From Lagopus muta (Eukaryota > Chordata > Aves > Galliformes > Phasianidae), in NCBI RefSeq assembly GCF_023343835.1, contig NC_064443.1:2666001-2730000 (forward strand): a stretch of 64,000 bases of DNA, read 5' to 3'. Numbering within the stretch: the stretch's first letter is position 1; each line of letters opens with the position of its first letter. Below are positions 1 through 64,000 of this stretch, in pieces. A program made the translations under genes and the position numbers. The notes beneath the pieces were generated by a model. It was given only the letters and a program-made list of their open reading frames with translations. It had not been told where the DNA came from and made no database searches.

Positions 1-1306
1 AATGGGGAGAGATGGCTGTGAGCCGAGAAAAGAGAGAACATTTAAAATGATGAAACATCAGAAGTGAAGCAAACGTCAGGGCCCTATTCCTGGACATTCC
101 TGTGAGGGTAAAAATAGCCCTTTGAGGACTCGGAGTGGGAGAGTGCTTGTGAGCCCTGAGCAGGGCTTCTGCCTCTCCCTGCAGGCTCTCTTACAGCCCC
201 AGCTGCACGCTGTTTTTTCCAGGTCATGAAATGAAGGCTCTTGCTGAGAGCCTCGCTCAATGAGATTGCCTTGTTCTTTTCCGCACAGCGTGTACTTGGG
301 GTGATATCTTTGGGAAGTTTTTTCTTCGCATACTCGTGTAGCCAGTACTTTCTGATAACCTAGAAAAAAAAGATCCCCGAGCATTATGGTTATGCTGTTA
401 GGCCTCTATTGTAGCAAGGAAAACAAACTGCAGCAAGAAGCTGGGACCCACCAGCAGTGCGGGCACTTGGGTTGTGATGTGCTGGCATTTGCACCATGGT
501 TTGTCTGACCTAAACCTGGGGTCCCCTTGGGGACCTGTCCTCCTGGATTGTCTTGGTTGGGCCTTCCCCCATGCTGTTGTTTTTAGTGCCTGGTACATTT
601 CTTTGATGCCCTATGCATTGCTTTGATTCTCAATGTATTGCTCTGATGCCCAGTGCATTCCTATAGATGCCCAGTGTATTTCTTTGATACCCTATGCATT
701 GCTTTGATGCCCAGTGCATTGTTTTGATGCCCAATGCATTCCTACTGATGCCCAATGCATTGCTTTGATGTGCAGTCAGTCGCACAGCAGCCCAGTAAGC
801 TGCATCTCCCCATTTCCAGTGGACTTTTCAGCTGCTCTTATTCACAGAGCAGGCAGGGCCAAACACCCCAGCCCACAGGCAGCACACCTGGAGCCAAAGG
901 CAGGTTCGCACTGGGCTTGTTCCCCCTCGAATAGATGCTGAAGGTGTTTTGGTGTAGTCTGCAAGAGATCTAGTCTTCCTCATTAAAACTCCTCCAGGAT
1001 GATAAGAAGGGGGCATAAAAAGCAAGAATGATTTTTGTGTTGTCACAAACCGCAATTAGGACTTTTCACCCTAAGGCAAGATGGGAGGAATGGAACATTC
1101 TGATGGTCGCCAGAGCATAGTGAGGCACAGCCCCATGGCGTACTGACTGCTGAGATCCGTGCTCTTGCTGGTGATGGGGCCAGAGCCAGCACAGAACCTT
1201 GCCATCCCAGGGCTCACCGTGATGCCCATCTCTGCTGGGCACCGGAGAAAGGGAGGCCCCGTTGGCACCGATTTCTAACATGATGCTTCCTTTCCGTGTC
1301 CTGCAG
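1..1306 (+). other. BSN: BSN intron (5' window edge)
   Basis: No convincing coding exon was seen in either strand of this stretch before the acceptor cctgcag at 1300-1306. Its only recognisable structure is the 20-bp minisatellite at 601-772. Short open frames here lack splice signals and family resemblance. Confidence 0.7.
601..772. repeat. 20-bp minisatellite with 81-bp higher-order period
   Basis: Eight and a half imperfect units of about 20 bp have the core TTTGATGCCCAATGCATT. The unit lengths run 20, 20, 20, 21 and then 20, 20, 20, 21. Matching variant bases at equivalent places (units 1 and 5 share CCCTATGCATTG; units 3 and 7 end in C; units 4 and 8 begin CTA) show that a four-unit block was duplicated. 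It lies in a BSN intron. Confidence 0.85.
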
Positions 1307-4300
1307 AAAAACGAATGGCTGTGTCTGAACTGCCAAACCCAGAGGCTGCTGGAAGGGAGCCTGGCAGACCCTGCCCCGATGCCGCTGCCTGCGCCAAAGC
1401 AACCCGTGAGCGGCTCCCCTCGGCACCAGCCGACAGCAGCCAGCCAGCGGGCACCGGTCCCTGCCGAGCCGGTGGCACCTCCCGAACGGCAGCCTTCCCC
1501 TGCCAGGAGCCTGCGGGCACCCGAACAGAGCAGGGTCCCCAGCCCTGCTCCGGAGAAGAAGCCACTGGTGCTAGCAGAGGAGAAGCCGCTGCCCAAAGCT
1601 GCTCCGGAGCCATCTGTCGCAGCGCCCAAGGGGAAGAGCGTCAGCCCCAAACTGGAGGGGGAGAGCAAGGAGGGACGTGCAGCCCCTGAAACGCAGAAGG
1701 CGAAGGAGCTGGAGGTGAGCTCTGCCCTTGTCCCCTTGGTCACTGTGTTCCATGTCACAGAGAGGCACTTTTCACACCCGCAGTCAAAGCACAGTGCTTC
1801 CCAAGAGTCCGAACCGCTCTGGATCTTCTGTTCGTAATGCAATAGCTCAGGTAGTCCTTGCCCCATTGGTTTTAAAGGGCAGTTGGAGTTCTCGTTAAAT
1901 GCAAAGCTAATTTTGAAACATTTCCAGCTTGCACTGCAGAAATGGGCATTCCCGAGCTCATTCTGTTTTTTTTTCCCTCTTTAACTCAGTGTGCTTTGGG
2001 GAAACAGCCCAACAGCACTGGGATGGTTGTGCCAGGGAGCCATCATGGCCCTTGGGGAGGGAGGCTGCTTGCACCCTGGTGGTCCCCAGTCCCATGGGGT
2101 CCATGGTACCCCTGCTCACAGGCTCTCAGGCACAGCCCCCACTGCTGAGTGTGACACTGAGTCTCATTGCAGTGCTGCCTCATTGTACTATCAATTAAAG
2201 CAATTCCTTTATTCCTGCTGGCGTCCAACGAGGATCCTGGGGACTGCCTTGCTTCTCCAGTGTCCTCTGCAGGGCTATCCATTGGAGAAATTAAATTGCC
2301 TTCAGAGGCTGCTGGCCTCACACTGCCTCCAGCCCAGCTGTGCCCTCCTCTGCTGCCAGTCTCTTGCTCCCTGCCCACACCCAGAGCCAGTGCTGTACTC
2401 CCAGTGCTGCCCGAGGCCAAGCTCCTGCCCCCTTCCCTAGGGATGTGCTCACAGCCATAAATATCCCAAGGGTTACAGTGAGGGCTCAGCCATTGCTGGG
2501 TCTCTTAGCAATAGAAAATTGAAGGTATTGCCATTATGCAGCCTTCTGGCATTTGCTGTCAGGTGGGGGGCGCTGGGGGGCGTCCCAGGGTCCCCTCCTG
2601 CTTGGGGCACTCACATACCCTAACTCCACACTCCCTCTCACCTGCAGGACGCGAGCAAGCCTTACCCCCCGGACCTGTCTCGCAGCCCCCAGAGTCTGAG
2701 TGACACTGGCTACTCCTCGGATGGCATCTCCAGCTCGCAGAGTGAGATCACGGGGCTGGTGCAGCAGGAGGAGGAGAAGCTGAGTGGCACTGGGCTGGCA
2801 GGGCAAAGTCCTCCCAGCCCCTCTGAGCTCACCAAGCTAGAGAGCAGCATGCGGCCACTGCTTGAGGCGCGGGGGGCCCCGGCAGAGACCGGCAAGGGCT
2901 CAGAGGCACGGGAGGAACAGCGGCAGCGGCAGCGGCCTCGGTATCTCTCCATCACCCCTGAAGCCTTTGACTCAGACGAGGAGCTGGAGGACATCTTGGA
3001 GGAGGATGAGGACTCGCTGGACTGGGAGAACCAGAGGGAGCAGCGGGAGAGCGTGGAGTCCTCGGACGAGTTCGGCAGCAAGCTGCGGCACGACTACGTG
3101 GAGGACAGCAGTGAGGGGGGCTTCTCCCCGGTGCCTGGACATCCCAAGGGCCGGGAGGAGGTGGCTGACGAGGAGTTCATGCGCAGGCAGATCCTGGAGA
3201 TGAGTGCAGAGGAGGACAACCTTGAGGAGGAGGAGGAGGAGGGCTACGGGCGCTCCAAGTGCAGTGCCCCCAAAGCCGAGGTGGAGAAAGGAAAAGAGCC
3301 TTCCTCAGCCAAGCGGCGCCTGCCGCATGGCCCCGGTGGCCTGTACAAGGAGGAGAGGAAGGAGCTGGAGGCAGCAGAAAGCGATGACATAAGCACAACC
3401 CAGGGAGGCCTGCGGCGCTTCAAGACCATTGAACTGAACAGCACCACCGGCTATGGCAGGGAGATGGAGGTGAGCCAGGAGGCTGACGCTGGGCTGGAGA
3501 GGGAGCCCGAACTGGAGATGGAGAGCCTGATGGGATCACCTGAGGAGCGATCCCGTGGTGAGTATTCATCCACCCTGCCGGCCACCACACCCAGCTACAC
3601 CTCGGGCACCTCACCCACCTCCATCTCCTCCCTGGAGGAGGACAGTGACAGCAGCCCCAGCCGGCGGCAGCGCCTGGAGGAGGTGAAGCAGCAGAGGAAG
3701 GCTCGGCACCGCTCACACGGTCCTTTGCTGCCTACCATTGAGGACTCATCAGAAGAGGAGGAGCTGCGGGAGGAAGAAGAGCTGCTGCGGGAGCAGGAGA
3801 AGATGCGGGAGGTGGAGCAGCAGCGCATCCGCAGCACGGCACGCAAGACCAAGCGTGACAAGGAGGAGCTGAGGGCGCAGCGGAGGAGGGAGCGCTCCAA
3901 AACCCCCCCCAGCAACCTGTCCCCCATCGAGGACGCCTCTCCTACTGAGGAGCTGCGGCAGGCGGCGGAGATGGAGGAGCTGCACCGCTCCTCCTGCTCT
4001 GAGTACTCGCCCTCCATCGACTCAGAGGCTGAGAGCTTTGATGCCGTGACCTCCAAGCTGTACAAGTCGGGCAGTGAGTACAACCTGCCAACCTTCATGT
4101 CACTGTACTCCCCCACAGAGAAGGTGGAGAATGTGCAGCCCACCAGCAAGCCCCTCAAGAGCGCCGAGGAAGCCTACGAGGAGATGATGAGGAAGGCAGA
4201 GATGATGCAGAAGCAGCAGGTCCAGCAGGCCCAGCAGGACATTTCCTATGGTGGTAGCACCTACCAGCAGGTTGGATACCGCAGCACCGAGGGGCAGAAT

Positions 4301-7300
4301 GGCTTCCAATACCAGTATGCGGACAAATACGGCTATGACAGTGGCCCCACACACCCCTCACAGCCCGACTATTCGAGTTCTCTGTCAAAGCCTGGTGCAG
4401 TGTACGAGGAGATCCTGCAGACTTCACAGAGCATTGCCAGGATGCACCAGTCCACCTCATTTGACCTGGCTCTGGAGAAGGGAGACAAGAAGAAAGGACA
4501 GGAGGAAGCGTACCAGGAGAAGCACTTTCTGAATGCTGAGAGTGCATATGCTGAGCTAATGAAGCAGAATGGGGGACCCCTCACACCCGGCACTAGCCCC
4601 ACGCAGCTCTCTGCTCCTGTCTCCTTTTCAACCTCTGAAGGCAGCAAGGCGGTTCCTGACGTCCGGGTAACACAGCATTTTGCCAAAGAGGGACAAGACC
4701 TGGCCAAGCTCCAGAGCACCCCAGCAGCACCCAGCCCAGCTCCCAAGCCCATCACAGCTCCTTACACCTACAGCAAAGGTACCAGCATGGTCACAACAGC
4801 GGTGGCCAGCCCCACCAGCACAACACGGATCTACAGCTCTGCAGAGGCTGCTTCCACACCTGCCAGGAGCTATGGCCCGTCAAAAAGCACCGTCAGCTAC
4901 GGCTCGCAGACAGAGGACATCACGCGAAGCAAGGTGGGGGTGGAGACCAGCGTGCAAATGGCGAGGGAGAAGCTCCAAGGGGTGAGTGATGGCAAGCCCC
5001 CACCAGCCAAGACGTACTCATTCTTCAAGAGCTCCAGCCCCCCGCTCTCGCCAACGTCTCCCACTCAGAGTCCCACTCGCGCTGCCCCCAGAGCTGCTGT
5101 GCCCTCTGGCCCCACTGCCAAGTCTACTGCTGAGTTCTCCACGCAGACGCAAAGTCCCCTCCTCGCCTACGATGTCCCCACCACCACCGGCCCCTCAGCC
5201 TCCTCCCCCATGGTGGCCCAGGGGACACAGACACCACATCAGGCAGGCTCGCCTCGCCTGACCCGGCAGCAGTCCTCACAGGATGCACCCTTCATGCTGA
5301 TCACACTAGCAGCCGATGCAGCCAGCCAGACCAAACCACCGAGCTCCTCTGCGTCCCCTGCTTCATCCCCCACCAGGATAAGCCGGCAGGTGATCACCCA
5401 CGGGTACGGTCAGGAGCCAGAGCAGCCGCTGGGCACATTCATCCGGGCACAGCATGTGAAGGACCCAGCCCAGAAGGTGCCCGTGACTTCAGGCCCCGAT
5501 GGCATCACGGGGCTGTATAGCTGGGGAGCACTGCCGGCAGAGAACATATCACTGTGCCGCATCTCCTCCATCCCCGGCACTTCCCGTGTGGAGCCAGGGC
5601 CCAAGGTGCCGAGCAGCAGCGCTGTGGACCTGCGCACTGCTCTGAAATCAGCTCCCATCATCATAACAGACCAAGGCATGGATCTCACCTCCTTGGCCAC
5701 CGAGGCCAGGAAGTACTGCCTAACCTTGGACCAGATCCCCAGCCGGCAGTCCACAGCCATCCAGCCCCTGATCATCAACCTCAATGCCCAGGAGCAGCCC
5801 CACGCCATCATCGCAGCCTCCAGCACCGCCGGCCTTGCCATCGCCTCCCCGATGCTCATCTCCCAGCCTAAGCAGCCCGTGGTCTACGGAGACCCCTTCC
5901 AGAGCCGGATGGACTTTGGGCAGGGGGCCGGCAGCCCGGTGTGTTTGGCACAGGTAAAGCAGGTAGAGCAGGGCGTTCAGACGGGTGCTGGCAGAGCCAG
6001 TGGGGCAGCTGGCCCTGCACCCACCAGCAAGCCCGAGCCACCGGCTTCTCCCCAGGCGAAGTTCTCCAGGTACAGTTTGCCCAGTCAAATGGTAAAGAAG
6101 GATGTGCTCATCACACAGACCAGTGTTGCGCATAGTGTCAGCGGCCTTCAACAGCCATTCCAGCAGGAGCAGGGCTCGGAGCTGTACCGTGCGGTGCCGG
6201 TGGAGCTGAAGACCCAGAGCCCTCTCCTTGCCCTGGGAGGCAAGAAGTCCCAGGTGATGATGGTGCAGGTGGAGGATGTGACAGCTGGCCCGGTGACCAA
6301 AGTGCTGAAGGAAGAGCCTCCAGCCAACGTGCTGGACCTCACAGGCGTGAAGGCGGAGAGTCAGGTGGCCTGCTGTGATGTGGTCTACAAGTTCCCTTTT
6401 GGCAGCAGCTGCACCGGTGCATTCAATCCCACCTCCAAGGTGCCAGAGAAGAAGGCTGCGGACACGGTCCCCAGCAGGAAGGCCAGTGGGCCCCTGTATG
6501 GCAGCAGGGAGCCAGAGCTGCCAGAGAGCTTCCCGTACCGGGAGCAGCCGGCACCTGCACTCTATGAGGAGCACAAATTCTACCCCACTGGTACCTTTGG
6601 GAGACTCTATTCCTCCATGTCGGACACCAACCTGTCAGAAATCGGCATGAACTACTACCCACTGAAGGGGGACCAACCCTTCCACGAGGCCGCGGTGGAC
6701 CTGAGCACCATGAAGCACTCCTACAGCATCGGCTTTGCTGAAGGTGGGTATCTGGGCCAAGGGCTGCAGTATGGCTCCTACTCTGACCTGCGCCAGCCCG
6801 CTGACCTGCTGGGCCACCCGCTCCCTATGAGAAGGTACAGCTCAGCCTCCAACATCTACTCCGACTACCGCTACTCACCCCGAGGGGACCTGGCCAGCTT
6901 CCAGGAGTCCAGCCTGGCCCACTACAGTGCTACGACTGCGCGTGAGATCAGCCGCATGTGTGCTGCACTCAACTCCATGGACCACCAGTATGGGGCCCGG
7001 CACGCCAATGGTCCCGACACACTGTCTTATGGCCCCGGCGGTAGGGGGCTGCCAGCCCAGCCAGGGGGCGCCGTGGCCCCAAAACCCAGCGGGATGTTCA
7101 ACCCGTCCGTCCCTGAGACACAGCAGGGCTTCGGCAGCCTGGCACAGTACAACGTGCCCGGCGTGCGCCTGGGTGCCGTCAGGCAGATGTTTGCATCCTC
7201 CGCCACCGTGCGGGCAGCCGATGGCATGATCTACTCTACCATCAACACACCCATCGCCTCCACGCTGCCCATCACCACCCAGCCAGCCTCCGTGCTACGA

Positions 7301-10300
7301 CCCATGCTGCGTGGGCTGTACCGGCCCTACGGCCCACCCGGCATGGCCGCTGTCCCGCTTGCCAGCCTGGCCAGGGTGCCTGTCGTTGCGCCGCGCGTCC
7401 CGCTGGCCCCACAAGGCCTCTACCGCTATCCAGCCCCCAGCCGCCTCCCGGCTTCCTCGATGATGGAGACACCCGTCTACCTAGGCAAGGCAGTCAGTGC
7501 TGCACCAGGCACAGGCCCCGCTGCCAAAGCCCCCACCACACCTGCCACTGGCATGCAGAGAGCAGAGGCGTCAGGAGCAGCGCCCTGCACCGAGCCTCCT
7601 GCAGCGGGCAGCAAGGAGGGTGGCCAGGCAGCCCCCGTGCCCAAACCAGCCTCCGAGAGCGTACAGCGGGAGGAGCGGGAGCGCGAGGAAGAGCGGCAGC
7701 GCAAGCAGCAGGAGCACGTGCTGCAGCTGGAGCGGGAGCGTGTGGAGCTGGAGAAGCTGCGGCAGCTGCGGCTGCAGGAAGAGCTGGAGCGGGAGCGCGC
7801 TGAGCTGCAGCGGCACCGGGAGAAGGAGCAGCTGCTGGTGCAGCGGGAGCTGCAGGAACTGCAGTGCATCAAGCAGCAAGTGCTGCAGCAGCAGCAGGAG
7901 GAGCGGCACGCGCAGCTGGCGCTGCAGCGGGAGCAGCTGGCCCAGCAGCGCCTGCAGCTCGAGCACATCCACCAGCTGCAGCACCAGTTGCAGCAGCAGC
8001 TGGAGGAGCAGAAGAGGCAGAAGACCATCTTCCCCCCCGCTGGTGCCGAACCCATCAGCCGTCCACCCGAGGGGCCTGCCGAGGTGCCACGGGGCCCAAT
8101 GCACAATGGACACGGCTGGACACCAGCCGGCCAGGCGCTGCCTGGGGGTCCCGAAACTGCCAGTGGCCCACGCTACCCTGCACCGCAGCGGCCGCTCAGC
8201 AGCTCAGCCTCGGACATGTCACTGCAGGCCGAGGAGTCCTGGGAGCCCGGACGGGGCATCAAGAAGAGGAACTCGATGCCGCGTCTGCGGGACGCCTATG
8301 AGAAGGAGACAGCGAGGAAGACAGCAGACAGCAGTGTGCAGACAGATGAGGAGGATGGCGAGGAGCGGTACATGCTGTCGCGGCGGCGGCGGTCACGGCG
8401 CAGCACCGACTGCAGCGTGCAGACAGATGAGGAGGACAGCGGAGAGTGGGAGCAGCCTGTGCGACGCCGGCGCTCGCGGCCCTCCCGGCACGCTGATGCC
8501 GGCACTGAGGGCAAGGCGGATGGCACAGCACGCGGCGTGGCCAGTGTTGGCATCCAGACCATTAGCGACTGCTCGGTGCAGACTGAGCCTGACCAGCTCC
8601 TCCGTGTCTCGCCCTCCATCCACATCACCACCCATGACCCTCGTGTGGAGATCATCAAGTACATCTCAGCGCCGGAGAAGACGCAGCGGGGCGAGAGCCT
8701 CGCCTGTCAGACAGAACCTGAGCCGCCTCCACAGCCCGGAATCGTGGTGCCCCAGCTCACGGTGCCCACCACCATCACCCCCTACTCCACCAACCTGCAG
8801 ATGGTCAGCACAGGGCCTCTGGACCCCCACGCTGTCCGGCAGCAGACCCTCGGCAAGTTTGAGAAGAAGAAGCCAGACCCTCTGGAGATCGGGTACCAGT
8901 CCCACCTGCCGGCCGACTCCCTCTCCCAGCTGGTGACCCGCCAGCCTCCCCGCTCCCCCCAGGTCCTCTACTCGCCCGTGTCCCCGCTGTCCCCACACCG
9001 CCTGCTGGAGTCTTCCTTCGCCACCAGTGAGCGGCTCAACAAGGCGCACGTCCCACCCCAGAAGCACTTCACAGACTCGGCCCAGCGCCAGCAGACGCTG
9101 CCACGTCCCATCAAAACCATGCAGCGCTCACTGTCCGACCCCAAGCCCATCAGCCCCACCTCTGAGGAGGCTGGCAAGGACAGGTTCTCTCTCTACCAGC
9201 ACTCACTGCTCCCAGGCACCCAGGTACGTGTGTGCGGGGTCATGCTCGGGCGCCCACCCCGGTGATGGCACTTTGTGTCCCAGCTCAGTGGACGTCTCAC
9301 CCTGATGGGCTCAGACGTGTCCTCACGCGGCATCCTTCCCTGTGTGTGCCTGGCCAGGCTGACCCGAGCTGAATCTTTTCTGGTGACATCTCACCACTGT
9401 GAGCAGGAGAGATGCAGTCACTCAACTCACTCTCGTCCTGCAATAAATAACCTTTCCTTTGGAGAGTGGCCCCAGGAGGCACCTCAGGCCATTTCAGTTT
9501 CATTAGTGCTGCAGCAATTAATATTTCAAAAGGTTGGCTCCCCGCAGCGGCTGATGGCAGCCTGCATGCATGGACACGTGGCCCTGCACCTCCGAGCAGG
9601 CAGCAGGCGGCTCCTCCAGGTCTGCAGGCACTCAGGGAGCCCTGGTGCTGCACAGCAGCACAGCATGACCATGGCAGGACCCTGGATATTCCCATCCCAC
9701 AGCGGGTGCCCTCCCTCTCCTGCACAGCTCAGTTTTGGGGTGCAGCAGCTCACACTCCCATCCGCAAACAGCCTCATTTTGCAGGTGGGGAAACTGAGGC
9801 ACGACCTGGCAAAACCCCTCCATACAAAGGGGAGAAGGGTAGACAGGTGATGGGTTGTCCAACATCCCCAAACACAACCTACATTTCGCAGGGTGCAGTG
9901 GGGGAACACAGCTCTGTGACAGCTTCCATCTCAGTGGGTCCCGTGCCATCGCCCCACTGCCAATTTTCCCAGCCCTGCTGGAGAGCATTGCAGGGGCTTG
10001 TGCAGCACTTAGCAGTGCTCCTCTGCTGGCATGCCAGCAGCCAGCCTGGCATTTGGCTTGCTGCCACTCGTGGTAATTATTCATAGAAAGTGCCCTGCCT
10101 GTTACTTCCATCCTATTTATTGTGCCTTTACATAAACGCTGCTTGCATGGGGCATGAGGGAACGTACGGGGCACTCAACCCTGGGGGGCTGGGGCCGCAC
10201 TGCTGACGGCCTCCTCTTGCCTTTGCAGGTGAGCACACTGCAGTCGAGCCCACTGGCACGCAAGGTGAAGCGCACTCTGCCCAGCCCACCGCCCGAGGAG

Positions 10301-13300
10301 CCCCACGTGGCCCTGGGCAGCCCGGCCACCCAACAGCTCTACCTGGGCAGCTTGGCCCCCAAGGCCCCTGCCGCAGCACCGGTCACCAAGGCCAGCCTGT
10401 TGAAGGAGCTGGACCGTGACCTGAAGCTGGTGGAGCACGAGTCGACCAAGCTTCGCAAGAAGCAGGCGGAGCTGGACGAGGAGGAAAAGGAGATTGACGC
10501 CAAGCTGAAGTACCTGGAGCTGGGCATCACGCAGCGCAAGGAGTCGCTGCTGAAGGACCGAGGGACGCGGGACCACCCCTACTTGCGCGGCCTGGCTGAC
10601 CGCCGCGACTACCTGTCCGACAGCGAGCTGCACAGCCTGCGCCTCGCCACCTATGACAGCGCCGGGCTGCGCCCCGCGCCTGCTGCCCAGTACCCCGACT
10701 TCACCGCCGCCTCCTATGCTGCATACCCCTATGCGGCCCCACCGGGGCTCCCCACCTTCCCTGCCACGCGCCCGCAACCGCCCCAATTCCCTGCTGCTAG
10801 CACCACGCAGGACGGCTTGCCACCTGCCCCACTGCCTGCCTTCGCCTCGCCCGCCGCCTTCCCGGCCCCTGGCACCGTGTACCCAGAGCTGAGTGCCCCC
10901 GACCAGCCAGGCTTCCGGCCCCAAAACCCCTACCAAGCCCAGGGCACCTTCCCCGGCACAGCCGGTGTGCCTGCAGCGCAGCCTGTGCTCTACCAGAGCC
11001 CGTCAGACGCACATCAGAAGCCACGGCAGACCTCGCTGGCCGAGCTGGAGCAGAAGATCCCCACCAACTACGAGGTCATAAGCGCGGCCACCAGCTCCTC
11101 TGCTGTCCCTGATGTCACCCTCGGTGCGGCGGCGGTGAGCAGCAGCTATGAGCAGTACAAGGCGCCCGAAGCCCGGCTGGCTGACAGAACCAGCGTCACG
11201 CAGGGCCCGTCAACCAGCTTCTCCTCTGAGTCCCTCTACACCAGCCTGGAGCAGAACATTCCCCGGAACTACGTGATGATTGAGGACATCAGCGAGCTCA
11301 CCAAGGAGAGCCCAGTGGTGGATGGGCAGAAAGTGGAGCCAGCGGGCACGGGCGCCAACGGCCGGCACAGCAAAGAGAAGAGCGAGATGCTGGATGGCGA
11401 GGGGTCCAGCCGGCCGTGCTGCTACAGCAAGGCAGAGGATGAATCCGAGGAGGACATCTATGACCACCACGGCCCTGACCATCGTGGGAAGAACAGCTAC
11501 CACCGGGAGAGCAACGGCAGGGTGTCGGGGAGCTCGGCGGGCTCCTACTACTACGGGGATAGCGAGTACCGGCACTCCTCACGGGCAGACAAGCACGGCT
11601 CTGGCACGGCGCTGCCAAAGCACTCATCCAAGAACCTGGCACCTGCCGTTGTCTCATCCAAGCGCAGCAAGCACAGGAAGCAGGGCATGGAGCAGAAGAT
11701 CTCAAAGTTCTCCCCCATTGAAGAAGCCAAAGACGTGGAGTCAGACTTGGCCTCCTACGCAGTGACAACATCGGTCAGCAGCAGCAACGTGGCCTCCCGG
11801 GCCAAGAAGCTGCAGGATGAGATCACCTACGGGCTCAAGAAGAACGTATATGAGCAGCAGAAGTACTACGGCGTGTCCAGCCGGGACCTGGTGGATGAGG
11901 AGGAGCGGGTCTACTCCAGCAGTGGCAGAACCCGCTCCTCCGCCTACGGGCTGGAGAAGTCTTCCGGTCGTGACGCAAGTGGTCGCAGCAAGTCCTTCGA
12001 GCGGGAGGCTGCGGAACGCTCCCAGAAGGGCGGCTCCAAGCCCTCATCCCTCGGCATGAGCCAGAGCCGGGGCCGGGCTCCGGTCCGCACGCAGCCCTCT
12101 GAGGAGGAAAGCCCCATCAGCCCCCTGGGCAAGTCGGTGGGGGGGTCGCGCTCCGTGGTCCCTCCGCAGTCTGCGGGGGACCCCTGCTCCCAGTTCTGCT
12201 CCAGCCACTCGTTGCCTGATGTGCAAGAGCACATCAAAGACGTGCCAAGGAACCACTTGTACAAGCACGAGGAGGGCTACGGCATGGACGATTCCCATTG
12301 CGTTGTCTCGGACAGCGAAGGTAACGGCTACCCGTGGTGGTGAGCACCCAGAGCATGGCGCTTCCCCGGGGCATGCTCGTCCGCAGAGACACTCACGGCC
12401 TCAGTTTGCTTGACACGTGCCTTCCTCCCCCCTTTCCAGTCCTTGTCTGGGTGTTCGGTGTTGGCCGGCGGCGCTCGCGCGGTGCCCCGTCCCATCCCTG
12501 CCGGCGCGGGCTGTCCCCTGTGTGTGTGACGAGCTGCTTGCCTTCTCCTGCCTCATTGCATGGCTTCAGCCCGGGCTGCGTTCCCGCCTGAGGAGCGAGA
12601 GATTGACTGTCGTTTGTTTTTGGTTTCTGAAGCCTATCATTTGGGTCAGGAGGAGACAGACTGGTTTGATAAGCCCAGGGAAGCGCGGTCAGAGAGGGTA
12701 AGGCACTACGGCGGCCACTCTTCCTCGCAGAAGAGACCCCCGGCTAAGCACACCTACCACGACTACGACGAGCCACCGGACGAGGACCCGTGGCAGCACG
12801 ATGACTATCCTCAGCACCGCGAGCACCGGCACCACGGCGACTACGGCCGCCACGCTGCCTCCTCCCGCCACGACGAGCAGCCGCGTCGCTCGGCCAAGCA
12901 GCACCAGCGGGAGTCCGGCCGCCACGAGCCCCGCGGCCACGCCACGCCGGCCGCCGCCAAGAAGGCACAGCAGCCAGAGCCCCGCGCCTCGGCACCGTAT
13001 GGCCCCGGCGCCTCTGAGTACGCGCCGCCGTCCCGCCACCACGGCGCCGAGCCCCAGAAGGCGCCCAAGGCTCCGCAGCCGCACGGGACGCCCTCCCCGG
13101 CGCAGAAAGCAGAGCCCTCGGTCCCCGCGCAGCAGGCGGCGGGCAGGCAGCCGCAGGCGGGGCAGCCGGCGGCGCGGCAGCAGCCTGCGGCGCGGCAGGG
13201 CGCTCAGCAGGCGGGCGCTGCGCAGCCCAGGGCGCAGGGAGCCGCCGCGGCCCGGCCGGCACAGCAGCAGCCGGGGACGGGCCAGCCCGCGGGGAAGGCG

Positions 13301-14205
13301 GCGGCTACGCTGCACGCACAGCCGGGAGGACACCCAGCGCCGCAGGTGAGCCCGCATCTGCTGCGTCTGCTTGCTGTGGCTGGGGAAGGGCTGGGGACCG
13401 GGGCATGTGCCGCGCCAGGTGCCCGTGGGAAGGGCCATCCCTGTGCCCCTGACTCTTGGGGTGTGGAGTCTTGCTCCCACTGTACTTCGGGGTCGTTCCT
13501 GTGAAGCAAAGTGCAGACACTGCCACAGCGAGCCCCGTGCCACCTCCCACCCAGGGGGCCGGTGCCGAAGGATGCTCTGCCATCCCCTCCAGGAGGGCAA
13601 GAGCTGACAGGCATCTTCTGCCTTGCAGCTGAAATCAGAGCAGACGGACACGGCCAAACCCGCAGCAAAAGTGCCGCAGCAGCCTGGGAGAGCGCCTGCA
13701 GCTCAGCCCCCCGGAGCAGCAGGTCAGTGCATGATAGTCAGCAACCAGAACTCCGGTGCTGGCTGCCTGAGGGTCATCCCGTGGGACCCACCTTTGCTGA
13801 CTTCCACCTTGTTTGTCCCCCAGCAGACAGCAAGACTGGTCCGAGGGTGGCCGGGACACGTGGCCCCACCGGCCCAGCCATGGGGCAGCCTGGGGCGGAG
13901 GGAGAAAGCGTCTTCTCCAAAATCCTGCCGGGAGGGGCAGCTGAGCAAGCAGGCAAACTGACTGAAGGTGAGGGCTGCCTCCACGTCCCTGCGGTGAGAT
14001 GGAGTTGGGTGGCACAGGGGTGGCTGGAAGCCTCTGCCAGGATGCACTGCTCCCACAGCCAGGGATGTGTAAGCGTTAAAGTCTGATGGCTTTGACCTGG
14101 GGACCGTGGGCACAGGGGTGCAGTGGGATGTGGCCGTCCTCATGCCTCTCCCGCTTCCCCACAGCGGTGTCGGCTTTCGGCAAGAAATTCACTTCGTTCT
14201 GGTGA
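1307..14205 (+). CDS. BSN: Bassoon, presynaptic active-zone scaffold (3' part, 7 coding exons)
   Basis: Bassoon is a giant cytomatrix protein that organises synaptic vesicle release sites. Coding exons are 1307-1714, 2648-9223, 10229-12320, 12633-13345, 13629-13722, 13824-13967 and 14165-14205. They sum to 10068 nt (3355 codons plus stop) with matching phases 0, 0, 1, 0, 1, 1. Human Bassoon is about 3926 aa, so roughly the first 570 residues lie upstream of the window. The first exon opens with KNEWLCLNCQTQRLLEG, the end of the second FYVE-like zinc finger. The protein ends AVSAFGKKFTSFW, almost the human C-terminus. Three coiled-coil stretches and nine QT motifs are visible between. The giant exon and the 2.1 kb exon match the human gene architecture. 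The gene is 5'-truncated only by the window edge and no disruption was seen. Identification is by remembered family sequence and is very secure. Confidence 0.97.
1715..2647 (+). other. BSN: BSN intron
   Basis: The 933-bp intron runs between the donor gtgagc and the acceptor cctgcag, phase 0. No repeat, RNA gene or second promoter was recognised in it. Confidence 0.8.
2648..9223 (+). CDS. BSN: BSN giant exon
   Basis: This single exon of 6576 nt (2192 codons, phase 0 at both ends) follows cctgcag and is closed by the donor gtacgtg. It opens with DASKPYPPDLSRSPQSLSD. It contains acidic segments such as DSDEELEDILEEDEDS, the first coiled coil near 3745-3905, and SMSDTNLSEIGMNYY-type serine/tyrosine blocks. 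The long Gln/Glu/Arg coiled coil lies at 7666-8030. Conserved islands, for example EEAYEEMMRKAE, LPAENISLCRISS, YSATTAREISRMCAALNS and ADGMIYSTINTPIA, alternate with low-complexity Pro/Ser/Thr linkers. That pattern is typical of an extended scaffold with short interaction motifs. Reading frames on the other strand and in other phases are composition artefacts. Confidence 0.97.
7666..8030 (+). other. BSN: Bassoon central coiled-coil segment
   Basis: About 120 residues are almost entirely Glu, Arg, Gln and Leu, with heptad-like spacing (LERERVELEKLRQLRLQEE, then ELERERAELQRHREKEQLL). The DNA is CAG/GAG-rich but the encoded repeats are imperfect, so this is a protein-level constraint rather than a simple microsatellite. 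It corresponds to the second of the three coiled coils described for Bassoon. The role in self-association or partner binding comes from family knowledge. Confidence 0.8.
8329..8720 (+). other. BSN: Cluster of QT motifs, dynein-light-chain-like sites
   Basis: Five short motifs fall in about 130 codons: SSVQTDEED, CSVQTDEED, VGIQTIS, CSVQTEPD and ACQTEPE. They fit the [S/T/V/I]-Q-T-[D/E] core recognised by dynein light chains (DYNLL). Bassoon is known to bind DYNLL through other sites farther upstream. Four more QT motifs lie upstream here, near 4903 (SQTED), 5140 (TQTQ), 5222 (TQTP) and 5974 (VQTG). Binding by this C-terminal cluster is inferred from motif shape only. Confidence 0.55.
9224..10228 (+). 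other. BSN: BSN intron
   Basis: The 1005-bp intron runs from donor gtacgtg to acceptor ctttgcag. It has moderate GC content and includes an ATTA/TATTTCAAAA-like AT-rich patch near 9515-9535. Nothing else was recognised. Confidence 0.8.
10229..12320 (+). CDS. BSN: BSN penultimate large exon with third coiled coil
   Basis: The 2092-nt exon begins right after ctttgcag and ends GACAGCGAAG before gtaacg. The split codon joins to the next exon (12633) to read SDSEAYHLGQEE, as in mammals. Near 10390-10560 it encodes a charged helix (LLKELDRDLKLVEHESTKL, then KKQAELDEEEKEIDAK), which is the coiled coil reported to bind CAST/ELKS and Piccolo. Farther on are SKRSKHRKQGMEQKISKFS and EITYGLKKNVYEQQKYYG, both highly conserved blocks. 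The exon's first six bases, GTGAGC, look like a splice donor placed directly after the acceptor. The frame shows they are coding (Val-Ser). Confidence 0.96.
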
Positions 14206-15769
14206 GAATGGCGAAAGGTGAGTGCACGGTGCCGGTGCCGCAGCCCAGTGCCCCCTGCCCGCCGTGCCCTGATGCCCTCCTGCCGCAGGAGCTGGGGAAG
14301 CGAGTGAAGATCGAGTCGTTGCAGCGGAAAAACCTATGAAGAAGCCGGGGACCTCAGCACACAGCGCTGACTCTGGGTATAACGGTGAGCGGCCCCTCGG
14401 CAGCTGCGCCGAGCTCCGTGCTGGCAGCCGGCGCACCGCGGGGCCGGCCGTGTGGCCAGATAGCGGTGTCCCCTCACCGCGGGGATGTGGCCGTGTGGGC
14501 TGACCTCTTCTCTGTCTCTTGCCAGCTTTTGAAAGCGGGGTGACCCCTGGGTGCTGGACCTCCCGTGGCAGATGGCGGCGAGCAGCTCTGGCGTGGTGCA
14601 GCGTAGGGGGCCCCGCGTGCCGAGGGGCTGCACCCGGACCCTCGGCCCTTTCTCAAGATTATACACAGAGTTGCTCCCTCCGAACCCCAGCTCTGGTGTC
14701 TTCATAGGTTTTTCCCCTCCGTGTGAGCCGAGGGCTGCTCCCCATTCCCTCCGCCCCACCAGCTCCTCGGTCCCCTGCACTGCCGCCCGCTCCCCCCGTG
14801 GAGCTGGCACGCCCCGTTAGGACCTAACACTGTTTCACTACCGAAATACGAGGCCATAGGACTCTGCCGGGCGGCGCGGACGTGGGCTGGCCTTTGCCGA
14901 CGCGGCCCTGCCGGGCTCTGCCCCGAAGCCATGGGAAGCATCCGAAGGGCCGCGCTCACCCTCGCCACGCAGCCGGCGCGCCCCACCACCGGGCACCCCT
15001 TTTCTTTCAAGAACAGCCTTAATCATCCCACTTTGAGTTCTTGTATACCTCATCCGCACCGGGAGGGGCAGGGGGAGTCTGCAGGGGGGGAGGGGAGGGG
15101 CTGGATCTTTTCTTTTTCTTTTCCTCTTTCTTTTTTTTTCTTTGGGCTCATTTTGTTGTTTTATTTGTTTGTTCTTTGTTTTGTTTTTTTTTTTTTAATT
15201 TATTTCACTTTCGACCAAATCCTCTTCCCCCTTTTGCTTTGTGCGATGAGTTAGCACATGGGCTGTCGTCTGTAGAAGCAATAGAGTGCAGGAGGCCACA
15301 AAAGAGCACAATCCATGGAACAAGACCAGGAGAGCTTCGCCTCTGCCGATATCCTTCCTCTTACTGTGCAATCCAAGTCCTTCTGAAGCCATTCCGCGTG
15401 GGCACGCTCGGACCGGCGGGGCTCCCCCCAGCACTGGGAGATGCACCCAGCCCTCGCCCACCCTGGTGCCCCGCCGGCGCCCGTCCCATGTTCTATGCAA
15501 CGAAATAACACGACTCCAGAACGAGACCCGTTCATAGCTGATAATCCGACGTCGCGTGCAAGGGTGTCATTGCAAACCGGGTAACTCCTCTCTCGACCAC
15601 CTGTGCGTATGAAGTTCCAATTCGTGGCATGTTTGACCCACGGAGGGCCACTTTGCCAAAGGGCAGCCATAGCGCCCGTGACCGTCTGTCCTGTCGTAGA
15701 GCATGGCTTGCTACTTCTCTGCACGGTCTCACCGCGTTTCAGTGCTTGCTGTTTTTTGCCTGGACTCCT

Positions 15770-15840
15770 GTTTTTTTTTTTGGGTTTTTTTTTTGTTTTT
15801 TTTACCCCCCCCCCCCTTTTTTTTTTTTTGTTTGTTTTTC
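15770..15840. repeat. Poly-T / poly-C low-complexity block in 3' UTR
   Basis: Runs of 8-12 T are interrupted by GGG, G and then a run of about 13 C, followed by another 12 T. In RNA sense this is U-tract, C-tract, U-tract, a possible polypyrimidine or poly(C)-binding-protein platform. Homopolymers of this kind are also frequent sequencing trouble spots, so exact lengths are uncertain. Confidence 0.8.
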
Positions 15841-16172
15841 TCCTCTCTCTCTCCTCCATCGGTTCATCTCCATACCGACCGCGATGCGTGCACCGGGGTT
15901 ACGGGCTGGGCTCCCCGTGCCCGCCGCTGCCGGCTGTGCCCCTGCCGCCCCTCGCGCTGTAAATAGGTGCCGGGGTGCGGCTGCACGCGGGGCCCCGCTG
16001 CGCCCCAGGAGAAGTTTACAGCGGTAAGTGCAATGCCGGCGCCCTCCCTCTGACCATTGTGACGGTGTGCGTGTCTGCTGTGCTCCGTGAGACCCGTAGT
16101 AACCCCCCGTGCCGCGCTGTGTCGTGACTCCGTACAGAAGCTGCCCCCACCCAGGTATTTCTGTGGGAACAA

Positions 16173-16178
16173 AATAAA
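16173..16178 (+). terminator. BSN: BSN poly(A) signal
   Basis: Canonical AATAAA lies about 2 kb after the BSN stop and 286 bp before the APEH start codon. Cleavage is expected near 16190-16200. Confidence 0.75.
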
Positions 16179-16199
16179 AGGACTTGATATAAACCACAC

Positions 16200-16463
16200 A
16201 CCGCCTCCGCCTCGTGCCTTCGTGCATCCCGGGGATGGCCGGGAGCAGCGCTCCGATCGCGGCAGCGCTCCCAATCCGGTCCGTGTTTCGGGTCCCGTCC
16301 GGAGGTATCGCGGCAGTGGTTCCGGCCGCATCCGCGAGGGGGCGCCGTAGCGCGGCCGAGGCCAAAGTGCCGCAGCCAATGGGAGGCGGCCCCGCCCCGC
16401 CTCGTCCCGCCCACCGTCCCGGATGTGCCGGAGCTCGGCGGTGCGTCCGCTCGGCGCAGCGAC
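16200..16463 (+). promoter_or_regulatory. APEH: APEH CpG promoter
   Basis: A CpG-rich, TATA-less stretch separates the end of BSN from the APEH ATG. It contains a CCAAT box (about 16376-16380, in cagccaatggg) and adjoining GC boxes (CCCCGCCCCGCC, about 16390-16401), about 60-90 bp upstream of the start codon. This is typical of a housekeeping promoter. The transcription start is not determined. Confidence 0.65.
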
Positions 16464-19400
16464 ATGGAGCCGCTGGTGAGGGGCTGAGAGGGGACGGGTT
16501 GGGGGCTTGGGGGGGCGGTGACGTCACTGCCCCGGGACCCCCGCCCTCCATCACCTTCCCCCCGACCGGTGCTTCCCCCGTACCCCGAATTCTGCCCTTC
16601 CCCGGGTGTCCCCGTACCCCATAGCCGCCGCCGCGGGACCTTCCTGTCCTCCTGACGCCTGGGACCCCTACCCCCCCCCATGCCCTGGTACCACTCAGCA
16701 GCCTCCCCGTCCCCTGGTACCCCAATCACAGCCCCCCCCGTGCCCTGGTACCCCAATCACAGCCCCCCCCGTGCCCTGGTACCCCAATCACAGCCCCCCC
16801 CGTCCCCTGGTACCCCAATCACAGCCCCCCCCGTGCCCTGGTACCCCAATCACAGCCCCCCCCGTGCCCTGGTACCCCATTCACAGCCCCCTCGTGCACC
16901 AGTTCCCTTCATAGAACCCCCCCAGCCCTCATAATTCCTCCGTGTCCCCTTATTCCTTGCTAAGAGCTGAGTGCCCCCATAGAAGCCTCTCCCGACCTGC
17001 CCTTTGCCCCCCTCCTCGTTCTCCCGCAGGTGCTGCCCAGCGCTGAGGAGGCTGCAGCGCTGTACCAGGAGCTGAGCCAGAACCCTGGCATCAGCACCGC
17101 CTGCCTGGGTCCCGATGTCACCACGCAGTACGGGGGCAAGTACTGCAGCCTGTACACCGGTATGGCGTGGGCCCTGGGCGAGGGGGGCAGAGGGGTCTTC
17201 GCTTCTCCTCACCCTCATCCCCGCAGAGTGGTCGCAGCGGGACCTGGTACAGGCCAAGAGCATCAAGTTCTGCCGGCAGTACCTGCTCTTCCACGACGGG
17301 GCCTCCATCGTCTATGCAGGGCCTGGCGGTGCCTGCTGTGAGATCAATAATGAGTGCGTCCTTGTGTCCCTACCTCCCCACATCCCCACGTCCCTGGCAG
17401 CACGGAGCTGATGAACAGCCTTCCCACAGGTTGCTGAGCTGCGAGTCCCCCAGCGGTGCATTGAAGGCTGTCCTGCTCAAAGTTGCCGGCAAGGAGAAGG
17501 AGAAGGAGAAAGAGAAGCAGTTCCTGGAGGTGAGTGAGGGGCCAGAGGGTTACAGAAAGGAAGGGACTGGCAACTTGGGCTCCTCCTGCCCCTCTGCTCC
17601 CAGGTGTGGTATCAGAACCGTAAGGTGAAAAGCATCGACCTGACGGCGTTGGATAAGCATGGCAGCGTCTATGATGACGGTGAGGGATGGGATGGCCCTG
17701 GGGGATGCTGGGGACAGGACAGTTTGTGCCAGATCTCTCCCCACAGACCAGTTTGGCTGCCTGGTCTGGTCGCACTCAGAGACCCACCTGCTGTATGTGG
17801 CGGAGAAGAAGCGTCCCAAGGCTGAGTCCTTCTTCCAGACCAAAGCACCCGAGCTGGATGGCTCTGCTGATGAGGAGCTGGAGTGCCCCAAGAAGACAGA
17901 TGCACCCATCAAGGTGGGTCCCCACCACCCCCAGGGGTGATGTCCCTCCACCCCAGAGCTGGCACTAACGGGACTGTGCTACAGGGAGAGCAGTTTGTGT
18001 ACTATGAGAACTGGGGGGAGACACTGAGCACCCGCAGCGTCCCTGTGCTCTGCGTGCTGGACATCGAGGGCAGCAGCATCTCAGTGCTGGAGGGCGTCCC
18101 CAAACACGTGTCCCCTGGACAGGTCAGGATGGGGAAAGGGGACACGGGAGGTGGTGGACATTGGGAGACTTTGTTACTGAGCCACACGGTCCACTGCTCA
18201 CAGGCCTTCTGGTCCCCAGATGACACTGGGGTGGTGTTTGTGGGCTGGTGGCATGAGCCCTTCCGCCTGGGGCTGCGGCACTGCACCAACCGCCGGTGAG
18301 TCCCCCTGGTCCCCACCACCCTGAGGACCCCAGCCCTGTGGTGACAGCTCCTCTCTCCCGGCAGCTCAGCGCTTTTCTACGTGGACCTGACCGGAGGGAA
18401 ATGCGGTGAGCAGCTCACCTTCACACCTGCAGTGCTGAGCGCCGTGCAGCCCCTCACCACCCGCTTGTGACCTTGCAGAGCTGCTCTCTGAGGACACTGG
18501 GGCCCTGTGGTCCCCACGGCTCAGCCCTGACTGCTGCCACATCGCCTACCTAGAAAACAGGGTGCTGGGCCCCCACCAGCAGTGCAGCCGCCTCCGCATG
18601 GTGAGCGGCTCTGCTCCCCCACCTGGGGGGGCTGGTGCTGTACCCCTACCTTAGTGAGCTGCCTGAGTGCACCTGACACAGCCTCCCACCCCACGTCTCC
18701 CACAGTACAATTGGCGTACCAAGCAGACCTGCACTGTGCTGGAGGCTGTGCCGCGGCAAGTGTGGGGTGAGTGTAGCCCTGTGGGGCAGGTTTTGAGTCA
18801 TGGGGCAGGTCTTGGGGCAAGGTGAGGTGTTGAGCACCGATACTTTCATTACAGGTGCCTTCCCTGGGATCTACTGCACCGCTCTGCCAAGGCTGTGCTG
18901 GGCAGCCGACAGCCGTCGGCTCGTACTGGACACGTCCCAGCGCAGTCAGCAGGTAAGGACTGCAGGGCCTGGGGGCACACAGAGCAGTTGTTCTGGTGCT
19001 GAGCTGGACTCTGCCCTTCTGTCCTCAGGATGTGTTTGTGGTGGACACGCAAACAGGCAGCACAACCTCGCTGACAGCTGGTGAGTGCCACGGTGCCAGG
19101 GTTGGGACAGGTTGGCCTGCAGCTCTGACCCTCTCTGTCCTCCCCAGATGCACCCCAAGGGAGCTGGTCTGTCCTCACCATTGACCGGGATCTCTTGGTG
19201 GCCCAGTTCTCCACCCCAAGCTGCCCCGCGACGTTGGTATGGTGACATCCCTGTCCCCAGTGCCCCCCTGCCCTCTGGGTGCTGGTGCTGACACTTCTCT
19301 CTATGCAGCAAGTGGCTGTCCTGCCTGGTATGGGCCAGGAGGCACAGATAAAGTGGATATGCCTGCAAAATGCATCCCCAGTGCCTGGCATCAATTGGGG

Positions 19401-20744
19401 CATCCGCACCCTGAAACCCCCACCAGATCAGGAAAACCCCCAGTATGGTGAGTGCTGGGGGCAGCGCTGCTGTCGCTCATCCCCACGGAGCCCTGATTGC
19501 TTATGCCCTCCCCACAGAGGGGCTGGACTTTGATGCCATCCTGCTGCGCCCAAGTGAGGGTCCCACTGTCCAGAAGCCCCCTTTGGTTGTGATGCCCCAC
19601 GGTGAGAGCTCGCCCCCCCCTCCCACTGCCCAGCGCCAGCCCCGGCCCTGCAGTGTCACTCCCACTACCTCTGCCCCACAGGGGGACCCCACACTGTTTT
19701 CTCTGCTGGGTGGATGCTGTACCCAGCCACGCTGTGCCGCCTGGGCTTTGCTGTGCTTCTGGGTGAGTGTTGGGGCAGATGGGGCGCAACACCTTCACAG
19801 TTCCCCTGGGGTTCTGCAGCAGGAGGCTCTGACACCTTCTCTCCCAGTGAATTATCGTGGCTCACTGGGCTTCGGCCAGGACAGCGTGAACTCCCTGCCA
19901 GGCAATGTGGGCTCACAGGATGTGCGGGATGTGCAGGTAGGATGCGTGTGCCCTATCGTCCTGTGGGTGTCCTGGGTTGGAAACCTGGGCACAGTCACGT
20001 CCCCACTTCAACAACTGTCCCTGGTGCTTACAGTTCTGTGTGGAGCAAGTGCTGCAGGAGGAGCAGCTGGATGCCAGCCGAGTGGCCCTGGTGGGTGGCT
20101 CACATGGGGGCTTCCTGTCATGCCACCTCATCGGGCAGTTCCCCGATACCTACCGTGCCTGCGTGGTCCGCAACCCCGTGGTGAACATCGCCTCCTTGCT
20201 CACCGTCACTGACATTCCTGACTGGTGAGTGCTGCAGCCCCCCGCTTCCCTCAGCCCTGGCACCGCATGTCCCCCTGCCTCTCACCCGCAGGTGCCTGAC
20301 GGAGATGGGAGTACCCTACGTGCCCAATAACCTCCCAGACTCAGCCCACTTGACAGTGATGCTGCAGAAGTCACCCATGTCCTACATCAATCAGGTACAT
20401 CCCTGTCCCGTCCCATCCCCTGTACCGGCCTGCAGCACTGCAGCTGAGTCTGTGCCCTTCCTGCAGGTCCGCACGCCTGTACTGCTGATGCTGGGGGAGG
20501 ACGACAAGCGCGTTCCCCCCGTGCAGGGGCTGGAGTATTACCGTGCCTTGAAGGCCCGTGGCGTGCCCACACGGTGAGTGGGATGCAGGCACTGGGATGT
20601 GGGCTGTGGGCGCAGCGCTGAGCCCTCTCTCCCTGCAGGTTGCTCTGGTACCCCAAGAACAACCACGCGCTGGCCGGCGTCGAGGCCGAAGCCGACAGCT
20701 TCATGAACATCGTGCTGTGGCTGCTCCAGCACCTGCAGGGCTGA
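16464..20744 (+). CDS. APEH: Acylaminoacyl-peptide hydrolase (copy 1), 22 exons
   Basis: Cytosolic prolyl-oligopeptidase-family serine peptidase that releases N-acylated amino acids from blocked peptides. Exons: 16464-16475, 17030-17159, 17227-17353, 17430-17529, 17604-17679, 17747-17913, 17985-18122, 18204-18295, 18365-18405, 18479-18600, 18706-18766, 18855-18952, 19029-19080, 19148-19236, 19309-19447, 19518-19601, 19682-19762, 19848-19936, 20034-20224, 20292-20394, 20467-20573 and 20639-20744. They total 2205 nt, 734 aa (human 732). An N-terminal beta-propeller precedes the alpha/beta-hydrolase domain. The triad is Ser589 (GGSHGGF), Asp677 (GEDDKRVP) and His709 (NNHAL), each offset by two from human 587/675/707. 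The HGGPH oxyanion-side motif is present. The first exon holds only four codons. Residues near 17490-17520 form a Lys-Glu repeat absent from human. All splice junctions are GT-AG. Confidence 0.96.
16681..16890. repeat. 31-bp tandem repeat in APEH intron 1
   Basis: Seven copies of a unit built on TGCCCTGGTACCCCAATCAC followed by AGCCCCCCC start at 16681, 16710, 16741, 16772, 16803, 16834 and 16865. The spacing is 29 bp and then exactly 31 bp, and the inner copies are nearly identical. Each unit has a GGTACC palindrome and a C-run of 7-8. It lies in the first intron just downstream of the promoter. Confidence 0.92.
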
Positions 20745-20768
20745 GAGCCCCCGGCACCATCACCCCCC

Positions 20769-20774
20769 AATAAA
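20769..20774 (+). terminator. APEH: APEH poly(A) signal
   Basis: AATAAA lies 25 bp after the APEH stop codon, giving a very short 3' UTR. It is followed by a GT-rich stretch (atgttgttgagc) suitable as a downstream element. The next gene's start codon is only about 200 bp further on. Confidence 0.8.
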
Positions 20775-20975
20775 TGTTGTTGAGCACTTGGACTCTCTGC
20801 GGTGGTTCTGTGGTTGGCCTCCGCTGCCCCTGGGGCTCGTGACCGCAGGCGGAGGTTGGGCACAGCTTGCTGCCAGCTCCCAGCACCCTTCCTGGCTCTG
20901 GCCCCGGCGGGCTGCTCGCGCACCCTGGCACCCTGCCCACGCTGAGCCACGGCCGGCTGAGCACGGAGCAGCCCC
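20775..20975 (+). promoter_or_regulatory. Intergenic gap and likely promoter of the APEH-like gene
   Basis: About 200 bp separates the APEH poly(A) signal from the first ATG of the second copy. It is GC-rich (ggccccggcgggctgctcgcg) and has no TATA box. Either a compact promoter lies here or the second gene relies partly on transcription from the first. No clear CCAAT box was seen. Confidence 0.4.
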
Positions 20976-23900
20976 ATGGCCTCGGGGACGCAGCGGGGCG
21001 CGGGGAGCTGGGGGCAACCGGCTGAGGGGCAGCGGAGCAGCCCTGGTGCCTGCTACAGGGAGCTGAGCCGCTTCCCTGCCGTCAGCTGTGCCGCGCTGGG
21101 GGCCACCGCGGGGGGACGGGGACAGGGACAGGGACAGGCCTTCCTGCTGCACACCGGTGAGTCAGGCCCCGCGGCCCCGCTGCGCTGTGCCCGGGCTGGT
21201 GCTGACATCCCCGTCCTGCAGAGTGCCGGCAGCCCGACCTGCCCCGCCGGCGGCTCCTGCGCTTCAGCCGCCACTACAGCGTTCAGCGCACGGAGCGCGG
21301 CCTCGCCATCAGCCAGGCTGCGCTCAGCACGGAGATCCACAACCGGTACGGCTCGTGGCCAGCCTGTGCGACGGGGCGGCGCGGGGCGTTCTGTTCTGTA
21401 CCCTCCACGGCTCCCTGCCGCTTGCAGGCTGCTCGGCCAGGATTCACCCTCGGGGCAGCGCCGCGCCGTGCTTGTCCGCAGCCCACCGCAGGGCCACGAG
21501 CTGCTGGAGGTAATGCGGTGCCGGGGGCGCGCCGGGGAGCCGGGTGCAATGGGCACGGTGCAACCGGTGAACCTGCTTCACCCAGGTGTGGGATGGCAGC
21601 GGGCGCAGCCACTGCGTGGATCTGACAGCGCTGGGGAAGCACGGGGCGGTCTACACAGAGGGTAAGGACCCCTCCCCAAATCCTCCTCTGCACGGCTGAG
21701 GGTGGCAAAGCCGCGGTGCCCAGCTGCCACTGCACCGTGGAGCGCTTTGGCAGCCTGTGCCTGCGGCAGGGCCATTTGCCTGCCTGGCCTGGTCCCATTT
21801 GGAGACGCAGCTGCTCTATGTGGCTGAGAGGAGCCAGCCAGGGCATGTGCCAGGGGCAGCCGGGCCAGCAGAGGATGAGGATGAGGAGGTGGGTGGTGAG
21901 TATGTGAGTATACACTGCACATAGTGAGCGTGCCGTGCACCCCGTGAGCATGCCATGTGTCCTGTGAGCATGCCCCACAAATGGTGAGCGTGCCTTGATT
22001 CCTGTGAGTGTGCCAGATGGGCAGTGAGTGTGCCATGTGCACACTGAGCGTGCCATGCTCCCTGTGAGCATGCTGCAGGGTGAGCAGTTCGTGTACCACG
22101 AGGGCTGGGGAGAGAAGCTGAGCACTTGCAGTGCCCCTGTGCTCTGCATACTGGATATCAGGACCAGCAGTGTCTCAGTGCTGGAAAGTGTCCCTGAGCA
22201 CGTGTCCCCTGGCCAGGTCAGTACTGGGAGGTAGGTGGGGCAGCTGTGGGATCAGGCTGAGGCCCAGACCTGAGCCTGGCTGTCCTACAGGCATTGTGGT
22301 CCCCAGGTGACACTGGTGTGGTGTTTGTGGGCTGGTGGCACGAGCCCTTCCGCCTGGGGCTGAGTGCTTGCTCCAACAGGAGGTGAGCCCCAGTGCCTTC
22401 CATGCCTACTCACTGCCTGCATGGCACAGGCATGGAGCTCTGACCCAAGCGTTCCTCCTCCCCAGGTCGGGTGTTTTCCACCTGGAGCTGGCCAGCGGGC
22501 ATTGCAGTGAGCACTGGGACACAGAGCACCGTGGGCTCCTTGCTGTCCCCAGGCACTGACCCACTGCCCGCAGAGCTGCTGTCTGCCCCTAACCGTGCCT
22601 CCTTCTCACCCCGGCTGAGCCCGGATGGTCAGCGCCTGCTCTACTTGGAAGGGGCCGTGGGAGGGCCCCACCGGCAGTGTCTGCAGCTGCGCCTGGTGAG
22701 CAGGATCCTGCACGCTGGGCCACCTGTCCCACACTGGGCAGGTCCCCAAAGTCTGTTTTGGTCTCCGAATCCCCGTGCCTCAGTTTCCCCTTTGGGCTCG
22801 GCTCCCCCCAGCTCACCTGGCAGACGCGGCAGACGGTGACGGTGCTCGACGTGGTGCAAGAGCCCACGGGCAGTGAGAGCTGTAAGGCTGGGTGCTGCTG
22901 GGGGATCGGACCATCACACCGAGTGCCACCACCCCAACTCCTCAACGCTCCCTCCCACTCACAGCCTTCACTGGAATCTACACCGATGCGCTGCCGCTGC
23001 AGTGCTGGGCAGCTGACAGCCGGCGGGCGCTGCTGTGCACCCCACAGCGGAGCCGCACGGTGAGCTGGGGCATGGGGACAGGGCACAGCCATGGCACAGC
23101 CCCCGTGTGACGCTGTCCCCACACAGGACTTGCTGCTGGTGGACACAGAAACTTCCACCATCACCAACCTCACTGCTGGTACGTGGCACCCGGCTGCTCG
23201 CGTCACTTTGGTGAGCAGGATGAGCAGTGGGAACTGTGAGCGTGCCACTGTCCCCAGGGTCACCAGAGGGGTGCTGGGAGCTGCTGACCATCCAGTGGGA
23301 CCTGCTGGTGGCCACCTGCTCAGCCCCACACTGCCCACCCAGCCTGGTGAGCAGAGCACCATGCAGTACTGGCACCATGCGAGGTGCTGGTGATACCCCA
23401 CTATGGAATAGGAGTACCTGATGCCACCTGCTGCCTGTCCCCAGGTGATGGCAGAGCTGCCACCATTGGGCCAGGAGCTGCCCCTGCATTGGGTTCCAGT
23501 GGAGGACACCCCACCAGTTCCTGGCATCACCTGGAAAACGCTGACAGTCCAGCAAAACTCTGCTCCACACAGTGAGTATGTGGGGGCCCAGCAGTGCTTG
23601 AGTGCACAGGGTTGTCTGTGGCACTGGGTGCTGAGTGGGGCCCCTCCAAGGTGCAGGTCCCCAGACCTTCGAGGCCCTGCTGCTGAGCCCAACAGGCGGC
23701 ACCACTCCGCACCCCCTCGTTGTGTGTCCCCACGGTGAGTGAGGGCCAGGGGGACATCCTGATGGTGCTGGTGGCACTCAGGTAACATCCCCGCTATGCC
23801 CAGGCGGCCCTCACGCCGTCTTCGATGCCCGCTGGCGCCCAAGCATGGCTGCGCTGTGTCAGCTGGGCTTCGCCGTGCTGCTGGGTGAGTGATGGGGACT

Positions 23901-25260
23901 TCAGTGCTGCATGTCCCCTGTGCCACACCGGGATGTGGCCTCCACCATCCCCATCTCTGCAGTGAATTACCGTGGCTCACTGGGCTTTGGGCAGGCAAGC
24001 ATTGAGTGCCTGCAGTCCCGTGTGGGTGAGCAGGATGTGGCTGACACACAGGTGAGGAGCAGCAAACAGGTGCTGATGGTGGGGGTGCTGATGGTGGGGG
24101 TGCTGATGGTGGGGTGCTGATGGTGGGGTGCTGATGGTGGGGTGCTGATGGTGGGGTGCTGACGGTGGGGGTGCTGACGGTGGGGGTGCTGATGGTGGGG
24201 GTGCTGATGGTGGGGGTGCTGATGGTGGGGTGCTGATGGTGGGGTGCTGACGGTGGGGGTGCTGATGGTGGGGGTGCTGATGGTGGGGTGCTGATGGTGG
24301 GGTGCTGACGGTGGGGGTGCTGATGGTGGGGTGCTGATGGTGGGGGTGCTGATGGTGGGGTGCTGATGGTGGGGGTGCTGACGGTGGGGGTGCTGGTGGT
24401 GGGGGTGCTGACGGTGGGGTGCTGATGGTGGGGTGCTGACGGTGGGGTGCTGACGGTGGGGTGCTGATGGTGGGGGTGCTGATGGTGGGGAGCCCATGCC
24501 CACAGCTGGCAGTGGAGCAGGCGCTGCGCTATGAGCCCCTCGACCCGCACCGCGTGGCACTGCTAGCCGGCTCCCACGGAGCCTTCATTGCCCTCCACCT
24601 CCTCACCCGTCAGCCTGAGCGCTACCGGGCGTGCGCCCTGCGCAACCCTGTCTCCAACCTTCCTGCATTGCTGGGCACATCTGACATCCCCGATTGGTGA
24701 GAGCCACCCATCCCACCCCGTGCCATCCCGCACCACGCTGTGCCGTGTCACCCACCACTGCCTCCCTCCTGCAGGCGCTACGCATCCCTGGGGCTGCCCT
24801 ACTCCTTCCAGCGGGTGCCCCGTGTGGAGGACCTGGTTGTCATGCTGCAGCGCTCACCCATCATCCAGGCAGCCCAGGTATGGTGCGGTGGGATGGGTGC
24901 AGGGGTGCAGGGGCAGGAACCAGGTGCTCACCACCATCTGTGTCACAGGTGCGGGCACCAGTGCTGCTATGTGTGGGTGCCCGGGACCGGCGTGTCAGCC
25001 CCACGCAGGCGCTGGAGCTGTACCGAGTGCTGCGGGCCTGCGGGGTGCCAACCCGGTGAGTGCAGCGTGGAGCTGGGGTTAAGTGGGCATGGAACCCTGC
25101 AGCGCTGGCTAAGCATCTCCTGCCCTGCAGGCTGTTGTGGTACCCTGAGGGTGGCCATGCACTGACCGGCGTGGAGACAGAAGCCGATGTTTTTGGGAAC
25201 TGCGCCCGCTGGCTCCTCCAGCACTTGGGGCAGCTCCCAGTGGAACAGCACAGCCCCTAA
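20976..25260 (+). CDS. APEH-like tandem paralogue, 21 exons
   Basis: A second, complete acylaminoacyl-peptide-hydrolase-like gene. Exons: 20976-21156, 21222-21345, 21428-21509, 21586-21661, 21770-21888, 22079-22216, 22291-22382, 22466-22506, 22574-22695, 22812-22881, 22965-23059, 23127-23178, 23258-23346, 23445-23571, 23657-23734, 23804-23884, 23963-24051, 24506-24696, 24775-24877, 24949-25055 and 25131-25260. They total 2187 nt, 728 aa. Twelve exon lengths equal those of copy 1 (76, 138, 92, 41, 122, 52, 89, 81, 89, 191, 103, 107), proving tandem duplication. The triad is kept: Ser575 (AGSHGAF), Asp663 (GARDRRV) and His695 (EGGHAL). The N-terminal part is divergent: exon 1 is Gly/Gln-rich, copy 1's tiny first exon has no counterpart, and the KRPKAESFF segment is replaced by an acidic EDEDEE stretch. 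The start codon is the least certain point. An active enzyme with altered specificity is the simplest inference. Confidence 0.88.
21897..22078. repeat. 20-bp tandem array carrying GTGAG in each unit
   Basis: Units of exactly 20 bp run through the intron after exon 5 of the APEH-like gene. GTGAG (once CTGAG) occurs at 21924, 21944, 21964, 21984, 22004, 22024, 22044 and 22064, with the common form GTGAGCGTGCCATG. The array runs to the acceptor of exon 6 (ctgcag at 22073-22078). Exon 6 itself begins GGTGAGCAG, which resembles a unit. Confidence 0.9.
24070..24490. repeat. G-rich 15/16-bp minisatellite, about 27 units
   Basis: Units GTGCTGATGGTGGGG or the same with a fifth G repeat for about 421 bp inside the intron between exons 17 and 18 of the APEH-like gene. 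Variants differ mainly at GAT/GAC and at the G-run length (4 or 5), and the variants are interspersed rather than sorted. Copy 1's equivalent intron is only about 97 bp and lacks the array, so it arose after duplication. Runs of G every 15-16 bp make G-quadruplex formation plausible. Confidence 0.95.
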
Positions 25261-25380
25261 AGCTCATGGTAGCCCCACAGCTGTGCTGGCCTCCAGGTGA
25301 CCACGGGTCCTGGAGATGGTCAGAACTGATTGAGCACAGCAAAGGTGCAGGATAGGGATGGGGATTTGGGTTCGGCTCTA

Positions 25381-25386
25381 AATAAA
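25381..25386 (+). terminator. APEH-like poly(A) signal
   Basis: AATAAA lies about 120 bp after the stop codon at 25260, followed by GTGTGATG. It lies about 75 bp from the oppositely oriented MST1 signal. Confidence 0.75.
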
Positions 25387-25460
25387 CGTGTGATGCCCTA
25401 TGCAGTGCTGTCCCCCGTATCTTGGCCACACAGATGCACACACAGGCTGGCTCCACTGCC

Positions 25461-25466
25461 TTTATT
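25461..25466 (-). terminator. MST1: MST1 poly(A) signal
   Basis: TTTATT on the + strand reads AATAAA on the minus strand, 43 bp beyond the MST1 stop codon. The 3' UTR is therefore very short. Confidence 0.75.
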
Positions 25467-25508
25467 GGGACTGGGGGCTGAGCGGGGAGGTGCCACCTGC
25501 AGCACAGC

Positions 25509-29357
<3,849 letters not shown>

Positions 29358-29400
29358 GGTGAAGGTGCTGGTGGTCAGGCTGCGGCCCAAGGCCGGCCCA

Positions 29401-29412
29401 GCAAATATTTGC
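29401..29412. promoter_or_regulatory. MST1: Palindromic FOXA-like site upstream of MST1
   Basis: GCAAATATTTGC is a perfect 12-bp inverted repeat 44 bp upstream of the MST1 start codon. It contains TATTTGC on both strands, matching the forkhead/HNF3 core TRTTTGY. MST1 is a liver-secreted protein in mammals, so a forkhead site would make sense. Function is inferred. Confidence 0.5.
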
Positions 29413-29487
29413 CTGCGGTCCGGGGGCCAGGAGGCTGCCGAGGTCGCGGACCACGAAGCCGCACGCGGGGCGGTGCCTGCTGGAAGC

Positions 29488-29640
29488 GGGCGTGGCCTAA
29501 CAGGAGAGGGCGTGGCCTAACCGGAGAGGGCGTGGCCCGAGGGACGAGGGCGTGGTCTGCCGGGAGAGGGCGGCGCCCGATGCGGTGGGCGGGGCCCGAA
29601 GGAGGCGGGCGGGGACCGCAGGGCGCGGGCGGGGCCGGGC
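29488..29640. repeat. 20-bp array of GC/KLF boxes
   Basis: Eight consecutive units have an exact 20-bp period. The first four carry GGGCGTGG (as in GAGGGCGTGGCCTAACCGGA) and the later ones drift to GGCGGGGCC or GGGCGGGG forms. GGGCGTGG and GGGCGGGG are classic KLF/SP binding cores. The array sits between MST1 and the presumed DAG1 start. Confidence 0.85.
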
Positions 29641-30628
29641 CGAGGGCGGTGGGTTCGGCCAGCGTGCGGGGCGGGGCTTGGGGCGGCGCCCAGAGGAAGC
29701 GGATGCGGCGGGGGGCGAGGCTACGGGAAAGGCGGGGCCGCGCGGGACGGCCGCGAAGCGCGGGAGGGGGCGGAGCCGCGCGCGGCCAGGTGGGGCGGGG
29801 CGGAGGGGGCGGGGCGATGCGCCGGCGGCGGGCTCCGATTGGCCGCGCCGCGCTCGTGCCGCCGGTTGCTAGGCGCCGCGGGGCCCCGCCCCCAGGTACG
29901 TGCCCGCGCGGGGTCGCGCTCGCGCCGCGCCGCCCGCTCGGTGCGTCGGGGCCGCTGGCGGCGAGAGCCGGCGGGGAGCGGCGTCCGGGCCCGGCCGAGC
30001 ACGGTGAGCCCGGCGCGGCGGGGGGAAGCGCGACCGGGCCTCGCCTCGCCTCCGCCCGGCGGCGGCGGCACCTGCCGGCCGCGCCGCCCTCGGCCTAACG
30101 GTGGGCCGGGCCCGGTGGCGCGGCGCGGCCTGGGCGGGACGGGCGGGCTGGCGGGCCCGAGGCCCGGCGGGGCGCGGGCGGCAGGGCGGCCACAGCGCCT
30201 CCTCCTTCTCTCCCTGTCCCCGCGGGCCGCGCCGGGAACGGGCTCGTCGCGGAACGGCCTCGTCGCACCGGGACGGGCTCCGCCTCCCCCCCACTGCCGC
30301 GGCCGAGCGGCGCCCGCAGGACAGTCGCCGAGTCCCGCCGGCGCTCTGGACCGCGCTCCGGGAGTGCCGGGCCGACCTTGGGGCCGCCTCGGTGTCCGGG
30401 CGGGGCGCGGCGGGGGCGGCGGGGCCGCGGGAGCAACAGGCGGCGGGCGGGCGGGCCGGCCCCGCTCCGCGGGCGCGCTCGGGCCGAGTTCGGCGCGTTC
30501 CGGCCGAGGCTCGCGGTGCGCGGCGTGAGGTGTGTGCGGGGCGTGCGGGGAACGCGGGGTTGCGGCTCCGCGATGGGGAAGTGGCAGCGTCAGGGGCCGT
30601 GGGGCCTAAGCGGGCGCGGAGCCGTCTG

Positions 30629-30681
30629 TGTGTGTGTGTGTGTGTGTCTGTCTGTCTGTGTGTGTGTGTGTCTGTCTATGT
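30629..30681. repeat. TG/TC microsatellite
   Basis: (TG)n tracts are interrupted by CTGTCTGT steps, at the downstream edge of the CpG island. Confidence 0.9.
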
Positions 30682-32742
30682 GAGCGGAGCCCGCCTTCAC
30701 CTTTCCTCTCTTTCCCATCTCCCGGGCAGGGCCGCCTCCCGCCGCTGCACCACGGATTGCTGCCGCCCCTCGCCGGGGAGCGCTACTCCAGTCCTTACCC
30801 CGCTTTGTGAGAGGTTTATTGGCCCGTATAAACTTCAGCTTCGCAGGTGCTCTTCTGCCTCCACATCCTTTGCTCCGGCAGTTCCTAATTCAGCCTCATT
30901 TTTTTCCCGCAGCCTCTGCCACCATTCCGGGCGTCCTAAGCTACTTACTCATTCTTCCCAATGCTTGTCACTGCACTCTGCTATCCTAAATATAGGGTAG
31001 TGTGCCAACGGGTGAGGCTCGGGAGCTGGGGTGCAGGGAACAGTGCCGTGTCGGCAGAGCTGTGCTGCACCCGCACTGTGCTGCCTGCTCACTGCAGGCT
31101 TTGTGCTTCTTGTGAGTCCCTGAACGAGGTGGGCTTTGGCTGTGGTGTGTGCTAATTTAGCAGTGCCCACCTCTTTACACACCGGTGTACGGGTGATTGC
31201 GCTCTGCGCCTTGCCACGCACCCGTGGGTCTGTAGGGATTTGTTAACCCCAAGTGCTTCTCTGCTTTCAGATGTGACTGATGCGAGGCTGAGCGCTGCAG
31301 GGCTGCTCCCTGCTCCTCTGGCTGTTGCAGGGTGTGAGGGTGGCACTGGGGTACGCCAAGAACCCCGCCGGCTTGAGCTGTGAAATGCACGGCCAGAACT
31401 GGCTCAGACCTGACTATAGCTTATCTGCCACGGGCGGCTGCTCTGGAGGAATTCCTGCACATCTTCTGGCAGCAGAACTTCGCTCCAGCAGTGGGGGGAC
31501 ATTGGAGGTTTGTGCCACAGAGAGAGGCGCTTCAGTGCTTTGCTTTTGAGCCCCGGGTCCCCTCAGCCTTGCTGGAGGAACTGAGAGGGCAGTGGAGTCA
31601 CACTGGTCATACTGCCAGGCTCCTCTTGCACAGGTGTGAGCTGCAGCGTGCTGCTTGTGCAGCAGAGGTGTGGCACAGCAGCAGGAGTGATGCCTCACTG
31701 CCTCTCCACGTCCTGTCAGCTGAGGAATAGCATGGAGGAATTAATTCCATTGAGTTGGATGAGGAAAATGTAAACTCTGTGTTCTCGTTGGGCAAACAGT
31801 GGTTGTGTAAATAAATGCCTCTGGTATTCCTTGTAGTGCTCATCGACTGCCCAATCCCTCATGGTTTCTTGCTGAGCTGGTGGGGAGGTTGCTGCTCCCC
31901 CAGCTCTGAGTACTTTGCCAGCAATTTGGGCAAAATACAAGTAAACATCACTGGGTTGATCCAGTGTGTCTGAGGTCTTGGTATGCTGAAAATGTTTGTT
32001 CTTAGGATGTTTGTGCAGTCTGGAGGGCTCTGTACTGTAAGCCCCATTTGCTGAGGGCTATGACTGTGTTTAATCTGTCTGAAGAACCTGTGCTTTTGGG
32101 GCTTGTTCTCTGAGATTGAGTAAGTTTGGGCGAAGCCTGGAGGTGCTGCAGGAGGGGAAGTTTGTTCATTAACTAAGGTGTGTTATATGCAGGTGTGCAT
32201 ATTTCCTACTCCGGCACATTTTCCAATCAGTATTTGTTCATTGCATTTATTCACTGACTTTTGATTGTGGTCTGGATTGAAGGTCAGTATGTCAGTGGGA
32301 AAGGTGCTCGGGACCATTTGGTGTTGCTGTGCTTTTCCTGAGTGTGTGCTGGCTGTGAGAGGCTGCCTGCGTCCTGGGACAGGCGGTGGATAGAAGCCGA
32401 AGCTCCTGGCTGGAGGGCAGCCTGTACCTGAGATGTCAGTAGGGCTCAGGTGAGATCCCACACCCCAGGAGCACATGCCATTTTCCTCAGCGCTGTGTCC
32501 TGCTCAAGGTCGCACAGCGTGGCACTGTGGGTTCCCAGAGGCTCCTGCTGGGAAGTGCCCTGGCATCCCCACTGTGCCAGGGTTCCTCCACATCCTGGGC
32601 CATGGTGTGGAGATGTCCAACTTTGGTTGTCCTGCTGGGCCCCCAGCTTTAGCACAAAGGGTTTCTGTTGGTGGCATGCTCGCTGTGAACGTGAGCAAGC
32701 TCTTTCCTGCACGTGGCGGCCAGTCTTTTTGCTGAGCTGATC

Positions 32743-32770
32743 CTTTTTTTTTTTTTTTTTTTACCTTTTT
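32743..32770. repeat. Poly-T tract
   Basis: About 20 consecutive T, then ACC and seven T, on the + strand. No flanking retroelement body was recognised, so it is recorded only as a homopolymer. Confidence 0.85.
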
Positions 32771-34206
32771 TTATTCCCCTGGATTAACTGTCTGCAAATT
32801 AGTAACCCAAATGGTCACACGAAGGAGCAGATAAGCACAGAGCCCCAGAGGAGGGGGGGTCCAGCCTGGAGGAGGAGGAGGCAGCAGGCGCTGCAGCGGT
32901 GAGTTAGTGCTGGGCACTCTCAAAAGGGCCCTTCTCTTCCCCACTCTCAGCTGTGCCCTCCTGCCTCCTCCCACGTGCCAGCCCGTGCACTGATGGACTG
33001 ACCCAGCTCACTTGGCATTCAGTTGTTCTTTTCATGGTGGTTTTTTTTCTGTGTGAGCATTTCTCTGTTGGTCTCAGAGGAGGGAGCTCAGATGGGGCTG
33101 GCAGGCAAGGAGCCCTCTGCCAGCACAGCTCTCCTCTGAGGTCCCTCCTGTGGGGTTACTGCCCTGCTTGCTGTGCCTGCAAGTGTGCTGTAGGACTGCA
33201 GGGCCAAGGGCTGATTCCTGATGGGATCCCCACATGTTCTCCCTGGCAGATCCTTGTATTGGAGGGGCAAGGCTTGGGGACAGCGGTGGATCCTGTCCCA
33301 GTGCTGGAGGGGGGAGTGCTTGGTTTCACATTGGGGTTTTCTTTGGGAAAACAGGCTCCCAGCCTCATCTGCTTTGTGAACAGATGTGTGAGTGAGGGAT
33401 TCTGCTGATGAGTTCTCTTTTTTTCCTCCTTTCACATGCTGTGGTCTCACCACAACGCTCAGCTGTGGCACTTGCCATCACGGTGACCCTGACTGAGGAT
33501 ATGGGCTGTATTTTCTCACGTGCTTTCTGAGAAGAGCTCAGCTCACAGAGGACGATGTGGTGGCTTCAGAAAGATTTCAGATCCTGGCTCAGAGCTCTAC
33601 CACAAATTGCTTTAAAAGCCTCTGTGCAGCATTGGGTTCTGCAGTGCTCCTTGGGAAGACCTGACTGGTGGCATTCCTGCCTGCCCTCAGTGCAGTGATT
33701 GCAGGAGGGCTTTCAGCTTATTGCAGCACGGCCACGGGTCGCTCTGGTGCTGAACACAGGTGATAAATTCACACTGCTGCTTGCAGGCACGTTTCATTTC
33801 TTTTTTTTTTTAACTAGGTTGTACATTTAGACTTGAGGCTGCTCTGTGAAGTGTGTTCCTCAAGGCTGGCTATTAGCATCCTGTAGGTTTGATGGCAGCT
33901 TCCAGCAGCAGGTACTGGGTGCTTGATATCAGACCCAAAGGCTTAGAGGTTGGATTGGGATGAGCTGGAGAACAGGAGGGTGAGGGGCAGTCAGGGCTGG
34001 CGGTTTCCCACTTGAGCAGTGCACGATGAGGGTTGATGTGACAGCTTTACATTGCTGTCTCAGTCTCCAACTGCAGCACAGGTCCCTTGTGAGGGTGGCA
34101 CTGCTTGCTTCTTGCCACCATTTTTCCCTTTTCCTTATGCAGGGTCAGCCCAGGGTGGACTCTTTCAGACCCTCTGGGAAAGGCACCTCCGAGCAGAGCT
34201 CCTGTA

Positions 34207-34249
34207 AGGCCCCCATGGGTAAGGCCCCCATGGGTAAGGCCCCCTTGTG
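34207..34249. repeat. 15-bp tandem repeat, about 3 units
   Basis: GCCCCCATGGGTAAG is repeated, the third copy partly diverged. It is small and intronic. Confidence 0.85.
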
Positions 34250-37200
34250 TCCACAGCTCCTTTGGGGCTTTTCAGTTACAGTGGAGGGGTCAGAGATCTC
34301 TGTATCCAAAGGGGAAATGTTTCTGTAGTCGTTTCTGGCTTCTATGCATAGCCCATAAACTTATGCTGTACCATTGCCCTCCAGCTGAGGTGTTTCTGTT
34401 ATCTCCATGTTGTACTCCAGGGATTCTTACAGGAAGACTTCACGCAGGGAGCAGATTCTGAGTGTGATAGCAGGAGGCACTGTGAGCCAGAAGGCAGAGA
34501 ACTGTGCTGCTGGGTGCTGATACTGAATGCTTCAGAGCTCTCCCCCTTTTTCTCCTCTAACACCTTCTGTCTGGATCTGCTTCCTCTGAATGTGGGCACT
34601 TGGCTTTTCCCCGGATCAGGGGTTCTTAGCACAGATGACCTTGCAGTCGCCTGCAGACACAGAGCGTGAGGCTGCTGGAAATCTGACCTGATGGTTTTGG
34701 CACTGAGGCTACAAAGATGGAAATAATCTGGGTTGCAGCAATTTCAGATTTGCATCCCTTAGGCTTTCCTGGCACCTGTTGAATGTTGTGATCTCTGTGC
34801 TGGAGGAGTTGGTTCTCATGCAGGACCATGCATGGTGGTTTCCCACCCCAGAGAAACTATTTCCATTGGAGTTTCTATCATAATGCCAGGAGCCACATGA
34901 GAGGATGAAAGGTGGTTAATCTAAAGTCTGTATTAAAGTTTTCAGGATCTTAAAATTCAGTTCCCTCTCTCCTGTCAGCTTCCAAAATCTTCTTTCCTTT
35001 CTTTTGCGTGCTGCACAGTCATGCATGCTTTATGACATGTTGAAAAGTGTAATGTTGGTAATAGCGGCAACAACTGAACTTAATAGACTAAGCTTGTGGC
35101 ACTGATTTTTGTTAGCTCTCACGCTGGAGTGACCTAAAGTCTCTGCCCTGTGGTAGATGTGAGCTGAGTAACTTCATGAATACAGGGTGTGTTGGTGGTC
35201 CTGGCAGTTCTGGAGCGTGGTCACACAGCAGATGTATGCATTGTGTGTGGAGCAAAGCTTCAGGAGTGGGGTAGCAAACACCATTTTGGATTTGTTTAGG
35301 CCAGGTCAGAAGAACTTCTAGTTTGGGCACTGATCTTTCTGCTGGTGGCCTTGTGCTGGCTGCCCTTTCAGGAGACATTCATCACATCTCTGAATAAAAT
35401 TTTGTCTGGATATCAGAGCTCAGACTTCAGAGAGGCCATGATGTTGTGAGAGCATCAATTGCTGGATATCAGCCCTTCAAAAAAAGTACAGAGCATGCTA
35501 ATGCCTCTGTCGTATCAGTACTGTAGGCAGAACCGTGAACCTTGTTAATAAGCTGCCTGTAAGGAAGGGCTGGGAACAGCACTTCAGGAAACTTGGTAAT
35601 CACAGCTAACGTGGAGAAGGGATTCAGTTGTTACTGGCAATGATGTGAACTCGTGTCTTTGAGCTTACATTGCTGGAGAAAGTGGCAGTGTTGCTGTGTG
35701 GTGCTGGTGATAAGCCAGGATAGAAGTTGTATCCGGTCCTGTCTGCTCCATTGGCTGAGTGAAGGACTCCTGATTGCCACAGCACTACAGTGGGTGAGCT
35801 GCTGCTGTTGGGAAGCAGTACTGCAGCCCTGTGCTATGGCTCAGGCACCCCCTGGTCCTCAAACCAGCATGCCACTGCCAGAACCAGAGTCCTGCACACG
35901 CCTTATTGCTGGAAACTGGAATCCTAAGGCTCTTCTTCTGCAGGCTGGCTCTGGCAGGTGGATGTGCCTGGTCTGTGGGCACCCTGGGGGAGCAGGGCCG
36001 TGGTGCTGTGCTGTCGTCACGGGAAGGAGCTGCTTCCTGCAGACCTTGCTGCTGTGTTCTGTTGCTGTCATCTTCACCCTGCTGTGCTCCAGCTTAGCAT
36101 CCTGCACCCTCTCCTGAATCGCAGGCTCCTAAACCTTCCCCTGGAGGAGCACAGCTTTGTATCTGCTGACTCCAGATAAGCCTTCTTGCTCCTTTTGTGG
36201 GTTCCTTGTAGCCTGTTGATGTGCTGGTTGAAAACCACTGACTTGATGCAGTGCTTCAGGAGATTCCTTGATGTAGTTTCTCTGCTTGGCAAAGAAAAAC
36301 GGAGAACAGAGCAGGCAGTGAGATTTTGAATTGGATTTTTCCAGGAGCTGAGATGAAATCCATTTCTCTTGGACTGATGCAACGTGGCTTGGTCACTCCA
36401 GGTATGCTGAAGTCCTGTTTTCTGCTTGTATATGGGAATTCACTCTGGCGTAGCTGAGTCCTTGAGCCAGTATTTTGGGGTGGGATTCTTCTTAAGTAGA
36501 AGCTTAGGATGACGGCAACTTTATCCTGAATGGCCTGACTCTTCCCACGATAGGTTTGGACCAGCAGTCTTGGTCTGTGCCAAGTGGAGAAGGTTACCTG
36601 GAGCATGGTGCTGCTTGGGCATGCAGCAGAGTGATCAGGGTAAAAGTCACTCGTGGTATGAGCAGAAGCAGATAGCCCAGCTCTGCAGCCTGAGCTGACC
36701 CAGGAGTAAGCACCTGCTGCCATCTCAGTGTGTGATCCAACTGAAAGCAGAGGCAAACGTGGACAGAGGTTTGTAAGGACAGAAGTTGCTAAGCGTGTTG
36801 GTCCTGGTTTCGCACTAACAGCACAAAAGCTGCCTGAGAGTTCAGGATGAAGTTTGGTGGCTGCTGCAGAAGTTATTGCTTTGGGAAGCTTGGTGATGTA
36901 AATCTACTCTAAAGCAATGGCTGTGAGGACCAGCAGGAGTAACTGAAGTTTCTGGTGTCTTTCTGCCTGGACTTTGTGATCACAGCCGGCTGAGCTCATT
37001 TCGACGTACTTATGAAGGCAAACAGCTGTCCTGTGTACCATCTCTCCTCAGTGGGGAGGAATGACCTGTGTTAGCAGGGCTGAAGTCTTGTCTTCTTTCC
37101 CTGGGCCTTGCTGGGAGGAGCGGATGTGTGAACTTACCTCTAGCAGTGACTAGTGGCAGGCCTCTTAGGAGCAGGAACACGGGTGGCTCGGCGTTGCCGC

Positions 37201-40200
37201 TGCCCAGACCGGCTGTGGTGCACAGGTTGCTCCTGCAGGAAGGAGGCCTCGTGGCAGCCTGCCTTCCATTTGCTGTTGGCAGGCTTCAGAGCAGTCCCTT
37301 GAATCAGAAAGCCGTACGAGAAAAGCACTGAATGCATTTATAGGTATCTTTTAAAGTGGCTGAAAGGCAACCTGCATTGGGTTGCTTGCTGCAGTGCTGG
37401 AGCAGGCTGTGGGTGTGGGATGGACCCATCCGGAGAGTGGAGTGGGGACTGCTTCAGTGCTGCCAGGATGCAGCTGTCTGTGGGAGCTGCTGCTGCTGGA
37501 GCAGTAGGGGCTGGCTGGGACAATAGTGGGAAACAAGTGGGAGATGTCCAGCTGAAACCAGTTTTAATTTATTTTTCCCTTATCTGTTGCAGTTGTTTGG
37601 GTTTTTCCTTGGCAGCTGTGGGCAGAACAATTTGTGCCAGAGGATTTTACAGAGCCCAAAGTTGGCGTGCTCTGAGTTGGTGCTGCGGGCAGAAGAGTCC
37701 TGCCTTCTTGTGCTGCTGCCAGGGAGCAGAAGTGCCCTTATACAGCCCGCATCCAGCAGGAACCTGTGCCAGGTGGAAAACAGCCTCTTGCTGGGTTCCT
37801 CTGCCAGATGTCGGTGCCCTGGTCTGGCTCTGCATGTGGCTTTAACTCCTGTGCCAGCACAGAGAGTACAGGGATGGACGTGCTTCCTCTGGAGGGGGCA
37901 CCAGCTTAGAAGGACTATGAAGCTGCCCTGTGTGGGTCTTCAGGTACGTCTGCCTGGCAGGAAGAGTTGGTCTGGCAAATCCGACCAGGCATTGAGTTGC
38001 TGGCAGTGAGGATCCATGCTGCTTATACAGCTGCCTGCGATGTCGTGCTGCTCTCAGGCCCTGCTTGCGTGAGCTCCTGAAATCTCCAGAGGCCATTGAA
38101 TAGGAGGAAAAGTGCACTGGGGTAGGAAGGAAGTGTGATGCATTGCACCACGTTGCGCCAGAGGCGAGGGCACTGCTTAGTGCATGCGCAGGGGTGTTAT
38201 TGCTTTGGACCTAGTAGCTGAATCCTGGGCTGCACATAAGGGTAAGGGTATTCACACACCACAGCTGTTTGGGGAGTGGGCTGTTAGACCCCTGTCCACC
38301 AAATGACACCTATTTTTTTCCTGTGAGCCAGGCAGGCAAAAGGAATGGGAAGTGATGACAGATGAGGAGCAGGGGACAGAAGAGAAGTGTCCTTGAGGAG
38401 CAGCAGTATTTACGTAATGGCTAACCCAACGTAAATAAGGAGCTGTGATTTTTACCTTGGAGCATCTGCCTGGGGGGGCTGCACTGACAGTACGTAGGCA
38501 GGTGGAGTGTGCCTCCTTGTTTTCCAAAGCATTTTTGACTGGATTATGGAAGCCTGCATACAGCAAGAGGAAGAGGGAGCCAGGGAAAGAAAGCCTGGAA
38601 AAGGTGTGCTTTTTTCATTGTTTGCTAGAGTGCTTCCTGGTTGGAAGAAACAGCTGGGGAGAGACTGTGGTTGTGCCTTTGACCACACAGCGGCCCTTCT
38701 GCAAGATCTGCTTTAATCAACCAGGTGAAACTTCAAGGACCTGTGTAACTGATCTCGCTAAACGCTGCCCATGAGTGCAGTGTAATGTGAAATAAGCACT
38801 GAGCATTGCCACAGGACCGGCTGCATTAAATGTGTGTTTAGTGAGCAAATCTGTTTTTCTGGTCCCTGTCACTTAAAATGACTGTGGCTGTGCTAAGAGT
38901 TCGTGGGACACGCTGAGCATCTTGTCCAAAGGCCCACATGGCTTTGTAATTGGTGCTGCCGTGATGTGAGCCCACGTTTGGGGAGCAGGATCTGTACAGT
39001 GGTGGAGCAGGACGTGGCCATGTGTTGGCTGTGGTGCTCGATAGCTGTTGGTGATGCGTGCCTGTAGGGAGATGGCTGTTACAGCAGCAGGATCCCCTTG
39101 TGTAGGGACACCTGGCAGGGCTGGGGGCTCCTCTGCTTCCTGACAGCCCCCTGCATTGTGGCTGCCTTCTGTCCCGCGCCAAGGCCCGAATATGTGGGTG
39201 CTGGATGATCCGTTTAGGCTGGAAATGCACTAACTTAACAGACCTTGGTGGGGAGCAGATCCACCCAGTGCCTCCCAGCCCTCTGGAACACGGACCCGTT
39301 GTGCTCACTGCCTTCCTGGGAGCTGCTGGCGGCTGCAGCACTGGATTTGGTAGCTAATGCTCTTTGGAATCAGTGTCATTTAAAAAGTATCCAGCCAAGA
39401 AAGAGCACAAGATGTAATTCCAACAGTTTTTTTTTAGAAGGGCGGTAGCTTCTATTAAAGGGAATCGGCGGCCATCCGCCCCATGCGTGCCCTGGGCTTC
39501 GTGGGTATTATCCACACTCCAGCTCTGCAAATTCCTGCAGAACCGGTGCAAAGCTCAGAGTGAAGCATTCCTTCCACGCACCTGCTGACGTTCACAGCAC
39601 AGGTATTTTGGTAGTTAACCCATGAGGCTTTGGAGTGCAAAGCAGAGGTGCTGGGAGTGAGGGATGAGGCAGAGCCTATTTTTACTCTGTCACAAACAGG
39701 GCTCGGCTTGTTTACTTTATACTCCGGAGCTGCTCAGGCTGGGGTGTTTTTTAACATCTGCTGTTGCTGTTGGATTAAAAACTCAAACTCTGGATATCAC
39801 AGGAAAACTCGTCGCTCCTGTGAGGTGCGGAGGCTGCTGCAGCAGCGCCCACCCAGTGCTGCTGGGGGGTCTGCAAAGGCTGTGGGCTGCTGCTGGGGCT
39901 GGGCCCTGTGCCATCCTGCAGAGGGGTGGCTGGTTGGGCTCAATGGCCACTGGTGACGTGCAGAATGTGAAGGTCTGGGAGCGGGGAGCCCAGGCTGTGT
40001 GCTGCGTGCTGTGCCCTCTCCTGCTGGTGCTCGCCTGAGGCTGGTGGAGTTGTGCTTCACGTGTTGCGTTGCAAACTTTTAAGCTCTTTATCCTGGCTTA
40101 TTGCTAAGAGCTATTAAAAGCATGGTGCGCTCACAGTGACGTGCGTGCTTTGCAGGGATGGGTCGCAGCCTCCTCACGTTGGAGGCTGGATGAGCATGTA

Positions 40201-43200
40201 TGGTGAGTGGCCCCGAGGGCCCCTATCCGCACAGGCTTGATCCTCCTCCTGCCCCCCAGCCCCTGGAAGCCATCAGCTCAGACTTCCAGACTGGGGTCTG
40301 CTGTGTGGCTTCAGGTTTGGTCCAGCCCCTGCAGTTTGCATCACTGAGCTGAGGCAACTGTACAAAGAACTAGCCAAGATATTGATTATTTAGCTCTTTT
40401 GCTAATAAATACCACTGATACTAATTTACAGTCATACTGTTGTGCACGCTTAGGGCTGCAAAGTCGGTAATTATTAATCTGAGATCTTAGAAGTCACACT
40501 TCAGAGCTGCCGTGTCGCCCTGCCCTCCCATGGCACTTGGTGTCAGGGTGCTCGTCCCTGCCTGCCTGCCTTCCCACAGCAAATCCTCCCCCACTGGTGG
40601 GAGGGTGAGTGCAGCACTGCAGCACTGAGCCTTCCGCTGCTCCCCTTGCTCTTCCCAAACTCCCAAATGACAGGACTCGTTATTTCTTTGCTTGCTGGTT
40701 CCAGCTCTGCTATATGTATATCAAACCTGGTGCCTCTGTTTGATTTGTGCAGTTCCAGCCCCACCTTATCCTGTTGCTGCCTGGTGCTGATGACCATGCA
40801 GATCCCCTACAATTGCTTGGCGCACGCTGGGTGCCTTGTGTCCTTTCAGGCAAATCACCCCGTGTCAGCCTTCATTCTTCTACCTGTGTCCCATTAAGCA
40901 CAAGCAGTTTACGTGCACATCTTCCTCCCAGTGCAGCAAATTGCCATTTTCCACGCTGCGTTTGCATTCCAGCAGCAGCTGTGTGGCTGGCTCTACTGGC
41001 TCCTGCAGGTTCCCAGCGGTGCTCTGACAAAGCTCCTGCTCACAGCTGCCCTGGAGCATTTATGACCCGAGCTGTACTGATGGGAAAGGAGACAGAGGGT
41101 CACCTGGCACTGATACTCCTGCTGAAATGAGCTGGTGCACCTTTGGTCTCCAAGCGTGGCTCCCAAGAGTTGGTGAGGTGTATCTAACACTTTGACTATG
41201 TGGTATGCCTTCTGTATCTGTCAGCCTCCTGGAGGTGAATTCAGTAACCTGGGGGTGTTTTCCCCCTTTTTGGTAACAGCCAGAGGAGAGCAGGAGTTCT
41301 TGCAGGGACAGTTGGCCTTTTGGTGTGGCTGATTCCTGTTTTTGAAAGTCAGATTCGAGTGTCAAGCAGGTAAAACAAGTGGGCTCCAAGTGCTTGGTCT
41401 GGTCTCCAAGGAAAACGCTTTGTGCTTGGCCACAGACCCATCTGCTCAGTGTGCTTTGGATTAAGCAGGCCTGCATTTGTTTGCGAATATTAATATTTGT
41501 GTACTGTAACACATCCACAAACATTTGTGCTCTGAAGGTTCAGCTGTGTTTTGTCAGCATCCCTGGTGCACGAGAGCCCGTATCCCTGGCACGCTGGGCT
41601 GTGGGGTGATGCATTTTCCCTCTGTGCAAGGCTTGGCCAAGTCTTCAGGGGAGAGCAGACGTCAGATGGGCTTTGGCCCATGGCAGGGCAGGATTTGTGT
41701 TCTGGCCGGAGCACAGGCACAGCATCCAGAAATCACAGCTGGCTGTGTGCTGTGGGGCTTTGTCCCTGAGAGCAGTGCCTCGTAATAGAGTTACTTTGCA
41801 CAGTTACTGGTGTATTTTCTTTCACTACCTGGCCAGTAAAAGGGAAAAAACGAGGTTAGGAAATAAGACCACCTCTTGTGAGCAAAGCAGAGTTGATTTG
41901 TAGAGCTGAGGCCAGGTATGTTAAAATTCTGTCACAGGTGTATTTGTAGACAAGGTCCTGGAAAAAAAGGAAAAAATATCAAGGAAGCAAGAACCACAGA
42001 AATGATCCCATGAGGTAACACAGCATGGCTTTACGATAAATGAGGAGCAAATTGGGCTGGCAGGTGCAGGTCTAAAACGTGAGGCATTGCATTGAGGGTG
42101 CTCAATAAAGTAAGTTTTGAAACAAAGTGACTTGGAATACTCGGTTATAGAGGACATACTTGTGGCTTAAAATATCCCTGGAAGAGCTGTGCTGCTGGAC
42201 AGAGCAAGTTTCCCAACTTCTATTTTCAGCTTTTCCAGAGATTTCCATAGTTCTTGTGGAAGGCTTTTCCCCTGTGTGCTGCCCCAGCCCTCCTGGGCAT
42301 CCTGTGCTACCATGTATTTGCAGTTTGATTTGCCAGGTTTGCTGCGCTGACTTCAGCCTGGCTTTCCCCACACTTGTTTCCTCCAGCAGTGGGAAGGTGT
42401 CAGGTGTGTTTTTATCAACAGGAAGAGGCCGAAAGGCGAGGGGACAGTTACCATAACCACCTTATCACCAGCAACTTCCAGACCTGAAGGAGCCGAAATC
42501 GGTGTTTGTCACTCCTGCAGAGCAAACAGCCGTGCGAGGGCTGTGGTAAATGGAGGCAGGGCTGTCTGCCTAAGGTCAGCGTGTATTTCACTTTCTGGGA
42601 CAAAGGCTACTTAGACATCTGGATTGCAGTGGGGATTTTAGGGCAAAAACCAATTACTAGTTTGCTGTGGATGAAGAATGGCTGCTCGTTGCGTGAGTGC
42701 GCTTCCACCAACTTAGTGCTGCGCTGAGCTCGTGCTCCAGTGCTTTGGGATGGAAAGCTGCAGTGCAGAGCTTGTTTGGTGCCCTGGGAACGTGAGGCTG
42801 AGCAGACCTTTCCTGACCTTCGGGTGCACTGAGAAAACAGGCTGGTTTTATGGACAGTTAATTTATAGAAAGTTCCTGTTTAAATTTCCTGCAGGAGCCA
42901 TAAAGCCAGAGGACAGCTGCTCCCGTCGCAAACCAAAGGCTGCTCCCACCTGGCCTGTGCAGAGCCAGCTGCAGGGAGCTTTGGGACAGAGCCCTCAGGG
43001 CTGCTCTGCAGAGGAGCAGCCCTGCGTGTCCTTTGGAGGTGTCCTGGCTGCTGAGATGGCTCCTGGGGCCAAGTCAGGGATATCTATCAGCTTTTGTATT
43101 GCGTTCACTCTGGTTTTTGTATTGGTTCACTCTTGGTTCACTCTACTCAAGCGTGGCTTAAGGAGTGTGTGTAGGTGGCAATAACTAACGGTCCAAACCA

Positions 43201-46200
43201 AAACCTGTTTGGCATTTTTTTCCCCTTGCAGGCACAGGGATGGCTGCATTTATTTCCTGCTGCTTTCTCCCTTCTTCCCCAAAGACAGAAATAAGCAAAG
43301 CCTTGTAGACTTGCAGTTGTTTGTGCTGCTTTCAGTGTGAAGCAGGCAGGGTGCCGCAGCACACCCTGCACACAGCTCAGCTCCCTGCAGCAGCTGGGCT
43401 GCTCTGCTCTCAGCAGGAGCACACACTAATAATTCTGATCCTGATAGCTAATTCTGATCCAGTTTGATAGGGATCGGGATCTTACAGACACCGAGCTCTC
43501 AGGAGAGCCCTGTGATACTCGGTCTGTCCTGCTGCTCAGAGCTGCTTTCTGCAGGCAGGTAGGCTCACGTTCCACCTCCCTGCTTTGGATCCCTTTACCA
43601 TTTCTTCTTCTCAGCCTCCTTGCCACATTAAAGCTAAGATGAGAAGGAAAGAAAAACTTCCAGCTCATACTCAGGGCTGAGAACCAGAACTGGGAGGTGC
43701 AGGAATCCATCCCATGAATACTTGGAAGGCAGTTTCTTGGCTCGGGGTGTGCTGGGGATTTGCACCCTGGCTGCCCCCCCATCCCTACCGCCTGTCCCTG
43801 CTCGTCAGCCCTCGCCGCTGGGCAGTCTGTGCCCTGCTCACAGGCTGGCCTTCCTCACGCTCCTCACGTCTTTCTCCCAGGCTGTGGCTCACCGGGGCAG
43901 AAAACGACTTTGGGGTGAGTGGCTGGAGGGTTGGAGAGGCTCTTGGAGCCCCTGCTTTAGTTGGCAGCTGGGCACTGAGTGGTGGTGGGATGTGGAAGCG
44001 ATAGAAGGGAGCATTGAGCTCTGTGCAGCTCTCGCGTGGTGCGGGGGTTCTTCAGTGTACTCCTTGGGCAGGTTTCTCCACCTGATAGAGGAAAACTCTT
44101 TGGTATGTCAGGGCTTGAAACCTCTTAGTTTTGTTGAAGCCAGGGCCTGTTTCTCTTCCTTTAAATCTCTGCAGCAGTTGATAAGCAGCTGGTCCTTTCT
44201 CAGGGAGAAAACGCTGCAGAAAGAAATGCCAGGAATGCGAACAGCAGGTGGGGACTGGCAGATGTACATATCAATCACGACAGACTGACACAGGGGCTCA
44301 TTCCACAGCAGAGCCTCTGTTTGCCTCTGGCTGGCTTTGTGCAAACCACTCTGAGCCCCTCCGGCCTCCGCTGGGGGTTTATAGTGGGGCAGCTCTTGGG
44401 CTGTGCTGGGGAGCCCTGTGCTGTCCTGGGAACGGGACCCTTGCTCCAGGGATGGGGGCAGAGCCTTTGGAGCACGCTGCTGGGACTCGGCGGCGTTCCT
44501 AATAACTAACGTGCCGCACCTCGGGATTGGGCAGCCAGGGATCTTGCTGCCACGTTGCTGAAGAGGCGGGCGGGCTCAGTGAGTTCATTGAATTTGCTGC
44601 ACTGTTGCATTTTAAACCATGACTTCATCCCTCTGAGGAGTCTGGAGTCATTTCCGTGGACAAAACCCCTGCTTGGAGACGGTGGTTCTGTGAGGTCACC
44701 TGTACTGAGCGGTGCGGGGCCGCGCAGCCGCAGGAGTGCATGGCACGGGGCTGAGCGGGACTGGGAGCCGTGGCGGCGCTTCCTGAGCTCGCTCCTTGCA
44801 CCCACTGCTGCTTTCTGAGTGCCTGGCACTTGGTGGGGAGGCGTCTCGCAGGGGCAGAGCAGCTGGGCTACGTGAAATGACAGAGTGAGTGGTGAGAAGC
44901 CTTGAGAGAAACCTATCTGTGAGCGGCGTTCCTGTGTGTGATGGCAGTGCGTGTTGCAAGCGGAGCAAAGCTGCTGTCACAAATGACAAATGACGTTTTG
45001 GGTGCTTTTCCCAGGCTCTGAGCTTTCGTTCTGGCTGACGTGCTATGGGATATGTGATCTGAGTGCTTTGGTCCGCTTTGCTTTGTCTGCACAGTGATTC
45101 CTGGAAAACCCAGAATAAAAGTCGTGCTGGTGGGGCTGTGGTCAGACCTCCCCCGTTGTGATTGATCCCCAGGGCGTTCTGCTGGGCTCGGCCCGAGCAG
45201 CTGCTGGCTGTGGGGCTTCAGGTCAGCCAGCTCCGGATCCCAGGGATTTGGCTGTCCCCGAAAGCCAGCAGTTCCTTGGGTTTGCAGGGATGGTGCTGAT
45301 TTACACAGCTGATACGTTTAACAAGTGAAGGCACATCTGCCCCAAGTCCTCTCATCAGCTTTTCTTTGGATCATCGCTTGTTTTAGTGAAAGAGCAGTGT
45401 AAGAAAGGGCTACCGTTCCCAAGTGAGAAAGGCAGCGAGAGCAAGAAGGTGGTCACTGCTGGGGCACGGAGCAAAAACACAGGAAATGTAACTTTTTCCA
45501 GCTTTAAAAACCCATTTTCTTAGCTCCCCATCAAAGGACTTGCTCAAACTAGTCCTTGTTGAAGCTGCAATAGGTAGCCATGACGAAACTCTTGCTGGAG
45601 AGGTTGTGTCTGGTGCTGGTTCACTCTTGAGCTGGCCCTAGAGTTTCCCATGCTGTGGGTCTGCCTCATGCTTGTTTTTAAGCTTTCAGCAAAAAACAGT
45701 TCAGACGTTTTCAGGAGTTAAAGGCAGAAGTGCCCGAAGTTTTAAGTATTCAAGAGAACAACAAAGCTTAACTGTTGTGCATGGAGCTGCCTGCTGTTGT
45801 CAGTGTCCAAGGGCTGTGCTCCAGGCACAACTGCCCTGATCTTATCACCTGGCAGGCACCAGAATGGCTTTGCAGACCTGCCACTCAGATGCTATCTAGG
45901 AAGGGCCGGGTTGGATGGGCTGTGGCAGGGCGGGGACACCTGGGGACACTGGGGGGGACAGCCCTGTCCCCTCACTGCTGCCTTGTGTACGGCCACAGCC
46001 AGCTGAGGAGCTCCTGTGTCTTGTGGAGAGAGAAGCCCAGAGAAGGTGCAGGACGAGGAGCACGCTGTGCTTGCTGTGACCAGTTCACGGGCAGCCCGAG
46101 CTCAGGTATTCTCACTTTTAATCCACTATTTGCAGCTTGTTCTACCCACAGCAGCATCCTGCCTTGCGGGCGGTGCGGGGCTCAGCCTGCAGTCATAGCA

Positions 46201-49200
46201 GCTCATCTTCTGGTTGTCATGAGGCAGCGAGGGGCAGCCTGGCTTCTGCTGCCCTTCTGGCTTCTGCTGCTGTTTCTGGCAGTCGCTTTGTGCGTGAGAT
46301 GATTCGGTTCATCTGGTGGTTTTACGTGCACTTTGTTGCAGTGAGGTTGGGGAGGCCTTTACCTTGAACTCGAATTATGTCCCCATACTGCACCTTTCTT
46401 GTTCTTTACAGCACACCTCTCTCTGGCTGCGTGCTGTTTTAGTTTTCTGCTCTGCTGTGCAGGTTCCTGTTAAGCAGGGAAGTGCCTGGAGACTGCAGCT
46501 GCTAAGCCAGGGTTTCTCTTCTCCGTTTCTAAAATTTGAGCTGCACATTTTTCCTTAGAGCTTTTTACTGAACCCAGAGAGGCACCAGGCCTGGATTCTT
46601 CTTAGCAGGTGGGCTGTTGGGAAAGCTGGAAGTTAATCCTGGCTGCCCTGTAGCCATTCGTGTTTTGGTAATGAAGTCTACCCCCTCCAGGTGAAGGCAT
46701 GAAGCTGTGGCCAGGCTCTGTACCTTGGTCCTGCTGTAGGAGCAGTAAGATAGAACTGCAGCTGTGGCACCGTGTGATCCTGCAGGGCTGCCAGGTCTCC
46801 TGGGACCCTGCAGCTCTTCCCCAAACCTGTAGCCCATTAGCAATAGCCAGCCAAGGAAGTGCCATATAACCACTGAAGTAAGATAGCGTAAGCAAATAGA
46901 AGCTTTGGTGCAGGTAATTGGGTACCTAATTGCTGTGTTTGCCACCTGGGGACTGGAATTGCTCTCTGCTCTGGAAGCTGAATGGGCCATACTGTGATAA
47001 GCAGTTTAATTGTTTCCCTGCATCTGCTGCAGCATTATAAAACCAAGGCAAGCCGCACACACCTTCAGAGCTTAACAGCCTCGCTGCAACTCCGAGCCTG
47101 CTTTTTCCTGTGGCGCTTGAGCATCCCTCTTCATGCAGCCCTTCTGTTCTCCACACCCTTTATCTTTGCCTATGCTGTGTGATAGCAGTGAGCCATTGAG
47201 CTTTTCTGGAAAGCTGTTCAGATCTGTGCAGTTATTAGCTGTAAGGAGGTGAGTGTGCACACAGAGAGGAGGGTCTCCTGGGGGTGGGATGCCCTCTCCA
47301 GCCAATTGTTGGGGTCTGGGCATTATTTTCATAGGGAAGAGTAGATGGGTGCTGAGCAGAAATCACACTTAATTTGACTTGAGGGGTGGCATTTGGAAGG
47401 AAAGGTGTGGGGTGTTAAAGGCTCTGAGTGCTTGAGGCTGTGAAATGGGCTTGTCCTGCTTCCTTTGGGGCACTGCTGGGTGCCTGTGCCTGCAGGAACT
47501 GAGAGCAGGGCACAGGGGCACTGCTTTGGGGGTGAGGCAGGGAGATGGTGCTTGGGGGGGACAGGCACGAACTGGTACAGAACCTGGCTAAGCACTGGTG
47601 TAATTTTCCTTGTTGCCTCAGAATGGCATTCAGCCCTGTTTTCCTGGGGCAAACACTGGTGCTTTAATGACTTTGCCCCCATTCCTGGGATTCCTGCAGG
47701 TGTGTTACCTGTGCTTCGCTTCTTTGCTTTGTCCTGGGAGAGACATCGGCCCAGGATCTGGCCCATCTTCTTACTCCAATTTCTCCTCCATAGTTTCACT
47801 CCACCTTTACTCCACCTAGGTGTGAAGAGGGAGTTTCTTGCTCCTGAGGTTTGGGCTCTGGCAGCAGCAGGAGGTGTTAGTGCTGGACTTGCAGCTAAGA
47901 ACAGATGCCCAAATCCCACCTCCACTCCTTACAGTGGAGTTTGTGGCCTTGGAATCATTGGGTTTGGCATTCTGCTCTGTGATGCCAGAGCAGGGTGTGG
48001 AGGAAGGCTGAGCTGTCTGTGTGCTTCAGGCCCCCCCCCCTGGGCCCAGGGTGACCTGGCAGCAGGGCTGTAGCTGCAAAAAACCCCACACAGAACCAGG
48101 TGGGTTGGTTTTGAATTGGCTTGTGCCACAGCAGCAGGGAAGCAAATGGACACCCCGAGCCAGGTCCCTGCTTTACCGTGGCTTTCAGACTGCTGGCATG
48201 GCTGGGGGTTGTGGTGAGGAGTTGGGAGTCCTAGCCAGGCAGTCAAAGCCTTCACCCTCTGCTCTCCAGCAAGAGAATACCTATAAACATGTGCTCTGTG
48301 CAAAGAGCTTGTCGGTCTGATGGAGTTTGGTGACTCCTGAGGATCTTTAGGATCTTTAATTCCTCTTTCAGAAGCTTTCTTGGTCTGAGCTCTGCTTCAT
48401 TTCATAGCTTTCCCATTTTATGCTGGATGGTTAGAGCTGCAGTGTGCTGCCAAAAAGCGTTTACAATGGTTTTCCTGAGAAACACTGAAAGTTGCAAGTC
48501 CAGGGCTGAGGCCCTGGCTGCTCTGCACAGATTGCTCAGTGGTAAATGTGTTCAGAGGGAGAGCTGTGGCAGTTCCACTCACTGAGCAATAAGTCAAGGC
48601 AGAGCAGCTCCATCGAGCTGTGTCTTCATGCTTTGGCTTGGGGCTGCAGGGCAGGGTGCAGGAACTGATGGAACAGCGAGATGCTTCCAAACAATGTGCT
48701 AGCCCTTAGCTACGCAGCCACTAAGGACATAAATGATGCTGCCTATGTAACTGGAGTGCTGGAAACTGGCTTGCCTCGCTCCCTTGTCTGTCTCCCATCA
48801 GCTCTTGTGCCTCATGTCCCATTGGTAGCAGCAGTCAGGCTCCTGATATGGGAGAAGGCCTTGAACCCGTCCCTCCAGTCCTGCCTGGTGCCCCGAGCTC
48901 AGCTGATGGGAAATTGTTGCTTAAAGAACGCTTCCAAAGACCCTCTTGAAATACTTCACTATCTGAGGAATTCCGTGGAATACTCAGAAGGTGATGATAA
49001 ACCATTGGAATGTGGCTGCCTATCCATAAAACCATCCAGTGAAACAACGTTCAGATGAATGCAAAACCTCATTCAATCTCCCCTTTTTGCTGTGGTTTGG
49101 TGCCTGCAGGCCTGGGGTTGTTTGCTCCTCACGCTGGGATACACAGTGTGCTGCCAGGTGCCCCTCGGTGCCACCAGCACAGCCGAGGTTTGCCTGTGTG

Positions 49201-50157
49201 CTGGTGTCCTAGGAGAGCCCAAGTGCAGTGCTCGATGCACAGGGCAGTTCTGGTGATCAGAATCAGAAAATGCTTTGCTGTGTGACTGCGCATGCAAGGA
49301 TCTCAGCATCCAAGCACCTCAGGAGCCGTCAGAGCTGCAGCCTCCTTTTTCACGTGGTTTGGAAGCACGGTTCTGAAGGAAGACTTGGGGGTCTGCCCTG
49401 CCATCAGGCTCTCCCCCACCTCACAGACAGCTTCAGCTTGCTAATTTGACAGATGAGACTTTGTGCCTTTTGTTTTTTATCAAGCACAAAACAGGTGGCT
49501 GGGATGATGGGCTAAATGGGCGTTCCCAGGCTGACCTCTGCTCCTGTGTGACTTCCAATGTGGGGTGTGATCAGGAGGCTGAGCTGGGAGAAGCTGCAGC
49601 AACATTTCCTGCCTTGCTGGACACGAGAATGTATCCCTCAGGGTCCATCTCCTTTTTGTGTGGGATCCTCAGTACTTACAGGACTGTTTGGTGGAAGAGG
49701 TATCTGAGATGAGGATATTCATTGCTTCTCTTCCGTGTGGGCTCTCTGAAGCCTCGTGAGGGGGTTTGTTCAGCCTTTAATTCAATTAAGAAGTCAAGCA
49801 AGAGTTGCAAATCTGGTTGGTCTCGTTTGTTTCTGCTGCATCCGAAGTGAACATCTGCACAGCAGAGTGGGGCAGCATCGGGAGGAAGGATTTCTATGGT
49901 TTCAGCTGAGATTGCATGTGCTGCTGGGGGCTGGGGAAGGATTTTTGTCCCATGTAGAGCATGAGATGGAGGGAAGGACTCCAGCCCATCAGTGGCAGGA
50001 CAGTGGTGGGCAGTACGCAGACACCTGTGATCCGCATTGCAGTGACTTCTATCTAAGGTCATCAGCTGGTGCAAATTGGACTCGGGCAACTGGTGGATGG
50101 TGAGTGGATGGAAAGACAGGAAGGGTGGTTCCTGCTGGAACACCCTTTGGTAACTGC

Positions 50158-50223
50158 CTTCATCTCAGCATTATCTGGCTGAATTTGCCTCTTCATCTCA
50201 GCATTATCTTGCTGAATTTGCCT
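50158..50223. repeat. 33-bp tandem duplication
   Basis: Two adjacent copies of a 33-bp unit beginning CTTCATCTCAGCATTATCT differ at one base (GG versus TG in ATCTGG/ATCTTG). The near identity indicates a recent local duplication. Confidence 0.9.
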
Positions 50224-50814
50224 CTAGCTATGGAATGCTGTCTTCACAAAAGAGAAACTGGGAGGAAAAATACCTATTTTTGTCTTGGTGCCCTGAGTTC
50301 TGTTTCTTCATGGAATCTTGGAATCTGAAAAAGCATTCGTATGCATGTATGCACGTATGCCTGTTGTATTTGTCTTCAAAATATGCATTTCTATAGCTTT
50401 GGTAGTAAAGAGCTCTTAAAACCAAAGAAGTTGAGGCTGACTTAATTGTTTAATTTCCTGTGACTTTCAGTAAAAGCTTTAGCTTAGGTTCTGTTAAACA
50501 CAGAATATGAGGACGTTTATGCTCTGTAGCTCTGTTTCAAGCAGAATCAGGAGTTGTGTTCCTGAGGGGCTGGCTGTGGCAAATAAGTGAAGTCAAAGCC
50601 AGGTTAAGCTGAATGCCCTTAAGAACAAGCAGACCTTTGCTCTGCCCCGCTGCAGCTGTATATTTAGCCTGTGTGCCCTTTCCAATTACAGCCAGGAGAA
50701 GACACCCGAGGAGGAATGTAAGTCATACCCGCCCTGAGTGCTGCCCTGGGATCCATCACAAAGTGCTTCTTGAGCCAGAAGCAGAGCCTTGGTAACTTCT
50801 CTCCATAAAACTGA

Positions 50815-50850
50815 CCCCTCCCTCCCTCCTTCCCTCCCTCCCTCCTTCTT
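50815..50850. repeat. CCCT microsatellite
   Basis: A pyrimidine tract of CCCTCCCT/CCTT units on the + strand. Confidence 0.85.
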
Positions 50851-53469
50851 GGGGTTTAACATTTACCACGTCCACAGCCTCGTCCTGCACACGGCTGAGC
50901 TTGGTGCATGCCTTGCTCCTGGTGCATCCTGCGCCCAGCCCCTGGTGCCTCTGTATGCTCTGCCTGCTTCTCACCAGGGCACTGCAGTTGTTTCTCATGC
51001 AGGGTCTGTCCTGTCTCCAGATTATCCCTTCTGGTGCTTCTTTGGAGGCCTGATGTGAGGACAGCACCATGAAGCAGTCTTCAGTTGTTATTTGGAGTCC
51101 CCTCTATGGATTTATCCTAATTTGCCTGTGTGCTGCCAGGGCCGTGGCAGTTCTGGCTGCGATGTTCCTAATTACAGGGAAAAAATGGTTTCTGAGGCAT
51201 CCTAAATATTTGGGCCGATAATATCAGTTTCCTTTTAACTGAGCTCACTTGAAGATACGATCTGGGTTGTCTGTTTGGGAATAGCAAAGTGGGAGGAAGG
51301 GATTGATTGTGGTTGCTGAAGCTCTCATCAAAGAGAGGAGTCCCACACAGCCAGAATCACTGCTGTGGTCACTTGTGCGGGTCTGGAGCAGCGACGGGTG
51401 GCGTGGATTCTGCTGAGCTCCAGGGCATCACAAAAGCCATGCTCAGTGTGTGCCACTGAGGGACCCGCAAGCAGGATCTCACAGCTGGGAGGCATCCACC
51501 TGGTCTTCAGGCAGAGTCAGGTCTGTGTGCAAGCACCTGGTTCCTTCTTGGTGGTACAGAGCTCCAGCTTGCAAAGAGAAGGTAATGACAAGTAGCAGGA
51601 AAGCTTCCCCTGAGCTATGAGTAGGTTAAATATCTCAGTGCTTACTCTAGCAGAATAAAAACTGCTTTGAGGTGTCGATTGCTGTGACCACTTCCCCTGC
51701 AAGCTCCATGGAGCGGCTGTTGGCACGCATGACCTGGGGCAGTGAGTGACAGTTTGCAGTTCCCATCTGCAGAAGTGCTGCTCCTCTCCCTGCCCAGCGC
51801 ATACCTCAGCACAGCCGAGTTTTGTTGTTTTTTCCCCTAAGTTGTTGCTCAGTGTCAGGGTTTCCTGTTGCTGACAACAGCTGTGCTGGAGATGAGCGGA
51901 ACCTGCTACTTCGCATTTGGTCTATGGTTACAGGCGTGCAGGACATGAATGCGTTCAGCATTAAACCACCACTGCAGGGGTGAGCTTGTCTTTCAGAGAG
52001 GCATCCCGTCCTGTGCACGTCCTCACTGCACGTGTCTGCTTGGGGTGGGGGCATGGCTTCGTGGAGGGAGAACATCCGTCCCCAGCTTTGCCTGTTTGCT
52101 CATGCCAGCTGCGTGACAAATGTCCCTGAGCAACTGTCCTCCTGCGTGTCCCTCCCATAACTCAGCCAGGCATGCGAGGCTGGAGCTGGTGAGTGCCTGG
52201 GTCACTGCTGTGCTGGAAGGGTGGAGGGTGGGAGAAGCCCCCACCTGCCCAGCCCCCCCCAGCTCCCAGCAGCAGTAGGCAGTGGGGCATGTGCAGCACT
52301 GTGCCCCTGCCCGCACCCAGCCGTCCCACCGCATTGCATCATTCCTCCTGCTTGCTGCCTCGACACGCAGCCACTGATGGGACTTGCCCAGAGATTCTCC
52401 TGTGGGAACATGCACGAGAGCTGTGCACGTACAATAGATGTGCTTTGGGAAGTTGCACCAGGCCGTTGCATTCTGCTCCCACTTCCTTAGGGAGAGACCA
52501 TTTGTTTCAGTGTTGTCTTTATGGAGACAGTGGTAAATAAGCAGCTCAGGTAGGTGGGATTCCTCCTTGCTCTCCTTAATTCCTTATCTGGAGCAGGGCA
52601 TGGGAAGGCAGCTACTCAGGCTTTCAGCGTGCAAGATTCAGAGGCATTAACATGCTGGCAGTGATTAATTACCACAGCCCACTGATGTGACTGTACTTGA
52701 GCAATTGGATTAGGTGCAGCTGCGCTGGGGCTCACATCAGCAGGTTCTTGTTGGAGCTGTGATGTAGTTGGCCACACAGAAGTTATTCCTAGGGCAGCTG
52801 CACTCCTGGTCCTGCAGTGGGCAGTCAGCAAGGTCCTGTGGCCGGCAGGAGCTGTGTTGCCCAGGTCTCACTTTCAGCCCTGTCTTCTGGCCGCTCTGTT
52901 CTGCCTTCGTGCATATGAAGCAGTGCATATCCTTAGCACATCAGCAGGCCTTGTGGTTGCACGGAGGAGTCAGCTCCAGAATTGTCTTGGCAAGTCAGCA
53001 TCATATCAGCATCACCCAGCAGGCCCGGCTGCGTGCTCCAAGATGGGGATTTGGCATCAGCAATCAGACATCAACATTGGCATGTGCGCTGAGCACCAAG
53101 GCCAAAGCAGATGTTGATCCCAGCTTTGATGTTTAATCCAGCGTTTTGGAGGTTCAAAGTGGAGACCCAAAAGAGCTCTTACAGAAGCAGGAGGATAAAG
53201 AGAAACTCGGTATTTTCATAAGATCAGACAGAGCAAAACATCCTGAAATTCAGGACTAACCTGAACCTTTGTGGTGGTTCTGCCAAACGCGGCAGCGCAG
53301 ATCCTGCCGGAGGAGGGAATGCTGCTGTGTGGAGAAGCTGGGGTGGCCTGGCCTGATAACCTGAAAGCAAGAGGATGAGCCCTGCAGCATGGTGATGCCT
53401 GCAGAGCAGAGAGCAGCGGTGCAGAATTCTGTTTGATTTTTGGCTCTGTTCTGAGCTTGCATGAAATGG

Positions 53470-53640
53470 CAGAATCATGGAATGGCTTAGTTTGGAGGGG
53501 GCCTTAAAGATGTCTGGTTCCAACTCACTGAAGCAGGCAGGGATGCCAACCACCAGCTCAACTGCCCAGGATCCCACCCAGCCTGCCTTGAGCGCATCCA
53601 GAGATGGGGCAGCCTGTCCCAGCACCTGGCTGGACAGCAG
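53470..53640 (-). mobile_element. CR1 LINE 3' fragment (antisense)
   Basis: The + strand reads AATCATGGAATGGCTTAGTT, then GGCCTTAAAGATGTCTGGTT, then CAACTCACTG. This is the reverse complement of the familiar avian CR1 3' end. It continues with remnants equivalent to the C-terminal end of the reverse-transcriptase frame (catccagagatggggcagcc, then tgtcccagcacctggctgga). It is truncated and diverged, as almost all CR1 copies are. Confidence 0.8.
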
Positions 53641-56556
53641 GCTGTTGGCCTTTCTGATCCTCTGGCTCCGTGCTAGTCACAGCTAGTCACAGCTCATGGG
53701 AGGTGATCCTGAACGCTCTTATCTGCTACCTGTGACTGAGCAGTCTCAAAACAAGTGAGTCTGCGCTTTGCCCGTCACCGCATGTGAAATAGTTTGGCTG
53801 TAGCTCTTGAACTCCCCCAGAGGCGTCGTGCAGGTGCCCGTGCTTTTTCCACCCTCCCACGTTGGTTCTGTGTGTCTGCACTTGTATCCAGACTCACAGC
53901 TCTGTGCTGTGCACAGGTGAGGATCTCTCATGAAGAGACCATAGCTGGGGGCCTTGCTCTGCTTCTGGGAGCTGCCCTGCCTTTGGTCCCAGCACAGTGT
54001 GAGAGCCTGGCACCGCTTCAGCTTATTGTTTGGTAAGGAGCTGTATTAAAGAGATTTCTTGGTGGTGTAATGCTGTTCTTGCTTCTCCTGGCTTTTCTTT
54101 TGACAATGGCTACAGAATTCTTCCTGTACCTCCATTGTGCTCTGCTTCTGGGTACAGAGACTGTTCTGTGTTTTTCCTAAATGGAATTTGGAATTGGTGT
54201 GACCTGCAATTGTCAGACTAGATCTGCACAGCCTGAGTTGCTTGGCTGAGGGGCACGGGCAGTGCCTGCTGCCTGCTCCGGTGATTCTTTCTGCAGTGGG
54301 TGATGACTTCATCTTCCTCTCCTGCTGGCCACAGATATCAGGGTCTGGCTCCTTTCTGCCCAGGCATTGCTATCCATCCCACAGGAGCACCCTGGGGCGA
54401 ATCACAGGGTTGGTTTCACAACACAGAGCCACACCATGGCAGTGTGTGGTTCCTGCAGCCTTGACAAATGGGGGCATTGCTGCTGTGGGGACACAGTGCC
54501 CACCTCTGCAGGTGTGGCTGTAGCTCTGCATGGCTGCTGCTGGCTGGCTGGCTGTATGTCCTGCTATCTGCACGTCCATCCCACGCAGGTGTGGAGGCTC
54601 AGCTGTGAGCAGCAGCCGTGTTTCTGTGCTGATACCATCTCAGCTCCACAGCAGCCACATTCCTCAGCTGCCGCCTTCCTCCCCTGGCTGCAGCCTCTGA
54701 TCTGCCCACGCTTGCAGCACGGCTGCTCTCTAGTCCCTCTGCAGCAGGACCTTCCAGCAATGGGGGTGTAGGCAAAGAAGCTCATGGACAAGGTGCTATG
54801 GGTGCAGGCTCTATGGAGGCTGAGAGCCTCTTTCTACCTTCTTATAGCTCTGTGCAGAGTGACAGTGCCCTGGTTTCCCACTGTGGCAGTCAGTGGCCTC
54901 ACCAGAGGCTCCTTCAGAGCCTTGTTCTGTCTCCAGAACTCATTCAGAACAAGATGTGCACAGCACGTTGGAAGTTCTCTGGATACCTGTTGCGGTAGTT
55001 CTGTTCTTGTTGAGGTGACTTCAAGCTCATCCAAATTCACCACGTCCAAAATTCATCCACATTCCTGTGCCATTTGATGTGTGTTGGATTCTCATCTCCT
55101 GACGAGGCAGGGAGCTGGTAGGAGCTGGAGCCTGCAAGAAGTGAGGCTTGCTTTTACTGTTCCATTTCTGGTGGTGACAGTGTCTGGAGAGGCAGCTCAG
55201 GTGTTTGACTCTGGGTAAAGACCACAGTGTTGCCTTTGGGAAGAGCCTGGATTTGGTTTCTCTGTTACTCAGCCCGATGTGCTCCTGCCCTGGGCTCTCC
55301 TGTGGCCCAGCATCTCACACTGACCCCCTCCCACCTGATTCCCAGGGCTTTCCAGCACTGTTTTCTACCTCTGCTGTTTCTCCTGCCTTTCACTTGAGGG
55401 CTTTTTGAGACTGGCAGTGCTCAGATCAGGTATTTGCCTGACAAATGCTGCACCAGAGGTTACTGTGTTTGACTTGCAATCCCACTGCCCACTCTGTGCA
55501 GCCGCGTGGCCTCCGGGCAAAGCATGCTGCAGCAATGGGTGGCGGGCTGCAGGGTTTGGGGATGGATTAGGTTTCATCTTGACAAGCAAACAGCTTCAGG
55601 GGTGAGGAACGCTAAAGCATCCTCAGCCCAAGGACTCAGTGTCCAGAATAGCACAAGCTCTGCGTCAGCCTCAGGGCACCCACAGCGAGCTCCAGCTTTG
55701 TTCGTTTGCTGGGCGGATGCAGAACCCGCCCTGTGATGGCTTTGCACAGGGCAGCTTCCAGCCCTGCTCACATGCTCTGCACTCAGTGCAGCAGGAGGTG
55801 TGTGAGGGCAGCCAGGCGTACAGCCCCATGTGGGAGCTGTGCTGGGGGCTGTGGCTGGTGGTCGTGAGGCAGGCAGGGTTTGCTCTGGGAATTCGGAGCT
55901 GCTGCTCTCAGCCTGGGAAATGAAGGGTTGGTTAAAGGTGCCTGAGCACCTGGGTCCACGGCAGTCCAGTTCCAAGTGCGCTCTGTGGCCTCACATGCTT
56001 AGCTTGCTCGGGTCTGATCCTAGATTGCATGTTGCTGGCCCCAGAGTCAGGCATGGATACTGGCTAATCCCAAAGGCTGGAATAGAGTTTTGAGAAGCCA
56101 GGCTATGGGGTGGAGGAGAGGGAGCATCTGTAAGCATCTGTCATGCATCGAGTATCAAAGGTTTCTAGGGGCCTTCATGCTGAGTAATCAGCATTTAAAT
56201 TTGCTGTTGCCCCAGCCTGAGTGCAGCTTGCCTCCAAAGACCCCTCTGCACTGTGCTCTGCCACCAGCTGTGTCTGCCCGGAGCCTGGGGCCAGTGGGTG
56301 CTCCAGGAGCAGCATAACTGTGTGCATGGAAAGCAGGAGGGTCTGATTACTTTAGAGATGCTGTACATCAGGGAAAGAGCTGGGAAGTGTTAACTCTTAG
56401 GGTTAAAAAAGCAAACTCTTAGGGTCCAAAAGCGAATTAAAACAAACGGGGTGGAAGGTAGGAAGCCCGGCGTCCATCACAAGGAGGTCTGTGCGTGCTG
56501 GCTGGCTGGCTGGGGATTGCGATTAGTTTGCTGATGGGTTTCCTTTCCTCACCCAG

Positions 56557-56966
56557 GTTGCCAGGACCCTTAGGATGAGGCTGCTGTGAGGAGTGGCAGA
56601 TCCGCTGCCTGCACTGCCGTGCCTGCACACCCCACCCCGCGTCCCTCCTCCGGCTGGAGCGCCGTCTGAGAGCCACTGGGCAGAATGACTGTTGGATGTG
56701 TCCTGCAGCCCCCGTTCCTGGGGAGGACTTTGCTCCCAGTGCTGCTGCTCGCAGCCTCAGCTCACTGCCACTGGCCCAGCGAGCCGGCAGAAGTGCTGAA
56801 GGACTGGGAAAACCAGCTGGAGGCCTCCATGCACTCCGTGCTCTCAGACCTCCGAGAGACTGTGCCGGCTGTGGTGGGGATACCAGACAGCTCCGCCGTG
56901 GTGGGCCGCTTCTTCAGAGTCTCCATCCCCACAGATTTAATTGCTTCCAATGGAGAAGTAGTCCAG
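56557..56966 (+). CDS. DAG1: Dystroglycan, first coding exon (5' UTR plus 94 codons)
   Basis: Dystroglycan is cleaved into alpha (laminin-binding) and beta (membrane-spanning) subunits of the dystrophin-glycoprotein complex. This exon follows acceptor ctcacccag and ends at donor gtgaga. The CDS starts at ATG 56685 and contributes 282 nt, 94 codons, phase 0. Human DAG1's first coding exon is likewise about 95 codons. It encodes a hydrophobic signal peptide ([13 protein letters not shown]) followed by [19 protein letters not shown] and [19 protein letters not shown], nearly identical to the start of human alpha-dystroglycan's N-terminal domain. The first 128 nt are untranslated and include a five-codon upstream ORF at 56575-56589. 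The remaining ~800 residues, normally one large exon, lie beyond 64000. Confidence 0.95.
56575..56589 (+). promoter_or_regulatory. DAG1: Upstream ORF in DAG1 5' UTR
   Basis: ATG AGG CTG CTG TGA, four codons plus stop, begins 18 bp inside the exon and ends about 95 nt before the DAG1 start codon. The context has A at -3. Such short upstream frames often lower translation while permitting reinitiation. The effect here is inferred. Confidence 0.5.
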
Positions 56967-58949
56967 GTGAGAAACGGCATTCCTTGGGGCTCATTTTCAG
57001 CTGTTGGTGGGGTTACCACGAGAGTGCAGTGAGGTTGCTGCAGAGCTCCCTTGAGGCTTTGTAGGGCTGCGGAAGAAGGATGGAGATCTTTCTCACCTCG
57101 TTGCAAAGTTTCTTTCCTCTACGGTAAGGCAGTCTTTGGGCCGGTTGCTCAGGTTTGTTGGCTGCATTTAAGCTGTTAAAGCACACGGCCCCTGGGATGA
57201 CAGGCGTGTTCCTGGGGAGATGCTGCCTCGGGATTGGGGCAGCTGTGGATTGCCTGAGTCTGCCGCCGTGACACGCGGGGAGCTGCTTCACTATGGAAAC
57301 AAAATATTGTCAGACAAACAGGCTGTGTTCTGGGAGCAGGGCTCTGTTCTGAGTTTGACGTAGTCTTTCCTGACCTTGTCCCTAAGTCCTCTTGGGAAGA
57401 TGAGAACCTTTCTTTTTGTCTGACCTACTGGTACTGCAGACACCCAAAAGCCAAGCTTTGTAAGCGGTCCTGGGGGCAAGGAAGCGTTGAGACAGCCTGG
57501 AGGAGGACGGACGTGCTGCCAAACAGATGCTTGTTCAGCTCTTGTCCTTTTCTGGAAGGGTGCTGAGAAGTTGTCTCAGCATCTGCTGGGGATGGAGAGC
57601 TCAGGAAGATTCTGTTTTTGAAAGAAAGCACACTTCCAATCTTAGGGGTTGGGTGTTTTTTTTCAGAAAGTAGAATTGAAAAATACTTTTAAAAATCCAT
57701 TTTTGGAAAATGTTGTAACAGGCCAACCTTGGAGTGCCTTTCAGAAGATCAGAGGGAGATAGAGCAACTCAGGAGGCAGCCTGACGTCTCAGCCTCTCCT
57801 TGCAGGCAGGTTTGTTTTAGCTGTGCACGCTGTTGAGCAATTACATCAGTGTGGATTCACGATCTCACTGTCTCCAGCTGTGGGATTGCAGCATCCTGAT
57901 GGCAGGTAGAGAATCTGAAGAATGCATCTGTTATTGACGGGCTGTCTGTCAGATGGGGGATAGAGACGTGCGGTGGGTGAGCCCTGGGGCTAGCTGGAGG
58001 TGGGGTGGGCTGGTTTCAGAGCAAGGCTTGTGATGATTGATTAACCTGGTGGAGGGTGGTGGTGGCTGCCCTACTTGAACCACTGCCAGGTGGGGGTTCG
58101 TTAGCACAGGACACTTATGTGAGGGTACCAGGCTTCAGCTTTGGAGGGAGCAGACTCTTCAGTGTGGGTCTTTGTGAGCAGGAGAGCTGTTCAGGGCTGC
58201 TGTGCCCATGAGCTCTGCCTGGTTCATGGCTTGGTGTGTGGTGGGCGCTGCTGCACATCTCACATCTCCTTCTGTGAATTCACTGGAGGAAACTGTGAAG
58301 ATCTTGTGTTACAGAAACGATTGCTTTGTTTTTGAGTTTTGTTGCAGGCTGGCTTGTTTTGGTGTTGTCTAATGGCTACTTTGACGGCAAGAAGGCATTC
58401 TCAGTGCTTGTTCAACACCACAGCTTCTCTTCCTGGCACAACAGTCGTCTTTGATAGCTGTAGGGTGGCTCTGTGGTACGTTATTTCAGCCCCATCTAGC
58501 AGCTCTGAACAATACTTCTGCCACTGGTATCGAGGAGTCTTTGCCGATAGCAACAGATGCTTGGAGAGCAGCAAAGGGAGCGTGCTGGAGCGGGACTGGA
58601 GGAGCAGTTGCTGGTTGGGATGTAGCTCAGAAAAGGCTGGGAGCAATTTCCACGCTCATACGTGGGTTTGCCTGAATGCACGTTGCATCTGTTCACCTTG
58701 AAATTGATTTTAAAAGTGAGGCAGGCTCTGTGGCAGTGCTCCTGGCCTCACTTAGCAGGCATCTGGAAGGGCTCTCCCTTGCACCGAGAGCTGTGTTGGC
58801 TGCTGAGCGAGGCCAGCCTTCCCAATGGGGATTTGATTCCTGGCGTACATAGGCAATCCTGGAGTGCTGGGGTGCTTTCAGGGCAAGCTGCTCTGCTCTT
58901 TTTCTCAGGCTGCCTGAGCCAGAGCAGTGATAACATGGTGCATTCAGGG

Positions 58950-59155
58950 TTTTTCACACAGAGGGTGGTGAGGCACTGGAACAGGCTGCCCAAGGAGGCT
59001 GTGGATGCCCCATCCCTGCAGGCATTCAAGGCCAGGCTGGATGTGGCTCTGGACAGCCTGGGCTGCTGGTTGGCGACCTGCACACAGCAGGGGGGGTTGA
59101 AAGTGGATGATCTCTGAGGTTCTTTTCAACCCAGGCCATTCTAGGATTGCATGAT
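58950..59155 (+). mobile_element. CR1 LINE 3' fragment (sense)
   Basis: The sequence reads gagggtggtgaggcactgga, then acaggctgcccaaggaggct, then gtggatgccccatccctgca. This is the canonical end of the CR1 reverse-transcriptase frame (RVVRHWNRLPKEAVDAPSLQ). A 3' tail equivalent to the usual TTGGACTTGATGATCTTxGAGGT segment follows (gttgaaagtggatgatctct). It is 5'-truncated, and the translation stays open to near the CR1 stop, suggesting a moderately young copy. Confidence 0.9.
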
Positions 59156-59979
59156 CTGGATGTTGCTAAATGGGGTACTTGACCCCTAATGAGAGAGAGT
59201 AGGGACACCCTTTTGAGGTGTAGCAGTGAATCAGTGCTTACAAGGAGATGTACTTGCCTACGTTCAGTGCCCTTAAATTTCTAGGAAGCTGGATATCATC
59301 TCATTTAAAAAAAAAAGAACAATTGATACATGACATCCCCAAACCTCAGGAGCCTGAGAGTGGTGTGGCTGCTCCATGTCTAGGCAGTTCCCACCGATCA
59401 TTTGTAGGCTCCGTCCTCACTATGGTGGGGAGCCCCTTGAAGCTGCCTCCCGGCTCCTCTCCCTGCTCGTTAGCAGATTCCAGCCGCCTGTAGACAAAGT
59501 AGTTTTCTCTGCATACTTGGTTGTGGGCTGGAAACAACGGGCAGCATTGGCAGCGCTGCGGAGGAGTGCCTGGCAGGCGCCTGCCCAGCTGCGTGGGCTC
59601 ACTGCACAGTCAGGTAGTGCTGCTGCCAGCAGGCACCAGTGCTTCCCTGCTACCCCCTGCCAGCTTCGGAGCAGGTGAGGTGCTATGGCTGAGCACAAAA
59701 GCAAGTTTATTCCAGTGAGCTGGGGCAGCTCATCAGAACGCAGAGGTGGATGTGCAGAGAAAGGAGCAAAGCCTGACCTGTTGCATCTCTGCAGCCAGCA
59801 GGGCAGCGTGCCCAGCTGCGTCCTGTTGCTGAGAAACTCATCGCACCCAGGATGAAAACAGTTGGATTTCCTGCTCTTATTGCTTCCATTTGAAGGCTGT
59901 TCCAGAATTGGGCTGCTCTGATTAAAAATGCGACTGCTAGCCTAAATTTAGAGATAGCTAGAAATATTTGTGCTGCCCT

Positions 59980-60370
59980 TTAGCCTGAATCTCTCTTCCA
60001 CCTTCATAATATTTACTTCCTTTACGTATTTAAAAGTGACAGGCATGTTCTCCTGTCTTGATTTGGTTAGATTAAACAAGCCAATCTCTTTAGTCTTTCC
60101 CCATAAAATAAGCTTTCTTTTCCTCTCCTCATTTTGCAGCTGTCTCCTGCACCTCTTCCAGCTTGAGTTTATTTTTCTTGTGGGTGCCTGACCAGAGCTA
60201 TACAGAGTACTGCAGGCAAAATGTTACTGGAGCCTTGTATAAAACTTCCTTTTCTCTGCTATAAATACCCCATCCCATAATTGTGTGCTTTTCCATGTCT
60301 GCCTTTGGCTCAAACCCGATGTGATCAGCTGGAATACCCAGAGCTGTAGTCTTTCTCCTTCCAGTTCAAG
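59980..60370 (-). mobile_element. Degraded antisense CR1-like LINE fragment
   Basis: The + strand pattern ctttagtctttccccataaa, followed by cctgcacctcttccagcttg, gcctgaccagagctatacag and agtactgcaggcaaaatgtt, resembles the complement of the C-terminal reverse-transcriptase region of old CR1/L3-type elements (the part encoding LYSALVRPxLEYC and LExVQRRA). It is AT-rich relative to its surroundings and heavily diverged. Identification is by remembered consensus. Confidence 0.5.
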
Positions 60371-63300
60371 AGGTCCCAGAAGAGCACATTAGCCAAGGTG
60401 AGTGGTGTGGGATTTGATGTTACCATTCTTGTTCTCAGTGAGGTCTGGGAGTGCAACCTTTAAGGTTGTCCCATGCTCCCTGTGTGAAAATCTATGCCTC
60501 CCATCGCTGCCTGAGTGACAGCAGATAATCAGTGCAAGGGCAGCAGCACCAACACTTAGAGCACTGTTGTCACAATTTGGAACAGTGGCTTTTGCAGCAA
60601 GTGCAGCTCTCTGCTCTCAGCACCCCCACTCACATCAGGAAAGCCAACACCAAGTTAAAACCAGACAAAGGACAGCATTGACGTGGTGATTGCCCCCGTC
60701 CTGGCTCCAAGAAGCTGATCTGGCTGCTGGGGAAGCTGTTGCAAAAAGCATCTGATGTCTGCAGGAGAGGCTTTCTGGTGCCAAACTGTGAACCAGAGGC
60801 ATCGTTTCTCCAATCTGGTTGCAGGAAACAGGAGACATCTGGGCTTCCAGCGTCTCTCCAGGAACACCAGGCAGTGCCCCCACATCTGAACGTCGCGTGC
60901 AGTCACAAGGCATGCAGCTCAAACACAACTGTTAGGTCGTTTCCTTAAACTTCTGCCATTTGTAGCCATGCTTGGTAGAGCCAGGCAGAGCTGGGGAGCA
61001 CAGTGGCAGCGGGGGTGGGGAGTGGATCAGGCGTGGGGCAGGTCCCAGCAGCACATCTGCACAGCCAGTGTTGAAGAGAAGTCTCCAGGTGAGCACGGTG
61101 GACTCCTCCTGGCCTTGGCTTCTGATGTGTTGGTTGTGCAGTGCACGGCCTCACTGAGCCTTTTGGGGGAAGGTAGGTGCAGCACGTAGCAGGGCCTCAA
61201 GGAGCTGCTGCTCTGTGCAAGCATAGCTGGTGGTGAAGTGATTACAGCAGCAGAACGAACTTAGGCAGCTGCTGTGCATGGTGCATCTGTGCTGAGGGCT
61301 GGTGAGGCCATCTGAGCGCCGGGTATCAATCTGGGCAAACAAAGTCTTTGCTTTCCAGGCAGGAGCCTGATCTTTCCAAAGGTTCTTCTGCTTACCATTT
61401 GCTGGAGCGGCTCTTGCTCCACAGCTTTGCTCTCACCAGCCCTCGGGGGGCCTTGTTTTAGGGTTGGGTTGCAGGAGTCCTGGCATTAGAATTGGCCATC
61501 AGTGCCGTGCCTCAGTGTCAGCACCAGCCCCGCAGTGCACTGAGCGAAGGGTGCCGGGCACACCGAGCTGCATGGAAGGGAAACACTTCAGCAGCTTCAC
61601 CTCGCTCCCCTGTTTCCTTAGACCTTGACTAACTGACAGATGAAGCAACAGCAGCTATTTACAGTGGCTGTGCTGGGATAGAAGCGATGTCTGGAGCAGG
61701 TCCAGGCAAAGGGCTTCTTGGGCAGGGCGCTGCCTGAGAGCGATGCTGCAATTGGGGCGATAAGAGGAGCTGATAAGGCTGCTGTTGGGGGGCCGAGAGA
61801 CTGCTTATCTCCTTCCTGCAGCAAAACAGTTGGGGAGTTTGGCATTTTCAGTGCACGCTTAGTAACAAGCTCTGAATTTGGAGGAGTGGAAAATGTGACT
61901 CAATCTAATTATAAACCAGCACTTCAGACAGGCTGGGAAGTTCCTTGTTTTGTCCTGCTCGGCCGGGCTGCTGCCCTGAGCATCCAGGGAGACTGAAGCA
62001 AGGGAAGCAGCAGCACCCTGTGCACAGCCTGACCCGGGGCCGCCAGCTCTGCTCCCCTCTCCTTGCCCCTCTCCCCAGTTCCCTGTGATGTGCTGGTGGC
62101 AGGAAGAAAGCTCAGTGCTGGCAGCACCAAGCCCCCAGTGCTCGGCATCCCCGCCCCCTGGTATTTTTGCTTCCCTTTGCCCTTTTGCTTACAGAAAGTT
62201 GCTCTGAGGGAAGATCCTGCCCCGAGCTGCATTTTGAGGCCACGTCAGGCTTTTCCTGCCCCACATTCACCCCCAGCCATGCCACAGGGCAGCGCGTGGG
62301 CCGCACCGTGACAAAGCGGCTGCACAAACCGCAGCCACGGGCCCCATGAAAGGAGGGTTTCTTGGGACGCTCCGTGTTCCTCCATGACCTCCGGTGAAGC
62401 AGCCGCTGTGTTCCCTCGCCCAGGCCCGGTGGGGCTCTGAATGGTGCCCTTATAGCAGGAGTGAGGGCATGGCAGGGAATGGCATGAGCTGGGGGCGGCC
62501 GCCCGGCACAGGGCCAGCGGGTGGCTCAGGCAGTGCTGGGGGAGCAGAGCGGGGCGGCTGCCTCTGCATGACGTGGCTGTGTGTGTGCTGCCACGGAGCA
62601 GCTCTGTGCTGCCTGCACACGCCTCGCTCCCAGCCTCCATGGGCAGGTGGGGAGGCTCAGGCTGACCGTGGCCGTGCCCCCTCCTGCAGTCCTGCAGGGT
62701 GCTGGGGCTCAGCTGATATGTGGACACGGGGAGAAGGGGCGGCGTAGAGCTGCAGGAGCACCCCTCAGCCCTGGGACTTTGTAGGAGAGGGCATGGGAAG
62801 TGGGAACGTGGAGTCCTCGGCTGCCCTGGGTAGCGAAGGTCTCGCAGCACAGGGCTGGGGAGTCTCCCTGCTGCCCCCAGCATTCACCTCCACCCAGCAG
62901 GGCTGTGTCCTGGCACCGTGGCCGTCCTGGCATGGGATCACTGCCTGCTTTCTGCAGGATTCCATGGGAGGAGGAGGACTGAATACTTGGAGGATTAGAG
63001 GGGACTTTTGTAAGCAAGAATGCAGGTTTTTTCTGCCTGAATTCCCTTGGAGGCAGCAGCTCTGCTCACAGCTTGTTTGCTTGTCTTTGTCTCGTTGGCT
63101 ACAGGGCTCTGAGCTCCAAGTTTGAAAAACAAATCAAATGGAGCTATCTTAGTTTATGAGCTGCCTGCCTGCTCCTGGCCGGCCTAAAAATAACAGCAAT
63201 GTGTGTGTGCTGGGAGCGGGGTCTCAGAGCCAGCCAGACCCCTGTGTGGATTTAAAATTACTCGTTTTGTGATGGTCTGCAGCATGCTGCCAGGCTGCTG

Positions 63301-64000
63301 TAACCTTTAGCCGATAAGCATTGGTTTACAATTATCTCAGCTATAGGAAAAACAAAGGCAGCCCTCTTTTCTTGAGCAACAGAAGAGTTGTTTTGAAAGC
63401 AGAACTCTGCAGAAAATTATGGGGCTTAAGGCTGATATTTATGGTGTGAGTGGAAAGCTGGGAAACTGTACATGAAAGCGAGAGATCCTGAATCATTAAC
63501 CTTGCATTAACCATGTGCAGCCTCGACAAATACTGTCGGAAGCGATATTGGAAGGAAGTGCTGATAGAAGAGTCTGGAGCCCTGCTCACGTGCAGCACAG
63601 TTCCCTAACAGCAGTGATGTGACCAGGACAGACCTACACAGAGGGCTCTGCTGGAGCCTAACACGAGTCCTTAAGGTCGTGAGTTGGGTCAGACCTGGGG
63701 CCAGCAGCGTCCCCACGAGGTTCTGCTGGTGGTGCCAGCAGTGCATTTCTCTCAATATGCTTCAAGGAAGAGCAGGAGAGAAGTTGGTCCTGAGCAGTTG
63801 GCCTCCACCTCCAGGACTCTGCCATGTCTGCCAGAAGAAGCTGTTAAAGTAAAGCTGGTAAAGTCGTTTTCAAAGCAGAAACAGTCACAGTGAGCCATGT
63901 CTCACTCTGCTCTTTTGGCACATGAGGTTGGGCACTATTTCTGAGTCAGTCTGGTTATCCAAACAGCAATGTGAGGAGCACACAGGACTGTTGGTTGTGT

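Follow-up and report, generated by a model that had tools for sequence, protein, structure and literature searches.

A diverged second acylpeptide hydrolase gene lies in tandem with APEH in Lagopus muta and is probably the bird APEH-2

Two APEH-type genes at one locus

Two complete genes of the acylpeptide hydrolase (APEH) type, rebuilt here from sequence, lie head to tail on the same (+) strand of a 64-kb stretch of the Lagopus muta genome (the window; C14:2666001-2730000, in an assembly of 1,026,658,476 bases and 165 contigs). The features on which the argument draws are as follows, in coordinates of the window.

16464..20744, + strand: copy A, APEH of the APEH-1 type; 22 coding exons with GT-AG junctions, 2205 nt with the stop, 734 amino acids
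20769..20774, + strand: AATAAA signal of copy A
20745..20975, + strand: gap of 231 bases between the coding parts of A and B, adjoining a CpG-richer stretch that lies mostly within the first exons of B
20976..25260, + strand: copy B, an APEH-like gene that is probably APEH-2; coding sequence in 21 exons, 2178 nt with the stop, 725 amino acids in the model
21770..21888, + strand: exon 5 of copy B, with a shortened gatekeeper loop, 119 nt against 167 in A
22079..22382, + strand: exons 6-7 of copy B with their intron, homologous to exons 7-8 of A (17985-18295); synonymous identity with A in excess
24506..24696, + strand: exon 18 of copy B, with Ser572 in AGSHGAF (GGSHGGF in A) and Asp609
24949..25055, + strand: exon 20 of copy B, with catalytic Asp660 and Arg662
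25131..25260, + strand: last exon of copy B, with catalytic His692 and the stop
25381..25386, + strand: AATAAA signal of copy B

Copy A matches pig APEH (7px8) with 1117 bits and copy B with 676 bits. Both Pfam domains of the family, the APEH_N propeller and Peptidase_S9, are matched in A and again in B, the latter with scores of 95.6 and 89.3 bits against cut-offs of 23.1 and 22.6, respectively. An earlier note on this DNA, made by a model from the letters alone, had described two complete genes in head-to-tail order, and the rebuilt models agree, with open frames and every internal junction GT-AG. The twelve equal-length exons of that note, in the same order, become 13 of 21 pairs, the remaining eight differing by multiples of three, and the intron phase is identical in all 20 introns common to the two copies. 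Its frame length for A (2205 nt) stands; that for B (2187 nt) exceeds our model by 9 nt. The catalytic triad and HGGPH motif that it reported in B are indeed kept, the triad being numbered Ser572, Asp660 and His692 here instead of Ser575, Asp663 and His695, which means that the earlier model of B has three extra codons before the serine. Exon 1 of B corresponds to exons 1 and 2 of A, and the first intron of A, in which a 31-base tandem repeat runs for 7.2 copies (16672-16891), has no equivalent in B.

The B model is least secure at its start codon and at the end of exon 5. The ATG at 20976 is a plausible start, with an in-frame stop at 20958 and no further in-frame ATG between the two; for exon 5, an alternative in-phase donor lies 15 bases downstream of the modelled end. 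Beside that end, in intron 5 of B, a degenerate 20-base repeat of 7.5 copies (21924-22073) carries many donor-like GTGAG motifs. Most of intron 17 of B is occupied by a minisatellite (24069-24490) of about 29 copies of a 14-15-base unit, which contributes to a spurious open frame of 657 amino acids on the minus strand (22589-24562). The observed-to-expected CpG ratio, in bins of 300 bases, reaches 0.69 at 21000 and 0.81 at 21300; it is 0.58 over 20750-21250, compared with 0.34 in the body of B and 0.96 at the start of A. This composition suggests that a separate promoter for copy B at the gap or the CpG-richer stretch is possible.

On the 3′ side of B, convergent with it on the minus strand (26543-28182), two frames contain kringles and trypsin is matched weakly, at 22.6 bits for a cut-off of 20.6; together we take these to be an MST1-like gene. 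The mammalian gene order is BSN, APEH, MST1, and by analogy BSN would be expected upstream of copy A; three long open frames at 2624-13501 gave no Pfam match. A search of the bird's own genome with Peptidase_S9 returned 12 exon matches. Eight loci were compared with APEH, and among these only that of the window (L006) is APEH-like, apart from a weak 36-residue match in L002, so that no third APEH was seen among the eight, in a search that, from the pair in the window itself, listed a single exon of A and nothing of B and can thus miss such genes.

Divergence of the two copies

Copies A and B are identical at 369 of 704 aligned residues (52.4%). A shares 474 of 727 residues with pig APEH (65.2%) and B shares 337 of 699 (48.2%). 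In the 699 ungapped columns that align A, B and pig, 296 are identical throughout, 161 are unique to B, 71 to pig and 41 to A, and in 130 all three differ. B is the diverged copy, with about fourfold more unique changes than A, a figure that compares rates only provided that pig truly branches outside the pair. The weaker similarity in the N-terminal half and better similarity around the active site described in the earlier note hold in direction, with a smaller contrast than it implied (50.3% before pig residue 466 against 55.9% in the hydrolase part).

In 19 of the 20 intron pairs (all but the one with the long minisatellite), A and B are hardly more alike than shuffled sequence (mean z of 1.0), whereas identity is still 53-87% in the 19 exon pairs measured; introns that can no longer be aligned beside exons that are kept indicate that selection has held the exons. 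With almost no intron similarity left, a recent duplication is ruled out, as the earlier note had maintained. Between the copies, the NG86 method gives a dN of 0.437, a dS of 1.055 and a ratio of about 0.42 (0.35-0.51 over 200 bootstrap replicates), so that the dN/dS that the note had wished to see estimated is not near 1; the LWL85 method gives 0.468 and 0.962 for dN and dS. Synonymous divergence is near saturation, as YN00 returned no estimate and maximum likelihood an unusable dS of 27. The pattern is one of purifying selection, averaged over A and B. Of the note's central claim, an old tandem duplication with both copies functional, the age and the constraint on both frames therefore survive, and the function of B, in which two glycines of the nucleophile turn have become alanine, is a matter of inference.

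A second bird APEH already in print

The note had further presented B as a lineage-specific enzyme, which fails as stated. According to the available text of a 2015 study (PMC4422685), all organisms analysed have a single APEH except teleosts and Gallus gallus, which have two, and its cluster 2 groups teleost APEH-2 with that of two birds, Gallus gallus and Taeniopygia guttata. A second bird APEH has thus been known in print since 2015. The APEH-2 of these two birds (cluster C2) is, in that text, a second enzyme besides APEH-1, and is probably the gene of copy B or its orthologue; in A and B, the genome of Lagopus muta likewise holds a second APEH beside a C1-like one, which is one of the marks of APEH-2.

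We consider it likely that copy A encodes the ordinary acylpeptide hydrolase of the cytosol and that copy B, a protein-coding paralogue under constraint that arose by an old tandem duplication and has been kept adjacent, is most likely bird APEH-2. If the grouping in the available text of PMC4422685 is right, B would be an old vertebrate paralogue that is missing from the other vertebrates sampled.

Age and origin of the duplication

A different origin, which we hold to be less probable than not while giving it real weight, is a duplication in birds or sauropsids independent of the teleosts, the published joint cluster being an artefact of fast-evolving sequences; it is compatible with the identification of B proposed above. 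At least 536 prokaryotic relatives were confirmed, of which the best 80 were kept and 75 used, five being removed for a stop or a length below 215 residues. Searched with the full-length alignment, genome and viral contigs yielded no relative. Rooted with the 75 outgroups (from the best 80 of at least 536), the unconstrained tree of the hydrolase domain joins A with B, as an independent duplication predicts, with a support of only 54%. However, the AU test retains all three topologies (P = 0.52 for A+B, 0.38 for A+pig and 0.54 for B+pig), the likelihood in that run being marginally highest for B+pig and not A+B, and sites polarized by the outgroups favour A+pig at four, B+pig at two and A+B at one.

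Synonymous sites carry a similarly divided message. At fourfold sites in codons of the same prefix, A and B are identical at 113 of 216, above the 93.4 expected from codon usage (s.d. 5.7; P = 0.0006) when the third bases of B are permuted within codon families, an excess that would favour the independent duplication. Yet much of it sits in exons 7-8, without which identity falls to 88 of 184 against 78.2 expected (P = 0.045). Near-saturation of the synonymous sites outside these two exons fits an old duplication. The clustering of bird and teleost APEH-2 in the available text of PMC4422685 also speaks against independence.

A possible conversion tract in exons 7-8

Across exons 7-8 (numbering of A) and their intervening intron, a BLAST match runs at 75.2% over 331 columns. 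In these exons, a region picked post hoc from that match, 25 of 32 fourfold sites are identical against 17.2 expected (P = 0.0004), and no other group of exons is significant (16 of 36 against 13.8 in exons 2-6, 29 of 62 against 24.9 in exons 9-15, and 43 of 86 against 39.6 in exons 16-22). Sites at which A and B agree against pig, compared with those at which A and pig agree against B, number 9 to 5 in exon 7 and 62 to 156 elsewhere (Fisher P = 0.013, again post hoc); the intron between exons 7 and 8 is unremarkable (z of 1.4). There was no sign of wholesale conversion; windows of 25 codons with a shared residue are unclustered (permutation P = 0.28). The excess may mark an old gene-conversion tract, a post hoc hint for part of which constraint could account. 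It is possibly new: the titles and opening lines of abstracts among the matches listed mention neither the tandem layout, nor the altered nucleophile turn, nor a conversion in birds, which is weak evidence of absence as subscription journals lie largely outside their range.

The active site of copy B and its entrance

The available text of PMC12514842 assigns catalytic and substrate-binding roles in pig APEH to Ser587, His588, Asp675, His707, the loop 508-511, Pro506, Arg677 and Asp624. B shares the two-domain architecture of this enzyme (PDB 7px8) by sequence, together with the catalytic and S2-site residues checked: in pig numbering it keeps Pro506, 507-511, Ser587, His588, Asp624, Asp675, Arg677 and His707. 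The S2-site pair Arg677/Asp624 is Arg662/Asp609 in B, the triad Ser572, Asp660 and His692 stands in order, and the HGGPH oxyanion loop spans 492-496. B differs from the pig enzyme in its lower identity (48%, against 65% for A), in shorter entrance loops and in the alanines that replace Gly585 and Gly590, positions that are glycine in 75 of 75 prokaryotic rows (from the best 80 of at least 536 relatives). The strict GGSxGG signature, with glycine at Ser-2, Ser-1, Ser+2 and Ser+3, is broken in the AGSHGAF of B at Ser-2 and Ser+3, the other two glycines being kept. This lowers the expectation that B works as a standard APEH, and leaves untouched its filing by Pfam profile, which does not need the signature.

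The two replacements imply that the activity of B may be reduced; a retained triad, oxyanion loop and Arg/Asp pair make decay unlikely. We infer from these residues that B is enzymatically active. That B is instead constrained yet catalytically weak or inactive, such as a modifying partner within the APEH tetramer, seems unlikely to us: the loss of both turn glycines and the greater divergence of B than of A would be in keeping with such a role, but the triad, the oxyanion loop and the equivalents of Arg677 and Asp624 are all present, and alanine at the first turn position need not abolish activity. Some active α/β hydrolases, such as Bacillus lipases, have alanine there.

In the pig tetramer, the segments 110-115 and 182-192 are described as gatekeepers in the available text of PMC12514842. 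Over pig residues 105-120, B has 12 residues, A 18 and pig 16, and over 170-205 B has 21 (26 with the later exon 5 donor), A 37 and pig 36. The entrance loops of B thus look shortened, an appearance that depends in part on the modelled end of exon 5. The net charge of the hydrolase domain is -6 in A, -7 in pig and +1 in B. The shift is uneven, the sequence stretches with the oxyanion loop, Ser, Asp624 and Asp675 being less negative or positive, and that with His707 more negative.

Constraint on copy B

As a pairwise dN/dS averages both copies, it is the undamaged frame and splice sites of B that argue for constraint on B itself. Were B neutral, either the frame or some splice site would be gone, with 95% probability, by a distance of 0.012-0.016 substitutions per site, if the indel ratio is taken as 0.1 or 0.05. 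A young, recently decaying pseudogene, to which the greater divergence of B than of A might point, is therefore very improbable, as codons, splice sites and frame are undamaged across 2178 nt and, under those ratios, neutrality beyond that distance is excluded at the 5% level, a limit of some 6-8 million years at a substitution rate of 2e-9 per site per year.

Proposed function of the second copy

For copy B as bird APEH-2, we propose the following. The protein would fold as a propeller over an α/β hydrolase, and Ser572-His692-Asp660 would cut N-acylated residues from peptides, with the alanines of the nucleophile turn probably altering rate or specificity. The shortened entrance loops and the less acidic hydrolase domain may allow B to take larger or oxidized protein substrates, in the manner of fish APEH-2. 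The available text of PMC4422685 offers the closest comparison: the APEH-2 of the teleosts Trematomus bernacchii and Chionodraco hamatus is a second APEH with the triad kept, like B, and reportedly has a broader substrate range. Models of the fish enzymes revealed no clear structural difference between the two beyond charge near the triad, which in fish APEH-2 is reportedly surrounded by positive charges; B, too, has a less acidic hydrolase domain, with the more negative His707 stretch as an exception. The fish enzymes were assayed for exopeptidase and oxidized-protein activity.

A bolder reading, which we regard as rather improbable as a whole, gives birds a full second APEH with a rebuilt AGSHGA turn and an entrance opened by loop loss, a dedicated endohydrolase of oxidized proteins that mammals lack, with part of the propeller still similar in A and B through old conversion of exons 7-8.

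To our knowledge, mammals have one APEH, and work on mammals treats it as a single gene. The structurally altered bird copy would offer a natural contrast for the roles of the entrance loops and of the nucleophile turn. It also raises the question of whether nucleated red cells possess a special enzyme against oxidized protein, as the available text of PMC4422685 proposes for Antarctic fish.
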